Source: Polynucleobacter sp. UB-Tiil-W10 (GTDB taxonomy: Bacteria; Pseudomonadota; Gammaproteobacteria; Burkholderiales; Burkholderiaceae). Taken from it: a stretch of 64,000 nt of DNA. Shown here one piece after another: positions 1 through 64,000 of this stretch. The notes beneath the pieces were generated by a model. The model had not been told where the DNA came from. It ran no database searches and saw only the letters and a program-made list of their open reading frames with translations. The stretch lies in the NCBI RefSeq assembly GCF_018881605.1, contig NZ_JACVPZ010000001.1, forward strand, positions 1,612,001-1,676,000, written 5' to 3'. The position numbers and the translations under genes are program-made. Position 1 is the stretch's first letter; every line of letters begins with the position of its first letter.

Positions 1-1927
1 CCTTTTCAAGTGCAGGCAAAATTTCTTTAGACAGTGCAGGATCTAAGTTGCCATCCAATCGTTTTGCAACGCCCATACAGTAGTTGGAGATAGCGGATAA
101 AGGTTGGTTTAATTCGTGCGCCAAAGAGGATGCCATTTCACCCATAGTAGTTAAGCGACTGGTGAACTGCATCCGCTCTTGTTGTTGCAGAGCTAAATCA
201 TCCGCTTCCTTACGAGTAGTAATGTCGGTAGCAATTAATAGCTGTGCAAGATGTCCGTCTACCCATGGGATGAATCGACGTCTCACTTCAAACCACTTAT
301 TGCTGTCATCGCTTAACTGGACTTCTTCCGATTCGGATTCTTGATACAAGAATGAGGTTGGAATTCCGGGAGGGGAATCCTCTAGATCTTCCGCGATTTC
401 TCGCATCGTCGTGTTGCCCGTATCAATACCGGCTAACTGGAAGTGACCTTTAGAGTCATCACCAAAGCGCTCACGATAAAACCGATTGGCAAATAGTAGG
501 GCGTTAGTTTCTGGTGATACTACCGATACAGCCGCATCTAGACTTTCTAGAACTGTGGTGAAGCGTTCTTGAGAAGCCGCTAATTCTTCGCGAATCTTTT
601 TAGGCTCAGAAATATCAATTAATGAGGTAACCCAACCAGTCTGCTTGCCTTTTTCATTAATGAGTGGCGCAATAAAAGTGCGCGTCTGAATCAAGGAGCC
701 ATCCCTTTTTAAAATTACGCCTTCAATGCCGACCTTCATGTTGCCTGAGATATCGGCCCTTAAAGCGCGATTCATTTTTTCTACAAGCTCATCTCTTCTG
801 GAGTCAGGCCAGAAAGGAAATGGCGGCGTGAGACCCATTAGCTCTTCCGATGACCAGCCCGTCATTTCACAAAAGGCTCGATTGACATACGTAATGCGTT
901 TTTGCATATCATGCGCACGAATACCGACTGGAGTGGAATTTTCCATGGCATTACGAAAACTTGTTTCTGTGCGCAGACTGGCTTCTGCTTCTTGCCGCAC
1001 TTGCATCTGCTTGAGTACTGACCACAAACTCCACACCACGAATGCGCTCAAACCGAGCACAACACCAATCAGCATTCTAAAAGTGAGATTGGTAGGTGGA
1101 GGGTAGGTATCAATGCGCAAATTGATATTTGGGCTCAAGACACCAATATCTAAACTGGTCTGATTGCTAAACGCTCTTTTGGGTGTGTTCTTATCGGAAG
1201 ATATGCCCAGCACCCTCTCATTGTCGGTGAGTAAGGTAAAGCGGTAATGTGATTTGAGCTCTCCTGGAATGACTTCTAAGATGCCTTGGGTGGTGTAGAG
1301 GGCCGCTAAGAAACCAATAATTTCACCGCCAACGATATTGGGTACCACTTGCCAAAAAACAATTTTTCTATCTGCGGAGATCGGCTCATCTACTGGAATC
1401 TCTAAGGAGATGAATTGACTAAAGGCTGCCCGACTGGTTACTCTACTTAGTTCGATTGCAGATAAAAGACTGGCATGAATGGGTTGATCATTTTGGCTCT
1501 TGCTAATCCAATCTGTTTTCTCGCTTTCAGCTGGAGCAATCCATTCACGTTGATTTTTATCATTTAGCCAAATGATTCTGACAATCTCATGATTGTTTAA
1601 AACAATGTCCTCTGCTTGCTCACGAGCAATTTGCCTTAACTTGACCTTGTCTTCACTAGCTGCAACTTCTCGATTGATCGTAGTGAATGCATCCAGATTG
1701 CTGACAAAACGAGCCTGAATCCGTTGCTTGGCAAAAGAGAGCTCTCTAAATAGGGCAGCCTCTTGCTGATTTTTTTCCTGCAAATGCAGGGTGCCCAAAA
1801 TAATGCCCATGACCACTGTAAATAGAACGATTGCGAGTAACGGGGTGTAAACCAGTCTAAATCCGCGAATTTTGCGGAGCCATCTGAATGGACTAAGAAT
1901 GAGTCCGGATAAGACTGTTTTTTTCAT
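1..1927 (-). CDS. PAS-domain sensor histidine kinase, 3' end beyond the window
   Basis: This is the first 642 codons of a membrane sensor kinase; the ATP-binding domain lies outside the window. Translating the minus strand gives a short basic N-terminus, a membrane segment at about residues 18-38, a periplasmic-type region of about 250 residues, a second membrane segment near residue 290, then two PAS-like domains (about 320-450 and 450-570). The HisKA dimerisation helix follows, with the H-box SSLAHELNQPLSAIS, whose His is the expected phosphoacceptor. The LAHELNQPL form is typical of DctB/FixL-type kinases. The gene diverges from aceE. Its ligand and partner regulator cannot be told from this fragment. 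ATG start at 1927. Confidence 0.9.
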   Translation of the reverse strand, partial: MKKTVLSGLILSPFRWLRKIRGFRLVYTPLLAIVLFTVVMGIILGTLHLQEKNQQEAALFRELSFAKQRIQARFVSNLDAFTTINREVAASEDKVKLRQIAREQAEDIVLNNHEIVRIIWLNDKNQREWIAPAESEKTDWISKSQNDQPIHASLLSAIELSRVTSRAAFSQFISLEIPVDEPISADRKIVFWQVVPNIVGGEIIGFLAALYTTQGILEVIPGELKSHYRFTLLTDNERVLGISSDKNTPKRAFSNQTSLDIGVLSPNINLRIDTYPPPTNLTFRMLIGVVLGLSAFVVWSLWSVLKQMQVRQEAEASLRTETSFRNAMENSTPVGIRAHDMQKRITYVNRAFCEMTGWSSEELMGLTPPFPFWPDSRRDELVEKMNRALRADISGNMKVGIEGVILKRDGSLIQTRTFIAPLINEKGKQTGWVTSLIDISEPKKIREELAASQERFTTVLESLDAAVSVVSPETNALLFANRFYRERFGDDSKGHFQLAGIDTGNTTMREIAEDLEDSPPGIPTSFLYQESESEEVQLSDDSNKWFEVRRRFIPWVDGHLAQLLIATDITTRKEADDLALQQQERMQFTSRLTTMGEMASSLAHELNQPLSAISNYCMGVAKRLDGNLDPALSKEILPALEK

Positions 1928-2012
1928 GAATACGAAGATTTTGCCTTAATTGCCTACCTTGAGGCGCATTTTTGCCTGCTTTGAGGCTTCTTATTTGCAG
2001 CGCAATAAATTA

Positions 2013-2043
2013 CCACATTATGAGAAATATTATCATTATGTGG
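2013..2043. repeat. Inverted repeat upstream of aceE
   Basis: The arms CCACATTATGA (2013-2023) and TCATTATGTGG (2033-2043) pair at 10 of 11 positions around a 9-nt loop. The element sits between the divergent kinase and aceE, just upstream of the predicted aceE promoter. It could be an operator or a hairpin; there is no T-run that would make it an intrinsic terminator. Function is inferred only from position. Confidence 0.5.
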
Positions 2044-2051
2044 AAAATTGC

Positions 2052-2080
2052 TTGTTTACACCCATATACCTTCCTAGAAT
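2052..2080 (+). promoter_or_regulatory. Predicted sigma70-type promoter of aceE-aceF-lpd
   Basis: TTGTTT at 2052-2057 and TAGAAT at 2075-2080 are separated by 17 nt, a good fit to a -35/-10 pair. Transcription would begin near 2087 and leave a leader of about 45 nt. A GGAG ribosome binding site lies 8 nt before the aceE ATG. Prediction from sequence only. Confidence 0.5.
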
Positions 2081-2131
2081 GTTGCCTATAGAGTTAATGA
2101 CAAATTAAGTACTATTTAATGGAGACAAAAG

Positions 2132-4828
2132 ATGGCAGCAGTTCCAGACCAAATACTAGGTAAACAGAATGCCCAGGACGCTGATCCGGGGGAGACTCAA
2201 GAATGGTTGCAGGCGCTCGATGGTGTTATTCGCAACGAGGGCCCCGAGAGAGCTGCCTATCTGATTGATCAACAAATTTCTCATGCGCGTGTAAACGGAG
2301 TAGTGCAGCCTTTCCATGCGGAGACGCCTTACATCAATACTATTCCCGTTGAAAACCAAGCGCGTTTACCTGGTGATCAAAACGTAGAGCATCGCATTCG
2401 TTCTTACACTCGCTGGAATGCGATGGCGATGGTTCTGCGCGCCAACAAAGATACGAACGTTGGCGGACACATTTCTTCATTCCAGTCAGCGGCTACTTTG
2501 TATGACGTTGGCTTTAACCATTTCTGGCATGCGCCGTCTCCTGAGCATGGCGGGGATCTTATATTTGTGCAGGGTCACTCAGCGCCAGGTGTCTACGCAC
2601 GTGCTTATATGCTGGGTCGCCTCGAAGAAGGACAACTCAATAACTTCCGCCAAGAAGTAGGCGGCAAAGGTATCTCCAGTTATCCACACCCTTGGTTGAT
2701 GCCTGACTTCTGGCAGTTCCCAACAGTATCGATGGGCTTAGGCCCCATCATGGCGATTTATCAAGCGCGTTTTATGAAGTACCTCACAGATCGTGGATTT
2801 ATTCAGGAGCAGAGTCGTAAAGTTTGGGCCTTCTTGGGTGACGGCGAAACCGACGAGCCAGAATCATTGGGTGCGATTGGTATGGCTGGTCGTGAAAAAC
2901 TCGATAACCTCATTTTTGTTATTAACTGTAACTTGCAGCGCTTAGATGGACCAGTGCGCGGTAACGGAAAAATTATTCAAGAACTTGAAGGTGAGTTCCG
3001 TGGCGCCGGTTGGAATGTGATCAAGGTCGTTTGGGGCGGTCAGTGGGATGCATTATTTGCGCGCGATAAGAAGGGCATCTTGATGCAACGCCTGGGCGAG
3101 ATCGTCGATGGTCAGTACCAGACTATGAAGTCTAAGAATGGCGCCTATGTTCGCGAGATCGTCTTTAATACACCAGAGTTAAAAGCTCTTGTGAATGACT
3201 GGAGTGATGATGAGATCTGGCAACTCAACCGTGGTGGACATGACCCTCATAAAGTCTTTGCAGCCTTCCATGCTGCTGTGAATACCAAAGATCAACCAAC
3301 TGTCATCTTGGCCCACACCATTAAGGGTTACGGCATGGGCGGCTCTGGTGAGGCAATGAATATTGCTCACCAAGCGAAGAAGATGAACGATGACGACGTT
3401 CGTCGCTTCCGTGATCGCTTTGAGATCCCAGTAAAGGATGAGCAATTAGACGAAATGCCTTTGGTGAAGTTTGCTGAAGGTAGTCCTGAGTTGGAATACA
3501 TGAAGGCGCGTCGTCAAGAGTTAGGTGGCTATCTGCCTCAGCGTCGCATGAAGGCAGAAAGTTTGCCTGTGCCCGCCTTAGACGTTTTTGCCCCATTGCT
3601 CGAAGCGACGTCAGAAGGTCGTGAGATCTCTACCACTATGGCATTTGTGCGCATGCTTAATACAGTAGTGCGCGATAAGGTCCTCGGTAAGCGCGTGGTT
3701 CCGATTGTTCCGGATGAGTCGCGAACTTTTGGCATGGAAGGCATGTTCCGCCAATTGGGTATTTGGAATCAATTGGGTCAGCTTTACACACCAGAAGATC
3801 ACGATCAATTGATGTTCTATAAAGAGGATAAGACCGGTCAAATTCTGCAAGAGGGAATTAACGAAGCGGGCGGTATGTGCGACTGGATCGCAGCAGCGAC
3901 TTCATACTCTACGCACGGTGTGCCGATGTTGCCTTTCTATATCTTCTACTCCATGTTTGGTTTCCAGCGTATAGGTGACTTAGCTTGGGCGGCAGGGGAT
4001 ATGCGTAGCCGCGGTTTCTTGCTGGGTGGTACTGCTGGTAGGACTACTTTGAACGGCGAAGGCTTGCAACATGAAGATGGCCATAGTCATCTGTGGAGTG
4101 GTGCAGTTCCAAACTGCATCAGCTATGACCCAACCTTCTCATTTGAATTAGCAGTTGTGATTCAGGATGGTATGCGTCGCATGTTGGAAGTGCAGGAAGA
4201 CGTTTACTACTACGTCACCTTGATGAATGAAAACTATTCGCATCCAGCAATGCCTAAGGGTGCGGCGCAAGACATCATTAAGGGTATGTATAAGCTCAAG
4301 TCAGTTGGTGACGATAAAGCAAAGTTGCGCGTACAACTCTTGGGTTCAGGAACCATCTTCCGCGAAGTGATTGAGGCGGCAGAAATTCTCCATAAAGACT
4401 GGGGTATTGCTTCAGACTTATGGGGTTGCCCAAGTTTTACAGAACTTGGCCGTGATTGGACTGCGGTACACCGTAGCAATCTCTTAAATCCGACTGCCGC
4501 ACCCGCTTTATCTCATGTAGAGAATTGTCTTAAAGATACTGTCGGCCCTGTGATTGCGGCAACTGACTATGTCCGCTTGTTTGCTGAGCAGATTCGTCCA
4601 GCCATTCAGCATATGGGTCGCCGTTATGAAGTCTTGGGTACTGATGGCTTTGGTCGTTCCGATACCCGCGAAAAACTCCGTGACTTCTTTGAGGTGGATC
4701 GTCGTTGGGTAGTTCTGACTGCCCTGAGGTCATTGGTTGATTCTGGCCAGCTTGATCGCTCTAAGCTGGCAGAGGCGATTAAGAAATATGACATCGACAC
4801 TACTAAACCAAACCCAATGACGGTTTGA
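2132..4828 (+). CDS. aceE: Pyruvate dehydrogenase E1 component (homodimeric type)
   Basis: This 898-residue protein has the usual length of the homodimeric AceE found in proteobacteria. It decarboxylates pyruvate with thiamine diphosphate and passes the acetyl group to the lipoyl domain of E2. The TPP/Mg-binding motif is visible as GDGETDEPES at about residue 236, followed by NCNLQRLDGPVRGN near 264. It is the first gene of an aceE-aceF-lpd operon, with only 15 nt to aceF, and is preceded by a GGAG ribosome binding site. The acceptor partners encoded next to it make the assignment firm. Confidence 0.98.
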   Translation: MAAVPDQILGKQNAQDADPGETQEWLQALDGVIRNEGPERAAYLIDQQISHARVNGVVQPFHAETPYINTIPVENQARLPGDQNVEHRIRSYTRWNAMAMVLRANKDTNVGGHISSFQSAATLYDVGFNHFWHAPSPEHGGDLIFVQGHSAPGVYARAYMLGRLEEGQLNNFRQEVGGKGISSYPHPWLMPDFWQFPTVSMGLGPIMAIYQARFMKYLTDRGFIQEQSRKVWAFLGDGETDEPESLGAIGMAGREKLDNLIFVINCNLQRLDGPVRGNGKIIQELEGEFRGAGWNVIKVVWGGQWDALFARDKKGILMQRLGEIVDGQYQTMKSKNGAYVREIVFNTPELKALVNDWSDDEIWQLNRGGHDPHKVFAAFHAAVNTKDQPTVILAHTIKGYGMGGSGEAMNIAHQAKKMNDDDVRRFRDRFEIPVKDEQLDEMPLVKFAEGSPELEYMKARRQELGGYLPQRRMKAESLPVPALDVFAPLLEATSEGREISTTMAFVRMLNTVVRDKVLGKRVVPIVPDESRTFGMEGMFRQLGIWNQLGQLYTPEDHDQLMFYKEDKTGQILQEGINEAGGMCDWIAAATSYSTHGVPMLPFYIFYSMFGFQRIGDLAWAAGDMRSRGFLLGGTAGRTTLNGEGLQHEDGHSHLWSGAVPNCISYDPTFSFELAVVIQDGMRRMLEVQEDVYYYVTLMNENYSHPAMPKGAAQDIIKGMYKLKSVGDDKAKLRVQLLGSGTIFREVIEAAEILHKDWGIASDLWGCPSFTELGRDWTAVHRSNLLNPTAAPALSHVENCLKDTVGPVIAATDYVRLFAEQIRPAIQHMGRRYEVLGTDGFGRSDTREKLRDFFEVDRRWVVLTALRSLVDSGQLDRSKLAEAIKKYDIDTTKPNPMTV

Positions 4829-4843
4829 TAAGAGATAAATACT

Positions 4844-6469
4844 ATGAGTCAAATAATTGAAATCAAAGTCCCAGATATCGGCGACTATAAAGATGTGCCA
4901 GTGATCGAAGTCTTGGTTAAGGCTGGTGACAAAGTTGAGAAAGAGCAATCGATCGTTGTGCTTGAGTCTGACAAAGCCACGATGGATGTTCCATCATCAC
5001 ACTCTGGCATTGTGAAAGAAGTGAAAGTGAAAGTTGGTGACAGCCTTTCTGAGGGATCCCTAGTGATTACCTTGGAAGAGGACGCGACAACTTCAGCTCC
5101 GGCGCCAGTAGCAACGCCAGCAGCTAGCGCGCCTGTTCAAGCTCCCGCAGCCGCTAGTGCCAGTGGCGCTAGTAGTACTCCTATTGAAATCAAAGTCCCA
5201 GATATCGGCGACTATAAAGATGTGCCAGTGATCGAAGTCTTGGTTAAGGCTGGTGACAAAGTTGAGAAAGAGCAATCGATTGTTGTGCTTGAGTCTGATA
5301 AAGCCACGATGGATGTTCCATCATCACACTCTGGCATTGTGAAAGAAGTGAAAGTGAAAGTTGGTGACAGCCTTTCCGAGGGATCAGTCGTTCTGGTCTT
5401 GGAAGGCGGGGCATCTGGTGCTACATCAGCTCCTGCAGCCGCTACTGCGGCAGCGCCAGTAGCTCCAGTGACTAAGGCAGTTGAACCGCCAATTGCACGT
5501 GCACCAGCACCTCCTCCTATCAGCAATACACCTCCGCCAGCAGATGCCGCCGTAAGTCATGCCAGTCCATCTGTGCGTAAGTTTGCACGTGAGCTTGGTG
5601 TCACCATTACTCAGGTCAAAGGATCTGGTCCTAAAGCTCGAATTACTCAAGAAGATGTGCAGGCATTTGTGAAGGCCGCAATGAGTGGTGGTGCCGGTAG
5701 TCCTGTAGCAGCTTCAAGTGGCGGTAGTTTAGGCGGTTTAAATCTGATTCCTTGGCCGAAGGTGGATTTCACGAAGTTTGGTGAGATTGAGCGTCAGCCA
5801 CTCAACCGAATTAAGAAACTCACAGCAGCGAATTTGGGCCGTAACTGGGTAATGATCCCAGCTGTGACTTATCACGAAGATGCTGACATTACCGATTTAG
5901 AAGCATTCCGCGTTCTCACTAATAAAGAGAATGAGAAGAAGGGTGTCAAGATCACGATGCTCGCTTTCTTAATGAAAGCTGCAGTTGCTGCATTGAAAAA
6001 ATATCCAGAGTTCAATAGCTCTTTGGATGGCGATGATCTGATTCTGAAGAAATACTTCAATATCGGTTTTGCGGCAGATACGCCTACTGGATTAGTTGTG
6101 CCAGTAATTAAAGATGCGGATAAGAAAGGCATCTTTGAATTAGCAAAAGAGACTTCAGACTTAGCTGCTCTTGCACGTGATGGCAAATTAAAGCCAGACC
6201 AAATGCAAGGTGCTAGTTTTACGATCTCATCACTTGGCGGTATCGGAGGTACGTATTTCTCACCAATTGTGAATGCTCCAGAAGTAGCCATTATGGGTGT
6301 GAGCAAAGCAGCAATGAAACCGGTTTGGGACGGCAAGCAATTTATACCGCGTCTCATTTGCCCATTGTCTTTATCTGCAGACCATCGTGTGATTGATGGT
6401 GCCTTAGCTACGCGTTTCAACGTTTACGTAGCTCAGCTCTTGGCCGACTTCCGTCGCGCCAGTCTGTAA
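4844..6469 (+). CDS. aceF: Dihydrolipoyllysine acetyltransferase (PDH E2) with two identical lipoyl domains
   Basis: E2 core of the pyruvate dehydrogenase complex, 541 residues; it transfers acetyl from lipoamide to CoA. Domain order: lipoyl domain 1 (about 5-75, lipoyl-lysine K44 in ESDKAT), an Ala/Pro-rich linker, lipoyl domain 2 (about 114-184, K153), a second Ala/Pro linker, the E1/E3-binding domain at about 238-275 (SVRKFARELG), and the catalytic domain from about 305 with the HRVIDG motif near 513. The two lipoyl domains are identical over 67 residues, and their DNA differs at only three synonymous positions, which points to recent duplication or gene conversion. Ten nt separate it from lpd. 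Confidence 0.98.
   Translation: MSQIIEIKVPDIGDYKDVPVIEVLVKAGDKVEKEQSIVVLESDKATMDVPSSHSGIVKEVKVKVGDSLSEGSLVITLEEDATTSAPAPVATPAASAPVQAPAAASASGASSTPIEIKVPDIGDYKDVPVIEVLVKAGDKVEKEQSIVVLESDKATMDVPSSHSGIVKEVKVKVGDSLSEGSVVLVLEGGASGATSAPAAATAAAPVAPVTKAVEPPIARAPAPPPISNTPPPADAAVSHASPSVRKFARELGVTITQVKGSGPKARITQEDVQAFVKAAMSGGAGSPVAASSGGSLGGLNLIPWPKVDFTKFGEIERQPLNRIKKLTAANLGRNWVMIPAVTYHEDADITDLEAFRVLTNKENEKKGVKITMLAFLMKAAVAALKKYPEFNSSLDGDDLILKKYFNIGFAADTPTGLVVPVIKDADKKGIFELAKETSDLAALARDGKLKPDQMQGASFTISSLGGIGGTYFSPIVNAPEVAIMGVSKAAMKPVWDGKQFIPRLICPLSLSADHRVIDGALATRFNVYVAQLLADFRRASL
4856..5058 (+). repeat. Lipoyl-domain direct repeat, copy 1
   Basis: This 203-bp segment of aceF recurs 327 bp downstream (5183-5385) with only three mismatches. 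All three fall in third codon positions, so residues 5-71 and 114-180 are the same. A 327-bp spacing keeps the reading frame, so recombination between the copies would remove or add exactly 109 residues. Confidence 0.95.
5183..5385 (+). repeat. Lipoyl-domain direct repeat, copy 2
   Basis: Second copy of the 203-bp aceF repeat. The differences from copy 1 are C/T changes in the codons for Ile (ATC/ATT), Asp (GAC/GAT) and Ser (TCT/TCC). Homology ends sharply after GGATC, where the two domains continue with different sequence (SLVITLEE against SVVLVLEG). Confidence 0.95.
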
Positions 6470-6478
6470 GGGGGATCT

Positions 6479-8263
6479 ATGGCTAAGCAAATGATCCTTG
6501 TTCCGGATATTGGTGATTATTCAGATATACCAGTAATTGAAGTGCTGGTTAAAGTTGGTGATGTGATTGAAAAAGAACAGCCACTACTAGTTCTAGAGTC
6601 TGACAAAGCAACTATGGAAGTGCCAGCAGATGCCGCTGGTACTGTCACTAGTATTGCAGTCAAGCTAGGCGATAAGGTGAGTAAAGGTTCTGTGATTGCA
6701 GAGATTGAAGCCAGTAGCGCAGCGCCTGCTGTTGCTCCTGCCCCAGCAGCATCTTCACCAGCCCCCGCTCCAGCTCCAGCCGCACTCGCGCCTGCGCCAG
6801 TAGCAGGGCAGTACAGCGGTAAAGTCGATCATGAGTGTGAAGTGTTGGTACTTGGTGCTGGCCCCGGCGGCTATAGCGCAGCATTTCGTAGTGCCGACTT
6901 GGGTATGAACACAGTTTTAGTAGAGCGCTACCCAACCTTGGGTGGTGTTTGCTTAAACGTCGGCTGCATTCCATCAAAGGCATTGCTGCATACAACCTCA
7001 GTCATGGACGAAGTCAAAACGATGGCTAAGCATGGCATCACTTTTGGCGCACCCAAGATTGAGATTGATCAATTGCGCGGTTATAAAGAATCCGTTATCG
7101 CTAAGCTAACTGGCGGACTTGCTGGCATGGCAAAAGCACGCAAAGTAAAAGTGGTGCGTGGTCTAGGTAAGTTCTTGGATGCAAACCATGTCGAAGTAGA
7201 GTTAACCGATGGCGCTGGTCAGGATCTCACTGGCAAAAAAGAAGTAGTGCGCTTTCAGAAGGCGATTATTGCCGCTGGTAGTCAGCCTGTGAAATTGCCT
7301 TTCTTGCCAGAAGATCAGCGCATTATAGATAGTACCGGCGCCTTATTACTCACGAGTATTCCTAAACGCATGCTCGTCATTGGCGGCGGCATTATTGGTT
7401 TAGAGATGGCTACTGTTTACAGTACGCTTGGTTCACGCATTGATATTGCTGAAATGATGGATGGCTTAATGGCCGGCGCCGATCGTGATTTAGAGAAGGT
7501 CTGGGAGAAGTTCAATGCCGGACGTTTTGAAAAAATCATGCTGAAGACCCGCGCAGCCAAAGCTGAAGTAAAGCCTGATGGAATTCAAGTGAGCTTTGAG
7601 GGTGAAAACGCACCAGCAGAACCGCAAACCTATGACTTGGTATTGGTTGCTGTAGGGCGCACGCCTAATGGCAAGAAGATCGATGCCGGTAAAGCAGGAG
7701 TTCAGGTTGATGAACGCGGCTTTATTCCTGTTGATAAACAAATGCGCACCAACGTGCCTAATATTTTTGCGATTGGCGACTTGGTTGGTCAGCCAATGTT
7801 GGCACACAAGGCGGTGCATGAGGGTCACGTTGCTGCCGAAGCTGCTGCTGGCGAAAAGTCCTACTTTGATGCGAAGCAAATTCCATCGGTTGCCTACACC
7901 GACCCAGAAGTGGCTTGGGCTGGTTTGACAGAAGAGCAGTGCAAAGCTCAAGGTATTGCTTATGAGAAGGGTCTATTCCCATGGGCTGCTAGTGGACGCG
8001 CGATTGCCAATGGACGCGATGAAGGTTTCACCAAGTTGATATTTGATGCTACGACTCATCGCATTATTGGTGGTGGCATTGTAGGCACACACGCCGGTGA
8101 TTTAATTGGTGAAGTGTGTTTGGCAATCGAGATGGGTGCTGATGCAGTAGATATCGGTAAGACCATTCATCCGCACCCAACGCTGGGTGAGTCTGTGGGT
8201 CTCGCTGCTGAGGCAGCTCATGGTCATTGCACTGACTTGCCACCTGTCAAAAAGAAATCTTAA
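6479..8263 (+). CDS. lpd: Dihydrolipoyl dehydrogenase (PDH E3) with N-terminal lipoyl domain
   Basis: A 594-residue flavoprotein that reoxidises dihydrolipoamide with NAD+. It is longer than classical E3 (about 475) because it starts with its own lipoyl domain (residues 1-80, lipoyl-lysine K43 in ESDKAT) and an Ala/Pro linker. The FAD motif GAGPGG begins near residue 124. The redox disulfide is in GGVCLNVGCIPSK (C158/C163), an NAD motif GGGIIG follows in the middle, and the catalytic His-Glu pair is in HPHPTLGE (H566/E571). Lipoyl-bearing E3 is known in Neisseria and Burkholderiales. It is the last gene of the operon and ends just before a terminator. Confidence 0.97.
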   Translation: MAKQMILVPDIGDYSDIPVIEVLVKVGDVIEKEQPLLVLESDKATMEVPADAAGTVTSIAVKLGDKVSKGSVIAEIEASSAAPAVAPAPAASSPAPAPAPAALAPAPVAGQYSGKVDHECEVLVLGAGPGGYSAAFRSADLGMNTVLVERYPTLGGVCLNVGCIPSKALLHTTSVMDEVKTMAKHGITFGAPKIEIDQLRGYKESVIAKLTGGLAGMAKARKVKVVRGLGKFLDANHVEVELTDGAGQDLTGKKEVVRFQKAIIAAGSQPVKLPFLPEDQRIIDSTGALLLTSIPKRMLVIGGGIIGLEMATVYSTLGSRIDIAEMMDGLMAGADRDLEKVWEKFNAGRFEKIMLKTRAAKAEVKPDGIQVSFEGENAPAEPQTYDLVLVAVGRTPNGKKIDAGKAGVQVDERGFIPVDKQMRTNVPNIFAIGDLVGQPMLAHKAVHEGHVAAEAAAGEKSYFDAKQIPSVAYTDPEVAWAGLTEEQCKAQGIAYEKGLFPWAASGRAIANGRDEGFTKLIFDATTHRIIGGGIVGTHAGDLIGEVCLAIEMGADAVDIGKTIHPHPTLGESVGLAAEAAHGHCTDLPPVKKKS

Positions 8264-8285
8264 GTAGCACCTAATCTACAAAAGA

Positions 8286-8311
8286 AAAAGCCCCGAGCAA
8301 TCGGGGCTTTT
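8286..8311. terminator. Bidirectional intrinsic terminator between lpd and the phasin gene
   Basis: AAAAGCCCCGA (8286-8296) pairs perfectly with TCGGGGCTTTT (8301-8311) around a GCAA loop. The A-run on one side and T-run on the other let it work for both convergent genes. Confidence 0.92.
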
Positions 8312-8345
8312 GCATTCAAGGGAGTTCCCTGAGATATCTATTAGC

Positions 8346-8900
8346 TTACTTCTTCTTAGCGGATTTGCTTGCTGTATCGGCAGCCTTCATGACTGTTTCA
8401 GTTGCGCTGTTCAGGTTTGTTTGTGCAACCTCTACTGCATGCTTCACTGCCTTTTGGCTAGTCTCAAATACATTATTCGCAGAAGCAATGGCTTGTTTCA
8501 TAGCCTGAACTGCAGCGTCAGATCCGGCTGGTGCATTCTTCGTCCACTCTTCTACTAAAGAGTTGATTTTCTTTTGGCCGGCTTGAAATTCTTTTTCGGC
8601 GGACTCTGTGAAACTGTTTTGTGTCTCATGCGCTAATTCATACAAATGACGGCTATAGGCCATAATTTTTTCGGCCATTGGCTGAACTGCTTCTGCTTGA
8701 TGGGCGAGTAATTGCTGAATGTCTTTAACCTCAAGGGCTTTCTTGGCGCTATTCATGCTATCCCCCAAGCTTTGCTTAGCGATATGCATATTGAGTTCAA
8801 CTAATTTTTCAATACTTTGCAACGCTTGATTGGTTAATCCACTCAAGGTCTCTAAGTTTGCTTTTTGAGCTGCTGCAATTTGTTCTGGAGTTAAGTTCAT
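8346..8900 (-). CDS. Phasin family protein
   Basis: A 184-residue, Lys/Ala-rich, mostly helical protein with no signal peptide. It resembles phasins, which coat polyhydroxyalkanoate granules. The pattern MNLTPEQIAAAQKANLETL at the N-terminus and a Lys-rich C-terminus (SKSAKKK) are typical of Burkholderiales phasins. The ATG at 8900 is chosen because AGAGA lies just upstream; a start at 9035 would add 45 unrelated residues. It is convergent with lpd. No PHA synthase is present in the window, so a role at granules is inferred from the family. Confidence 0.85.
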   Translation of the reverse strand: MNLTPEQIAAAQKANLETLSGLTNQALQSIEKLVELNMHIAKQSLGDSMNSAKKALEVKDIQQLLAHQAEAVQPMAEKIMAYSRHLYELAHETQNSFTESAEKEFQAGQKKINSLVEEWTKNAPAGSDAAVQAMKQAIASANNVFETSQKAVKHAVEVAQTNLNSATETVMKAADTASKSAKKK

Positions 8901-9098
8901 GTCTATCTCTTTCCGTTTGACTGGTTTCTTTATTCTGACTTTAGGCTTTTGCTTAATGTACTCTCTTTGCACCATTGTATTGCATATATGTTGCGTTGCA
9001 GCATTAATTCCACGGACTAGACCCACGAAGTGCATTCCTGAAAAGAGCCTAAAATTAGGACCTCAGTAAAAAATCTCAATATTTTCAGTAAGTTACCT

Positions 9099-9986
9099 AT
9101 GAAGCTTTCGCTAGACAATGCTATAGCCCCAATTTTTGTACTCATTTGGAGTACTGGGTTTGTAATCGCTCGTCTGGCAATGCCTTACGTAGAGCCGGCT
9201 ACATTCTTGTTTTGGCGCTTTGCAGGGGTTCTAGCAGCCATGGCAGCCCTCAGCCTAGTGTGGAGAATCACATGGCCTAGCTGGTCTCAAATCAAGCATA
9301 TTGCGGTTGCAGGCATCTTGCTGCAGTTTGGTTATTTGCTGGGAGTTTGGTTCGCTGTCAGATTGGGAATGACAGCCGGGCTGGTCGCCATCATTGTTGG
9401 TTTGCAGCCAATTGTGACGGCATGGTTTGCCGCTTGGATTTCAGAGAAAGTGTCGCCACGTCAATGGATAGGTCTGGGCTTCGGGTTTGCAGGCGTGGCT
9501 TTGGTGGTTGCGGAAAAGATTGGTTTTGCACACATCCCTATGTTTAGTTACATATTGGCATTTATTGCGCTTTTCTCAATTACATTTGGCACGCTTTATC
9601 AAAAGAAGTTCTGCCCAGTATTTGATCTGCGTGCAGGATCATCCATTCAGTTTGGTGTATCAGCTGTGCTGTGCTTCATCTGCATGTATTTGTTTGAGTC
9701 AGGAGAGATGGTTTGGAATCTCCCTGTCATCGGCGCCTTGCTATGGGCCATCTTCCCCTTGTCGATTGGATCGATTAGCTTGCTATTTATGATGATTCGC
9801 AAAGGGGCCGCAACTAAAGTCACTAGCTTTCTCTATTTAGTGCCACCGACAACCGCTGCAATGGCCTGGCTGTTATTTGATGAGCCATTCACATTACTAA
9901 TGGCAGTAGGCTTGTGTTTGACGATGACGGGCGTAGTGTTGGTAAATGCTCGTCAGACCAATACAGTGGCGACAATTGCCGAGTAG
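9099..9986 (+). CDS. DMT-superfamily (EamA) transporter
   Basis: A 295-residue integral membrane protein with about ten hydrophobic segments arranged as two EamA repeats, the standard DMT exporter length. N-terminal PIFVLIWSTGFVIARL is characteristic of the family. It probably exports a small metabolite such as an amino acid, but the substrate cannot be read from sequence. It diverges from the phasin gene across about 200 bp in which nothing else is evident. Confidence 0.88.
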   Translation: MKLSLDNAIAPIFVLIWSTGFVIARLAMPYVEPATFLFWRFAGVLAAMAALSLVWRITWPSWSQIKHIAVAGILLQFGYLLGVWFAVRLGMTAGLVAIIVGLQPIVTAWFAAWISEKVSPRQWIGLGFGFAGVALVVAEKIGFAHIPMFSYILAFIALFSITFGTLYQKKFCPVFDLRAGSSIQFGVSAVLCFICMYLFESGEMVWNLPVIGALLWAIFPLSIGSISLLFMMIRKGAATKVTSFLYLVPPTTAAMAWLLFDEPFTLLMAVGLCLTMTGVVLVNARQTNTVATIAE

Positions 9987-10095
9987 GGTTTTTATTTAGA
10001 GGGATGAATTGTCTAAATTGGGGCGAATAAAACTGCCTTAGCTTGGGAAATTAATTATCATTCCGTATGTTGAAAGTTTTGGAAGGTATTTTCGG

Positions 10096-11112
10096 ATGCG
10101 TTTGAATCGATTTTGGGCCGTTGCCTTGTGGACCCTTTTTGCTGTTGGCACCTTAGTAAACGTACCAGCTACTGCTGCCAATAAAGATAAGCAGGCCGCC
10201 AAAACTACGAATAAAGTCGTTGTTAAGACAAGCACGAAGACGGCAAAGAAACCCAAAACAGTTCGCACAACAGTAACGCGCTCAACAGAACCTGTCATTC
10301 CTGCAAGACCATCTCTTGCCACGGCCTTGGGTTTGCGAGGTCAACATGACGAACTGAGTTTGAAATCTAGTGTGGCGATGGTTGTAAACCAAGATACCAA
10401 AGAAGTGTATTTTGAAAAGAACCCTTCAGTCAGTTTGCCAATCGCCTCCATTACAAAATTAATGACCGCTATGGTGGTCTTAGATTCCAAGTTACCTCTA
10501 GATGAAACATTGGTCATTAATGCAGATGATGTGTATATCTATCGCACTTCACGTCTAGCTGGCGGTACGGTTTTAACGCGTGAAGAAGCTTTGCTATTGG
10601 CTTTGATGTCCTCTGAGAACCGCGCTGCGTATACCTTGGGAAGAAATTATCCAGGCGGCATCCCAGCATTTGTAGATGCTATGAACCGCAAAGCAAAAGA
10701 GTTGGGCATGGAGCACTCTCATTTTGCAGATCCAACAGGACTCTTAAGTGAGAATGTTGCCTCTGCAGAAGATCTCACCCGGATGCTGAATGCTGCGTAT
10801 CAATACAAAATGATTCGTGAGTTTTCTACTTGGCCAGATTTAACGATGGTGATTGCAAAGCGTCCTCAGAAATTCTTGAACACTAATCGTTTAGTGCGCT
10901 CTGGAGATATGAATATTGGTCTGCAGAAAACAGGTTTTATTAATGCTGCTGGTAAATGCTTAGTAATGCAAGCGCGGGTGAATAACACACCATTGCTATT
11001 GGTCTTCTTGGATTCCGTTGGAACGCAATCACGCTTTGCTGATGCTGTTCGTGTCCGCGATTGGTATGAGCGCATGCCTTCTGGTGCGCAGCCGATTCGT
11101 CGCTTGATGTAA
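10096..11112 (+). CDS. pbpG: D-alanyl-D-alanine endopeptidase (PBP7-like)
   Basis: A 338-residue periplasmic serine peptidase of the S11 family that cleaves peptidoglycan cross-links. An N-terminal signal peptide (about 1-28, ending ATAA) is followed by a Lys/Thr-rich linker of about 60 residues. The catalytic triad of motifs is complete: SITK (S118/K121), SEN (173-175) and KTG (278-280). The motif spacing matches PBP7 rather than the larger D,D-carboxypeptidases. Its stop codon is part of an inverted repeat shared with the convergent iclR-type gene. Confidence 0.93.
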   Translation: MRLNRFWAVALWTLFAVGTLVNVPATAANKDKQAAKTTNKVVVKTSTKTAKKPKTVRTTVTRSTEPVIPARPSLATALGLRGQHDELSLKSSVAMVVNQDTKEVYFEKNPSVSLPIASITKLMTAMVVLDSKLPLDETLVINADDVYIYRTSRLAGGTVLTREEALLLALMSSENRAAYTLGRNYPGGIPAFVDAMNRKAKELGMEHSHFADPTGLLSENVASAEDLTRMLNAAYQYKMIREFSTWPDLTMVIAKRPQKFLNTNRLVRSGDMNIGLQKTGFINAAGKCLVMQARVNNTPLLLVFLDSVGTQSRFADAVRVRDWYERMPSGAQPIRRLM

Positions 11113-11141
11113 CTGATTAACTGAATTAAGTTAATCAGTTA
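11110..11141. terminator. Inverted repeat containing both stop codons of convergent genes
   Basis: TAACTGATTAAC (11110-11121) pairs perfectly with GTTAATCAGTTA (11130-11141) around an 8-nt loop. The first TAA is the stop of pbpG and the last TTA is, on the minus strand, the TAA stop of the IclR gene. The stem is AT-rich with no long T-run, so it is a possible bidirectional terminator or 3'-end stabiliser rather than a classical one. Confidence 0.6.
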
Positions 11142-11972
11142 GATTACTGAACCTGGCTCTGCAGACTTAGGCTTAAAGCCCATTCCCTTGGATATCTGTA
11201 GGGCAGTTTCTTGTAGGGCGCGTAGCCAATCCGCCTGAATACGATCAGTTGGTGCGCTCAGAGACAGACCGGCAACCAATTTTCCAGTGTCGTCCAAAAT
11301 GGCGGCGGCCAAACAACTCACACCCAGTTCTAGTTCTTCATCATCACGAGCATTACCTACCTTACGCACATGATTAAGCTCAGTTTCGAGTTTGCTCAGG
11401 TCTGTAATGCTATTACGAGTGTGGCCCGATAAACCAGTGCGAGTGACATAAGCACGAACTTGTCCTGGATCATCGCTAGCTAAAAACAGTTTGCCAACAG
11501 AGGTGAGGTGTAGTGGGGCGCGACCACCAATCGCGCGGACAACCTGCATACCAGAACGCTCGCTATATGCACGATCAATGTAGACAATTTCATCGCCTTG
11601 GCGAACGGACAAATTGACGGTTTCACCGGTGAGCTTGTGGAGAGTGCGCATCGGTAGTTGAGCTGCTTCGCGCACAGATAAGCGCGCTTTAACTAAGTTA
11701 CCTAACTCTAAAAGCTTCAGACCAAGCCGATAGGTTCCACCATCGCCACGCTCAACCAAGCGGCAGGCAACCATGTCATTCAGAATACGGTGAGCTGTTG
11801 AGGGGTGAAGACCAGTGGTTTCTGCTAGATTCTTCAGGCTACTCGACTCTTCTTGCTCGGCAAGAGCATCGAGCAAATTCATCATGCGCTCCACTACTTG
11901 GATGGCAGTCTTGCCAACTTCCCCGGTAGATTTGCGAGTTTTCACAGTTTTGCTGATGTTCATAGGCCTCAT
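11139..11972 (-). CDS. IclR-family transcriptional regulator
   Basis: A 277-residue regulator. A winged helix-turn-helix is at about residues 25-90 (ETTGLHPSTAHRILNDMV is the recognition region). The IclR effector-binding domain follows, with GGRAPLHLTSVGKLFLA and the conserved DDEELELGVSCLAAAI stretch. The effector and target are unknown; neighbours pbpG and pyrD are not obvious targets. An alternative ATG at 11963, three residues in, has GAGG just upstream and may be the real start. Confidence 0.9.
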   Translation of the reverse strand: MRPMNISKTVKTRKSTGEVGKTAIQVVERMMNLLDALAEQEESSSLKNLAETTGLHPSTAHRILNDMVACRLVERGDGGTYRLGLKLLELGNLVKARLSVREAAQLPMRTLHKLTGETVNLSVRQGDEIVYIDRAYSERSGMQVVRAIGGRAPLHLTSVGKLFLASDDPGQVRAYVTRTGLSGHTRNSITDLSKLETELNHVRKVGNARDDEELELGVSCLAAAILDDTGKLVAGLSLSAPTDRIQADWLRALQETALQISKGMGFKPKSAEPGSVI

Positions 11973-12086
11973 TGTAGCGATTTCAGATGAAATTGCATAT
12001 TATGAAATCCTATTTTATAAAGCTAATGTTGCATCTTTCCCCTTTTCAGCGGAAAAATTAGGGTGCCAGACTTGTCTTAAGGCTGC

Positions 12087-13121
12087 TTAGGGTTGCCTTA
12101 GGGCAGTAGCGCACTCATTCACAAGGTCTGGCCCCCGATAGATTAATCCGCTGTAGAGTTGAACGAGACTGGCGCCAGCCATGATCTTTTCGCGGGCGTC
12201 TGCGCCCGATAGGATGCCGCCAACACCAATGATTGGAATCTGATTTCCTAATCTGGCTTTCAAAGCTTTGATCACAACATTCGAAGCATTGCGCACTGGA
12301 GCACCTGAAAGACCGCCGGCCTCTGCGCAATACTCCATTCCTTGCACTGCATCTCGAGAGATCGTTGTATTGGTTGCAATGACTGCATCAACGCCAAACT
12401 CTATGAGGAGATCGGCAATCAGGTTGATATCGCCATGATCTAAGTCTGGTGCAATCTTCAAAAAGAGTGGCTTGCGAACGCCATAGCGATCGCTTAAACG
12501 CTTTCTGGCCTCATCTAGGCTACCCAATAATTCGCGGAGCATTTCTTCGCCATGTAGGTCGCGCAGATTTTGCGTATTTGGAGAGGAGATATTGACAGTA
12601 ATGTAAGTAGCAATTTCATAGACTGCTTCCATTGCTAGAACATAATCGCGTGAGGCTTCTCCTATTGGGGTGCTGGCATTTTTTCCGATATTCAAACCCA
12701 GTACACCACCGCTTTGCCAGAATTTGGAGCGACGGACTCTGGCAACACAGGCTTCAACACCATCATTATTAAAGCCCATGCGATTGATGATGGCCTGAGC
12801 TTCTGGTAAGCGAAACATGCGGGGCTTAGGATTTCCTGGTTGCGGACGGGGAGTCACCGTGCCAATTTCCAAAAATCCAAATCCTAATGCAGCAAGGGCA
12901 TCGATATGTTTCCCGTCTTTATCCATCCCTGCGGCCAATCCAACTGGATTTGGAAATTCAATGCCACAGAGTATTTGTGGATCGTTAATCGGTTTAGTGA
13001 CAAGACGTTCCAACAGTCCCCAGCGCTCTGCGCGATCCATATTGCTAAGGGTGAGGTTGTGTGCTTTTTCGGGGTCTATGCAAAAAAGCCAAGGGCGTAG
13101 AAGGGAGTAACGATCAATCAT
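12087..13121 (-). CDS. pyrD: Dihydroorotate dehydrogenase (quinone)
   Basis: A 344-residue class 2 PyrD, the membrane-associated FMN enzyme that oxidises dihydroorotate to orotate with quinone in pyrimidine synthesis. Visible family motifs include [14 protein letters not shown] near 55, [35 protein letters not shown] and [15 protein letters not shown] near the C-terminus. The N-terminal extension used for membrane and quinone contact is present. It lies 9 nt downstream of bpt and closes the minus-strand run. Confidence 0.97.
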
Positions 13122-13130
13122 GGGTAGATA

Positions 13131-13877
13131 TTATGACTCAGACAGCGTTTGCCAATGGTCGTCAATCAAACCTTCCATCGGCTGAAATTTCACCTTGTAC
13201 GACATCTTGTCGCTCTCTTTAATGTAGTAGCCAAGATAAAGATAAGGCAGGCCTAATACGCGAGCTTGTTCAAGTTGCCACAGAATGCTAAAGCTGCCAT
13301 AGCTCGCAGATGGGCTGGACGTGTCATAAAAGGTATAAACCGAGGAGATCCCTTGTTCCAAAATATCGATCATGCTCACCATGCGTAATCGACCGGGATG
13401 CGAATCGTGCGGACCATCCCGAAACTCGACAATGCGTGAGTTCACCCGACTTTGTAATAAAAACTGCATGTACTGATCTTGATCATCGCTATCCATATCG
13501 CCACCTGCATGACGCTCAGTTTGATAGCGTTGATAAAGTTGGTAATGCTCTTCTTGATAGCCAAGATTGAGAACAGAGGCCTCAAGGCCAGCATGTTTTT
13601 TATGGGCGCGGCGTTGACTGCGAGTAGGCTCAAACTGATTCACCAAGATACGCGTTGCAACACAGGCTTTACATTCATCACAGTAAGGCCTATAGGTATA
13701 CAAACCACTGCGGCGAAATCCGGCATTGAGTAAGTCGTTATATACATCTGCATGAATGAGGTGAGAGGGGGTGGCTACTTGAGACCGAGCCGTCCTATTG
13801 GGTAAGTAGCTACAAGCGTATGGAGCAGTTGCATAGAACTGCAGTGTGGTCAGGGGAAGTTCTTTAAGCTGAGTCAT
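13131..13877 (-). CDS. bpt: Aspartate/glutamate leucyltransferase (N-end rule)
   Basis: A 248-residue member of the arginyltransferase (ATE) family. In bacteria these Bpt enzymes attach leucine from Leu-tRNA to proteins starting with Asp or Glu, marking them for ClpS-ClpAP. The N-terminal [12 protein letters not shown] and the CDECKACV cluster near residue 65 are the conserved Cys features. The start overlaps the end of aat by 4 bp, so the two N-degron transferases are translationally coupled. Older annotations call it arginyltransferase; leucyl specificity is inferred from the bacterial subfamily. Confidence 0.92.
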
Positions 13878-14611
13878 AGCCAGTGATGCAAGATTGCTTT
13901 GTCAAAAGTCCAGGATTGCTCAATCTTAGTTTGATTTACGGAAGTTTGCAGTTGCTCTAAAAAGAGTTGTCGAGACATGGGCGCTGCGCCCAGGGAGAGC
14001 AGGTGTGCTGTCTCTTGTTGGCAGTCGATCATGTAGATATCGTTTCTCAGACACCATGCGCTGAGGGCAGCTAAAGCAATTTTGGAGGCATTGGTCTTGC
14101 GACTAAACATGGATTCTCCAAACACCATGCCCCCGAAGGATACGCAATAGAGGCCGCCAGTGAGTTGACCATCTTCTATTACAGCAATGCTATGGGCGTT
14201 TCCCTGTTCATGAAGCGTGGTATAGGCGTCAATAATTTCGTGGGTAATCCAGGTGCCGTCTTGATCTTTGCGGGTGCTGGTGGCGCACGAGCGTATGACT
14301 GCGCCAAAATCCTCATCCACCACTATCTGCGATTGGATATTTTGACAAAAGGCGCGAATGATTTTCCGTAAGGAGTCGCTGCATTTAAATTCGCTAGGCT
14401 TTAATACCATCCTAGGGTCAGGAGACCACCAGAGGATAGGTTGATTATCCGAGTACCAAGGAAAGATACCTTGTTGATAGGCGCGAGCCAGTTGCCCTGG
14501 ATAGATGTGTTCACTGACCGCGATGAGTCCCGGCACGCTGGGGTCGGGATCTGCCTCTATGAGGGGATTGGGAAAAGGATCTTGAGGCCCTAACCAAGCA
14601 ATCTGACTCAT
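13874..14611 (-). CDS. aat: Leucyl/phenylalanyl-tRNA--protein transferase
   Basis: A 245-residue enzyme that adds Leu or Phe to proteins with N-terminal Arg or Lys. Typical motifs are [34 protein letters not shown] and [19 protein letters not shown], and the length is normal. It is 9 nt downstream of the NUDIX gene and overlaps bpt. ClpS and ClpA are not in the window. Confidence 0.97.
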
Positions 14612-14620
14612 GACGACTCT

Positions 14621-15181
14621 TTAAATTCTCTCAGACGGCAAGACATCACGACTACGGACATAAAACTCTTTTCCCGAATCTAAAAGGCCTGCAGCGCGAT
14701 CTGCAAAAAACCATTCGAGTGTTTGCTTGACGGTAGGGAAGGCCAAATCATCCCAAGGAATTTCATGTTCATGAAATAAGGCGACTTCTAAGCTCTCTTC
14801 GCCAGCATAAAAATCCGGCGTAGTCATTTTGGCTAAGTAAAACAGGTGAACCTGTTCGGCATGCAGTACATTGAGCAATGAATAGAGTGGGCCAATCTCC
14901 ACAACTGCACCCGCTTCCTCAAGTGTCTCACGGGCAGCACCATGACTGGTGCTTTCGCCTAGCTCCATAAAGCCAGCAGGTAAGGTCCAAAAACCATGGC
15001 GAGGCTCAATCGATCTTCGGCATAAAAGAATCTGCTCGCCATATACCGGAATACTGCCCACTACATTGCGAGGATTTTGATAATGAATGCTGCCACAGGC
15101 TTCGCATACATGACGTTCGCGAGAATCATCCGCCGGAATTTTGATTGTTAAGACAGAGGCGCAGTTAGGGCAATACTTCAT
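14621..15181 (-). CDS. NUDIX hydrolase with N-terminal zinc ribbon
   Basis: A 186-residue protein with a Cys4 zinc ribbon at the N-terminus (CPNC at 4-7 and CEAC near 27) followed by a NUDIX domain. The Nudix box runs from GFMELGE to RETLEEAGA, with the REuxEExG catalytic core intact. Zinc-ribbon Nudix proteins resemble NudC-type NADH pyrophosphatases but lack the extra N-terminal domain here. Substrate not predictable; NAD- or ADP-sugar-like compounds are possible. Ten nt separate it from pabBC upstream. Confidence 0.88.
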   Translation of the reverse strand: MKYCPNCASVLTIKIPADDSRERHVCEACGSIHYQNPRNVVGSIPVYGEQILLCRRSIEPRHGFWTLPAGFMELGESTSHGAARETLEEAGAVVEIGPLYSLLNVLHAEQVHLFYLAKMTTPDFYAGEESLEVALFHEHEIPWDDLAFPTVKQTLEWFFADRAAGLLDSGKEFYVRSRDVLPSERI

Positions 15182-15190
15182 ACTGACTTT

Positions 15191-17017
15191 CTAAAAGTGG
15201 GCTTTGACGGCGCCACGCAGGGCATTGCTAAGGATAATCTCATCTGCCATTGAAACATCTTTAATAGTCAGGTTAGCTTCGCGGGCATTCATGGATGGGT
15301 CAGCAAGAAGGGCTGCACGCATTACGCCGGGCAGATGACCTGCCGAAACGGGAGGGGTGAGCCACTCAGAACTGCCTTGAGGTTTGATAAAAATGCTAGT
15401 CCTGCCACCCTCAGTGACAAAGCCTTGTTCATTTACAAATAGAGCGTCAAATCCACCTAGCTTCACAGCCTCGTGCCAAGCTTGATCGTAAAGAGTGCGA
15501 TCGCTAATTTTGTGACGTAATAACGCATCCCCAGAAAACATGGTGACATCCATGGGCAGAATATCCTTAGCCCAGAAAATTTTCACGGGATCGTTTGAGT
15601 GGTGAATAACCGCAGTTACAACAGAAAGCTCACCATGGGGTGCTAGATCAAGTCTTAATCGATAGGACAGGTTTTTATCCAGAGGTGCGCAGGCGCTTAT
15701 AACTAAATTCTTAGCAGCCTCTAGATTGAAAGCAATTCTGAGGGAGAGAGCGGAGGTTTGCATCCGATGCAGGTGAGCCTGCAATCGTAGCGCCTCACCC
15801 TTGGAGATCGCTATGGTTTCAAACAAGCCTGTAGCACTCGGTAGATCCATGAGAAATGCTGCTTTAATGCCGCATTCTTGCCACTCTTGGCTGGGATTGG
15901 AATCATTGGTAATACCAGCACCAATTCCGAGGGTGAAATGAGAAGCGTGAGATTGAAGATCTTGGTGTATTTCAACAGTTCGAATAGGAACGCTAAAGGT
16001 AAAATTGCCATTGGGGTCAAGCCATCCTAGGGCGCCACAGTAGTAGCCACGATCTTCAGGTTCCAGTTCTTGAATAATTTCCATGCTGCGTTTTTTAGGT
16101 GCGCCTGTAACAGAGCCACATGGAAAAACGGCTTTGACAATATCAAACAAAGCGGTTTCGGGTTTGATCTGACCTTGCACAGTGGAGGTCATTTGCAAAA
16201 CATCACCATGTCTTGCTACTTCAAATAAATTGGGAACGGTTACCGTGCTCGGCAAGCAAATACGACTGAAATCATTGCGCAATAGATCAACAATCATGAC
16301 ATTCTCAGCTTGATTCTTTGGATCATTGGATAGGGTGCTTGCAATTGCTGATAGGGCGCTCGCAGTACCTTTCATTGGCATGGCTTTTAAAGTATCGCCA
16401 TCGCGCGCGATAAAGAGCTCCGGTGATTGCGATAGCAAAAAGTTACCTTCATGCTCTATAAAAGCACCAAATCGTCCTGGCTGGCGATCTCTTAAGCGAC
16501 TATATAGCGAGATTGGAGCACCATAAGTCTTACCTTTGATGCGATAGGTGTGATTAATCTGATAGCTATCACCACTGCGAATATATTCCTGAATTGCCCT
16601 GATATCGTTAGAGAATTGCTCCTCATTCAAGGACTCCTGCACATCCATGACGCCAGCATTTTTTTGGGAGCGATCCAGCCAAGCTAATTTTTGGTTAATC
16701 CAGTAATCAACATCGTGTTTCGAGAGCTTTTTGAAGTCCAAAAAAGACCAAGCCTCGATGAGTGGGTGGGGGCTATCTGAGTGATTGATGCGTTGAGGCA
16801 GTTGATGAATCTGTCTGCCCAATTCGTAAGCGAAAGCAGAAACGACAAATTGACCACAGGCCAGAGCGGCAGATATTTCCTCTAGGCAAGTTTGTGTAGC
16901 GAATAAATCTTGTGCGCTATCACCACTTGGTAAGACACGCCAATAATGGACTACGTTTTCGTATAGGCGACTAGTAGGCGAGGCCGCGGTACTTTGCGCA
17001 TCGTCGAGCAAAATCAT
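15191..17017 (-). CDS. pabBC: Fused aminodeoxychorismate synthase component I and aminodeoxychorismate lyase
   Basis: A 608-residue fusion for p-aminobenzoate, a folate precursor. The first part (about 1-375) is PabB: it holds PMKGTAS, the lysine-bearing equivalent of the PIKGT motif, and PCGSVTGAPKKRSMEII with the chorismate-binding core. From about 390 the sequence becomes a PabC-type fold-IV PLP lyase (GLFETIAISKGEAL, GFVTEGGRTSIFI). The glutaminase subunit PabA is not next to it. Such fusions are common in Burkholderiales. It sits 24 nt downstream of the cyclophilin gene. Confidence 0.94.
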   Translation of the reverse strand: MILLDDAQSTAASPTSRLYENVVHYWRVLPSGDSAQDLFATQTCLEEISAALACGQFVVSAFAYELGRQIHQLPQRINHSDSPHPLIEAWSFLDFKKLSKHDVDYWINQKLAWLDRSQKNAGVMDVQESLNEEQFSNDIRAIQEYIRSGDSYQINHTYRIKGKTYGAPISLYSRLRDRQPGRFGAFIEHEGNFLLSQSPELFIARDGDTLKAMPMKGTASALSAIASTLSNDPKNQAENVMIVDLLRNDFSRICLPSTVTVPNLFEVARHGDVLQMTSTVQGQIKPETALFDIVKAVFPCGSVTGAPKKRSMEIIQELEPEDRGYYCGALGWLDPNGNFTFSVPIRTVEIHQDLQSHASHFTLGIGAGITNDSNPSQEWQECGIKAAFLMDLPSATGLFETIAISKGEALRLQAHLHRMQTSALSLRIAFNLEAAKNLVISACAPLDKNLSYRLRLDLAPHGELSVVTAVIHHSNDPVKIFWAKDILPMDVTMFSGDALLRHKISDRTLYDQAWHEAVKLGGFDALFVNEQGFVTEGGRTSIFIKPQGSSEWLTPPVSAGHLPGVMRAALLADPSMNAREANLTIKDVSMADEIILSNALRGAVKAHF

Positions 17018-17041
17018 CGCGGCTTGCCTGGTTAGTCCTAG

Positions 17042-17617
17042 TTACTTCAGAATGGTGGCTGATTCTATGGTGACGTTCTTTGTAGGAACGTCGGCCATTC
17101 TGCCCATGCGGGGAGAAGGCGCAACCATTGTTGGTACTTTGCGGATGGCATCAATGGTCTGTGTTCCAGAAATTACTTTACCAAACACGGTATATCCATT
17201 ACCCATGGAATTGGGATAGTCCAAGGCCGCATTATCTTTAACGTTGATAAAGAACTGTGAAGTCGCAGAATCTGGATCGGATGTACGGGCCATCGCAATC
17301 GTATACACATTATTTTTAAGACCATTCTGCGCTTCAGAAACAACAGGGGCTTCCGTTGGTTTCTGATTTAAATCTGGTGTAAAGCCACCACCCTGAATCA
17401 TGAAGCCATCAATGACGCGATGAAAGATAGTGCCGTTATAAAAACCACTCTTCACATAATTTAAAAAGTTGGCTGTTGTCTTAGGCGCTTTTACATCATC
17501 AAGCTCCACCACGAAATTACCCATTGTGGTTTTGAATTCGACCTTCGGTCCAGCAATAGCGGCTTGGCTTGCAAAGCAGCTGGCAACGAGAACGAGGCTG
17601 GCAAATAGTTTGCGCAT
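17042..17617 (-). CDS. ppiA: Periplasmic peptidylprolyl cis-trans isomerase (cyclophilin)
   Basis: A 191-residue cyclophilin with a signal peptide (about 1-22, ending AAIA), so it acts in the periplasm on proline peptide bonds of secreted proteins. The core motifs FLNYVKSGFYNGTIFHRVI, GFMIQGGGF and SQFFINVKDN are complete, including the catalytic Arg and Phe. The length fits PpiA. It reads in the same direction as the fused pab gene. Confidence 0.95.
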   Translation of the reverse strand: MRKLFASLVLVASCFASQAAIAGPKVEFKTTMGNFVVELDDVKAPKTTANFLNYVKSGFYNGTIFHRVIDGFMIQGGGFTPDLNQKPTEAPVVSEAQNGLKNNVYTIAMARTSDPDSATSQFFINVKDNAALDYPNSMGNGYTVFGKVISGTQTIDAIRKVPTMVAPSPRMGRMADVPTKNVTIESATILK

Positions 17618-17739
17618 AAAGATTCCTTGAATTAAATAGTATGAATGGTATTCATTGTATTGCTCAATGCTAGAAGGGAAAGCTCAGTCTTATTAAAAGA
17701 GGAGCTATCTTCAATAATCCGAGTTAGCCTGCTAAAGAG

Positions 17740-17773
17740 TGCAACTGCAGTAAAAATTTCGCCTGCAGTTGCA
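17740..17773. repeat. Perfect 11-bp inverted repeat between two minus-strand genes
   Basis: TGCAACTGCAG (17740-17750) pairs perfectly with CTGCAGTTGCA (17763-17773) around a 12-nt AT-rich loop. On the minus strand it lies 13 nt beyond the stop of the gene ending at 17786. No T-run follows, so it may be a Rho-independent-like hairpin, an mRNA 3' stabiliser or a binding site. Confidence 0.6.
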
Positions 17774-17785
17774 TCCTCACAAGAC

Positions 17786-18385
17786 TTATTTGGTTGGCGC
17801 TGCAGTGACTTCGATTGCTATTGCCTCGGTAAAGGTAGCGTCGACTTGATCGCCCACTTTAATCTTTTGCAGGACTGCTGGATCTTTAACTTTTAACTCC
17901 ACCGTACGATTTGGCCCTTTTAAGGTGACCATTTGACTTTTCTGGTCGACCTTCATGACGTTTGCAGTAAGGCTTACTGTTCTTTCAACTGCACCAGCAG
18001 GCTTGCTACCAGGCGCTGCGCGTACAGATTCTTCGGAGACAATCGGTTGACCTAATTTACCGCCATTAACTGACTTATGCAGATCTAATGCTAATGCTTG
18101 TACATAGGTGAGCGTTACTAAATCACCCACTTTAATTTGGTCAAAATTGCGAGCCTGAGGACCCAGAGCTAATGCAACTTCTTTGCCTTGCGGTCCAACG
18201 ACTACAACGCTACGATTTTGCTTATCAATTGATTTCACTTTGCCCTGAATTTGAATGGCATCAGCGGCGGCAACTTCACCTGGCCCTTTGGCAACCATCA
18301 TTGCGCCTTGTGGAGCATTTTGAGCTGCAGCTAGATAAGGCATTGCAAGAACAGCGGCGGCGATAGGAAGAATAATTTTTTTCAT
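17786..18385 (-). CDS. Periplasmic protein with two beta-rich repeats, function unknown
   Basis: A 199-residue secreted protein; the signal peptide is about 1-22 (MKKIILPIAAAVLAMPYLAA). The mature part has two related segments of about 65 residues, near 38-105 and 128-193. Each goes from a K-V-x-D-x-K/Q core (GKVKSIDKQNRSVVV and ANVMKVDQKSQMVTL) to IKVGD-V-x-x-T-Y/F and ends in an A-x-A-x-x-V/L strand. This suggests a duplicated small beta-barrel. The ATG at 18385 is preceded by AAGGAG; a longer frame from 18433 lacks support. I do not recognise a function. Confidence 0.75.
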   Translation of the reverse strand: MKKIILPIAAAVLAMPYLAAAQNAPQGAMMVAKGPGEVAAADAIQIQGKVKSIDKQNRSVVVVGPQGKEVALALGPQARNFDQIKVGDLVTLTYVQALALDLHKSVNGGKLGQPIVSEESVRAAPGSKPAGAVERTVSLTANVMKVDQKSQMVTLKGPNRTVELKVKDPAVLQKIKVGDQVDATFTEAIAIEVTAAPTK

Positions 18386-18518
18386 GATGCTCCTTAGAGT
18401 GTATGAAGATGGAAACAAGAAAGACTCAGTCACTATAAAGTGACATTTCTTATGATAACTATCTCTTGCTGCAATTGGATCAATTTAGAATAAAAAGCTT
18501 CCAGCCCCAATATTGGCC

Positions 18519-19145
18519 CTAGTTGAGGCCATTGGGAACATTTCCAGCATATTGATATGAGGCCTCTTCAAACATGCCGGGTCTGCTGAGGTAATCTAGG
18601 GCCCAATCGATAGTGTCGACACCCCAAAAGCAGTGCTGCTTGACTATCAGGGCAGGAACCCCAAAAGCACCATCGGTTTTAGCTTGCTTAGTATTGGAGA
18701 TCAGCTTAGCTTTCACTTCTGGACTTTCCGGTTTGGCCATATCTGCTGGCAGCCCTAGGTAAACACAAAATTCTGGCCAAGATAGATTGGGATCCTTTCC
18801 CTCTACCCAAACATAGTCAAAGGCACGTTCAACCATAGCCCAATCGGCATTCTGCTCAACCAGCAAACGTTGTGCCGCTACCGTCATAAAAGGATGGTGC
18901 TCGGGAAAGCGAAAGGGGATACCGAGTTTCTCGGCTTGCCAGACGCAGAACTGATATGTATGGGGGCGTTTAGCAGCCACTTCTCCAGGGCCTATGTTTT
19001 CAGATGCTCTTAGTAAGCCGCCCAACAAAATTGGAACGGGCTGGATATCTAGCTTGGCTTCAAGGCGCTGTCTTTGCTTAATATAAAGATAGGCAAAGGG
19101 TGAGACGATATCGTAATAAAAAGTGGCTGACGTCTTTATGCTCAT
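18519..19145 (-). CDS. DsbA-family 2-hydroxychromene-2-carboxylate isomerase-like protein
   Basis: A 208-residue protein of the kappa-GST/DsbA fold. The start SATFYYDIVSPFAYL matches the HCCA isomerase family, in which a Ser replaces the Cys of the thioredoxin motif and glutathione is the cofactor. The C-terminal GVPALIVKQHCFWGVD is also typical. In the absence of naphthalene-degradation genes it is probably a general glutathione-dependent isomerase. The ATG at 19145 starts 1 nt after the rarA stop, so it is likely cotranscribed with rarA. Confidence 0.85.
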   Translation of the reverse strand: MSIKTSATFYYDIVSPFAYLYIKQRQRLEAKLDIQPVPILLGGLLRASENIGPGEVAAKRPHTYQFCVWQAEKLGIPFRFPEHHPFMTVAAQRLLVEQNADWAMVERAFDYVWVEGKDPNLSWPEFCVYLGLPADMAKPESPEVKAKLISNTKQAKTDGAFGVPALIVKQHCFWGVDTIDWALDYLSRPGMFEEASYQYAGNVPNGLN

Positions 19146-19146
19146 A

Positions 19147-20460
19147 TCATTTCTTCTTGTGCTCTTCATCGAGCTTTTTTAAGAAAGCCAATTTTTCTTT
19201 GATCTGTGTCTCGAGTCCTCGCTCAACAGGCTCATACCAATGCGGTTCTTTCATGCCCTCTGGCAGATAGGATTCACCGGCGGCATAGCCATGAGGCTCA
19301 TCATGGGCGTAGCGATACTCTTTGCCATGACCAAGTTCTTTCATCAATTTCGTAGGTGCATTGCGCAGATGATTGGGAACAGGTTTGGACTGATCGTTTG
19401 CCACATAAGCACGGGCAGCATTAAAGGCGTTATAGCTTGCATTGCTCTTAGAGGCGACTGCAAGATAAACCACCGCTTGCCCCAAGGCAAGCTCACCCTC
19501 AGGGGAACCCAGTCTTTCATAGGTCTGCGCGGCATCGTTGGCTAATTGCATGGCTCTTGGGTCTGCCAGGCCAATATCTTCCCAGGCCATGCGAATAATG
19601 CGTCTGGCTAGATATCGAGGATCAGCGCCACCATCTAGCATGCGACAAAACCAATACAAAGCCGCATCGGGATTTGAACCTCTAACGGATTTGTGTAGGG
19701 CAGAGATTTGATCGTAGAAGTGATCGCCACCTTTATCAAAGCGCCGTGCTTGAGCACTCAGAGCGTTTTCAATAAATTGCTGATCAACTATTTTTACTTC
19801 TGCATTGGGTGTAAGTACTGCATTCCGAACTTGCTCAACTAGATTGAGCAGGCGTCTTGCATCACCATCGGCATTCGAGATGATTGTATTAATTGCTGCG
19901 GAGTCAAATTGCACATCAGGCATTGCATGTTGATGCGCGCGTTCAAAGAGTAATTTCAGCTCTTCGGGGGTAAGTGACTTCAAGATGTGCACCTGAGCAC
20001 GCGACAAGAGTGCTGAGTTCACCTCAAATGAGGGGTTCTCGGTAGTAGCGCCAATAAAAGTAAATAAGCCAGACTCAACATGGGGCAGTAGGGCGTCTTG
20101 CTGGCTTTTATTAAAGCGATGGATCTCGTCGACGAACAAAATGGTTTGCTTGCCATATTGAGCCATATTTTGCTGGGCATGCTCAATCGCTTCACGGATT
20201 TCTTTTACGCCAGCTAGAACGGCAGAAATGGCAATGAACTCGCGATCAAATGCCTTAGCTGAGAGGCGTGCTAGCGTAGTTTTACCAACGCCCGGAGGGC
20301 CCCACAAAATCATCGAATGGGGTTTGCCTGAGGCAAATGCTAGGTTAAGAGGTTTACCGCTTGCTAATAAATGGGCTTGCCCAATGACTTCTTCGATTGT
20401 CTTTGGACGCAGTGCTTCCGCTAGTGGTGGAGGCGGTGCGCTATCAAAAAGACTGCTCAT
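19147..20460 (-). CDS. rarA: Replication-associated recombination protein A (AAA+ ATPase)
   Basis: A 437-residue RarA/MgsA ATPase of the clamp-loader-like AAA+ group, acting at stalled replication forks. [19 protein letters not shown] begins the protein, then Walker [10 protein letters not shown], Walker [20 protein letters not shown] and sensor [12 protein letters not shown]. The C-terminal tetramerisation region includes [25 protein letters not shown] start at 20478 would overlap the upstream gene; the ATG at 20460 matches family N-termini better. Confidence 0.96.
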
Positions 20461-20464
20461 TGCA

Positions 20465-20944
20465 TCATGCTTGAACAAAAAGAATGACTAAAGATGCCCA
20501 GGCCAAACATGCAGCAGCAACATAGGTCAAGCGATTGCGCATAGTCATGAATGCTAAGCGGGTCGCCTCATCAGAAAAATAATATTGATAAGTATTTTGA
20601 TCAATATTGCGCTGAATGATTAATGTCGAAGCCAAAATTAATAAGCCAACTGGAATATAAATATGAAGTGCCACCCAAGAAACTAGTGCGGGTATTACAC
20701 CCCAGATCCAGGCATTACGATCTTCCCAGCGGTCTCCTGCGGGAGCTTTGCCTAAAAGATGTAAATTGGCACCCCAATGTAAAGCACCCATAAATGAAGT
20801 GATCACGGCACCATAGCCCGCTAAAGATTCAGCGCTTAAGTAATTGACTGGTGTTGGCGCTAGTTGAACCATTAATGCCAGTCCAATAAAAGGAATGAGG
20901 CCGGCATAGCCAAGTTTGCGAACTAAGGGTGGTATAGGGTTCAC
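20465..20944 (-). CDS. DUF3429 membrane protein
   Basis: A 159-residue protein with four to five membrane segments. It resembles the DUF3429 family, seen in LGYAGLIPF near the start and YGAVITSFMGALHWG in the middle. The molecular role of this family is unknown. It is 35 nt downstream of the 3-hydroxyacyl-CoA dehydrogenase gene and 4 nt from rarA. Confidence 0.82.
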   Translation of the reverse strand: MNPIPPLVRKLGYAGLIPFIGLALMVQLAPTPVNYLSAESLAGYGAVITSFMGALHWGANLHLLGKAPAGDRWEDRNAWIWGVIPALVSWVALHIYIPVGLLILASTLIIQRNIDQNTYQYYFSDEATRLAFMTMRNRLTYVAAACLAWASLVILFVQA

Positions 20945-20979
20945 GATGGGAAAGATTTCGTTAATAAGAGTGAAGAAAA

Positions 20980-21834
20980 TTATTTTTCATAGGTGTAAAC
21001 GCCACGACCAGTTTTGCGACCAAGATATCCGGCTGCAACCATTTCTCGAAGAAGTGGGCAAGGGCGGTATTTGGAGTCGCTGAAGTTTTCAAAATAGACT
21101 TCCATCACTGCTAAGCAGGTATCCAAGCCAATGAGATCTGCTAAAGCTAGTGGGCCAATGGGTTGATTGCAACCCAACTTCATGCCAGCATCAATATCTT
21201 CTGGACTAGCAAGTCCTTCGGATAAAACGAAGAATGCCTCGTTAATCATTGGTAACAAAATACGATTCACAACAAACCCTGGCGAGTTTTTAACGGTGAT
21301 CGGCTCTTTGCCAACACGTTTAGCCATTTCAATAATCGCTGCGTGTGTAGCGTCACTGGTTTGTAAGCCGCGAATTACCTCTACCAAGGCCATCAGGGGT
21401 GGGGGGTTAAAGAAGTGCATGCCAATAAAGCGTGCGGGATTGGAATCAAGTGCCGCAAGTTTGGTAATGGACAAAGAAGAAGTATTTGTGGCAATGATGG
21501 TGTCTTTGCCCACAATTTCATCCACTTGCTTAAGAATTTTTTCTTTAATTGCTTGGTTTTCAGTTGCCGCTTCAATCACTAAGCCTAAGCCTTTAAAGTC
21601 TGCATATGAGGTGCTGTCTTTAATGCGCTTAAGCGCAGCTCCTTTTGCTTCAGTCGATAGAGTCTCTTTTTTGACAAGGCGATCTAAGCTTTTGCTAATT
21701 TGCTCAAGGCCGCGCTGTACGGCTGCATCGTTAATATCTACCATCACTACATCAAGGCCCGCAACCGCACACACCTGTGCAATTCCATTGCCCATAGTGC
21801 CTGCACCGATGACGCCTACTGATTGAATGCTCAT
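20980..21834 (-). CDS. hbd: 3-hydroxybutyryl-CoA dehydrogenase
   Basis: A 284-residue single-function NAD(P)-dependent 3-hydroxyacyl-CoA dehydrogenase. The Rossmann motif GVIGAGTMGNGIAQ is at residues 7-20, and the family signature GFVVNRILLPMINEA occurs in the middle together with the catalytic His in GMHFFNPPP. It interconverts acetoacetyl-CoA and 3-hydroxybutyryl-CoA. The ATG at 21834 is 1 nt after the GST stop, indicating coupling; the upstream 20-residue extension lacks family support. Confidence 0.94.
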   Translation of the reverse strand: MSIQSVGVIGAGTMGNGIAQVCAVAGLDVVMVDINDAAVQRGLEQISKSLDRLVKKETLSTEAKGAALKRIKDSTSYADFKGLGLVIEAATENQAIKEKILKQVDEIVGKDTIIATNTSSLSITKLAALDSNPARFIGMHFFNPPPLMALVEVIRGLQTSDATHAAIIEMAKRVGKEPITVKNSPGFVVNRILLPMINEAFFVLSEGLASPEDIDAGMKLGCNQPIGPLALADLIGLDTCLAVMEVYFENFSDSKYRPCPLLREMVAAGYLGRKTGRGVYTYEK

Positions 21835-21835
21835 C

Positions 21836-22567
21836 TTATTTCCTCTTTTGATACTGGGTTGAACCAAACAACTGCTCTCTTGCCTTGTCATCATGCAAGG
21901 GCTTGCGTAATGCGGTTAATACTTCGCAACCACGCTGTACCGCTGGTCGCGCACCAATTTTTTCAAACCAACGTTTGAAATGCGGGTAGTCATTGATATC
22001 AATGCCTTGATTTTTCCAATTACGTGTCCATGGATAAATCGCAATATCGGCAATTGAGTAGGATTTGCCAGCAATATAGGGATTATCTTTCAGTTGGCTA
22101 TCCAATACCCCGTAGATGCGTTTAGCTTCATTGGTGTAGCGATTGACTGCGTATTCAATTTTCTCAGGTGCATAGAGTCGAAAGTGGTGGTTTTGCCCAA
22201 GCATAGGGCCTAGGCCACCCATTTGGAACATTAACCACTGCAGCACTTCAAACTTGCCGCGCGTGTTCTTCGGTAAAAACTTGCCAGTCTTACTTGCTAA
22301 GTAGAGCAGGATTGCACCAGACTCAAAAAGGCTGATGGGTTTTCCATCCGGTCCATTGGGGTCCACTATCGCCGGAATCTTGTTGTTGGGGCTGATCTTT
22401 AAGAACTCCGGGGCAAATTGGTCGCCGGCGCCAATATCAATCGGGTGAGCAATCCAGTCACGGTTTAAGCGATATCCACATTCCTCTAGCATGATGTGTA
22501 TCTTGTGACCATTTGGTGTCGGCCAACTGTAAACATCAATCACACCATTCGATTTTGGGTTTGCCAT
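21836..22567 (-). CDS. YfcG-like glutathione S-transferase
   Basis: A 243-residue cytosolic GST. The N-terminal thioredoxin-like domain has PTPNGHKIHIMLEECG and SPNNKIPAIVD, followed by SLFESGAILLYLASKTG, all close to the Nu-class YfcG/YghU group, which has disulfide-bond reductase activity with glutathione. The C-terminal helical domain is complete. It is nearly fused in operon terms to hbd (1 nt). Confidence 0.9.
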   Translation of the reverse strand: MANPKSNGVIDVYSWPTPNGHKIHIMLEECGYRLNRDWIAHPIDIGAGDQFAPEFLKISPNNKIPAIVDPNGPDGKPISLFESGAILLYLASKTGKFLPKNTRGKFEVLQWLMFQMGGLGPMLGQNHHFRLYAPEKIEYAVNRYTNEAKRIYGVLDSQLKDNPYIAGKSYSIADIAIYPWTRNWKNQGIDINDYPHFKRWFEKIGARPAVQRGCEVLTALRKPLHDDKAREQLFGSTQYQKRK

Positions 22568-22575
22568 CTTATCCT

Positions 22576-23772
22576 CTATAAAGTTTGTAAACGCTGCAAT
22601 GCATTAGTAAGAGTCTGATCTTGTTTTGCAAAACAAAAACGAATGACGCCAGACTCGGTAATTTGTTCGTAAAAAGCAGAAACTGGAATAGCAGCTACCC
22701 CAACTTCGGTAGTAAGCCATTTGCAAAAATCTACTTCACTTAATTTTGATTGTGGAATATTCAGAGATGAATAATCCACACATTGAAAATAGGTTCCAGG
22801 GGTTGGCAGTAGTTTAAATTTCGTTTGACTTAATCCCGCCCTAAAAAAATCTCGCTTAGCTTGATAAAAAGCCGGTAGATTTAAATAATGTTCAGCATCA
22901 GATAAATAGGATGCCAGACCATACTGCATGGGCGTATTAACAGTAAACACATTGAACTGATGAACCTTGCGAAACTCTTTTGTTAGCGCAGGTGGTGCGG
23001 CGACATAACCCACTTTCCAGCCGGTGACGTGATAGGTCTTACCAAAGCTGGAGATGAGAAAGCTCCTAGCAGCCAGCTCTGGGTGGGAGGCCACACTATG
23101 ATGCTGCGCACCGTCATAGACCATATGTTCATAGACTTCATCACTCAGAATTAAGGCTGAAGTATTGCGAACTAGGTTTGCTAAGCGATCCAGATCGGCC
23201 TTATCCCAAACCATACCTGTGGGATTATGTGGCGTGTTGATGATGATTAATCGTGTTTTAGGATTGATTGCGTTTGCTAATGCATCCCAAGGGATTTGAT
23301 ATGAAGCAACTTGCCCTATTTCATCGCGGACCACATTTAATGAAACGGAAATTGTTTTGCCGCCCGCTAATGCAATCGAAGGGCGGTAGCTGTCGTATGC
23401 TGGTTCGATAATAATAACTTCATCACCAGGGCTAACGCAAGCCAGAACAGCCGTCAGGATGCCTTGTGTGCCACCTGCAGTAATAGTGATGTCCGCATCC
23501 GCATCGTAATGATGACCGTATAAATTTTTAATCTTCTGACTAATGCCATTACGAAGCTCAGCAATGCCAATCATCGGCGGGTATTGATTGCGATCTGCCA
23601 ACATCGCAGCATTTACTTCGGCAATCAGTTTTCGGTCGCATGGAAAGTCTGGAAAACCTTGTCCAAGATTAATGGCTTCATGCTTTGCAGCAAGTGCTGA
23701 CATGATCGTAAAGATCGTAGTTTCTACCTGCGGTAGGCGGCTTGGAAAAGAGGGGGTCTCTAGCGGGTTCAT
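22576..23772 (-). CDS. PLP-dependent aminotransferase, methionine aminotransferase (YbdL) type
   Basis: A 398-residue fold-I class I aminotransferase. It has EAINLGQGFPDFPCD near 35, GGTQGILTAVLA, NTPHNPTGMVW, LSDEVYEHM and the PLP-lysine motif SSFGKTYHVTGWKVGY. These match E. coli YbdL, which prefers methionine, histidine and phenylalanine with keto acids. The exact substrate is inferred. It starts the minus-strand run, 8 nt ahead of the GST gene, and diverges from yaaA across 85 bp. Confidence 0.9.
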   Translation of the reverse strand: MNPLETPSFPSRLPQVETTIFTIMSALAAKHEAINLGQGFPDFPCDRKLIAEVNAAMLADRNQYPPMIGIAELRNGISQKIKNLYGHHYDADADITITAGGTQGILTAVLACVSPGDEVIIIEPAYDSYRPSIALAGGKTISVSLNVVRDEIGQVASYQIPWDALANAINPKTRLIIINTPHNPTGMVWDKADLDRLANLVRNTSALILSDEVYEHMVYDGAQHHSVASHPELAARSFLISSFGKTYHVTGWKVGYVAAPPALTKEFRKVHQFNVFTVNTPMQYGLASYLSDAEHYLNLPAFYQAKRDFFRAGLSQTKFKLLPTPGTYFQCVDYSSLNIPQSKLSEVDFCKWLTTEVGVAAIPVSAFYEQITESGVIRFCFAKQDQTLTNALQRLQTL

Positions 23773-23857
23773 GAAGATGGGAGGTGATAGTCTGTCTTTT
23801 AAAGCGGATATATTCGGTAGTCGCTAGAATGGTAAAAATACATTAACAAATTGTGCC

Positions 23858-24634
23858 ATGCTGATCGTCCTTTCACCTGCTAAATCCTTGGATTACAAGA
23901 CCCCCGTCAAGGTTAAGGCTTCAACCTTGCCTGAGTTTGTCTCAGAATCGGCCAAACTGATTGCTGATCTTAAGAAGTTAGCTCCCCAAGACGTTGCCAA
24001 ATTGATGGGTTTATCCGATCAATTGGCTATTCTGAATGTCGGCCGCTACCGAGATTGGTCCAAGAAATTCACCGATGAGAATAGCAAGCCGGCAATCTAC
24101 GCCTTTAACGGGGATGTCTATGATGGTTTTGATGTCAAAACCCTAGATGCAAAGTCAGTGCAATTTGCCCAAGACCACATCCGGATTTTGTCTGGCCTTT
24201 ATGGGGCACTAAAGCCCTTGGATTTGATGCAGCCCTACCGTCTGGAGATGGGTACTTCATTCAAAAATCCCAGGGGGAAGGATCTTTATGCTTTTTGGGG
24301 AAGTCGCGTAACCGATTCCATTAAGAAAGTTCTGGAAAAGCAAAAGAAGCCCGTGCTATTGAATTTAGCTTCAGAGGAGTATTTCAAGGTGCTCCAGCCA
24401 AAAGAATTGGATTGCCAAGTTATCTCCCCAGTGTTTCAGGACGCCAAGGACGGTAAGTACAAGATTATTTCTTTTTATGCCAAGCGGGCCCGTGGCTTAA
24501 TGGCGCGCTACGTGGTTGAAAATAGAGTTACTGACCCAGTGGATTTAAAAGGCTTCAATTTGGATGGCTATAAATACTATGCCGCAGAATCTAAAGTAGA
24601 TAAGCCAGTATTTAGAAGGGCGGAAAGAAAATAA
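23858..24634 (+). CDS. yaaA: Peroxide stress protein YaaA
   Basis: A 258-residue member of the YaaA (DUF328) family, which in E. coli lowers free iron and limits DNA damage under peroxide stress. The start [16 protein letters not shown] and internal [30 protein letters not shown] and [14 protein letters not shown] are family hallmarks. No Shine-Dalgarno site is obvious before the ATG. TAGAAT at 23825-23830 could be its -10, which would give a very short leader. The stop overlaps the next start by 1 bp. Confidence 0.96.
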
Positions 24635-25845
24635 TGGCCGTACATCGCACTAAATCATCGCAACGTAATTCTCCTGAGGTGGAGAAGTTAGTGTCTGACG
24701 CTATTTCATTGGCTGCTTCTGGAAGTCAAATTGAGGATCGCTTTTGGGAAGAGCGTTTGAATGTACGTTTAATGCGCCTGCTCAAAAGTCAAAATCAAAA
24801 TGTGATTGATGCTGCTTTGGATCAAACCTTTCGCATCAATACAGTAGCCTTTGAAGTGCTCGCCGATATTGCAGAAACATTGGCTGAGTCATTAAAGATT
24901 GAGCATGAAGGGCAGGGTTGGGATGTGCTGTTGCTAGCCATGCCTATAGTTGCTCATACTCGTTATCAGATTCCTTCTGGACCATTGCCAGTAAGCATCA
25001 TTGAGTCTACCGCGCAGGCCTTACATAGCGCGATTGCATCAACCGATACGCGCATAGCCATTGTTCCTTGGTTATATAGCATTGATCAAATGCCACACTC
25101 TCATTGTCAAACTCGTGTCTTGACTGAAGCTTTAGCGACTGCTGCCATCTCAGGAAAAGACGTTAAGCTTGAGTTGCGTAACATGTCTGAAACAATCGCC
25201 GTCTTGGCAGATCCTCGTTTTATTATTGCCGCCTTAAGTGCGCCAAGTGGATCGCCAATATTTCGTTGGCAGGCAGAGCCACCAGCACGACAAGAGCGTG
25301 GCGTGAGTTTGATTGGATGGCAAAACGCGATGCAAGAGCCGATTGCCTCTCTCATGCCTGGTTGCGAGTTTGAATTGCTATTACCAGAAGCGTATTTCAC
25401 TAACTGCCGCTTGGCTGATAAGCATGTACGACCTTTAAGTATTCGCGCGGCGGTCAACTTCTTGGAAAGTACTCTAGGAATAACGCCTGCCGGTTTATCT
25501 TGTGTGGTTGGTGCGTTTGGTGAGGAGCAGGCTGATGAATACCGTATTTCTTTCAGCTCAAAAGGCTCCTCTGAAGTGATGTATGGGGTGATTTGGCCCT
25601 TGTACGATCGCGAGAGTGTGGCAAGCGATGCTTTAAATGATTTAACAGATGACGAAAGTCCGATTAAGAAGATTTGTGATGCCTTGCATGATGCGGGTGT
25701 AGAGGATGTGTTCCGTCATGCAATGCTGTTTGACCCAGAGCTTTGTGATGACTGTGGCGCACCTTTATTTCCGGATCGCTCTGGTGAGGCTATTCATGCT
25801 GAGATGCCGGACGATGCGCCATCACAGCAGCCATTGTTTCACTAG
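24634..25845 (+). CDS. DUF2863 family protein
   Basis: A 403-residue soluble protein of the DUF2863 family, largely confined to Betaproteobacteria, with unknown function. It has no signal peptide or membrane segment. Near the C-terminus CDDCGAPLFPD contains a CxxC pair that could bind metal. It is coupled to yaaA by a 1-bp ATG/TAA overlap, which hints at expression with the peroxide stress gene. Confidence 0.85.
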   Translation: MAVHRTKSSQRNSPEVEKLVSDAISLAASGSQIEDRFWEERLNVRLMRLLKSQNQNVIDAALDQTFRINTVAFEVLADIAETLAESLKIEHEGQGWDVLLLAMPIVAHTRYQIPSGPLPVSIIESTAQALHSAIASTDTRIAIVPWLYSIDQMPHSHCQTRVLTEALATAAISGKDVKLELRNMSETIAVLADPRFIIAALSAPSGSPIFRWQAEPPARQERGVSLIGWQNAMQEPIASLMPGCEFELLLPEAYFTNCRLADKHVRPLSIRAAVNFLESTLGITPAGLSCVVGAFGEEQADEYRISFSSKGSSEVMYGVIWPLYDRESVASDALNDLTDDESPIKKICDALHDAGVEDVFRHAMLFDPELCDDCGAPLFPDRSGEAIHAEMPDDAPSQQPLFH

Positions 25846-25908
25846 ATAAAAATAGACAAAAAAACTAAAAAACAAGAAGCCAAAATAAAACTAAGCAACA
25901 ATTAAGCA

Positions 25909-25941
25909 ACAAAAAAGCCGAGAAATTCTCGGCTTTTTTGT
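25909..25941. terminator. Bidirectional intrinsic terminator
   Basis: ACAAAAAAGCCGAG (25909-25922) pairs perfectly with CTCGGCTTTTTTGT (25928-25941) around AAATT. It serves the convergent DUF2863 gene and the small secreted protein gene. The stretch before it, 25846-25908, is strikingly A-rich and otherwise empty. Confidence 0.95.
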
Positions 25942-25959
25942 TTAATGCAACTTCAGAAA

Positions 25960-26331
25960 TTAATTCTGCACAAACGGTTCTGCGCCTGCAAACAAATGTG
26001 GCAACTTGCCAGACCTCATCTCTGCCGTTTGGCAGAAATCGGCAAGGCGCACACCTGCTTTGATGTTGAACAACATCGCTTTGTTGCCCAACACTACAAG
26101 GTCATAACCAGAATTAGGATTTTTATAGCGCAAGCTACCCGGTAGGGATGTCTGGCGATCTAAATCATAAGTTTTGGATTCCCAAGTGAGGCGCATCTTC
26201 TCGACAGTGCCAGAGGTTTTAAACTGTTTGCTTTCGCTACAGCTCCAAGTGAATTCTTCATTAGCGCTCGCAGTTGCTGCGCTAGTGAGACAAGCAAATC
26301 CTAGGCCAATGGTGAGAAGCGTTTTCTTCAT
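25960..26331 (-). CDS. Small secreted protein, function unknown
   Basis: A 123-residue protein with a signal peptide (about 1-24, MKKTLLTIGLGFACLTSA to ASA). The mature part has two Cys (in WSCSESK and ADFCQTAE), which could form a periplasmic disulfide. I do not recognise the family. The ATG at 26331 has AAGGAA upstream; a TTG two codons earlier is also in frame. It lies downstream of mdh on the same strand, 21 nt away, so it may share that transcript. Confidence 0.72.
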   Translation of the reverse strand: MKKTLLTIGLGFACLTSAATASANEEFTWSCSESKQFKTSGTVEKMRLTWESKTYDLDRQTSLPGSLRYKNPNSGYDLVVLGNKAMLFNIKAGVRLADFCQTAEMRSGKLPHLFAGAEPFVQN

Positions 26332-26352
26332 GTGCAATATTTCCTTAGAAAA

Positions 26353-27342
26353 TTAAGAGAGCAAGTGCTTAACGCCAGCTTGTTCTTCGAGCAATTCATT
26401 TAATGTGTGTGTCATGCGCTCGCGAGAGAATTCATCGATCTCTAAACCCTCGATCATTTTGTATTCGCCGTTTTCGCAAACCACTGGGAAGCCATAGATT
26501 ACTTCAGCAGGAATGTCGTATTCACCTTTAGATGGAATACCCATAGTGACCCACTTACCATTTGTGCCAAGAACCCAATCATGAATATGATCAATCGCCG
26601 CATTTGCTGCAGAGGCTGCAGATGAAAGGCCACGGGCTTCAATGATGGCTGCACCACGTTTACCAACAGTCGGAATAAATACATCTTTGTTCCAGGCTGC
26701 ATCGTTGATGGAGTCTTTTACAGACTTGCCATCGATCGTTGCAAAGCGATAGTCTGGGTACATGGTTGGGCTATGGTTACCCCAAACAACTAATTTCTCA
26801 ATATCAGCAACAGGCTTGTTCAGCTTGCTAGCCAATTGCGATAGAGCGCGGTTGTGATCGAGGCGCAACATTGCCGTGAAGTTCTTCGCAGGAATATCTG
26901 GAGCCGATTTCATGGCGATGTATGCATTGGTATTTGCTGGGTTGCCAACAACCAATACCTTCACAGTTTTCTTAGCAACTGCATTCAATGCTTTGCCTTG
27001 GGCTGTAAAAATTTGTGCATTAGCGGAGAGTAAATCTTTACGCTCCATGCCAGGACCGCGTGGACGTGCGCCAACTAACAGGGCAACATCGATATCTTTA
27101 AATGCAGTCATTGGGTCAGAGTGCGCTGTCATGCCCGCTAACAGTGGGAAAGCACAGTCTTCCAATTCCATCATGACGCCTGTCAAAGCTTTTTGAGCTT
27201 TTTCATCCGGAATTTCAAGCAATTGCAGGATTACGGGCTGATCTTTGCCCAAAAGGTCGCCATTGGCGATACGGAATAAAAGGGAATATCCGATTTGACC
27301 GGCTGCACCGGTTACGGCGACACGCATTGGGGCTTTTGCCAT
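26353..27342 (-). CDS. mdh: Malate dehydrogenase
   Basis: A 329-residue NAD-dependent malate dehydrogenase of the TCA cycle. It has the nucleotide motif [19 protein letters not shown], the substrate Arg motif [28 protein letters not shown] and the catalytic His in [12 protein letters not shown]. Its size and motifs match the cytosolic-type MDH usual in Burkholderiales. It diverges from the gntR gene, and both share a 158-bp control region carrying a palindrome. Confidence 0.98.
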
Positions 27343-27423
27343 TACTAATAACTCCAGAAGAAGGTTAAGAGGGTTAATTAACGAAAACTTTTCTATTATC
27401 CATTCAAGTGTAGGGACTTTAGC

Positions 27424-27452
27424 TTTACACTGTCAATGATGTCTTATATAAG
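27424..27452 (+). promoter_or_regulatory. Predicted promoter of the gntR gene
   Basis: TTTACA at 27424-27429 and TATAAG at 27447-27452 are 17 nt apart. A second possible -10, TAGAAT, follows at 27455-27460. In either reading the 14-bp palindrome lies on the core promoter. Predicted from sequence alone. Confidence 0.45.
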
Positions 27453-27454
27453 AC
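27441..27454. promoter_or_regulatory. Perfect palindrome, candidate GntR operator
   Basis: GTCTTATATAAGAC is a perfect 14-bp palindrome. It overlaps the predicted gntR promoter and is about 100 bp upstream of mdh. GntR-family dimers commonly bind short palindromes of this size, so autoregulation and control of mdh are plausible. No second perfect copy was noticed before sdhC or gltA. Confidence 0.6.
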
Positions 27455-27500
27455 TAGAATTACCTTGAATTTTATCCAATTGACGCGGTCTGGAGTTAAT

Positions 27501-28238
27501 TTGTCTGATGTGACTTTGCCTGTTGCCTCATTTAGCCCTCTGTACGAACAGATTAAGGCGATGATTTTGGCTAGTTTGCAAGCCTCGGAATGGCTTCCGG
27601 GGGACTCTATTCCCTCCGAAATGGAGCTTGCAACCCGTTATGCCGTCAGCCAGGGCACGGTTCGCAAAGCAATTGATGAGCTTGCTGCCCAAAACCTGTT
27701 AGTTCGCCGACAAGGTAAGGGTACCTTCGTAGCCACACACCAAGAAGATGACTGGCAATACCGTTTTTTGCGTTTAGCCCCCGATTCCGGTGAAAAGTTC
27801 CACCTAACCAATCAATTTTTATCCTGCGAAAAGACTAAAGCGACGGCTTATGTGGCCAATTTGCTTAAATTAAAGGCAGGTGACCCCATCATTCATATCG
27901 ATCGAGTGCAAAGCTTCGCTGGTAAACCCATTGTTTTTGAAGAAATTTTTCTGCCTGGAGTCCGTTTTAAGGGCTTAGATCTTGAGGCGCTCCATGCTTG
28001 GCATGGACCGGTGTATGCATTCTATGAAGGGCAATACGCCACCCACATGGTGCGTGCCGAAGAAAAAATTAAGGCCGTGTCCGCTGATGCGGTATTAGCC
28101 AAACATCTGCACCTAAAGGAAGGGGCGCCGCTACTTTCTGTGGAGCGTGTGGCTTTTACCTACGGGAATAAACCAGTAGAAATTCGTCACGCTAGGTATG
28201 ACACTTCAGAGCAGCATTACGAGAACAAATTGAACTAA
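27501..28238 (+). CDS. GntR-family (HutC/UTRA) transcriptional regulator beside TCA genes
   Basis: A 245-residue regulator. The GntR winged helix (about 15-80) shows SPLYEQIKAMIL, PSEMELATRYAVSQGTVRKA and RRQGKGTFV; a UTRA effector domain follows to the end. No ATG is available near the start. I chose the TTG at 27501 because GGAG lies 5 nt upstream; the frame is open to a TTG at 27465, which has no ribosome binding site. Its place between mdh and sdhCDAB-gltA suggests control of the TCA cycle, a known theme for GntR proteins in Betaproteobacteria. The effector is unknown. Confidence 0.88.
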   Translation: MSDVTLPVASFSPLYEQIKAMILASLQASEWLPGDSIPSEMELATRYAVSQGTVRKAIDELAAQNLLVRRQGKGTFVATHQEDDWQYRFLRLAPDSGEKFHLTNQFLSCEKTKATAYVANLLKLKAGDPIIHIDRVQSFAGKPIVFEEIFLPGVRFKGLDLEALHAWHGPVYAFYEGQYATHMVRAEEKIKAVSADAVLAKHLHLKEGAPLLSVERVAFTYGNKPVEIRHARYDTSEQHYENKLN

Positions 28239-28382
28239 GTTAAAGAAGATCCATATCAGTAAAAACCAGTAATTCACCCCTTTAAACGCCAAAAAATCCC
28301 CACCACCACTAAGGTTTCCAATAGAATATGTTGCGATACAACAAAACCACAATGAACCTCCACCTACAGATAGAGATTACCC

Positions 28383-28802
28383 ATGGTTGATTCACAGCAA
28401 AACGTTAAAAAAGATAGACCGGTTTACCGAAATATTGGTCTTGCTCAATTGATTAAGTACCGCCTTCCTTGGGCCGGTAAAGTGTCAATTCTTCATCGTA
28501 TTAGCGGAGCGGCACTGTTTTTAATGCTGCCTTTCCTGCTTTATCTTTTGGATCAAAGCTTAGCTTCAGAGCTGAGCTATCAAAACTTCCAGGCAATTAC
28601 CGGCCATGTGCTGGTGAAATTGATTTGCCTCGGATTAATTTGGGCTTTCTTGCACCATTTCTGCGCCGGTATTCGCTATCTCCTGTTGGATTTAGAGATC
28701 GGCGTTGAAAAAGTTGATGCAAACCGTTCAGCGATCTTTGTATTTTTCTTAGGTCTGGCTTTGACCGCGATTGTTGGTCTCAAATTATTCGGCGTGTATT
28801 AA
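28383..28802 (+). CDS. sdhC: Succinate dehydrogenase cytochrome b556 subunit
   Basis: A 139-residue membrane anchor of complex II with three membrane segments. HRISGAALFLMLPFLLYLL carries the quinone-site residues and HHFCAGIRYLLLD holds the heme-ligand His region. It opens the sdhCDAB-sdhE operon. The 144-bp gap before it contains no obvious operator; a TAGAAT at 28322-28327 could be a -10 but lacks a good -35. Confidence 0.95.
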   Translation: MVDSQQNVKKDRPVYRNIGLAQLIKYRLPWAGKVSILHRISGAALFLMLPFLLYLLDQSLASELSYQNFQAITGHVLVKLICLGLIWAFLHHFCAGIRYLLLDLEIGVEKVDANRSAIFVFFLGLALTAIVGLKLFGVY

Positions 28803-28826
28803 GCGCGCATCATTTAAGGAAATTTC

Positions 28827-29192
28827 ATGCCTATTTATCAAATTGGACCAAAGCGCTTAGTTGTAGGCGCTCATTACGGCCTTAAAGAGTGGATTATTCA
28901 GCGTGTAACTGCAATTGTGATGGTGGTTTTTACAGTTGTTTTGTTGGTTGATTACTGCGTATCTGGTAGTGCTACCTATGAAGGTTGGTCTGCATTGTTT
29001 AGCAACCAATTTATGAAGCTATTGACGCTGTTGGCGTTCATCAGCTTGTTCTACCACGCATGGATTGGTATCCGCGATATTTGGATGGATTACATCAAGC
29101 CTGTCAGCATTCGCTTAACACTTCAAGTGTTAACCGTTTTATATCTCGTAGCCTGTGCGGCCTACGCCATTCAAATTTTGTGGAAAGTGTAA
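28827..29192 (+). CDS. sdhD: Succinate dehydrogenase membrane anchor subunit
   Basis: A 121-residue anchor with three membrane segments. GLKEWIIQRVTAIVM near the start and FYHAWIGIRDIWMDYIKP, with the heme/quinone region, are standard for proteobacterial SdhD. It is 24 nt after sdhC and 4 nt before sdhA. Confidence 0.94.
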   Translation: MPIYQIGPKRLVVGAHYGLKEWIIQRVTAIVMVVFTVVLLVDYCVSGSATYEGWSALFSNQFMKLLTLLAFISLFYHAWIGIRDIWMDYIKPVSIRLTLQVLTVLYLVACAAYAIQILWKV

Positions 29193-29196
29193 TTCG

Positions 29197-30975
29197 ATGA
29201 CTGCAATTAAAAAATCATTGCCACGCCGCCGTTTTGATGCGGTGATTGTTGGAGCAGGTGGTTCAGGTATGCGCGCATCATTGCAGTTGGCTGAAGCCGG
29301 CTTGAATGTTGCTGTATTAACTAAGGTATTTCCAACACGTTCACATACTGTTGCTGCACAAGGTGGTATCGGTGCTTCATTAGGCAATATGAGTGAAGAC
29401 AATTGGCACTATCACTTTTACGACACCATCAAAGGATCTGACTGGTTAGGTGACCAGGATGTGATCGAGTTTATGTGTCGCGAAGCTCCAAAAGTTGTTT
29501 ATGAGTTAGAGCACTTTGGTATGCCGTTTGACCGCAACCCAGATGGCACAATTTATCAGCGCCCATTCGGTGGACACACTGCAAACTATGGTGAGAAGCC
29601 AGTGCAACGTGCTTGTGCTGCTGCTGACCGTACTGGTCATGCAATGTTGCATACCTTGTATCAACGCAACGTGCGCGCGAAAACAAACTTCTTCGTGGAG
29701 TGGTTGGCGCTCGATTTGATTCGCGACGATGCTGGTGACGTTGTTGGTGTCACCGCTCTCGAAATGGAAACCGGACAGGTATATATCCTTGAAGCCAAGA
29801 TTGTGATGTTGGCTACAGGTGGTGCGGGCCGTATTTGGGACGCATCCACAAACGCATTTATCAATACCGGCGACGGTATGGGTTTGGCTGCTCGTTCAGG
29901 AATTCCATTGGAAGATATGGAATTCTGGCAATTCCACCCAACCGGCGTAGCTGGTGCTGGTGTGTTGTTGACAGAAGGTTGTCGTGGTGAGGGCGGTATC
30001 TTGCGCAATAAAGATGGCGAACGGTTCATGGAACGTTACGCGCCAACTTATAAAGATTTAGCTCCACGTGATTTCGTATCCCGCTGTATGGACCAAGAAA
30101 TTAAAGAAGGGCGCGGTTGCGGTCCTAACGGTGACTATGTTGTGCTCGATCTGACACACATTGGTGCCGAGACGATCATGAAGCGTTTGCCTTCTGTTTA
30201 CGAAATCGGTATTAACTTTGCAAACGTTGACGTCACCAAAGAACCTATTCCAGTAGTGCCTACCATTCACTACCAGATGGGCGGTATTCCTACGAACATC
30301 AATGGGCAAGTAGTTGTGCCTGCTAACGGCATTCATAACGAAATCGTGAATGGCTTGTATGCCATTGGCGAGTGTTCATGTGTTTCAGTTCACGGTGCTA
30401 ACCGCCTGGGTACGAATTCATTGCTCGATCTTTTGGTATTCGGTCGCGCAGCTGGTAACCACATCGTTGGCCTTGATCTCAAAAATCGTGAATTCAAACC
30501 TTTGCCTGCAAATGCTGGTGAACAAACTTTGGCTCGCATTGCAGCGTTGGATAACTCGACTTCTGGCGAATACGCTCAAGACGTTGCAAACGATATTCGT
30601 AAGTGCATGCAGAAGTATGCTGGCGTATTCCGCAACCAAGAGTTGATGGACGAAGGTGTTCGTCAAATGGCTAAGTTGACAGAGCGCGCTAAGCACTTAT
30701 GGGTTAAGGACAAGTCTGAGATTTTCAATACAGCCCGTATTGAAGCCTTGGAAGTGGCTAACTTGGTTGAGACAGCAAATGCAACCATGATTTCTGCTGC
30801 AGCTCGTAAGGAGAGTCGCGGTGCGCATTCCCATGACGATCATCAAGAGCGCGATGATGAGAATTGGATGAAGCACACCCTTTGGTATAGCGAGGGAAAT
30901 AAGCTCTCTTACAAGCCAGTTGTATTGAAGCCTTTAACGGTTGAGTCCTTCCCTCCTAAAGAACGTACTTTCTAA
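29197..30975 (+). CDS. sdhA: Succinate dehydrogenase flavoprotein subunit
   Basis: A 592-residue catalytic subunit that oxidises succinate to fumarate. The FAD-binding GAGGSGMRASLQLAEAG is near residue 17, the FAD-attaching His is in RSHTVAAQGGIGASLG, and the active-site loop is HPTGVAGAGVLLTEGCRGEG. The ATG at 29197 is selected over an upstream in-frame start that lies inside sdhD. Covalent flavinylation is presumably assisted by the SdhE encoded two genes downstream. Confidence 0.98.
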   Translation: MTAIKKSLPRRRFDAVIVGAGGSGMRASLQLAEAGLNVAVLTKVFPTRSHTVAAQGGIGASLGNMSEDNWHYHFYDTIKGSDWLGDQDVIEFMCREAPKVVYELEHFGMPFDRNPDGTIYQRPFGGHTANYGEKPVQRACAAADRTGHAMLHTLYQRNVRAKTNFFVEWLALDLIRDDAGDVVGVTALEMETGQVYILEAKIVMLATGGAGRIWDASTNAFINTGDGMGLAARSGIPLEDMEFWQFHPTGVAGAGVLLTEGCRGEGGILRNKDGERFMERYAPTYKDLAPRDFVSRCMDQEIKEGRGCGPNGDYVVLDLTHIGAETIMKRLPSVYEIGINFANVDVTKEPIPVVPTIHYQMGGIPTNINGQVVVPANGIHNEIVNGLYAIGECSCVSVHGANRLGTNSLLDLLVFGRAAGNHIVGLDLKNREFKPLPANAGEQTLARIAALDNSTSGEYAQDVANDIRKCMQKYAGVFRNQELMDEGVRQMAKLTERAKHLWVKDKSEIFNTARIEALEVANLVETANATMISAAARKESRGAHSHDDHQERDDENWMKHTLWYSEGNKLSYKPVVLKPLTVESFPPKERTF

Positions 30976-30992
30976 GCGAAGAGAAATAGAAA

Positions 30993-31697
30993 ATGAGTGA
31001 TATCCGTATATTCGAAATTTACCGCTACGATCCAGATGTCGATGCAGCCCCGCGCATGCAACGCTATGAGTTAGAGCTTACTGGTGAGCGCATGTTGTTA
31101 GACGCTTTGATTTCTTTGAAGAAGCAAGACGAAACGATTTCTTATCGTCGTTCATGCCGTGAAGGTGTGTGCGGTTCAGATGCAATGAACATTAACGGTA
31201 AAAATGGTTTGGCTTGTTTGACCAATATGTTGACTTTGCCTAAGGTCATCACATTGCGCCCATTGCCTGGCTTGCCAGTAGTGCGCGATTTGATCGTCGA
31301 CATGACTTTGTTCTTCAAACAGTATTTGTCGATTAAGCCTTACTTGGTAAACTACAATCCGCCTCCTGAAAAAGAGCGTCTCCAGAGTCCAGAAGAGCGT
31401 GAAGAGTTGAATGGTTTGTATGAGTGCATCTTGTGCGCATCATGCTCAACTTCATGCCCATCATTCTGGTGGAATCCAGATAAGTTCGTTGGCCCAGCTG
31501 GTCTATTGCAAGCTTATCGCTTTATTGCTGATAGCCGTGATGAAGATACCAATCAGCGTTTGGATAACTTGGAAGACCCATACCGTTTGTTCCGTTGCCA
31601 CACCATCATGAATTGCGTTGATGTATGTCCTAAGCACTTGAACCCAACCAAGGCGATTGGCAAGATCAAGGAGTTGATGGTTCGTAGGGCAGTATGA
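30993..31697 (+). CDS. sdhB: Succinate dehydrogenase iron-sulfur subunit
   Basis: A 234-residue electron-transfer subunit. The [2Fe-2S] ligands are in CREGVCGSDAMNINGKNGLAC, shown here as CREGVCGSD and GLAC. The [4Fe-4S] cluster is in CILCASCSTSCPS and the [3Fe-4S] cluster in CHTIMNCVDVCPKHLNP. Its stop overlaps the sdhE start by 4 bp. Confidence 0.98.
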   Translation: MSDIRIFEIYRYDPDVDAAPRMQRYELELTGERMLLDALISLKKQDETISYRRSCREGVCGSDAMNINGKNGLACLTNMLTLPKVITLRPLPGLPVVRDLIVDMTLFFKQYLSIKPYLVNYNPPPEKERLQSPEEREELNGLYECILCASCSTSCPSFWWNPDKFVGPAGLLQAYRFIADSRDEDTNQRLDNLEDPYRLFRCHTIMNCVDVCPKHLNPTKAIGKIKELMVRRAV

Positions 31698-31963
31698 CCC
31701 TCGGCAATGCAGAGTTATATCGTTTAAAGAGTGATGCCCGTAGAGGCTTGCTAGAGAACGATTTAATTCTGCAACGTTTCTTTGAGCGTTACGGCACTCA
31801 GTTAAGCGTAGAAGACGGAAATGTTTTAAGCCAGTTGTTAGCGTTAGATGACAACGATTTAATGGATTTATTGATTGGCCGTAAAGATTCTGTGGCAAGT
31901 CTAGAGAAAGAGATGCAAACAGCCTCTTTCAAGATGGTTTTACAAAGGCTGAGAGAGAAGTAA
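31694..31963 (+). CDS. sdhE: FAD assembly factor SdhE
   Basis: An 89-residue member of the SdhE/YgfY family that promotes covalent attachment of FAD to SdhA. The signature RRGLLENDLILQRFFERY (about residues 15-32) includes the conserved RGxxE motif. The 4-bp overlap with sdhB indicates translational coupling. Confidence 0.96.
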   Translation: MTLGNAELYRLKSDARRGLLENDLILQRFFERYGTQLSVEDGNVLSQLLALDDNDLMDLLIGRKDSVASLEKEMQTASFKMVLQRLREK

Positions 31964-32045
31964 TTCAGCAATTTGGTGCAGTAGTTTCATAGATGCATGA
32001 ATGAATAGTGTATTAATCATAATTTTGAATGACTAAGGATTAGAA

Positions 32046-33359
32046 ATGATTGAATCGGACATCAAGGCAAAACTCTCGTTTTCGGATGGAACACCAGATA
32101 TTGATCTGCCAATTTATAAAGGGACAGTAGGTCCTGACGTAATCGACATTCGTAAGCTTTATGGTCAGACTGGTAAGTTCACTTACGATTCAGGCTTTCT
32201 GTCTACTGCGTCATGCAACAGCAAAATTACCTATATTGATGGTGATAAGGGCGAGTTGCTCTATCGCGGCTATCCAATTGAAGATTTAGCAAATAACTGT
32301 GACTTCTTAGAAGTTTGCTACCTGCTGATCAATGGTGAATTGCCAAACGCTACCCAGAAAAAAGACTTCGATGAATTGGTCATGCACCACACCATGGTCC
32401 ATGAGCAAATGCAATTCTTCTTGCGCGGCTTCCGTCGTGATGCACATCCAATGTCTGTACTGACTGGCTTGGTTGGTGCGATGGCAGCTTTCTACCATGA
32501 CGAGATTGACTACAGTCAGCCTAAAGCACGTGAAGTAGCGCAGATTCGCTTGATTGCGAAGATGCCAACTTTGGTTGCTATGGCTTATAAATATTCAGTA
32601 GGGCAACCATTTATCTACCCTGATAACTCATTGTCATATACCGCTAACTTTATGCGCATGATGTTTGCAACGCCATGTGAAGAGTACAAAGTAAACCCAG
32701 TATTGGTTCGTGCTTTGGATCGTATCTTCACATTGCATGCTGATCATGAGCAAAATGCTTCTACTTCTACAGTGCGTTTGTGTGGCTCTTCTGGCACAAA
32801 TCCATTTGCTGCTATCTCAGCCGGTATTGCTTGCCTTTGGGGTCCAGCGCACGGGGGTGCAAACGAAGCCTGCTTACAGATGTTGAATGAGATTCAGGCT
32901 AATGGTGGCGTAGACAAGATTCATGAATTTATTGCCCAAGTAAAAGACAAGAACTCAAGCGTTCGCTTGATGGGCTTTGGTCACCGCGTTTACAAAAACT
33001 TTGACCCACGTGCGAAGTTGATGCGTGAAACTTGCTATGAAGTATTGAATGAACTTGGTCTTCAAGATGATCCATTGTTCAAGTTGGCAATGACTCTTGA
33101 GAAGATTGCTTTGGAAGATGACTACTTTGTGAGCCGCAAGCTCTATCCAAACGTAGACTTCTACTCTGGAATCGTGCAACGTGCTCTTGGTATCCCAACA
33201 GAAATGTTCACCTGTATTTTTGCCTTGGCAAGAACGGTGGGCTGGATTGCTCAGTGGGAAGAGATGATTACTGACCCTGAGTACAAGATTGGTCGTCCAC
33301 GTCAGTTATACGTTGGCGAAACATCCCGCAAGGTTCCGAACATCTCTGTTCGTAAATAA
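32046..33359 (+). CDS. gltA: Citrate synthase (type II)
   Basis: A 437-residue citrate synthase of the hexameric, NADH-sensitive proteobacterial type, condensing acetyl-CoA and oxaloacetate. The catalytic His regions are [15 protein letters not shown] and [14 protein letters not shown], with the Asp in the C-terminal third. It follows sdhE by 82 nt and precedes leuC by only 17 nt, so TCA and leucine genes may share a transcript. Confidence 0.98.
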
Positions 33360-33376
33360 GGTATTTAAGGTCTCTC

Positions 33377-34786
33377 ATGTCTCGTACGCTTTATGACAAA
33401 TTGTGGGATGACCACGTTGTTTACTCTGAAGAGGATGGCACAGCCACGATTTATATTGATCGTCAACTGCTTCATGAGGTAACTAGTCCTCAGGCATTTG
33501 AAGGTCTGAATTTGGCTGGCCGTCCAGTTTGGCGAATCTCTGCCAATTTGGCGGTTTCTGATCACAACGTTCCAACGACGGATCGCTCTGAAGGTATCAC
33601 CGACCCAATTTCCAAGTTGCAAGTAGATACCCTGGATCAAAACTGTGATGCCTTTGGTATTACCCAGTACAAAATGAACGACACCCGCCAAGGGATTGTT
33701 CACGTCATCGGGCCAGAGCAGGGTGCAACCTTACCTGGCATGACGGTGGTTTGTGGCGATTCTCATACTAGTACGCATGGTGCTTTTGGTGCTTTGGCAT
33801 TCGGTATTGGCACCTCTGAAGTTGAGCACGTCTTAGCAACGCAAACTTTGCTGATGAAAAAAAGCAAGAACATGTTGGTGCGCGTAGATGGCCGTTTACA
33901 ACCTGGCTCAACAGCAAAAGATATCGTCTTAGCAGTGATCGGCAAGATTGGAACTGCAGGCGGTACTGGCTACACCATCGAGTTTGCAGGTGAAGCAATT
34001 CGCAACCTTTCCATGGAAGGTCGCATGACACTTTGCAATATGGCGATTGAAGCTGGTGCCCGTGCCGGTTTAGTTGCTGTAGATGAAACAACCATAGAAT
34101 ATATTCAAGGTCGTCCATATGCCCCTAAGGGCCCTGCAATGCTGCAAGCTTTGCAATATTGGAGAACCTTGCATACGGATGCTGATGCTAAGTTTGATGC
34201 TGTGGTTGAATTGCGCGCAGAAGAAATTGCGCCGCAAGTGACTTGGGGTACTTCACCAGAAATGGTGCTTGCGATTAGCGAGCGCGTTCCTGATCCAGAA
34301 AAAGAAAGTGATCCCAATAAACGCTCAGCCATGGAGCGTGCTTTGGAGTACATGAATCTCGTACCCAATACGCCGCTCAGCAGTATTTCTGTTGATAAGG
34401 TATTTATCGGCTCCTGCACTAACAGTCGCATTGAAGATATGCGCGCTGCAGCTAAGGTCGTCGATCGCTTAGGTAAAAAAGTTGCCGCTAATGTGAAGTT
34501 AGCATTAGTTGTGCCGGGCTCTGGATTGGTAAAAGCCCAAGCCGAGCGTGAAGGTTTAGATCGCATTTTCAAGGCTGCTGGCTTTGAGTGGCGTGAGCCT
34601 GGTTGTTCTATGTGTTTGGCTATGAATGCCGACCGCTTAGAGCCAGGAGAGCGCTGCGCTTCAACCTCTAATCGTAATTTCGAAGGTCGGCAAGGCAATG
34701 GTGGCCGCACGCATTTGGTTAGCCCTGCAATGGCAGCTGCTGCAGCGATTGAAGGTCACTTTGTTGATGTTCGCAAGATTTCTTAA
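33377..34786 (+). CDS. leuC: 3-isopropylmalate dehydratase large subunit
   Basis: A 469-residue aconitase-family subunit for leucine synthesis. The [4Fe-4S] ligands lie in [31 protein letters not shown] and [14 protein letters not shown]. Its partner leuD is 242 bp downstream, separated by a small lipoprotein gene. Confidence 0.98.
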
Positions 34787-34798
34787 GGAAGCTGATCA

Positions 34799-35005
34799 AT
34801 GAAATTTTCTTCACTCTCTTTAATTTCTAGGCTTGCAATTGTTGGTGCAGCTGGAATGATGATTTCTGCTTGCAGCAGCACTATGGAAGGTGTTGGTAAA
34901 GATTTGCAGAATATGGGAACATCCATGGGCGGATCAAGTAACACACAGCAAAGCAATCAATCTCAAACCAAGGGTAAGGATGTAGTCGTTACCCCAGTGA
35001 AGTAA
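34799..35005 (+). CDS. Entericidin-like small lipoprotein inside the leu operon
   Basis: A 68-residue lipoprotein. A signal peptide with lipobox ISAC places the acylated Cys at about residue 25. The mature N-terminus CSSTMEGVGKDLQNMG resembles the entericidin A/B family, followed by a Gln/Ser/Asn-rich tail. It sits between leuC (12 nt) and leuD (23 nt), an arrangement familiar from Burkholderiales. It is likely a minor outer-membrane lipoprotein. A toxin-antidote role, proposed for enterobacterial EcnAB, is not supported because only one gene is present. Confidence 0.85.
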   Translation: MKFSSLSLISRLAIVGAAGMMISACSSTMEGVGKDLQNMGTSMGGSSNTQQSNQSQTKGKDVVVTPVK

Positions 35006-35028
35006 ACAAATAGAAGCAAAGTCGAATT

Positions 35029-35676
35029 ATGGAAAAATTTACGGTATACAAAGGTTTGGTTGCTCCGCTTAATCGCGAGAACGTGGATACCGATGCCATC
35101 ATTCCGAAGCAGTTTCTGAAATCAATCAAGAAGACAGGCTTTGGACAAAATCTCTTTGATGAATGGCGCTATCTAGATCATGGTGAACCTGGTCAAGATT
35201 GCAGTACGCGTCCCATTAACCCAGACTTTGTCTTAAATCAACCACGCTATAAAGGTGCCGGTATTTTGCTGGCCCGCAAAAACTTTGGTTGCGGTAGCTC
35301 TCGTGAACATGCTCCTTGGGCATTAGATCAATTTGGCTTTAGGGCGGTAATTGCACCTAGTTTTGCAGATATCTTCTACAACAACTGCTTCAAAAATGGC
35401 GTTTTACCGATTGTTTTGACTGAAATGCAGGTTGACCATCTTTTTAATGAAACCCAAGCGTTTAATGGTTATCAATTAACGGTCGATTTAGACGCCCAGC
35501 AGGTAATTGCTCCCGATGGTACCGCCTACAGCTTCGAAGTAGCCCCCTTTAGAAAGTTCTGCCTGCTCAATGGCTTGGACGATATTGGCTTAACTCTGCA
35601 ACATGCAGATAAAATCAAGGCTTACGAAGCCGAGCGCATTCTAAAAATGCCTTGGCTTGCTACACAATTGCCGTAA
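35029..35676 (+). CDS. leuD: 3-isopropylmalate dehydratase small subunit
   Basis: A 215-residue swivel-domain subunit that pairs with LeuC. It has [14 protein letters not shown] near the N-terminus and the substrate-binding [14 protein letters not shown]. Length and order (leuC-x-leuD-leuB) are normal. Confidence 0.98.
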
Positions 35677-35699
35677 TTTCGTTGATTTAAAGGCCTTTC

Positions 35700-36770
35700 A
35701 TGAAAATTGCAGTCCTACCGGGCGATGGTATCGGCCCGGAAATCGTTGCTCAAGCCGTTCGAGTGCTTCAAGCCCTTGGGCATCAATTTGACTTAGAAGA
35801 GGCTCCTGTTGGTGGAGCTGCTTATGACGTCGCTGGACATCCTTTGCCACCAGCCACCCTAGAACTTGCCAAAAAAGCGGATGCTATTTTGTTTGGCGCG
35901 GTAGGTGACTGGAAATACGATGCGCTCCCACGCGAACTTCGTCCCGAACAAGCCATTCTGGGTTTACGTAAACACCTCGAGTTGTTTGCTAATTTCAGGC
36001 CTGCCATTTGCTATCCAGAGTTGACTGCTGCATCTAGTCTTAAGCCTGAAATTATTGGCGGCTTAGACATCTTGATTGTGCGTGAGCTCAATGGGGATAT
36101 CTATTTTGGTCAGCCAAGAGGCAGTCGCTCTTCTGAGTCACCGCTATTTAAAGGTGCGCGTGAGTGTTTCGATACGATGCATTACAGTGAACCAGAGGTA
36201 GAGCGTATTGGCCATGTTGCTTTTGATGCAGCACGCAAGCGCGGTAAGAAAGTGTGTAGTGTAGACAAAGCAAACGTTCTCGAAACTTCTCAGCTTTGGC
36301 GTGAAGTGATGATTCGGATCTCTCAAGATTATCCAGATGTTGAGTTGTCTCATATGTATGTAGACAACGCAGCAATGCAATTAGTGAAGGCGCCTAAGGC
36401 GTTTGACGTCGTGGTGACTGGCAATCTGTTTGGCGACATCTTGTCTGATGAAGCTGCGATGTTGACTGGCTCTATTGGTATGCTGCCATCAGCCTCTTTG
36501 GATAAGAACAATAAAGGTTTGTATGAGCCTAGTCATGGTTCTGCGCCGGACATCGCCGGTAAGGGCATCGCTAATCCACTGGCAACCATTTTGTCTGCTG
36601 CAATGATGCTGCGTTATTCCTTGGGCATACCTGCAGAAGCAGACCGCATTGAAAAAGCAGTCCAAAAAGTATTGGCGCAAGGATTGCGTACTGCTGATAT
36701 TTATACAGAAGGTATGCAAAAGGTATCTACAGTACAAATGGGCGATGCTGTAGTTGCAGCACTTGCTTAA
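35700..36770 (+). CDS. leuB: 3-isopropylmalate dehydrogenase
   Basis: A 356-residue NAD-dependent enzyme that oxidatively decarboxylates 3-isopropylmalate in leucine synthesis. Motifs include PGDGIGPEI at residues 7-15, [14 protein letters not shown], and the Asp-rich metal region [35 protein letters not shown] near the C-terminus forms the NAD site. Confidence 0.98.
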
Positions 36771-36826
36771 GAGTAGTCAAAAAGAATCTCATTACAGAAA
36801 TTAAATTTACTAGATAGTTAATCATC

Positions 36827-37984
36827 ATGGCAAATACAAATACACCTTTGGTTGGTTTAGTTGGCTGGCGCGGTATGGTTGGTAGCGTTCTCATGGAGAG
36901 AATGTTGGCCGAAAAAGATTTCGATCTGATTGAGCCAGTATTTTTTAGTACCAGCCAAGCAGGTGGCGAAGTGCCGCTTGTCAATGGTCAAAAAGTAAGT
37001 AAGAGCGAAAGCACTTTGCAAGATGCGAATGATATTAAAGCGCTCTCACGCTGCGACGTCATCTTGACTTGTCAAGGCGGCGACTACACCAATGACATCT
37101 TCCCTAAGCTGCGCGCAGCTGGATGGAATGGCCATTGGATCGATGCTGCTAGTGCATTGCGGATGAAAGATGATGCTGTATTGATCTTGGATCCAGTGAA
37201 TCGCCCAGTGATTGATAAAGCGTTGGCTGCAGGCGGTAAGAATTGGATTGGCAGCAACTGTACCGTGAGTTTGATGATGATTGCTATGGGTGGGCTGGTA
37301 AAGGCTGACATGGTTGAATGGATCAGCGCCATGACATACCAGGCAGCTTCAGGTGCTGGTGCGCAGAATATGCGTGAACTGCTCCTTCAAATGGGTGCGT
37401 TGCGTGACAGCGTTGCCGCTGAATTGGCAGACCCATCCTCATGGATCTTGGATATTGATCGCAAGGTTACTGAGACATTACGATCTGCCGACTTTCCGAA
37501 AAAGAATTTCCGTAACACTGCTTTAGCTGGTAGCTTGATTCCTTGGATCGATGTTCCTGTTGAGAATGGTCAGACCAAAGAGGAGTGGAAGGGCGGGGCT
37601 GAATTCAATAAGATTTTGGGTCGTCCAGCATTCCGCACATCTGGCAGTATTCCAGTTGATGGTTTATGCGTGCGCGTAGGTGCAATGCGTTGCCATTCAC
37701 AAGGCTTGACTGTAAAACTCAAAAAAGATATTCCGCTCAAAGAGATCGAGGCGATATTGGCTGCAGATAATCAGTGGGTGAAAGTAGTTCCAAATGATCG
37801 TGAAACTACTGAGCGCGATTTATCTCCTGCAGCGGTAAGTGGCACATTGACTGTACCGATTGGCCGCTTGCATAAGATGGCAATGGGCCCAGAGTATTTA
37901 GGCGCATTTACTGTTGGCGACCAGTTGTTGTGGGGTGCTGCTGAGCCTTTACGCCGTATGCTGCGCATTCTGCTTGAGAAGTAA
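36827..37984 (+). CDS. asd: Aspartate-semialdehyde dehydrogenase
   Basis: A 385-residue enzyme making aspartate semialdehyde for lysine, threonine, methionine and diaminopimelate. The NADP motif [17 protein letters not shown] is at the start, the nucleophilic Cys is in [10 protein letters not shown], and the catalytic His is in [16 protein letters not shown]. The length fits the proteobacterial form. It is 56 nt after leuB. Confidence 0.97.
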
Positions 37985-37994
37985 TTCAACCTTT

Positions 37995-39401
37995 ATGTCT
38001 CGCATTAGCTCGCTAGGCTTATTAAAGCTCCTGAGCTTTGTTTTGCTGAGCTGGTCAACTGTAGCTGGTGCGCTTACATTAGGTGCTCCACAGTTGCAAT
38101 CACGTTCTGGTGAACCGCTTCGGCTAGAGATTCCGATTCGGTTTGGAGCTGACGAGCAAAGTGCTTTATCTAGTCTTAAGGCGGCAATACCAAATAAAGC
38201 GGCTTATGAGCGATTAGGTATTTCTCAAAAGATTCTTGATCTCAATCCGCAAGCGATGGTGTATCGCAACAAGCAAGAAAAGCTGATGGTATTGGTCGAG
38301 ACCGTAAATTCTGTCCCGCTGACTGATGATCCATTCTTGGATGTGTTGGTCAATCTCAACTGGTCAAGCGGTAGCATTACAAAAACATTTACCTTGTTGC
38401 TAGGTGATGTCCAGAAAGTGACTGTTAAGCCTGGGCAAACCTTATCCGAGATTGCCGCCATCATGGCGCCTCAATTAGAGGGCGCTTCATTGGATCAAAC
38501 CATGATGGCTTTATTCAAAGCCAATCCTGATGCATTTGCCAGCGGCAGCATTAATCGTTTAGCTGCAGGTGCTGAGCTAACCAAGCCAAGTCAAGCGCTC
38601 ATACGTTCGATCAGTCCTGCAGAGGCAAACCAGTTTGTGGCTAATGCAAACGAGCAATGGCGTCAAGAGCATGGCGATAAAGATGGCGCAACAGGCTCTT
38701 CTGGGTCTGTCAATGCCAAAGCATCCGAATCATCACCCAAAGATCGCCTGAAGATTGGCTCAAGTGCTGACGGTGACGAACAAGAGCGTCGCTATACAGA
38801 GGAGTTGGTAGCGCAAGAGAAAATGTTGGAGCAAACCAAAGCTCGTGTTGCTGAACTAGAGAAAAATATTGCTGATCTACAAAGACTCCTAGATAAGTCT
38901 AAGGAGAAGAAAGCGGTAGATGGTAACTTTGGTTTAGGTGGCCTAGGTGTGTTCGGCCCTGCAATTCTGGCAATTGCTTTAATTGCTTTGACTGGTTTAT
39001 TACTTTGGGGCTTGGCTCGCAACGCCCGCCGCTCGGAAGCGCCAACTTTTCACGCATCAACAGATCACTCCGCTAAAGAGATTAATAGAACTGAGAAGCC
39101 TGCAGCAGGTTCTCATTTTGAAATGCCTGCTCGTGCTAAAGCGCTATTTGATGGAATTGATCTCGACCTTGCAAAGCCAGCAAAAGAATCTTCTCAAGCA
39201 GTAAGTGCTCCAGTAGCAAACCCTCTAGCAGATGCCTTGCGCGTCAAATTGAATTTAGCGCGCGCGTACATCACCATCGAAGACTTTTCTGCGGCTAAAA
39301 AGTCGCTTGAAGAAGTGCTTCGCGTAAGCAATTCTGTGGATCTTGCAATCACGATTGAAGCGCAGGGTCTGTTGGCAGAGATCTCGCATCGCAATACTTA
39401 G
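37995..39401 (+). CDS. FimV-like inner membrane protein
   Basis: A 468-residue protein at the usual FimV/Usg locus between asd and truA. A signal peptide (about 1-24) precedes the FimV N-terminal domain (GAPQLQSRSGEPLRLEIPI) and a LysM-like peptidoglycan-binding segment near 140-200. A coiled coil follows at about 255-305, then one membrane span near 320. The C-terminal FimV domain carries ALRVKLNLARAYITIEDF. FimV organises type IV pilus and polar complexes in Pseudomonas. The ATG at 37995 is used; an upstream frame inside asd is not. Confidence 0.88.
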   Translation: MSRISSLGLLKLLSFVLLSWSTVAGALTLGAPQLQSRSGEPLRLEIPIRFGADEQSALSSLKAAIPNKAAYERLGISQKILDLNPQAMVYRNKQEKLMVLVETVNSVPLTDDPFLDVLVNLNWSSGSITKTFTLLLGDVQKVTVKPGQTLSEIAAIMAPQLEGASLDQTMMALFKANPDAFASGSINRLAAGAELTKPSQALIRSISPAEANQFVANANEQWRQEHGDKDGATGSSGSVNAKASESSPKDRLKIGSSADGDEQERRYTEELVAQEKMLEQTKARVAELEKNIADLQRLLDKSKEKKAVDGNFGLGGLGVFGPAILAIALIALTGLLLWGLARNARRSEAPTFHASTDHSAKEINRTEKPAAGSHFEMPARAKALFDGIDLDLAKPAKESSQAVSAPVANPLADALRVKLNLARAYITIEDFSAAKKSLEEVLRVSNSVDLAITIEAQGLLAEISHRNT

Positions 39402-39404
39402 ACC

Positions 39405-40256
39405 ATGCGTATAGCTCTTGGCCTTCAGTACGACGGTAGCCCATATTCTGGCTGGCAAACACAGGTTAATCACAATACGGTACAGGACGAATTAGAAAAA
39501 GCGATTTCTGCCTTTGTCGGTGAGCAATCCCGTACAGATTGTCCTATCCATACAATTACCGCAGGCAGAACGGATGCTGGTGTTCATGCGCTAGGTCAGG
39601 TAGTGCACTTTGACACTAATGTAGAGCGCGAAGATTTTTCATGGGTGAGGGGGGTGAACTCATTTTTGCCCCCATCAATTGTTGTGAATTGGGCAAAACC
39701 AGTTTCTGATGAGTTCAGTGCGCGATTCTCTGCTTATGAGCGCGAATATATCTATGCCTTACAAGCGGGCCCTTGTCGCTCCCCGATGTCTCATGCACGT
39801 GCAGGTTATTTAATGCTGCCGCCAAATCAATGGCTGGATATTGAGGCCATGAAAAAATCAGCTGAGTGCCTCATTGGCGAGCATGACTTTAGCTCCTTTC
39901 GTTCATCCGAATGCCAGAGTAAGACACCAATTAAAACAATCTACTCTATCGAGATCATTTCTGAACAGCCATGGCTGTATTTTCGGATTCGAGGTAATGC
40001 TTTCTTGCATCACATGATTCGCAATGTAGTCGGATGTTTTCTACAGATCGGTCAAGATAGACAAAAGCCAGAGTGGATGGCAGAAGTCTTGGTAGCCAGG
40101 AATAGACAAATTGCTGCTCCTACCTTTATGGCAGATGGTTTGTATTTAGCCAAAATCACCTACCCAGAAGAATTTGTCATCCCGCAGCCTTGGTTGGAAA
40201 ACTCCTGGCTACCAGCCCAGGTCATCGGGAAACAGCAGAAAGAACAAAAGAAATAG
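39405..40256 (+). CDS. truA: tRNA pseudouridine synthase A
   Basis: A 283-residue enzyme that makes pseudouridine at positions 38-40 of tRNA anticodon stems. The catalytic Asp is in [18 protein letters not shown], and [11 protein letters not shown] is typical of the family. It begins 3 nt after the fimV-like stop. Confidence 0.97.
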
Positions 40257-40282
40257 TGGGCCCTTGGCCTTATCATTCGTTT

Positions 40283-40960
40283 ATGGGCTTACTGACATAC
40301 TCTCCGGGCCGTACTAGGGTCAAAATCTGCGGTTTAAAGACGTCGGCGGATGTGGATTCTGCAGTTTCTGCAGGGGTGGATGCGGTTGGCTTTGTCTTTT
40401 ACCCACCCAGCGTTCGTGCTGTAAGCCCCAATATCGCTGCCCAGCTAATTTCCAGGCTCCCTGCAGGGGTAGATGCTGTTGGGCTGGTGGTGAATGCTAC
40501 AGATGAGCAATTTGCTGCCATTCGCGCTGCCGCCTCTATTACCTTGTGGCAATTTCATGGGGATGAGACTCCAGAGCGCTGCGCCCAGCTTGCTGCAGGC
40601 GAGCCTTGGATGAAGGCGGCTCGTGTAGGCACAGACTTCGCTTTTGATGATTTTTCCCTACAATACGGGGATGCAAACGCTTTTCTGCTGGATGCCCTGG
40701 TTGAGGGATATGGTGGCGGAGGCGTTCCTTTTGATTGGCAAGGGATTCCACAGACATGGGTAAGCGAAAACGCGCCTCGGGTCGTTTTGAGTGGTGGATT
40801 GAACACGCACAACGTGGGCGAGGCGATTGCACGCCTGCAGCCCTGCGCGGTTGACGTCAGTAGTGGCGTAGAAAGCAGCAGGGGTGTTAAAGATCCTGCG
40901 CTTATGGCTGAGTTTGTAAAAGCAGTGCGCGCAGCAGATGCTAATGCATCATCCCAATAA
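40283..40960 (+). CDS. trpF: Phosphoribosylanthranilate isomerase
   Basis: A 225-residue TIM-barrel enzyme for tryptophan synthesis. The catalytic Cys is in RVKICGLKTSADV near residue 15. The Asp and the phosphate-binding LSGGLNTHNVGEAI and DVSSGVESSRGVKD regions are present. The ATG at 40283 is preferred to an in-frame start within truA. It leads the trpF-trpB-trpA set. Confidence 0.96.
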   Translation: MGLLTYSPGRTRVKICGLKTSADVDSAVSAGVDAVGFVFYPPSVRAVSPNIAAQLISRLPAGVDAVGLVVNATDEQFAAIRAAASITLWQFHGDETPERCAQLAAGEPWMKAARVGTDFAFDDFSLQYGDANAFLLDALVEGYGGGGVPFDWQGIPQTWVSENAPRVVLSGGLNTHNVGEAIARLQPCAVDVSSGVESSRGVKDPALMAEFVKAVRAADANASSQ

Positions 40961-40990
40961 TTTGCTGTAGATAATTCAAAAGAGGTAGAT

Positions 40991-42184
40991 ATGTACGACA
41001 AGCCAGATGCACGAGGACATTTCGGTCCATACGGTGGCGTGTTTGTTTCTGAAACATTGATGTTTGCATTAGATGAGCTCAAAGAGGCCTATGCAAAATA
41101 TCAATACGATCCAGAATTCATCGAAGAGTTTCATTACGAGCTAAAACATTTTGTTGGTAGACCATCGCCGGTGTATCACGCTAAACGCTGGAGCGAAATG
41201 CTCGGCGGTGCGCAGATTTATCTCAAGCGTGAAGATTTAAATCACACTGGTGCTCACAAAATTAATAACGTGATCGGTCAAGCAATGTTGGCTAAGCGTA
41301 TGGGCAAGCCTCGCATTATTGCTGAGACAGGTGCTGGTCAGCACGGCGTTGCTACAGCAACCATCTGCGCCCGCTTTGGTTTAGATTGCACGGTATATCA
41401 AGGATCTGTTGATGTGGCCCGTCAGGCACAAAACGTATTCCGCATGAAGCTGCTTGGCGCCAAGGTAGTTCCAGTGGAGTCTGGTACGAAGACATTAAAA
41501 GATGCACTCAATGAAGCGATGCGTGATTGGGTTACCAATGTAGATAACACGTTCTACATCATCGGTACTGTTGCTGGTCCCCATCCTTATCCAATGATGG
41601 TGAGAGATTTCCAAAGCGTGATTGGTGAAGAGTGCAAAGTTCAGATGCCAGAGATGACTGGTCGTCAACCAGACTATGTTTTGGCTTGCGTTGGTGGTGG
41701 CTCAAATGCCATGGGTATTTTCTATCCGTATATTGATTTCCCAGAAGTGAAACTGATTGGTGTTGAAGCTGCAGGACATGGCTTGGGAAGTGGTTTACAT
41801 TCGGCAGCACTTTGCGTTGGTACGCCCGGTGTGTTGCATGGCAACCGTACTTATTTATTACAAGACAAAAATGGCCAAATTTCTGAGACGCATTCGGTTT
41901 CTGCAGGTATGGACTACCCAGGAGTTGGGCCTGAGCATGCTTGGTTAAAAGATTCTGGTCGCGCAGATTATGTAGCGATTACGGATGAAGAAGCGCTCCA
42001 AGCATTCCATGATTGCTGCCAGATTGAAGGCATTATTCCAGCCCTTGAGTCCTCTCATGCCATTGCTTATGCCTGCAAGCTGGCCAAGACTTTGCCAAAA
42101 GATAAGACTATTTTGGTAAACCTCTCTGGTCGTGGTGATAAGGACATGCATACCGTCGCGCAGGCAACTGGTTCAGAAGGCTGA
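40991..42184 (+). CDS. trpB: Tryptophan synthase beta subunit
   Basis: A 397-residue PLP enzyme joining indole and serine. The PLP-lysine is in [27 protein letters not shown] and the phosphate-binding [12 protein letters not shown] are intact. It is 30 nt downstream of trpF and has an upstream AAAAGAGG ribosome binding site. Confidence 0.98.
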
Positions 42185-42231
42185 ATAAAATAAAAAACAA
42201 AATAGAAAAATAAAAAGAAAATAAATTAGTT
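42185..42231 (+). other. A-rich trpB-trpA spacer without a Shine-Dalgarno site
   Basis: This 47-nt gap is made almost entirely of A with some T, one C and three G. No purine-rich Shine-Dalgarno core precedes the trpA ATG. In many bacteria trpB and trpA abut or overlap; here the unstructured A-rich leader may itself recruit ribosomes. That role is inference. Confidence 0.6.
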
Positions 42232-43029
42232 ATGTCAAAAATTACTGCGCTCTTTAAGGAGCTAAAAGCTACTGGTAAAAAAGGGTTGATTCCTTTTATT
42301 ACTGCTGGTGATCCAGACCCTAAGCAAACTGTTGAGTTGATGCATGCATTAGTTCGTGGCGGTTCAAGTGTCATTGAGTTGGGTGTGCCATTCTCAGATC
42401 CGATGGCGGATGGTCCTGTGATTCAAAGATCATCTGAGCGTGCGTTGACCCACGGTGTGACCTTGCATAGCTGTTTAGAAATGGTGAAAGAGTTTCGCAA
42501 GAAGGACACCAATACTCCCGTTGTTCTCATGGGGTATGCAAACCCAGTTGAGCAAATGGGAGCTGAGCGTTTTGCAACCGAAGCAAAAGCTGCTGGTGTC
42601 GATGGCGTTCTAGTGGTTGATTACCCACCAGAAGAGTGCGTGGATTTTGCTGCGCGCATGCGCGTTGCTGGAATTGATCCCATCTTTTTATTGGCACCCA
42701 CTTCATCACATGAGCGCATTAAAGAGGCTGCCAAAATAGCCTCTGGTTATATCTATTACGTTTCTATGCGCGGGGTTACTGGCGCATCGCACCTGAATAC
42801 CCAGGATGTGGCTAGTATCATTCCGAAAATTCGTGAAGAAACGGATATTCCGATCGCTGTTGGCTTTGGAATTAGCGATGCTGCTAGCGCCAAGGCCGTT
42901 TCTGCAAGTGCCGACGCTGTGGTGATTGGTAGCCGAATTATTCGTCTTTTGGAGGATGCACCCCCTGAGCAGGCGGTACAATCACTGGAAACCTTCATTC
43001 GTGAAATTCGCGACGCATTGGACAGTTAA
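42232..43029 (+). CDS. trpA: Tryptophan synthase alpha subunit
   Basis: A 265-residue TIM-barrel subunit that releases indole from indole-3-glycerol phosphate. The catalytic Glu and Asp are in [17 protein letters not shown] (E and D), and [10 protein letters not shown] and [13 protein letters not shown] form the phosphate site. Gene order trpB-trpA-accD is typical of Burkholderiales. Confidence 0.98.
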
Positions 43030-43035
43030 AAATTA

Positions 43036-43923
43036 ATGAGCTGGATAGATAAATTACTCCCACCCCAAATTCAACATACCGATCCTGCTAATCGCAAGTC
43101 AGTACCAGAGGGATTGTGGGTAAAGTGCCCAAGTTGCGAGACTGTTCTATACAGCACCGACATTGAAGCCAATTTATCAGTGTGCCCAAAATGTAGTCAC
43201 CACATGCGCATCGGCGCCCGTCTGCGCTTAGATAGTTTGTTGGATGAAAAAGGGCGCTATGAAATTGGTGCTGATATCTATCCAATAGACCCGCTGAAAT
43301 TTAAAGACTCTAAAAAATACCCAGATCGTATTAAAGAAGCAAATGATGCTTCTGGTGAATCCGAAGCCTTAATTGTGATGGGTGGCAAGATTGAAACGAT
43401 TCCTGTTGTAGCTGCTTGTTTTGAATTCCAGTACATGGGTGGTTCGATGGGTTCTGTAGTCGGTGAGCGCTTCGCTCGCGGCGTACAGGAGGCAATTGAT
43501 AAAAAGTGTGCCTTCATTTGTGTCACAGCTACTGGCGGTGCGCGTATGCAAGAAAGCTTGTTATCTCTTTTTCAGATGGCCAAGACCAACTCGATGTTGA
43601 CCTTGTTGGCTAAAAAAGGTTTGCCCTATATCAGCGTTCTCACCGATCCAACAATGGGTGGTATTTCCGCTAGCTTTGCCTTCATGGGTGATGTAGTGAT
43701 GGCTGAGCCAAAAGCCTTAATTGGTTTTGCAGGTCCACGCGTGATTGAGCAAACAGTGCGCGAGAAATTGCCGGAAGGATTCCAGAGATCTGAGTTCCTC
43801 ATGCAAAAGGGTGGTATTGATATGATTGTTGATCGCCGTCAGATGCGCAATGAAATTGCGCGCTTACTTGCTTTGTTACAGAAGCTTCCAGAGCCTGCAA
43901 TAGCGGGTAGCGCAGCCGTTTAA
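43036..43923 (+). CDS. accD: Acetyl-CoA carboxylase carboxyltransferase beta subunit
   Basis: A 295-residue subunit of the enzyme that makes malonyl-CoA for fatty acid synthesis. An N-terminal Cys4 zinc ribbon (CPSC near 34 and CPKC near 53) precedes the carboxyltransferase domain with [20 protein letters not shown] and [12 protein letters not shown]. It starts 6 nt after trpA and is 4 nt before folC. Confidence 0.97.
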
Positions 43924-43927
43924 GCGC

Positions 43928-45253
43928 TTGAGCTCAGCACACCAAGCCCCCATATTATTTTCTAGCCTAGAGGCCTGGCTTAGCCACCTCGAAACTGCTC
44001 ACCCTGTCGGTATTGATATGGGGCTTGAGCGTATCAATCGTGTGAAGGCTGCATTAGATCTGCATTTTGAATGCCCAGTGATCACAGTTGCCGGAACAAA
44101 CGGCAAAGGATCTACCTGCGCTTTTCTGGAGAGTATTCTCTTGGCATCTGGCTACCGTGTTGGTTGTCATACCTCTCCACATCTTCTTAAATTTAATGAG
44201 CGTGCTCGCGTTAATGGTGAAGATGTTAAAGACAATATCTTGCTTGAGCATTTCGCAGCTGTAGAAAAAGCCCGCGTTAGCTTGGTGGATGCGCCGACCT
44301 TGACGTATTTTGAGTTCACTACTTTAGCCATCATGCATCTATTTGCCAAGTCTAATTTAGACGCGGTTGTATTGGAGGTAGGGATGGGTGGTCGCTTAGA
44401 TGCCGTGAACATTGTGGATGCAGATTGCGCCATCGTGACAAGTATCGATATTGATCATGCAGATTTCTTGGGTGGAACACGTGAAGCTATCGGCTTAGAA
44501 AAAGCAGGTATTTTCCGCCCGGGGCAGATTGCGGTTTGTGGCGATCCTGTACCGCCACAATCACTGATTGACCATGCTGAAAAACTTGCTTGTGATCTCT
44601 GGTTACAGGGACGTGATTACAACTTTCAGGGTGATAAGCAGCAGTGGGGCTGGGCAGGGCGTAAAAAGCGCTTTAGTGGGCTTGGATACCCGGCGCTTCG
44701 TGGTGCCAATCAGATTCTGAATGCCTCTGCTGTGATTGCCGCCTTAATGGCTTTGCACCAGCGCCTACCAGTGAGCGCCCAGGATATTCGTAATGGATTT
44801 GCCTTGGTAGAGTTACCGGGCCGTTTCCAAGTCTTGCCTGGTCAACCTACAGTTGTTTTGGATGTTGCCCACAATCCCCACGCCGCCGCTACCTTGGCTC
44901 AGGGGCTCGATAAGATGGGATATCACCCATATACCTATGCGGTTTTTGGGGCTATGGCTGACAAGGATATCGAGGGGGTAATAAAACCCCTCCTCAATAT
45001 TGTGGATTTTTGGTTCTGTACTGATTTGCCGACCCCCAGAGCCGCCAGCGCCAAGGTCTTGGCTGAGAAGCTTGAAGCCATGGGTGTAAAGCCTAAAAAT
45101 GGGGCTGATGGGGGTATTGAATGCTTCACAGAACCTGCTTTGGCGTATCAAAAAGCGCTTTCTCAAGCGGGTGAGGGTGATAGAATTGTCACCTTCGGAT
45201 CTTTCTACACCGTTGCAGGCGTAATGACTTACCGAAACAACCAGGCCCACTGA
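43928..45253 (+). CDS. folC: Folylpolyglutamate synthase / dihydrofolate synthase
   Basis: A 441-residue Mur-ligase-family enzyme that glutamylates folates. It shows GMDMGLERINRV-like spacing (IDMGLERINRV), the P-loop TVAGTNGKGSTCAFLE, and VLDVAHNPHAAATLA in the C-terminal domain. Initiation appears to be at a TTG at 43928, 4 nt after accD; no nearby in-frame ATG precedes the conserved N-terminus. It follows accD as usual in proteobacteria. Confidence 0.95.
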   Translation: MSSAHQAPILFSSLEAWLSHLETAHPVGIDMGLERINRVKAALDLHFECPVITVAGTNGKGSTCAFLESILLASGYRVGCHTSPHLLKFNERARVNGEDVKDNILLEHFAAVEKARVSLVDAPTLTYFEFTTLAIMHLFAKSNLDAVVLEVGMGGRLDAVNIVDADCAIVTSIDIDHADFLGGTREAIGLEKAGIFRPGQIAVCGDPVPPQSLIDHAEKLACDLWLQGRDYNFQGDKQQWGWAGRKKRFSGLGYPALRGANQILNASAVIAALMALHQRLPVSAQDIRNGFALVELPGRFQVLPGQPTVVLDVAHNPHAAATLAQGLDKMGYHPYTYAVFGAMADKDIEGVIKPLLNIVDFWFCTDLPTPRAASAKVLAEKLEAMGVKPKNGADGGIECFTEPALAYQKALSQAGEGDRIVTFGSFYTVAGVMTYRNNQAH

Positions 45254-45256
45254 TCC

Positions 45257-46066
45257 ATGATTCGTTTACCAAGCTTTTTTAAGCGAAATACTCAGTCTGA
45301 TGACTTTGAATTCAGTTCAAGGGGTAGTCGCACTGCCAAAAGAGCGGCCCCACGCAGTTTTCAGCGCGCTGCTGAAGCTGAAGAGCTGGCCCTAACCGAA
45401 GATCCAGAACAGCAAAGAGCACGGCATCGTTTGATCGGCGCTGCTGCCCTGGTCTTAATTGCCGTTATAGGTCTGCCTCGTATTTTGGATAACAAACCAA
45501 AGTCTGCACCAAACGATATTGCAGTCAATATTGTGACCAGCTTGCCGATTCCAGGAGCTGAAACAAAGTCTAAAGTTGAATCAGTTGCTGAACCTATAAA
45601 AGAAGCTCCTAAAGTTGCAGCTACTCCTGAAGTAAAGGCGGAAGCTAAACCCGATGTTAAGCCTGAACCCAAGTTGGAAGCTAAACCAGCGGCACCTGCA
45701 GTGAATAAATCTGGAACATTAGGTTTAGCGGCGGGTGAAGAGGTGGTTGCTGCTAATGCAAGTCCTAAAGCGGATGCTAAGCCAAAGACGGAGGATGCTC
45801 CTAAATCGAGCGCTTCTAATGGCACAGGCAAGTACATTATTCAGATTGGTGCCTTTGCATCAGAAGAGCGCGCCAAGGGTTGGATTGCAAAACTCAAAGA
45901 CCAAAAGATTCCAAACTACGTCTTCACGAAGACGGGTAGCGATGGATCAAAGCTTTATGTGCTCCGTGCAGGACCCTATTCCGATCAAGACGCTGCAGAG
46001 GCGGCTGAAAAGAAAATTAAGGCGATGGGTCTTTCACCAAGACTGGTCGAGTCCGGTAAGCAGTAA
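45257..46066 (+). CDS. SPOR-domain protein (DedD-like)
   Basis: A 269-residue bitopic inner-membrane protein. A cytoplasmic head is followed by one membrane span at about 58-75. A low-complexity Ala/Pro/Lys/Glu linker (about 100-185) leads to a C-terminal SPOR domain from about 192 (GKYIIQIGAFASEERAKGW). SPOR domains bind denuded septal peptidoglycan, so a role in cell division is likely. The folC-dedD-cvpA-purF order matches that of E. coli, supporting the DedD assignment. It overlaps cvpA by 1 bp. Confidence 0.9.
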   Translation: MIRLPSFFKRNTQSDDFEFSSRGSRTAKRAAPRSFQRAAEAEELALTEDPEQQRARHRLIGAAALVLIAVIGLPRILDNKPKSAPNDIAVNIVTSLPIPGAETKSKVESVAEPIKEAPKVAATPEVKAEAKPDVKPEPKLEAKPAAPAVNKSGTLGLAAGEEVVAANASPKADAKPKTEDAPKSSASNGTGKYIIQIGAFASEERAKGWIAKLKDQKIPNYVFTKTGSDGSKLYVLRAGPYSDQDAAEAAEKKIKAMGLSPRLVESGKQ

Positions 46067-46632
46067 TGGAATATTTATCCACCCTCAAGCTAACAACGGT
46101 GGATTACTTCACCCTAGTTGTGCTCTTGGTATCTGCATTAGTCGGTATCTCGCGCGGTTTATTTAAAGAGGTGCTTGCGTTAGCTTCTTGGTTTGTTGCG
46201 TCATGGGTTGCTTATCACTACAGCAATTACCTATCAACTGAATGGCTTTCTACATTTCATCTTGATGAGCTGCTTAGTTTGGGCGTGAGCTTCATCATTC
46301 TGTTTGTTTTAACACTCATCATTTGTAGTGTGTTTGGTGGAGTGGTGCAAAAAATTATTTTGTCAGTAGGTCTTAGTTTGGCTGACCGTTTTTTAGGTTT
46401 GGTGTTTGGCGTGATTCGTGGTGGTCTGATTGTTGTGGTGCTTGCTACCTTAGCGGCTCTCACACCTATTACGCACAGCATGGCTTGGCAGAATGCCATA
46501 ACCAGACCGGCAATTGATATGGCAACTGGTTTAATTAAAGGTTGGCTTCCTGCTGACTGGGCTAAACAATTAGGTGATGCAGTGCCTAAAGTTACCCCCA
46601 TCATTACTCCTAAAATAACAATAGGAATCTAG
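46066..46632 (+). CDS. cvpA: CvpA family membrane protein
   Basis: A 188-residue protein with four hydrophobic segments, the CvpA fold. It opens with LTTVDYFTLVVLLVSALVG and has SRGLFKEVLALASW, both conserved. In E. coli cvpA precedes purF and was linked to colicin V export; its core role is unclear. It starts on the last base of the SPOR gene and is 4 nt ahead of purF. Confidence 0.93.
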   Translation: MEYLSTLKLTTVDYFTLVVLLVSALVGISRGLFKEVLALASWFVASWVAYHYSNYLSTEWLSTFHLDELLSLGVSFIILFVLTLIICSVFGGVVQKIILSVGLSLADRFLGLVFGVIRGGLIVVVLATLAALTPITHSMAWQNAITRPAIDMATGLIKGWLPADWAKQLGDAVPKVTPIITPKITIGI

Positions 46633-46636
46633 AAAT

Positions 46637-48175
46637 ATGTGCGGCGTCGTCGGAACTGTTTCTCACTCACCAGTAAATCAACTTCTCTATGATGCTTTGT
46701 TGCTCCTGCAACATCGTGGTCAAGATGCAGCAGGCATTGCAACGATGAACGGCAATTCATTCACGATGCATAAAGCCAATGGCTTAGTAAGAGACGTCTT
46801 TAGAACTCGTAATATGCGTAGCTTGGTTGGTAGCGCTGGTATTGGCCAGGTGCGTTACCCAACTGCTGGCTCTGCTAGTAGCGAAGAAGAGGCGCAACCG
46901 TTTTATGTGAGTGCACCTTACGGCATTATCTTGGCGCATAACGGTAACCTGACCAATGCACCCAGTTTGCGTGTTGAGATGGCCTATCGTGACCGTCGTC
47001 ACATTAATACAAGCTCTGACACTGAAGTATTGCTCAACGTATTGGCTGACGAACTTCAAAAAGAAACTAATAGCGCGGCTCTTGATGAGAGCGCGATGTT
47101 TAACGCAGTTACCGGTGTAACTAATCGCGTTAAAGGTTCTTATGCGGTAGTTTCTTTAATTGCAGGCTATGGCTTATTGGCCTTCCGTGACCAGTATGGT
47201 ATTCGTCCTCTCTGTATCGGTCGTATCGATACGCCGCAAGGTCCTGAGTGGATGATTGCATCCGAGTCTGTTGCGCTAGAGGGCCTAGGATTCACATTTG
47301 TGCGTGACGTTAATCCAGGTGAAGCAATTTATATCGACTTAGATGGCAATTTCTATTCGCGTCAATGCGTACCTAATGCTGTCTTAACACCTTGTATTTT
47401 TGAATACGTTTATATGGCCCGCCCAGACTCCACAATTGATGGCGTCACCGTTTATAACGTTCGGATGCGTATGGGTGATTACTTGGCCGAGAAGATCCGC
47501 AAGGAGACCGATGTCTCTGAGATCGATGTCGTGATGCCAATTCCAGACTCAAGCCGTCCAGCAGCAATGCAGGTTGCAAAGAACTTGGGCGTGGATTATC
47601 GCGAAGGCTTCTTTAAAAACCGTTACATCGGCCGCACCTTCATCATGCCAGGGCAGGCTGTCCGTAAGAAATCTGTACGTCAAAAACTCAATGCCATGCG
47701 CATTGAGTTCAAAGATAAGACTGTATTGATTGTGGATGACTCGATTGTTCGTGGAACAACATCCTTTGAGATCGTGCAGATGGCACGTGAATCAGGTGCC
47801 AAGAAAGTTATCTTTGCTTCTGCTGCGCCACCAGTACGATTCCCGAACGTTTACGGTATTGATATGCCAACTCGTAGCGAACTGGTTGCTTATGGCCGCA
47901 CTGATGAAGAAATCAACAAGATGATTGGTGCCGATCAACTGATCTATCAAAGTGTTGAAGATATGAAGCAGGCGGTGACGGATATCAATCCTAATATCAA
48001 GCAGTTTGAAGCCTCTTGCTTCGATGGCAACTACATCACTGGCGATATTACTGAGTCTTATCTTGATGCCTTAGAGGCCGCTAGAAATACCTCGGACGCT
48101 AAGGCAGATCGGCAGAAGGATTCTAGTGACTTTGCCCGCTCACAGCTCCATTTGCATTTGGCTACCGAAGACTAA
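46637..48175 (+). CDS. purF: Amidophosphoribosyltransferase
   Basis: A 512-residue enzyme for the first committed step of purine synthesis. The catalytic Cys is residue 2 (MCGVVGTV), with no propeptide, as in the E. coli type. LLLQHRGQDAAGIAT marks the glutaminase domain, and the PRPP-binding loop is VLIVDDSIVRGTTS. Length is normal. Confidence 0.98.
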   Translation: MCGVVGTVSHSPVNQLLYDALLLLQHRGQDAAGIATMNGNSFTMHKANGLVRDVFRTRNMRSLVGSAGIGQVRYPTAGSASSEEEAQPFYVSAPYGIILAHNGNLTNAPSLRVEMAYRDRRHINTSSDTEVLLNVLADELQKETNSAALDESAMFNAVTGVTNRVKGSYAVVSLIAGYGLLAFRDQYGIRPLCIGRIDTPQGPEWMIASESVALEGLGFTFVRDVNPGEAIYIDLDGNFYSRQCVPNAVLTPCIFEYVYMARPDSTIDGVTVYNVRMRMGDYLAEKIRKETDVSEIDVVMPIPDSSRPAAMQVAKNLGVDYREGFFKNRYIGRTFIMPGQAVRKKSVRQKLNAMRIEFKDKTVLIVDDSIVRGTTSFEIVQMARESGAKKVIFASAAPPVRFPNVYGIDMPTRSELVAYGRTDEEINKMIGADQLIYQSVEDMKQAVTDINPNIKQFEASCFDGNYITGDITESYLDALEAARNTSDAKADRQKDSSDFARSQLHLHLATED

Positions 48176-48235
48176 AAAGCGACAGGAATATGCCTTACTC
48201 GAGGCAAATTCGTAATTCGGTGTCAAAATAGCATC

Positions 48236-49444
48236 ATGAAGAGCAAAACTACCCGCAAAAAACCGGATTTTTCGAAGCTAGCGCTGGAGACCTTAGCGGT
48301 CCGTGCTGGCACTCGCCGTACTGCTGAGTATCAAGAGCATTCTGAAGCGATGTTCCTGACTTCCAGCTTTTGCTTTGATAGCGCAGAGTTGGCTGCCGAT
48401 GGTTTCGCTCATGCTGATCAAGGCTTCATCTATTCTCGTTTTACCAATCCAACAGTAAGCATGTTTCAAGATCGCCTGGCCGCCCTAGAGGGTGGTGAAT
48501 CGTGTATTGCAACTGCTTCTGGCATGTCAGCCATTCTGACGATGGCGATGGCCCATCTGCAAGCGGGGGATCATGTGGTTTGCTCGCGCTCGGTATTTGG
48601 TGCAACGATTCAGTTGTTTACCAATATCTTGGGGCGTTTTGGGATCACAACAACTTATGCTGATTTGGCGGATACCAAGTCATGGCAAACGGCTGTCCAA
48701 CCAAATACCAAACTCTTTTACCTAGAGACACCATCCAATCCATTGACTGAGATTGCCGACATCAAAGCCATTTCAAAAATTGCCAAGAAAGCAAACGCAT
48801 TATTTGCTGTGGATAACTGCTTCTGTACTCCGGCATTGCAAAAACCATTGGCCCTCGGTGCCGATGTCGTGATTCATTCAGCTACTAAGTATCTGGATGG
48901 ACAGGGTCGAGTTGTAGGCGGGGCAATTGTTGGCAGCAATGATTTCATCATGGGCAAAGTATTTCCGTATGTGCGCACAGCAGGGCCAACGCTATCTGCA
49001 TTCAATGCTTGGGTGTTCCTTAAGGGCTTGGAGACTTTAGAGCTTCGCATGAAGCAGCAGAGCCAGAATGCGCTTGCCTTAGCTCAATGGTTGGAGAAGC
49101 AATCTGGAGTAGAGCGTGTTTACCATCCAGGTCTGAAATCCCACCCTCAGCATGCTTTGGCAATGCGTCAGCAAAAAGAGGGCGGTGCAATCGTATCTTT
49201 CACCTTAAAGGGTGGCAAGAAGGCGGCGTTCAAGCTGATTAATCAAACCAAACTTTGCTCAATCACAGCAAACTTGGGTGATACCCGCACGACCATTACG
49301 CATCCAGCCACAACCACGCATTGTCGCGTGACGCCTGAGGCCCGAAAAGCTGCCGGCATCACCGATGGCTTGGTGCGAATTGCAGTTGGCCTTGAAAACA
49401 TCAACGACTTAAAGAATGATCTCGTTGGTGGACTCAAAAAATAA
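48236..49444 (+). CDS. metZ: O-succinylhomoserine sulfhydrylase
   Basis: A 402-residue Cys/Met-metabolism PLP enzyme making homocysteine directly from O-succinylhomoserine and sulfide. The PLP-lysine is in HSATKYLDGQGRVVGG, and SRFTNPTVSMFQDRLAALEGGE is characteristic. The 60-bp gap after purF holds only a weak 5-bp hairpin. MetZ function is inferred from best family resemblance and the conserved purF-metZ order. Confidence 0.94.
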   Translation: MKSKTTRKKPDFSKLALETLAVRAGTRRTAEYQEHSEAMFLTSSFCFDSAELAADGFAHADQGFIYSRFTNPTVSMFQDRLAALEGGESCIATASGMSAILTMAMAHLQAGDHVVCSRSVFGATIQLFTNILGRFGITTTYADLADTKSWQTAVQPNTKLFYLETPSNPLTEIADIKAISKIAKKANALFAVDNCFCTPALQKPLALGADVVIHSATKYLDGQGRVVGGAIVGSNDFIMGKVFPYVRTAGPTLSAFNAWVFLKGLETLELRMKQQSQNALALAQWLEKQSGVERVYHPGLKSHPQHALAMRQQKEGGAIVSFTLKGGKKAAFKLINQTKLCSITANLGDTRTTITHPATTTHCRVTPEARKAAGITDGLVRIAVGLENINDLKNDLVGGLKK

Positions 49445-49466
49445 TCAAGTACATCAAGATAGGCCC

Positions 49467-50084
49467 ATGGGTTTTTCTGATGCCACTCAGTTCTGGAATG
49501 AACGCTTCGATAAAGAAGAGTTCATCTTTGGTAAAGAGCCGAATGAATATCTTGTTGAGAAAGCCAGCCAATACCTAAAGCCGCAGGATAAGGTGCTATG
49601 CATCGCCGATGGCGAAGGACGCAACGGTGTCTGGCTTGCCAAGCAAGGCATGCAAGTGGTTGGTTTTGATGCATCCGATATTGCGCTAGCTAAAGCAAGG
49701 CAGTTCGCTAAAGATAATCAGGTGGAGGTTGAATACTCTTTCTCTGATACTGATAGCTATCCATGGCAAGAAAATACTTACGATGCAGTGATTGCGATCT
49801 TTATTCAGTTTGCTGACCGAGCAATGCGCGCCAGAATCTTTGAGCAGGCATACAAAACGTTGAAGCCAGGCGGCCTTTTCATTTTGCAGGGCTATACCCC
49901 GAAACAGTTGGAATATAAAACTGGCGGCCCATCGCTCATTGAGCATTTGTATACAGAAGATCTGATCAAGAGCCTTACCAAAGACTTTGAAACTCTTGAG
50001 CTTGTCAGTTACGAGAAAGAGCTCTCTGAGGGCCCAAGACACACAGGCATGTCTGCAATTTTAGGGTTGGTTGCCAGAAAGTAA
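49467..50084 (+). CDS. Class I SAM-dependent methyltransferase
   Basis: A 205-residue Rossmann methyltransferase. It starts with FWNERFDKEEFIFGKEPNEY, then the SAM motif VLCIADGEGRNGVWLA (motif I) and a later LKPGGLFILQGYTP. The N-terminal pattern resembles TehB-like tellurite-resistance methyltransferases, but the substrate is not determinable. The ATG at 49467 avoids overlap with metZ. It ends only 8 nt from the convergent modC, with no terminator between. Confidence 0.85.
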   Translation: MGFSDATQFWNERFDKEEFIFGKEPNEYLVEKASQYLKPQDKVLCIADGEGRNGVWLAKQGMQVVGFDASDIALAKARQFAKDNQVEVEYSFSDTDSYPWQENTYDAVIAIFIQFADRAMRARIFEQAYKTLKPGGLFILQGYTPKQLEYKTGGPSLIEHLYTEDLIKSLTKDFETLELVSYEKELSEGPRHTGMSAILGLVARK

Positions 50085-50092
50085 TTGATTGC

Positions 50093-51199
50093 TTAGTCGG
50101 TAAAGCGACGAGGATCATTAATCGGTCGCAATGGCATGATATGAATCTTGCTACCATCAATTTCAAGATGAGTACTTTTGCCAACATCCAAGCAGAGTCT
50201 CTTGACCTCTGCAGCAGAGGCTTCCCAGGTAATTGCATGTCCACCATCAAGCGTGCGAAGTTGAATAACCGCGATCTGACCTAAAGCACTGATTTGTTCA
50301 ACAGTCGCTGAGAGTGAAGTAGTGCTGGAGCTGAGATGCAGACTTAAACCTTCCGCCGGAACAACCCAGGCAACAGGTGTATTTGGTGGAATTTTGCCTT
50401 TGTCCGCTACATTAAAGATGCGTTGACTGCCTTGCCAGCTTAACTTTCCAGCAGTAAACACCCCCTCAAACTTATTGCTAATGCCCACCAGTTCTGCAAC
50501 CCGTGAGTTTCTAGGTCTTTCAAATAGCACCTGTGGTGGAGCGGTCTGTAGCCCTACACCTTGGTCAATCACAGTGATGCGATCAGCCAATAAATCTGCC
50601 TCCCTTAGATCATGAGTGACAAGCAAAATGGGAATATTTAAATCTTTGCGAAGTTCAGCCAACGTCTTATAAAGACCTTGGCGCGTAGGTGCATCAATCG
50701 CAGAGAAGGGCTCATCAAGCAATAGTACTTTTGGTGATCGTGCCAGCGCTCTGGCGAGCGCAACCCGCTGTTGTTGGCCGCCTGAGAGTTGGTTAGGCAT
50801 GCGGTTGGCTAAGTCATTAATTCCCATGCGATCAAGCCATTCTTTGGCACGAGCTTTGCGATCAGATGGCCTTTGGATATTGTTGTACAAAGGGATGCAC
50901 ACATTCTCAAGCGCTGTGAGATGGGGGAATAGGGCGTACTGCTGAAATAGAAATCCACATGAGCGATTGGCAGGGCTTAAGGAGGTAGTGACTCCGCTGG
51001 CATTATTTGCTTCAAACCATAACTTGCCATCACATTCAATTTTTCCAGTTTCGGCATCGTTTAATCCAGCGATTGTTCTCAGGGCAGTTGTCTTGCCGCT
51101 ACCGGAAGGGCCCACTAAGGCATGCAATTCTCCGGGAATGCATTCAATCTGAAGCTGCAAGGGATTCGGACTAGTCTGGAAGAGCTTTACTTTAAGCAT
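50093..51199 (-). CDS. modC: Molybdate-type ABC transporter ATP-binding protein
   Basis: A 368-residue ATPase. Walker A GPSGSGKTT is near residue 33, the signature LSGGQQQRVALARAL near 140, and Walker B VLLLDEPFSAID just after. The C-terminal third holds a TOBE/MOP-like region, as in ModC. It overlaps modB by 1 bp (TAATG). Sulfate and molybdate importers are similar, so the substrate is inferred from ModB resemblance and from the adjacent molybdoenzyme gene soxC. No modA is present nearby. Confidence 0.85.
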   Translation of the reverse strand: MLKVKLFQTSPNPLQLQIECIPGELHALVGPSGSGKTTALRTIAGLNDAETGKIECDGKLWFEANNASGVTTSLSPANRSCGFLFQQYALFPHLTALENVCIPLYNNIQRPSDRKARAKEWLDRMGINDLANRMPNQLSGGQQQRVALARALARSPKVLLLDEPFSAIDAPTRQGLYKTLAELRKDLNIPILLVTHDLREADLLADRITVIDQGVGLQTAPPQVLFERPRNSRVAELVGISNKFEGVFTAGKLSWQGSQRIFNVADKGKIPPNTPVAWVVPAEGLSLHLSSSTTSLSATVEQISALGQIAVIQLRTLDGGHAITWEASAAEVKRLCLDVGKSTHLEIDGSKIHIMPLRPINDPRRFTD

Positions 51200-51852
51200 T
51201 AGCTACTCCATTGTTTAGATCGCGATGGGTTGCGACTAAAGACGCCATAGGAAAGTGCAATTGCCACAAGAGAAGTGCAAAGTAAAAGTAACGAAAGCGC
51301 GCCAGCACCAGAGGTATCAAAACTTTGTACCTTGTCATATATAGCAATCGATACTGTTTTGGTCTCGCCCGGAATGGCACCGCCAACCATGAGGATCACA
51401 CCAAATTCTCCTAGGGTATGCGCAAAAGTAAGAACGGCTGCGCTAGTGATGCCACGCCAAGCTAGGGGCAATTCAATCAGGCGAAAGATTTGCCATTTGG
51501 TCAGCCCGCTGACTTGGGCCGCTTCCCGAATTTCAGGATTAATAGCCTCAAAAGCACGTTGTATTGGTTGAATAGCAAATGGCAAGTTCACAATGAGGGA
51601 AGCAATGAGGATTCCCGTGAAAGAAAACACCAATGGTATCCCAAAGAGGCTTTTCCCTCCAAGACCCACTAGGAGGTAATAGCCCAAGACAGTAGGAGGG
51701 AGGACTAGGGGTAAGGCAAGCGCTGCCTCGACCCATGACCTGCTTTTGCCCATACTTTGGAGCGAATGCGCTACCCAAATTCCAAAGGGGATGATCAGGA
51801 CCAAGGTCCATATGGCCAGCCTTAACGAGAGAAGTAGCGCTTCAATATCCAT
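51199..51852 (-). CDS. modB: Molybdate-type ABC transporter permease
   Basis: A 217-residue permease with five to six membrane segments. ALPLVLPPTVLGYYLLVG is characteristic of ModB, and the EAA loop reads EAAQVSGLTKWQIFRLIELP. The ATG at 51852 is used rather than a TTG one codon earlier. It diverges from the arsR-type gene across a 98-bp control region. The binding protein expected to deliver substrate must be encoded elsewhere. Confidence 0.86.
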   Translation of the reverse strand: MDIEALLLSLRLAIWTLVLIIPFGIWVAHSLQSMGKSRSWVEAALALPLVLPPTVLGYYLLVGLGGKSLFGIPLVFSFTGILIASLIVNLPFAIQPIQRAFEAINPEIREAAQVSGLTKWQIFRLIELPLAWRGITSAAVLTFAHTLGEFGVILMVGGAIPGETKTVSIAIYDKVQSFDTSGAGALSLLLLCTSLVAIALSYGVFSRNPSRSKQWSS

Positions 51853-51861
51853 CAAACGATT

Positions 51862-51875
51862 GTATCTTTAGATAC
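51862..51875. repeat. Small palindrome before modB
   Basis: GTATCTTTAGATAC has perfect 6-bp arms around a 2-nt centre and lies 10-23 bp upstream of the modB start. It is a candidate operator or 5'-leader hairpin; no known site is recognised. Confidence 0.4.
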
Positions 51876-51904
51876 CGTCAGGGTAACTCACTATATGAAC
51901 TTGG

Positions 51905-51933
51905 TTGGCATAAGCGTTAAATATGCATATATA
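51905..51933 (+). promoter_or_regulatory. Predicted promoter of the soxR-soxCD operon
   Basis: TTGGCA (51905-51910) and TATATA (51928-51933) are 17 nt apart, a near-consensus pair. The start of transcription would be near 51940, giving a leader of only about 11 nt before the ATG at 51951, where no Shine-Dalgarno site is seen. Confidence 0.6.
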
Positions 51934-51940
51934 CGCATAT
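51921..51940. promoter_or_regulatory. Near-perfect 20-bp palindrome, candidate ArsR-type operator
   Basis: ATATGCATATATACGCATAT equals its own reverse complement at 18 of 20 positions. It covers the predicted -10 and transcription start of the regulator gene, the place expected for repressor binding. ArsR-family proteins bind AT-rich inverted repeats of about this size. Binding is inferred, not shown. Confidence 0.65.
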
Positions 51941-51950
51941 ATTTATATAA

Positions 51951-52295
51951 ATGAGCCTCATGAAAGCAAAAGTTCAAAAAGCAACAAAAAACTTATCTCC
52001 AAAACAGATGGAGAAGGTCTTTGCACACGTAGCCGCTTATTTCAATGTTCTTTCTGAGCCAGCGCGTTTACGCATCATGTATGCAGTTTGTAACGGTGAG
52101 AAATCCGTCTCTGAGGTTGTTGAGATGTGCGGTACAAGCCAGGCCAATGTATCAAGGCATTTATTAGCCCTTCACAAAGCCGGAATTTTAATGAGGCGAA
52201 AAGAAGGTGTAACGGTTTATTACTCAATTGCGGATAACGCAACGGTTGAGATGTGTCAGACAGTCTGCGCAAAGATTGCTGAAGGTATTTATTAG
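51951..52295 (+). CDS. soxR: ArsR-family regulator of the sox cluster (SoxR-like)
   Basis: A 114-residue winged-helix repressor. LSEPARLRIMYAVCNGEKSVSEV is the ArsR N-terminal half and TSQANVSRHLLALHKAGIL the recognition helix; RRKEGVTVYYSI is the wing. Cys residues occur in VCNGE, EMCGTS and MCQTVC. Sulfur-sensing ArsR proteins such as SoxR of Paracoccus and BigR act through Cys pairs, so sensing of sulfur species by thiol chemistry is plausible. It is 35 nt upstream of soxC. A second ATG at 51960 is possible. Confidence 0.85.
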   Translation: MSLMKAKVQKATKNLSPKQMEKVFAHVAAYFNVLSEPARLRIMYAVCNGEKSVSEVVEMCGTSQANVSRHLLALHKAGILMRRKEGVTVYYSIADNATVEMCQTVCAKIAEGIY

Positions 52296-52330
52296 TTTTT
52301 GCAGTAGTTCACTTTTTAAGTAGAGGTCAA

Positions 52331-53731
52331 ATGACTAAGAAGCAAATTGAATTGAGCGCTGAGGATATCGCTGCGGTTGAGAAGCCTGCCAATAGAGCTC
52401 GCTTAGTAAAGGCGCCGGAGCACTTTATTTCTCAGGAGTTGATCGCTGATATTAATGCAAATGGCCTTGATGAAGGTCGTCGCGGTTTTTTGCGTAAAGG
52501 CTTTCTTTCTGCCGTAGGTGGAGCTGCAGTTGGGTTGGCTGCCCCGATGGCTTTTGCTGCTGGAGAAGGCGATCCCGCCATTCTGGAGAAGCAAGAGTGG
52601 CAAACCACGCTTGGTAAGAACGTAGCCACCATGCCCTATGGTGTTCCTTCGATCTATGAATCGAATTTAATTCGCCGTGAATCACCTGGATTAACGCGTG
52701 TATCTGCAGCATCTGTTGCATTTACTCCATTACAGGGTTTGTTTGGCACCATTACTCCAAACGGTTTGCACTTTGAGCGTCATCACCAGGGTTGGTACAA
52801 CCTCAATCCTGAAACTCATCGCTTGATGGTGAACGGCATGGTCAAGAATGCCCGCGTATTCACGATGAACGACTTGATGAGACTGCCTTCTGTTTCTCGC
52901 ACCCACTTTATTGAGTGCGGCGCAAATACTGGCTTAGAGTGGGGTAACGTTGCAGTACCAACCGTGCAGTACACCCATGGCATGCTTTCATGCTGCGAAT
53001 TTACTGGCGTACCCCTCAAGGTATTGCTCGAAGAATGCGGCGCAGATTTGAAAAAAGGGAAGTTCTTGCTTGCTGAAGGTGGCGATGGCTCTGGCATGAC
53101 GCGCACGATCAATCTAGAAAGCTGTTTGGATGACACGATTGTTGCTTGGAGTATGAATGGCGAGATGTTACGCCCAGAAAACGGCTTCCCATTGCGCCTT
53201 GTAGTTCCGGGCGTGCAAGGCGTTAGCTGGGTTAAATGGTTACGTCGTTTGGAAGTGGGGGATATGCCCTGGAATGCGAAAGATGAAGCAGTTCACTACA
53301 TTGAGCTGATGCCAGATGGCATGCATCGTCAATATGCATCGATTCAAGAATGCAAATCGGTGATTACTACACCTTCTGGCGGTCAGCAATTGCTAGATAA
53401 AGGTTTCTATAACGTGAGTGGCATGGCTTGGTCTGGTCGCGGCAAGATTAAGCGCGTGGACGTTTCATTTGATGGCGGCAATAACTGGCGTACCGCTCGT
53501 TTAGAAACACCAATTCTGACCAAATCGATTACCCGCTTCAATATTGATTGGGTGTGGGATGGTTCGCCTGCAATATTGCAATCTAGGGCGGTCGATGACA
53601 CAGGCTATATACAACCTTCAATTAAGGTATTACGTGATTTGCGCGGTAATCGCTCGATCTATCACAACAATGCCATTCAGTCTTGGAAATTAGATTCAAA
53701 CGGCGAGGTGAGCAATGTACAAGTTGGATAA
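52331..53731 (+). CDS. soxC: Sulfite dehydrogenase molybdenum subunit SoxC
   Basis: A 466-residue molybdopterin enzyme of the sulfite oxidase family; with SoxD it oxidises the sulfane sulfur bound to SoxY. A Tat signal lies at about 50-78 (RRGFLRKGFLSAVGG), so it is exported folded. The Mo-ligating Cys is in HFIECGANTGLEWG (C196). A dimerisation domain follows near the C-terminus. Its 3' end overlaps soxD by 17 bp. Confidence 0.95.
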   Translation: MTKKQIELSAEDIAAVEKPANRARLVKAPEHFISQELIADINANGLDEGRRGFLRKGFLSAVGGAAVGLAAPMAFAAGEGDPAILEKQEWQTTLGKNVATMPYGVPSIYESNLIRRESPGLTRVSAASVAFTPLQGLFGTITPNGLHFERHHQGWYNLNPETHRLMVNGMVKNARVFTMNDLMRLPSVSRTHFIECGANTGLEWGNVAVPTVQYTHGMLSCCEFTGVPLKVLLEECGADLKKGKFLLAEGGDGSGMTRTINLESCLDDTIVAWSMNGEMLRPENGFPLRLVVPGVQGVSWVKWLRRLEVGDMPWNAKDEAVHYIELMPDGMHRQYASIQECKSVITTPSGGQQLLDKGFYNVSGMAWSGRGKIKRVDVSFDGGNNWRTARLETPILTKSITRFNIDWVWDGSPAILQSRAVDDTGYIQPSIKVLRDLRGNRSIYHNNAIQSWKLDSNGEVSNVQVG

Positions 53732-54803
53732 ATTATTTGCTCGTGTGGCCGTTGCAGGTTTAACGTTGCTATCAGTTCAACTGACTTGCGCACAAAATAT
53801 TCAGGGATCTGCAAAGTTTCCTGGCATTGGTCGTAATGCCACGCCCGCAGAGATCATTGCTTGGGACATTGATGTGCGTCCAGACTTTAAGGGCCTGCCA
53901 AAAGGATCTGGCTCGGTGGAGCAAGGTCAAGCCATTTGGGAATCGAAATGCGCTAGCTGTCATGGAGTCTTCGGCGAATCGAATGAGATCTTCACGCCAA
54001 TCGCTGGCGGAACAACTGCTGATGATGTGAAAACGGGTAGGGTCGCCTCTTTGGGTGACCGTAAACAGCCTCAGCGCACTACTTTGATGAAGGTGCCAAC
54101 CGTATCTACTTTGTGGGACTACATCTATCGCGCCATGCCCTGGAATGCACCAAGATCCTTAACGCCGGATGATACTTATGCCCTAGTTGCCTTTATTTTG
54201 AGCTTAGGCGAAATTGTTCCGGATGATTTTGTGCTGAGCAATACCAATATTGCAGACGTGCAAAAGAAGATGCCCAATCGCAATGGTATGACGCGTAATC
54301 ATGGCTTTTGGAGTGTTAATGGCAAGCCAGATGTGAATGGCTCATCTTGCATGACCAACTGCGTCAAGTTCGTGCAAATTGGCTCCACGCTTCCAGATTT
54401 CGCTAGAAATGCCCACGGTAATATTGCAGAGCAAAATCGCTTGTATGGACCATATCGCGGTTCAGACTCCACTAAGCCACCAATTGCTAAGTTACCCGGT
54501 TCTACTGGTGAAGGTCTAGCGCATGCTGCCGATACCCATGCTGCCACCACTAAAGGTCCTGCGGCCCTATTTAAAAACGAGAACTGCTCTGCATGTCATG
54601 CTCCGAATGCCAAATTGGTTGGCCCATCTATCGCTGATATTGCGGCGAAATATAAAGGGCAGAGCGGGGCTCAAGAAAAGCTCATGGCTAAGGTCAAGAG
54701 CGGGGGTTCAGGGGTGTGGGGAGTGATTCCAATGCCGCCACAGTCACAGTTATCGGATGAGGACAGGGCGACCCTTGTGCGCTGGGTGCTCACCGGGCAA
54801 TAG
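53715..54803 (+). CDS. soxD: Diheme cytochrome c subunit SoxD
   Basis: A 362-residue periplasmic cytochrome, partner of SoxC. After a signal peptide (about 1-27) comes a first heme domain with CASCH (79-83), a middle part with a CMTNC Cys pair, and a second heme domain with CSACH (291-295). The C-terminal MPPQSQLSDED supplies a likely axial Met. The ATG follows GAGGTG within soxC, implying coupled translation. Confidence 0.94.
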   Translation: MYKLDKLFARVAVAGLTLLSVQLTCAQNIQGSAKFPGIGRNATPAEIIAWDIDVRPDFKGLPKGSGSVEQGQAIWESKCASCHGVFGESNEIFTPIAGGTTADDVKTGRVASLGDRKQPQRTTLMKVPTVSTLWDYIYRAMPWNAPRSLTPDDTYALVAFILSLGEIVPDDFVLSNTNIADVQKKMPNRNGMTRNHGFWSVNGKPDVNGSSCMTNCVKFVQIGSTLPDFARNAHGNIAEQNRLYGPYRGSDSTKPPIAKLPGSTGEGLAHAADTHAATTKGPAALFKNENCSACHAPNAKLVGPSIADIAAKYKGQSGAQEKLMAKVKSGGSGVWGVIPMPPQSQLSDEDRATLVRWVLTGQ

Positions 54804-54870
54804 GTTTACAGAAGGTTTTTTGAAATACCGCTATATTTGATACTAAGAGTAGATTATTAAAGGAGTTTTT

Positions 54871-55323
54871 ATGAATCAGCAGCGACGCAGTTTATTGAAA
54901 TATTCAGCCGTTTTCGGCTTAATGGCTTCTGCGGGTCTCATTAGCGTAGCCCAAGCCCAAGAGTGGAATAAAGCCGCTTTCGAAGGCAAGAGTCTGGATG
55001 ATGTGTTCAAGATTCTAGGTGCCGGTAGTCCAGACAAATCTGGCGCTGTTACTTTGAACGCTCCTGATATTGCAGAAAACGGTGCGGTTGTTCCCGTTGG
55101 AATTGTCACCACCCTCAAAGCGGAACAGATGGCTATCTTGGTTGAGAAAAACCCAAGTGCTCTAGCGGCGCAATTCTTTATTCCTTCTGGTACAGAGCCT
55201 TTCGTTACTACTCGTATCAAGATGGGTCAAACCTCCAACGTCTATGCCTTGGTAAAAGCCGATGGCAAATGGAGTATGGCTGTGAAGGAAGTAAAAGTGA
55301 CTTTGGGTGGTTGCGGCGGTTAA
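54871..55323 (+). CDS. soxY: Sulfur carrier protein SoxY
   Basis: A 150-residue carrier subunit. A Tat-type signal is at the N-terminus (RRSLLKYSAVFGLM). The protein ends in the conserved GGCGG, whose Cys148 carries the sulfur intermediates. It has a strong AGGAG ribosome binding site 6 nt before the ATG and a 67-bp gap from soxD. Confidence 0.97.
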   Translation: MNQQRRSLLKYSAVFGLMASAGLISVAQAQEWNKAAFEGKSLDDVFKILGAGSPDKSGAVTLNAPDIAENGAVVPVGIVTTLKAEQMAILVEKNPSALAAQFFIPSGTEPFVTTRIKMGQTSNVYALVKADGKWSMAVKEVKVTLGGCGG

Positions 55324-55379
55324 TCGTCCTCAATCCGAATAAAAACCATTAATTAATTACTAGATTACAAGAGGAACCT

Positions 55380-55688
55380 ATGTCTGATCCAATGCGCGTT
55401 AGAGCGGCCGAAAACGGTGGAATTGTGGATGTAAAAATTTTGATGAAGCATGATATGGAATCTGGTCAGCGTAAAGATGCTGCTGGCAAAACGATTCCTG
55501 CGTGGCACATCACCACGATCAATGTCAAAGCGAACGGTAAAGATGTTTTGAATGGTCAGTTTGGTCCAGCGGTTTCCAAGGATCCATTCTTGAATTTCAA
55601 ATACAAGGGCGCTAAAGGCGACAAAATTGTTGTGAACTGGATAGATAGTAAAGGTGACAAGCGCACCGACGAAGCAACTGCATCGTAA
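55380..55688 (+). CDS. soxZ: Thiosulfate oxidation carrier complex protein SoxZ
   Basis: A 102-residue Ig-like partner of SoxY. It has no signal peptide and no Cys, so it is expected to ride with Tat-exported SoxY into the periplasm. MRVRAAENGGIVDVKILMKHDMESG, here seen in its parts VDVKILMKHDMESG and IPAWHITTI, matches the family. It is 56 nt after soxY. Confidence 0.96.
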   Translation: MSDPMRVRAAENGGIVDVKILMKHDMESGQRKDAAGKTIPAWHITTINVKANGKDVLNGQFGPAVSKDPFLNFKYKGAKGDKIVVNWIDSKGDKRTDEATAS

Positions 55689-55744
55689 TTTGCTTGTTGA
55701 ATTATTAAATCTTTACCATCTCATGGGTTTTGAAAGGGTTGCAA

Positions 55745-56560
55745 ATGCAGCGTAAATTTACTTTAGGGTTAGCCTCAGGAATGATGGCTGCTTTATTAAC
55801 AGTCTCATTCTCTGTATCAGCGCAAAAAAGTGCGACAGACGATATTGCAAAATATCGCGAGATGATTGCTGATGGCAACCCTTCAGAACTTTATGAGGCA
55901 GCCGGTGAAGATCTTTGGAAAAAGCCTGCTGGACCCAAGAACGCTACTTTAGAGAAGTGTGATTTGGGACTGGGGCCAGGAGTGGTAAAGGGTGCAGCAG
56001 CGCAACTGCCACGTTATTTCAAAGACACAAATAAAGTTCAAGACCTCGAGTCTCGCTTGATGACTTGTATGCAGAAGCTTCAAGGTCGCGATCCACAAGA
56101 GATGGTTGATGCACCATTTCAAAAAGGTCCCAAGAAGGATATGGAGGCCATTGTTGCTTACGTGGTCACTTTATCTAAAGGCGACAAAATTCAAGTCAGC
56201 ACAGCGCACCCCAAAGAAAAAGAAATGTATGAGCTTGGTAAGCGCGCATTCTTTTTCCAAGGCGGACCAATGGACTTCTCATGCGCTTCTTGTCATGGCG
56301 AAGATGGAAAGCGTATTCGCTTACAAGATTTGCCAAACATTACAACTCAGAAGGGTGCAGCGATGGGTTGGGGTTACTGGCCTGCCTATCGCGTATCGAG
56401 CGGTCAGTTTTGGACAATGCAGCAACGTTTAAATGATTGCTATCGTCAGCAACGTTTCCCGTTCCCTATTTACGGATCTGATGTCACCATCGCTTTATCA
56501 ATGTATATGGCGAAGACTGCTAATGGTGGGACTGTAGAGACCCCTGGATTGAAGCGTTAA
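55745..56560 (+). CDS. soxA: SoxA, monoheme type
   Basis: A 271-residue c-type cytochrome subunit of SoxXA, which couples thiosulfate to the SoxY Cys. A signal peptide (about 1-27) is followed by a single CASCH heme site (180-184). The catalytic Cys ligand is C232 in NDCYRQQRFP. Two further Cys, C72 and C108, sit where diheme SoxA has its first heme and probably form a disulfide, as in known monoheme SoxA. The ATG at 55745 with AAAGGG upstream is chosen over a TTG at 55730. Confidence 0.95.
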   Translation: MQRKFTLGLASGMMAALLTVSFSVSAQKSATDDIAKYREMIADGNPSELYEAAGEDLWKKPAGPKNATLEKCDLGLGPGVVKGAAAQLPRYFKDTNKVQDLESRLMTCMQKLQGRDPQEMVDAPFQKGPKKDMEAIVAYVVTLSKGDKIQVSTAHPKEKEMYELGKRAFFFQGGPMDFSCASCHGEDGKRIRLQDLPNITTQKGAAMGWGYWPAYRVSSGQFWTMQQRLNDCYRQQRFPFPIYGSDVTIALSMYMAKTANGGTVETPGLKR

Positions 56561-56579
56561 GAGATAAGAGATAGAGATC

Positions 56580-57218
56580 ATGAAAATTACCCACATCAAA
56601 AAACTCTTAACAGTTTCTGGATTTATTCTAGCCACATGCCTCATGCAGAACGCAGCAGTGGCTCAACAAAAGAATGATCCCAAGTTCAACAAAATGATGA
56701 CTGACAGCTTTAGGGCTGACGGTATCGCAGGATTAGATCGCATTGTGCAAGACGAGACTCAAAAGTTTTGTTCCGACCCCGTGTTTGCTAATAGCAAACA
56801 AGGTGAAAAAATGCGTGAAAAGATTCAGAAGATGAATATGGACAGCATTAAGCAGCCATCTGATGGTAAGTACGTTGGCGACTGGAAGAAGGGTGAAGCC
56901 ATTGCGCAAAGCGGTCGCGGTGCCACTTGGACCGATAAGGCTGACACCGTCATTGGCGGAGGTTGTTATAACTGTCACCAGATTGATCCAAAAGAAATTT
57001 CTTATGGAAATATTGGCCCATCATTAACAGGTTATGGAAAGATGCGCGGCTACTCACAAGAAGTGGTGACCTATACCTGGAATCGTATTAATAATTCCAA
57101 GGCATACAACGCATGTAGCAATATGCCGCGCTTTGCACACTTCAAACTCTTAAATGAGCAACAGATTCAGGATGTCATGGCATTGCTGCTTGATCCTGCT
57201 TCACCAGTAAATCAATAA
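56580..57218 (+). CDS. soxX: SoxX cytochrome c
   Basis: A 212-residue monoheme subunit of SoxXA. A signal peptide (about 1-28) and a long N-terminal extension of about 90 residues precede the heme site CYNCH (129-133). GNIGPSLTGYG follows, and the distal Met is probably in SNMPRFAHFKLL. It is 19 nt after soxA and is followed by a hairpin terminator. Confidence 0.94.
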   Translation: MKITHIKKLLTVSGFILATCLMQNAAVAQQKNDPKFNKMMTDSFRADGIAGLDRIVQDETQKFCSDPVFANSKQGEKMREKIQKMNMDSIKQPSDGKYVGDWKKGEAIAQSGRGATWTDKADTVIGGGCYNCHQIDPKEISYGNIGPSLTGYGKMRGYSQEVVTYTWNRINNSKAYNACSNMPRFAHFKLLNEQQIQDVMALLLDPASPVNQ

Positions 57219-57226
57219 AGAAGCAA

Positions 57227-57250
57227 AAAACAGGCCGACAGGCCTGTTTT
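57227..57250 (+). terminator. Intrinsic terminator or attenuator between soxX and soxB
   Basis: AAAACAGGCC (57227-57236) pairs perfectly with GGCCTGTTTT (57241-57250) around GACA, and a further T follows. It lies inside the sox gene series, 16 bp before the soxB start, so it either ends the upstream transcript partly or balances expression. Confidence 0.85.
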
Positions 57251-57265
57251 TATAAGGGGAATTTT

Positions 57266-58996
57266 ATGTCTTTAAGTCGCCGCGATTTTTTGCAGGCTTT
57301 AGCGATCGCCTCTGCAGGCGGGATGAGCTTGCAGTCAAATTTTGTGAATGCGCAAAGTACTGCGCAAAAATTTTATGACTTACCTAAATTTGGTAATGTG
57401 CACTTTCTGCATTTCACAGACTGCCATGCTCAGCTACTACCAATTTATTTCCGTGAGCCTAATGTAAATCTAGGTATCGGCGCTCAAGAAGGTAAAACGC
57501 CGCACTTAGTTGGCGAATATTTCTTAAAAGCGAATGGCATTGCACCGGGTACACGTGATGCTCACGCTTTTACGTATTTGGATTACGTTGCAGCAGCCCA
57601 AAACTACGGCAAGATGGGTGGTTTTGCCCATCTGGCTACATTGATTAAGCAAATGAAGGCAAATCGTCCTGGCGCCTTATTACTTGATGGTGGGGATACC
57701 TGGCAAGGTTCTGGCACGGCGCTTTGGACCAATGGCCAAGACATGGTCGATGCTGCTCTTGCATTGGGCGTAGATGTGATGACTCCACACTGGGAAATGA
57801 CTCTCGGGGAGAAGCGTGTCATGGAAATCGTCAATGGTGACTTCAAGGGAAAAGTTTCCTTTATAGCCCAAAATATTAAGACGGCAGACTTTGGGGATAT
57901 GGTCTTTAACCCATACGTTATGAAGGTACAGAACGGCATTCAGGTTGCCATCATTGGTCAGGCCTTCCCATACACACCAATTGCAAATCCTCGTTACTTC
58001 ACTCCTGATTGGACCTTTGGTATTCAAGAAGAGAATATGCAAAAGACGATTGATGAAGTGAGATCAAAGGGCGCTAAAGTAGTAGTGCTCCTATCTCACA
58101 ACGGCATGGATGTGGACCTGAAGATGGCCTCTCGCGTACGAGGTTTGGATGCAATCTTGGGCGGACATACCCATGATGGAGTGCCTATTCCAGTGAAGGT
58201 CAAGAATGCTGGTGGCGTTACGCTGGTTACCAATGCTGGATCCAATAGCAAGTTCTTGGGTGTGCTCGACTTTGATGTCAAGGGTGGAAAGCCAGTGGAT
58301 TTCCGCTACAAGCTTTTCCCAATTTTCTCTAATATGATTCCAGCAGATCCAACAATGAATAAGTTGATCGCTAAAGTCAGAGCTCCGTATGAAGCCAAGC
58401 TCAATGAGAAGTTAGCAACTACAGAGGGTCTCTTGTATCGCCGTGGTAACTTTAACGGTAGCTTTGATCAACTCATCCTTGATGGATTGATGGCGCAGAA
58501 GAATGCGGAGATTGCATTCTCGCCAGGCTTCCGCTGGGGAACCAGTCTATTGCCGGGTCAAGCGATTACACGCGAAAATCTCTTGGATCAAACGGCCATT
58601 ACCTACCCATACACCACTGTTACTAATATGAGTGGTGAAACAATCAAAACGATTCTGGAAGACGTGGCTGATAACTTGTTCAACCCAGATCCTTACTACC
58701 AGCAGGGTGGCGATATGGTCCGCGTCGGTGGAATGCAATACACAATCGATCCAGCGCAATCTGCAGGTAAACGAATTACTGATATGCGTCTGAATGGCAA
58801 ACCTATTGCAGCAAGCAAGACCTATAAGGTCGCAGGCTGGGCTCCAGTAAGCGAAGAGGCAAAAAACGCAGGTGGGGAAGCAATCTGGGATGTGATGGAG
58901 CGTCACTTGCGCGATGTCAAAGTCGTGAAAGCGGTTAAGCTTAACGAGCCGATTATTAAAGGCGTTGCCAATAACCCTGGTATGGCCCCAATTTAA
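57266..58996 (+). CDS. soxB: Thiosulfohydrolase SoxB
   Basis: A 576-residue dimanganese hydrolase that releases sulfate from the SoxY-bound thiosulfonate. A Tat signal is present (SRRDFLQALAIASAGG). Metal-binding motifs of the 5'-nucleotidase family are visible: LHFTDCHAQLLP, LDGGDTWQGSG, LLSHNGMDVD and LGGHTHDGVP. The start codon is preceded by AAGGGGA. It may be transcribed by read-through or from its own promoter near the hairpin. Confidence 0.97.
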   Translation: MSLSRRDFLQALAIASAGGMSLQSNFVNAQSTAQKFYDLPKFGNVHFLHFTDCHAQLLPIYFREPNVNLGIGAQEGKTPHLVGEYFLKANGIAPGTRDAHAFTYLDYVAAAQNYGKMGGFAHLATLIKQMKANRPGALLLDGGDTWQGSGTALWTNGQDMVDAALALGVDVMTPHWEMTLGEKRVMEIVNGDFKGKVSFIAQNIKTADFGDMVFNPYVMKVQNGIQVAIIGQAFPYTPIANPRYFTPDWTFGIQEENMQKTIDEVRSKGAKVVVLLSHNGMDVDLKMASRVRGLDAILGGHTHDGVPIPVKVKNAGGVTLVTNAGSNSKFLGVLDFDVKGGKPVDFRYKLFPIFSNMIPADPTMNKLIAKVRAPYEAKLNEKLATTEGLLYRRGNFNGSFDQLILDGLMAQKNAEIAFSPGFRWGTSLLPGQAITRENLLDQTAITYPYTTVTNMSGETIKTILEDVADNLFNPDPYYQQGGDMVRVGGMQYTIDPAQSAGKRITDMRLNGKPIAASKTYKVAGWAPVSEEAKNAGGEAIWDVMERHLRDVKVVKAVKLNEPIIKGVANNPGMAPI

Positions 58997-59029
58997 TTGG
59001 CTACATATTTAACTACACGAGAATAAAGC

Positions 59030-59467
59030 ATGAAAAAACTACTTTCTATCATTACAGTTGTGGCCATAGCGTTTGGATTTTGCTCTACCGCTTCAGCTCA
59101 GCCTGCTGGCAATACCAAGGTGGTTTATCACATTGATGATGCAGAAACTCAGGGTCTAAAAGGCCTGCGCAATATTCGCAATCATTTGGATACTTCTCCC
59201 GATACCATCATTATTGTTGTAACTCATGCTAATGGTGTTGATATGTTGATGGAAGGTGCCAAAGATAAGAAAAACAATGTGGAATATGCGCCATTGGTTG
59301 GGGCACTCAAATCTCGAGGTGTGAAATTTGAGGTGTGTGAGATCACTTTAAAGAATCGTAACTTGAAAAAAGATCAGTTCACGCTGGATGCGGATTTCAC
59401 CCCATCAGGTGTGGTACGTGTAGCTGACCTGCAATATAAAGATGGTTTTGCCTACATCAAGCCTTAA
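59030..59467 (+). CDS. Periplasmic DsrE-family protein
   Basis: A 145-residue protein with a signal peptide (about 1-24, ending ASAQ). The rest resembles DsrE/DsrF-like folds: KVVYHIDDAETQGLKGLRN, then IIVVTHANGVDMLM and KSRGVKFEVCEITLKNRNL, where C103 is at the usual reactive-Cys position. Many DsrE proteins carry persulfides, so handling of sulfur intermediates next to SoxB is a reasonable inference. It is 33 nt after soxB. Confidence 0.8.
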   Translation: MKKLLSIITVVAIAFGFCSTASAQPAGNTKVVYHIDDAETQGLKGLRNIRNHLDTSPDTIIIVVTHANGVDMLMEGAKDKKNNVEYAPLVGALKSRGVKFEVCEITLKNRNLKKDQFTLDADFTPSGVVRVADLQYKDGFAYIKP

Positions 59468-59477
59468 GCAATCCAGC

Positions 59478-60431
59478 ATGCAATGCTTGAAGAGTCTGAC
59501 GGGGATCCTTTTGGGATCCCTTGTATTTTTGAGTTCAGCTTTTGGGCAGGCAAAGCCTGCTGATCCAGTTCAGCTTAAACCCATCCAAGTAGCGCCTCAT
59601 ACTTATTTTGTGCGGGGCTTTCCAGAGCTAGGGAGTAGTACAAATCAAAACTTTATCTCGAATGCTGGGTTTGTCGTAACACCTGGTGGAGTAGTGGTGG
59701 TTGATGCCCTAGGCTCGCCTATTCTTGCGCAAAAGTTGATTGCTGAAATTCAGAAAATTACTTCGCAAAAAATTGTTGCCATCATCGTCAGTCACTATCA
59801 CGCCGATCATGTTTATGGTTTGCAGGAATTTAAAAAGATTGGCGCAAAGATTTATGCGCAAGGAGAGGGGCGAAATTATCTTTCCTCAGAAACAGCAAAG
59901 CAGCGCTTGATTGCCTCCAGAATTGATTTTGCTCCTTGGGTAAATGCAAATACAAGACTCATTTCTGCTGATGTATGGATTGATCAAAAATCGAAATTGA
60001 CAATTGGCGGGATTGATTTCTTGATCAGCAGGGTGGGGCCTGCTCATGCACCCGAGGATCTCATGGTGTATGTCCCTTCGGAGAGGGTGCTCTTTGCAGG
60101 TGATCTCGTATTCAGAGGACGCATTCCATTTGTTGGAAATGCGGATAGCAAAGGTTGGCTAGTAGCTCTAGATGAAATCGAAAAGTTAAATCCGAATATC
60201 GTGATCCCTGGCCATGGTAATTATTCGGTTAAGCCAACTGAGGATATTGTTTTTACTCGGAACTATTTGAAGTATTTGCGTGAATCCATGTCCAAAGCGG
60301 CTATTAATATGGATCCGTTCGAGGATGCTTATAAGCAGGCTGATTGGTCGGAATATGAGGGAATGCCTCTATTTAGGGCGGCTAATCGTATGAATGCCTA
60401 TAACGTCTACCTCTCTATTCAGGCTGAGTAA
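59478..60431 (+). CDS. SoxH-like MBL-fold metallo-hydrolase
   Basis: A 317-residue secreted metallo-beta-lactamase-fold protein. A signal peptide (about 1-24) is followed by the zinc motif SHYHADHVYGLQEF, a later PAHAPEDLMVYVPSERVLFAGD and VIPGHGNYS. It resembles SoxH and the quinoprotein-relay hydrolases; the substrate of SoxH is not firmly known. The ATG at 59478, 10 nt after the DsrE-like stop, is used. Confidence 0.85.
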   Translation: MQCLKSLTGILLGSLVFLSSAFGQAKPADPVQLKPIQVAPHTYFVRGFPELGSSTNQNFISNAGFVVTPGGVVVVDALGSPILAQKLIAEIQKITSQKIVAIIVSHYHADHVYGLQEFKKIGAKIYAQGEGRNYLSSETAKQRLIASRIDFAPWVNANTRLISADVWIDQKSKLTIGGIDFLISRVGPAHAPEDLMVYVPSERVLFAGDLVFRGRIPFVGNADSKGWLVALDEIEKLNPNIVIPGHGNYSVKPTEDIVFTRNYLKYLRESMSKAAINMDPFEDAYKQADWSEYEGMPLFRAANRMNAYNVYLSIQAE

Positions 60432-60489
60432 GGCAAAGTCGGCTATTGGGCCTTAAAATAGAGGATTAATGCTAAATCCTTGATTTGTA

Positions 60490-60807
60490 ATGAAAATGAT
60501 TTCCCTCCAATCTATTGCTGCAATCTTATTAAGTGCGCTAATGAGCGCGCCAGCGATTGCTGCCCCGGATTTGGCAAATGGTAAGGTCATTGATCAGCAA
60601 AAGTGTTACGCCTGCCATGCCAAGAAAAGTGGTTTTAGTAATGGCGATATGATTTACACCCGCTCAGACGGTAAGGTTAAAACCTTCGCTGATTTAAAGA
60701 AGATGGTTGCCCTTTGTAATACGGAACTCCGTCTCGATTTGTTCCCGGAAGATGAAGCAGACGTTGCTGCTTTTCTTAATCAACAATTTTATAAATTTAA
60801 ACCTTAA
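60490..60807 (+). CDS. Small monoheme cytochrome c
   Basis: A 105-residue periplasmic cytochrome with a signal peptide (about 1-24, ending AIAA) and one heme site CYACH (39-43). No Met is placed clearly as distal ligand. CNTELRLDLFPEDEADVAAFL near the C-terminus, taken as CNTELRLD plus DEADVAAFL, resembles the SHP class, in which an Asn can be the sixth ligand. It could accept electrons from SoxXA/SoxCD. The specific role is not known. Confidence 0.82.
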   Translation: MKMISLQSIAAILLSALMSAPAIAAPDLANGKVIDQQKCYACHAKKSGFSNGDMIYTRSDGKVKTFADLKKMVALCNTELRLDLFPEDEADVAAFLNQQFYKFKP

Positions 60808-60827
60808 TTTTTCAAGATACAGTCGCT

Positions 60828-61949
60828 ATGGATGTTGTTGATATTAGTTCTTTAAGTAAGTTAGTCCTTTGGGCCACTTTTGCCATTACCTTTTTCTTGG
60901 GTGCGGTCATGCAAAAGACTGGATTTTGTAGCATGGGGGCAGTTTCTGATGTCTTCATCATGTCCAGCTGGGATCGTTTAAAGCAATGGTTCTTGGCCAT
61001 TGGCGTTGCTATTATTGGCTTTACTTTAATGTCTTATTTTGGGGTCATTGATCCCTTAAAAAGCTTATATACCGGCAGTAAATTTTTATGGCTCTCTACT
61101 GCTGTGGGAAGTATCTTGTTTGGCTTCGGCATGGTTTTGGCATCAGGGTGCGGCAGTAAAACACTCATTCGTATCGGCGGCGGCAATTTAAAGTCTATCG
61201 TTGTATTTATGGTGCTGGGTTTAACGGCTTACATGACGATGCGCGGTTTCTTAGGGGTTGTTCGCATCAATACTCTAGATACTTTCTTTATTGCTTTCAA
61301 TACTCCACAAGACCTGCCTAGTCTTTTAAGTGCACCTTTGGGTATTGCACGTCCTGATCTTCATTTGGCTCTAGGCTTGCTCATTGGCTCTGCGTTTATT
61401 GCATACGCCTTAATGAGTAAAGCATTTTGGACTGCTGAAAATGTATTTGCAGGCATTGCTGTTGGTTTGGCGATCTGTGCCGTATGGTGGGTATCTGGAA
61501 ATCTCGGCTTTGTTGCTGAAGATCCCAATACTTTAGAAGAGATATTTTTAGTAACGAACTCTGGACGTATGGAGAGCTTATCTTTTGTAGCCCCTTATGC
61601 CTATTCGTTAGACTGGCTCATGATGTATAGCGATACCTCTAAAGTATTAACTGTCGGCATCATGGCTGTGTTGGGAATGATTTTGGGATCAGCCGTGATC
61701 TCTATTGCAACAAAATCGTTCCGCTGGGAATCTTTTCGTAATACTGAAGACACTGCAAATCATTTGGTCGGCGCTGCATTAATGGGCTTTGGCGGCGTCA
61801 CCGCCTTAGGTTGTACAGTAGGGCAAGGTTTGAGTGGCATCTCAACGTTAGCTCTTGGTTCCTTACTGGCCTTACCGGGATTTATTTTTGGAGCTTATTT
61901 AGGTTTGCGTTATCTACAAGTTCGTCTTGCTCCAAATCCTTGCAGTTAA
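60828..61949 (+). CDS. YeeE/YedE family sulfur transporter, long form
   Basis: A 373-residue membrane protein with about ten spans, equal to two YeeE/YedE (DUF395) repeats. Each repeat has its conserved Cys: ASGCGSKTLIRIGGG near residue 105 and LGCTVGQGLSG near 325. YeeE of E. coli-type bacteria transports thiosulfate through a relay of such Cys. It is 20 nt after the cytochrome gene and fits thiosulfate uptake or sulfur export for the Sox system. Confidence 0.88.
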   Translation: MDVVDISSLSKLVLWATFAITFFLGAVMQKTGFCSMGAVSDVFIMSSWDRLKQWFLAIGVAIIGFTLMSYFGVIDPLKSLYTGSKFLWLSTAVGSILFGFGMVLASGCGSKTLIRIGGGNLKSIVVFMVLGLTAYMTMRGFLGVVRINTLDTFFIAFNTPQDLPSLLSAPLGIARPDLHLALGLLIGSAFIAYALMSKAFWTAENVFAGIAVGLAICAVWWVSGNLGFVAEDPNTLEEIFLVTNSGRMESLSFVAPYAYSLDWLMMYSDTSKVLTVGIMAVLGMILGSAVISIATKSFRWESFRNTEDTANHLVGAALMGFGGVTALGCTVGQGLSGISTLALGSLLALPGFIFGAYLGLRYLQVRLAPNPCS

Positions 61950-61973
61950 TTTTAAAAATTGATAGATTAAATA

Positions 61974-62411
61974 ATGCAAATTGATTGGATATCTTTTACC
62001 CCATTGCCTTCACTCCTTGGTGGGATGATCCTTGGGGTAGCTGCAGCTCTTTATGTATTGCTTCATGGGCGTATTTTAGGAATTAGCGGAATTGTTTCTG
62101 GTTTGCTGCATCCTCAATTGAGTGATTCAGCATGGCGAGTTAGCTTGGTTTTGGGTTTAGTCTCCGCACCTTTTTTTGCCGCACTTTTTTTTGGAATATT
62201 CCCAGTCGTAGAAATTGATTCAAATTGGTTTGCGATTGTGATTGCCGGTCTTCTAGTTGGCTTTGGCGCTCAATATGGATCAGGTTGCACTAGTGGTCAT
62301 GGCATCTGTGGGCTTTCGCGTTTGTCTCCCCGATCACTAGTGGCTACTCTATCTTTTATGGGTGCAGGCTTTCTGATGGTTTTTATTCTTCGCCATTTGA
62401 TCGGAGGCTAA
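61974..62411 (+). CDS. YeeE/YedE family protein, half-size, first of pair
   Basis: A 145-residue membrane protein with four to five spans, a single YeeE/YedE unit. The conserved Cys motif is QYGSGCTSGHGICGLSRLS. Half-size proteins of this kind occur as adjacent pairs (PmpA/PmpB type) thought to form one transporter. It is 1 nt before the next gene. Confidence 0.87.
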   Translation: MQIDWISFTPLPSLLGGMILGVAAALYVLLHGRILGISGIVSGLLHPQLSDSAWRVSLVLGLVSAPFFAALFFGIFPVVEIDSNWFAIVIAGLLVGFGAQYGSGCTSGHGICGLSRLSPRSLVATLSFMGAGFLMVFILRHLIGG

Positions 62412-62412
62412 G

Positions 62413-62856
62413 ATGAAAAAACATTTTGGTCTTGTTAGTCAATACGCTATTGGCGTCCTTTTTGGTTGGGGTTTAATCATCTCGGGCATGAGCAATCCTC
62501 AGAAGATCTTGGGATTTTTGGATTTGACCGGTCTCTGGGATCCTTCCTTGATGTTTGTCATGTTGGGTGCTGTGATTGTGGGTCTTGGGGGTTTTTATGT
62601 CGTTAGCAAAAGAACGCAAGCCTTTTTTGGCGGCGCCTTGCATATCCCAAATCGCCGAGACATTACCAAGCCCCTCATTATTGGCAGCTTGATTTTTGGA
62701 GCGGGCTGGGGAATTGCTGGGTTTTGTCCAGGTCCAGCACTGGTTGCTTTGGGCGCTGGCCACCTTAAGGCCTTGGTATTTATTATTGCCATGCTTGCTG
62801 GGATGGAGATTTGCGAGCGCTTCTTTACTGCCCATAGAAACAAGCCAAACCCCTGA
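62413..62856 (+). CDS. YeeE/YedE family protein, half-size, second of pair
   Basis: A 147-residue membrane protein with four spans. It has GWGLIISGMSNPQKILGFLD near the start and AGFCPGPALVALG, the Cys motif of the DUF6691 half, near residue 105. Together with the preceding gene it should build a two-part sulfur transporter. The locus thus encodes one long and one split transporter of the same superfamily. Confidence 0.87.
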   Translation: MKKHFGLVSQYAIGVLFGWGLIISGMSNPQKILGFLDLTGLWDPSLMFVMLGAVIVGLGGFYVVSKRTQAFFGGALHIPNRRDITKPLIIGSLIFGAGWGIAGFCPGPALVALGAGHLKALVFIIAMLAGMEICERFFTAHRNKPNP

Positions 62857-62912
62857 AGCTAGCCTGATTTAAAATCAACCCTATTACACAGACATTTAAT
62901 GTAGAGGGTTTC

Positions 62913-63257
62913 ATGAGTCTTCCTATTTCTTGCCACAACACCCAGTTTGGCACTCTTGGTCAAATCGACCCTAGCCATTTAGTAGAAATTGCCCAGCAGG
63001 GTTACAAGAGCGTGATTAATAATCGCCCTGATGGTGAGGGTGGCCCTGGTCAACCCTTGAATGCCGCGATTCAGGCTGAAGCTGAAAAGCTCGGCTTAAA
63101 TTACGTTTACTTGCCAGTGATTCCAGGTGCATTTACTCAGGCCCAAGTTCAAGAAATGGCGCGCCTCTTGAAAACTCTGCCAGGTCCTATTTTGGCTTTT
63201 TGTCGTTCAGGTGCTCGCTCTACAAACTTATATCAACTTGCTTTGCAACTTGGTTAA
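62913..63257 (+). CDS. TIGR01244/DUF442 family sulfur transferase or phosphatase
   Basis: A 114-residue protein with a dual-specificity-phosphatase-like fold. The active-site loop is CRSGARS, with Cys97 as nucleophile, and VINNRPDGEGGPGQP is conserved in the family. These proteins are often fused to, or sit beside, persulfide dioxygenase-type MBL proteins in sulfide oxidation. That gives a sulfur-transfer role some support here, though a phosphatase activity cannot be excluded. Confidence 0.85.
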   Translation: MSLPISCHNTQFGTLGQIDPSHLVEIAQQGYKSVINNRPDGEGGPGQPLNAAIQAEAEKLGLNYVYLPVIPGAFTQAQVQEMARLLKTLPGPILAFCRSGARSTNLYQLALQLG

Positions 63258-63280
63258 TTAAAAAGAGCATTCGCTAAAGC

Positions 63281-63700
63281 ATGCGCATCACGATTCCGGA
63301 AGATAGAAAACTCGTTCATGAAATGATCATGCCCATTCGTTGGGGTGATATGGATGCGTATGGGCATGTCAACAATACTGTGTACTTTCGGTATATGGAA
63401 CAAGCTCGATGCGAGTGGATTACTTCATTGGGTTATGAAGTTGCACCTGGTCGCGAATCGATGTTGATGATCAATGGCTTTTGTAATTTCTATCAACAAC
63501 TTGCTTATCCAGGTGAGTTGATACTCAAGACCTCGATTGGTGCAGTGGGCCGAACTAGCCTTGATCTGTATACCAGCATGGCGTTAACTACCGCGCCTGA
63601 TGCAGAGGCTGCCATTGGCGGTGCAACAATGGTCTGGGTAGATCTCACCACGAATACATCAGCGCCTTGGCCTGAGCACGTTCTGCAAAAGTTGCGCTAG
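63281..63700 (+). CDS. Acyl-CoA thioesterase (hotdog fold, 4HBT type)
   Basis: A 139-residue single-hotdog protein. IRWGDMDAYGHVNNTVYFRYMEQ, seen as RWGDMDAYGHVNNTVYF, contains the catalytic Asp of the 4-hydroxybenzoyl-CoA thioesterase group. The acyl substrate is unknown. The gene ends 6 nt before mnmH. Confidence 0.9.
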   Translation: MRITIPEDRKLVHEMIMPIRWGDMDAYGHVNNTVYFRYMEQARCEWITSLGYEVAPGRESMLMINGFCNFYQQLAYPGELILKTSIGAVGRTSLDLYTSMALTTAPDAEAAIGGATMVWVDLTTNTSAPWPEHVLQKLR

Positions 63701-63706
63701 TCGATC

Positions 63707-64000
63707 GTGCAACCCAGTAATCCCCACATCCTAAGGTCCGAACAATTTTTATCTGAGTTGGATCAATTTGATCTCATTATTGACGTCAGATCTCCAGCGG
63801 AATTTGCCTTGGATCATATTCCGGGTGCGGTCAACTATCCGGTTCTCAGCAACGAAGAGCGTATAACGATTGGCACTTTGTACAAGCAGGAATCTCCATT
63901 TGCCGCCAAGAAATTGGGTGCCGCATTAGTCTCACGTAATATTGCCAATCATCTCGAAAATCATTTTCTGGACTTGCCTCGTGAATGGCGACCACTCATT
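63707..64000 (+). CDS. mnmH: tRNA 2-selenouridine synthase, 5' part
   Basis: The first 98 codons of MnmH/SelU, cut by the window end. A rhodanese domain begins with FDLIIDVRSPAEFALDHIPG and continues NYPVLSNEERITIGTLYKQ, which is diagnostic for this family. The enzyme swaps sulfur for selenium in tRNA wobble 2-thiouridine. The start is the GTG at 63707, directly after an in-frame stop. The catalytic Cys and the P-loop domain lie beyond the window. Confidence 0.93.
   Translation, partial: MQPSNPHILRSEQFLSELDQFDLIIDVRSPAEFALDHIPGAVNYPVLSNEERITIGTLYKQESPFAAKKLGAALVSRNIANHLENHFLDLPREWRPLI

Follow-up and report, generated by a model that had tools for sequence, protein, structure and literature searches.

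What controls the sulfur oxidation (sox) genes of this Polynucleobacter is the question raised by a near-palindrome that precedes them in the window, i.e., the whole stretch of 64,000 nucleotides analysed here. The palindrome is followed, in this order and all on the plus strand, by a gene of ArsR type, soxC, a cytochrome c gene in the position of soxD, soxY, soxZ, soxA, soxX, and soxB. The sox genes span 52331..58996 (NCBIfam, Pfam); soxC, Y, Z, A, X, and B are NCBIfam equivalogs above cut-off, and the soxD-position gene was assigned by its cytochrome c domains. Genes for a DsrE-like protein, a metallo-beta-lactamase-fold protein, a small ORF lacking a Pfam match, two Sulf_transp proteins of the YeeE/YedE type (PF04143), and a DUF6691 protein follow at 59030..62856 (plus strand, Pfam), presumably on the same transcript as sox. 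The divergent neighbour is modB, a molybdate permease gene on the minus strand (51199..51852, TIGR02141 above cut-off). In the ORF list, modB begins at TTG 51855 (51199-51855), a start at ATG 51852 being more likely; the ABC ATPase gene beside it is modC by position, scoring 181.5 against the modC model, below the cut-off of 285. The SOX genes of a Polynucleobacter strain have been described, and the word regulator is absent from the accessible part of that paper (PMC3308952). Among the open-access matches listed, titles and the beginnings of abstracts gave no recognisable description of this regulator or operator, and the operator wording had no match in the accessible part of PMC12423496.

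We propose that the 20 bp at 51921..51940 (ATATGCATATATACGCATAT) very probably serve as operator for the ArsR-type repressor whose gene follows directly, which would make the sox run autoregulated. The site belongs to neither strand in particular; as the sequence-only reading had it, it is a 20-bp near-palindrome in which 18 of 20 bases are symmetric, and its arms, ATATGC-N8-GCATAT, are conserved. We scored 124 distinct sox-linked upstream regions by their matches out of 12 to these arms and found 12/12 in 83 regions, 11/12 in 30, 10/12 in 8, and 9/12 in 3. The motif lies ahead of the same ArsR-type gene and soxC in Polynucleobacter, Pandoraea, Cupriavidus, and a groundwater betaproteobacterial MAG. 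The reversed pattern, used as a control, reached at most 11/12 (16/124 regions) and at least 10 in 93/124, high scores that stem from the alternating, AT-rich make-up of the site. One shuffle per region gave a maximum of 10/12 (7/124 regions); when the 78 closest regions were shuffled a second time, 11/12 appeared once. Full matches extend to distant relatives: 48 of 78 regions score 12/12 at an arsR identity of at least 70%, 12 of 23 at 55-69%, and all 23 at 54% or below (Pandoraea, Cupriavidus, and others). Among 12 distinct regions with no soxC in reach, one scored 12/12, one 10/12, and none of the others more than 9; the one full match may come from a locus at a contig end. In five of the more distant genus loci (L077, L078, L081-L083), a weaker operator is preceded, at a distance of 8 bases, by an extra ATATGC half-site, which looks like the replacement of one site by two overlapping ones.

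Genome-wide scans describe how closely the motif follows the regulator gene. The 2.04-Mb genome itself has a single exact copy of the motif, the one at 51921-51940, and five more places with one mismatch. Of 101 genomes of the genus, 40 carry the exact motif, at 42 places in total (one for the reversed motif), 35 of which sit 10-65 bases before an arsR match; of the remaining seven, three are beside cydAB (two genomes) and four are single places elsewhere. At a search threshold of E 1e-15, arsR was found in 64 of the 101 genus genomes and in 47 of a sample of 200 family genomes that also covered the genus. The exact motif was present in 3 of the 37 arsR-less genus genomes and absent from 27 of the 64 that bear arsR, in which the sites, where seen, score 11/12 or less. 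The palindrome was absent before modB in all eight genomes that have modB and lack arsR (best score 9/12). Regarding the genes behind it, soxC comes after arsR in 88 of 94 loci, a set with some duplicates of one and the same place; the remaining six comprise L013, which ends with its contig, and five more distant ArsR genes (L002, L088-L090, L092). In four of the latter, L088-L090 and L092, the gene is not sox-linked and no motif precedes it (best score 8/12). Seven of 369 genomes of the class, our own included, match the ArsR alignment (A1) at 1e-20, and one of the six others (G512) has sox genes nearby; no exact or 11/12 motif occurred in the roughly 10 kb fetched around these six relatives outside the family, and L206 has a 10/12 motif before an arsR-type gene. 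Relatives in named genomes were taken from the best 80 of 280 matches. As far as seen, a switch of this form appears in Burkholderiaceae and betaproteobacterial MAGs. A conserved palindrome directly before the regulator gene, by which we recognise an autoregulated ArsR operon, is thus found here, and the autoregulated layout that had been claimed appears well supported by the comparison, given a motif tied to arsR across genera and rare elsewhere.

The claim that the first gene encodes an ArsR-type protein was confirmed by PF01022 (49.5 bits, cut-off 22) and NF033788 (76.3, cut-off 55); the protein combines a winged-helix HTH_5 domain with the ArsR fold, which places it in the ArsR/SmtB repressor family. 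Its structure model has a mean pLDDT of 90.4, and SqrR ranks first among solved relatives in both the sequence and the fold comparison (taking the top two places in the fold list), followed closely by SmtB and HlyU. The recognition helix, SQANVSRHL (52137..52163, plus strand), is helical in the model and conserved in A1, where S, Q, N, S, R, and the last L are invariant and H nearly so. Three Cys are conserved: Cys47 at the end of helix 2 (codon 52089..52091, plus strand; Cys44 when counted from Met4), and Cys102 and Cys106, spaced C-x3-C in helix 5 (codons 52254..52268, plus strand). All three are invariant in the 17 chosen diverse rows of A1. In a redundant set of 93 relatives (L002 left out), Cys102 and Cys106 are kept in 93, L088-L090 and L092 included, Cys47 in 89, and Cys60 in 62; the four exceptions at Cys47 are the same L088-L090 and L092, which carry Arg and are not sox-linked. 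The gene lies beside sox genes and is therefore a sox-linked ArsR-type regulator, a SoxR in the broad sense.

From the sox context and the fold match to SqrR, it is plausible, and more likely than not, that the regulator senses sulfur, but the Cys pair that defines the known sulfane-sulfur sensors is absent. We consider it unlikely that the operator assignment is right and the inducer a different one, the Cys trio binding a thiophilic metal or metalloid or sensing oxidation. Such an inducer would suit the three conserved Cys with two as C-x3-C in helix 5, the missing persulfide-sensing pair, and the NCBIfam assignment to a metalloregulator subfamily, and some As(III) sensors have three Cys, all in helix 5, according to the accessible part of PMC10509353. 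However, the constant partners of the gene are sulfur oxidation genes, and the three-Cys arrangement of these As(III) sensors was not found here, only two of the three lying in helix 5 and one ending helix 2.

The sequence-only reading had also placed a strong promoter over the palindrome. Both of its hexamers do exist, TTGGCA at 51905-51910 and TATATA at 51928-51933 on the plus strand with a spacer of N17, and one relative (L007) shows TTGACA at the corresponding place. We nevertheless regard it as quite improbable that they form the promoter, with a start at about 51940, an 11-nt leader, and the repressor over the -10. The hexamers match at just 5/6 and 4/6 positions, with the T missing at position 6 of the -10, so that "strong" overstates them, and a promoter scan with an obligatory final T in the -10 does not list the pair. 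At the place of TTGGCA (±1 base), a hexamer with at least 4/6 matches to TTGACA was found in only 11 of 77 distinct regions (arsR identity of at least 70%), per-base conservation is 0.01-0.18 bits at 51905-51909 and 0.62 at 51910, and TATATA varies in relatives while the arms stay. On this conservation we rejected the pair as promoter; TTGGCA is probably no promoter element.

A different element, overlooked so far, is conserved upstream. From 140 modB-arsR gaps, 90 of them distinct, we aligned 85 (61-179 bases long) and obtained three conserved blocks, at 51859-51867, 51880-51896, and 51914-51942; TTGGCA falls between the second and the third, where the sequence varies. The sequence AGGGTAACTCACTATA (51880-51895) is kept in 77/77 of the same distinct regions, as described by the regular expression AGGGT-N4-C-N-CTAT. 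A start site within the palindrome is not supported. Extended by one base, it forms the putative promoter-like element of arsR-sox, AGGGTAACTCACTATAT (51880..51896, plus strand), whose TATAT (51892-51896) is likely the -10 of the transcript; the operator would then lie just downstream of the transcript start. The distance between the AGGGT block and the operator is nearly constant in Polynucleobacter, and in the Cupriavidus-like loci L049 and L091 the two abut.

Which blocks belong to which gene can be judged from loci that lack arsR or modB. The AGGGT element is missing before modB in 8/8 arsR-less genomes, whereas ATTGTA of the block at 51859-51867 persists there in 5/8. Among 14 loci viewed, 10 of them lacking an adjacent modB, the regular expression was matched in L074, L075, and L152 (L074 and L152 apparently being one contig), and a GGGT-led version was recognised by eye in 12, two Pandoraea loci lacking it. 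Hence the first block belongs to modB and the other two to arsR-sox. We therefore discarded ATTGTATTG (51859-51867) as a -35 of sox; on the minus strand, its TACAAT (51859..51864) is the probable -10 of modB, about 7 bases before the ATG at 51852, and modB may have a very short leader or none. A role of the element at 51880-51896 in the modB promoter (TATAGT on the minus strand) was likewise rejected, because the element is kept at arsR-sox without an adjacent modB and missing at modB without arsR. A sigma-54 site in it was set aside, since by eye it has no GC at the -12 place.

The arsR-type gene (51960..52295, plus strand) probably starts at Met4 of an ORF that opens at 51951. Close-relative protein matches mostly start at residue 3 or 4; in L006, L011, and L014 the codon equivalent to Met4 (51960) is immediately preceded by an in-frame stop, several relatives have GTG or TTG at that position, and another group starts two codons further upstream. 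Some relatives carry an SD-like AGG or AGAGG before the start, where the window has just a weak GAG at 51953-51955. The claimed 11-nt leader with no ribosome binding site, counted from the ATG at 51951, is doubtful because the start is probably 51960.

Palindromes related to the operator also occur at a distance from arsR. In two genomes of the genus, 20/20 palindromes (ATATGCGTATATACGCATAT) flank or directly follow cydAB (3894-3913 and 6469-6488 of L197; 4999-5018 of L198); cydA was identified by Pfam, and cydB and the adjoining YeeE-like genes by eye. In L239 (reverse strand), arrays of ATATGC/GCATAT-like half-sites precede an Fnr/Crp-like gene (2141-2860) and a cytochrome c gene (1100-1444), which has a gene for an FccB-like flavoprotein (by eye) behind it. 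These arrays may be further targets of the regulator; before the Fnr/Crp-like gene the reversed control scored equally high, and for the candidates of a wider regulon behind cydB it also reached 10 or 11. In the own genome, no 11/12 motif was found near cydAB. Another protein could use such sites, considering the exact copies in arsR-less genomes and beside cydAB. It is highly improbable, in our view, that the palindrome itself serves some other DNA-binding protein, e.g., a global regulator, with arsR merely adjacent. Perfect copies beside cydAB, the arrays before the Fnr/Crp-like and cytochrome c genes, and the sites in arsR-less G007 and G034, which are similar to the wider-regulon candidates, would fit such a protein; yet the motif and arsR are jointly absent at all eight modB loci tested, the link to arsR holds in other genera lacking an adjacent modB, and the arrays score about the same as the reversed control.

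The symmetry of 18/20 by itself is weak evidence in DNA this AT-rich, since such a palindrome also arose in 86 of 5000 dinucleotide-shuffled versions of the 95-bp modB-arsR gap, and the window has five where 60 shuffles average 2.1; the conservation of the arms across relatives and genera nevertheless puts the site far beyond chance and leaves an accidental palindrome within an AT-rich gap with practically no probability. Computed as DNA, the palindrome has no hairpin advantage (z -0.61), which rules out a hairpin and points to a DNA site and not a folded strand.

From the conserved operator, the arsR-sox link, the conserved element, and the Cys trio brought out by the comparison, we infer an ArsR-type switch of the following kind. 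A repressor dimer would sit on ATATGC-N8-GCATAT, with one recognition helix per half-site, and shut off its own gene together with the downstream sox run. The element at 51880-51896 probably provides the promoter, and an operator just past the start site would form an obstacle to RNA polymerase. When reduced sulfur is available, sulfane sulfur could enter the cytoplasm, perhaps via the YeeE/YedE-type transporters of the run, and modify Cys47, Cys102, and Cys106, upon which the repressor would leave the DNA. The locus offers a precise candidate operator and sensor site, through which it may be learned how a common group of freshwater bacteria might decide on thiosulfate oxidation.

A close counterpart is SoxR of Hyphomicrobium, described in the accessible part of PMC10451225 as a sulfane-sulfur-responsive ArsR-type repressor of sox genes that uses Cys50 and Cys116, a pair common to SqrR, a second SoxR, BigR, and sHdrR. 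The same part of that source has SoxR of Hyphomicrobium, Paracoccus, and Pseudaminobacter as ArsR-type and encoded with sox, as here, and binding sox intergenic DNA. Equivalents of Cys50 and Cys116 are nonetheless absent here and a different Cys trio is present, as judged through the alignment with SqrR. More broadly, the accessible part of PMC10509353 places all known persulfide sensors of the ArsR family in one network cluster (SSN cluster 4), with the Cys pair in helices 2 and 5. In the ungapped SqrR alignment, our regulator lacks the pair by which SqrR, BigR, and SoxR are recognised, and the two positions of the group formed by SqrR, BigR, YgaV, and HlyU are Tyr44 and Ala110. We take the sensing pair of SqrR to be Cys41 and Cys107, a numbering that agrees with the aligned chain if one extra residue is allowed for. 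Relative to this pair, Cys47 is shifted by three residues and Cys106 by four, which is about one helix turn. The curated BigR model scored 46.9 bits, below its cut-off of 155. The second NCBIfam model for the regulator, the ArsR/SmtB-type TsoR (NF045707), likewise remained below cut-off (53.7 bits, cut-off 115), and no paper under that name was found among the matches listed. Metalloid sensors with Cys in helix 5 (accessible part of PMC10509353; AntR, PDB 6uvu) share the helix-5 Cys, and AntR is among the matches by fold; they differ from our regulator, which has a sox neighbourhood and a third Cys ending helix 2.

Similarity to SqrR of Rhodobacter capsulatus (PDB 6o8k-6o8o) extends to the operator, which is likewise palindromic with 8 bases between the half-sites. 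For SqrR, the accessible part of PMC9774250 gives a deduced site of ATTC-N8-GAAT, so that one base is changed per half-site, ATTC there versus ATGC here. Specifically, 51853-51960 holds no exact copy of the SqrR site, and ATGC-N8-GCAT at 51923 matches it in 6/8 bases with the same gap. The recognition helix also differs in the alignment, RQAAVSQQL in SqrR versus SQANVSRHL here, and the change of half-site would fit the change of helix. The sox clusters of Polynucleobacter, Pandoraea, and Cupriavidus may hold a separate Burkholderiaceae class of ArsR-type sulfane-sulfur sensors, with its own Cys trio and a re-specified operator, so that sensing arose or was rewired twice; we would place this reading just short of evenly balanced. 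Overall, the regulator appears, by comparison, to resemble SoxR and SqrR in position and operator layout without their Cys pair, which makes it a test case for how many ways the ArsR fold senses sulfur and for the joint change of an operator half-site and its recognition helix.
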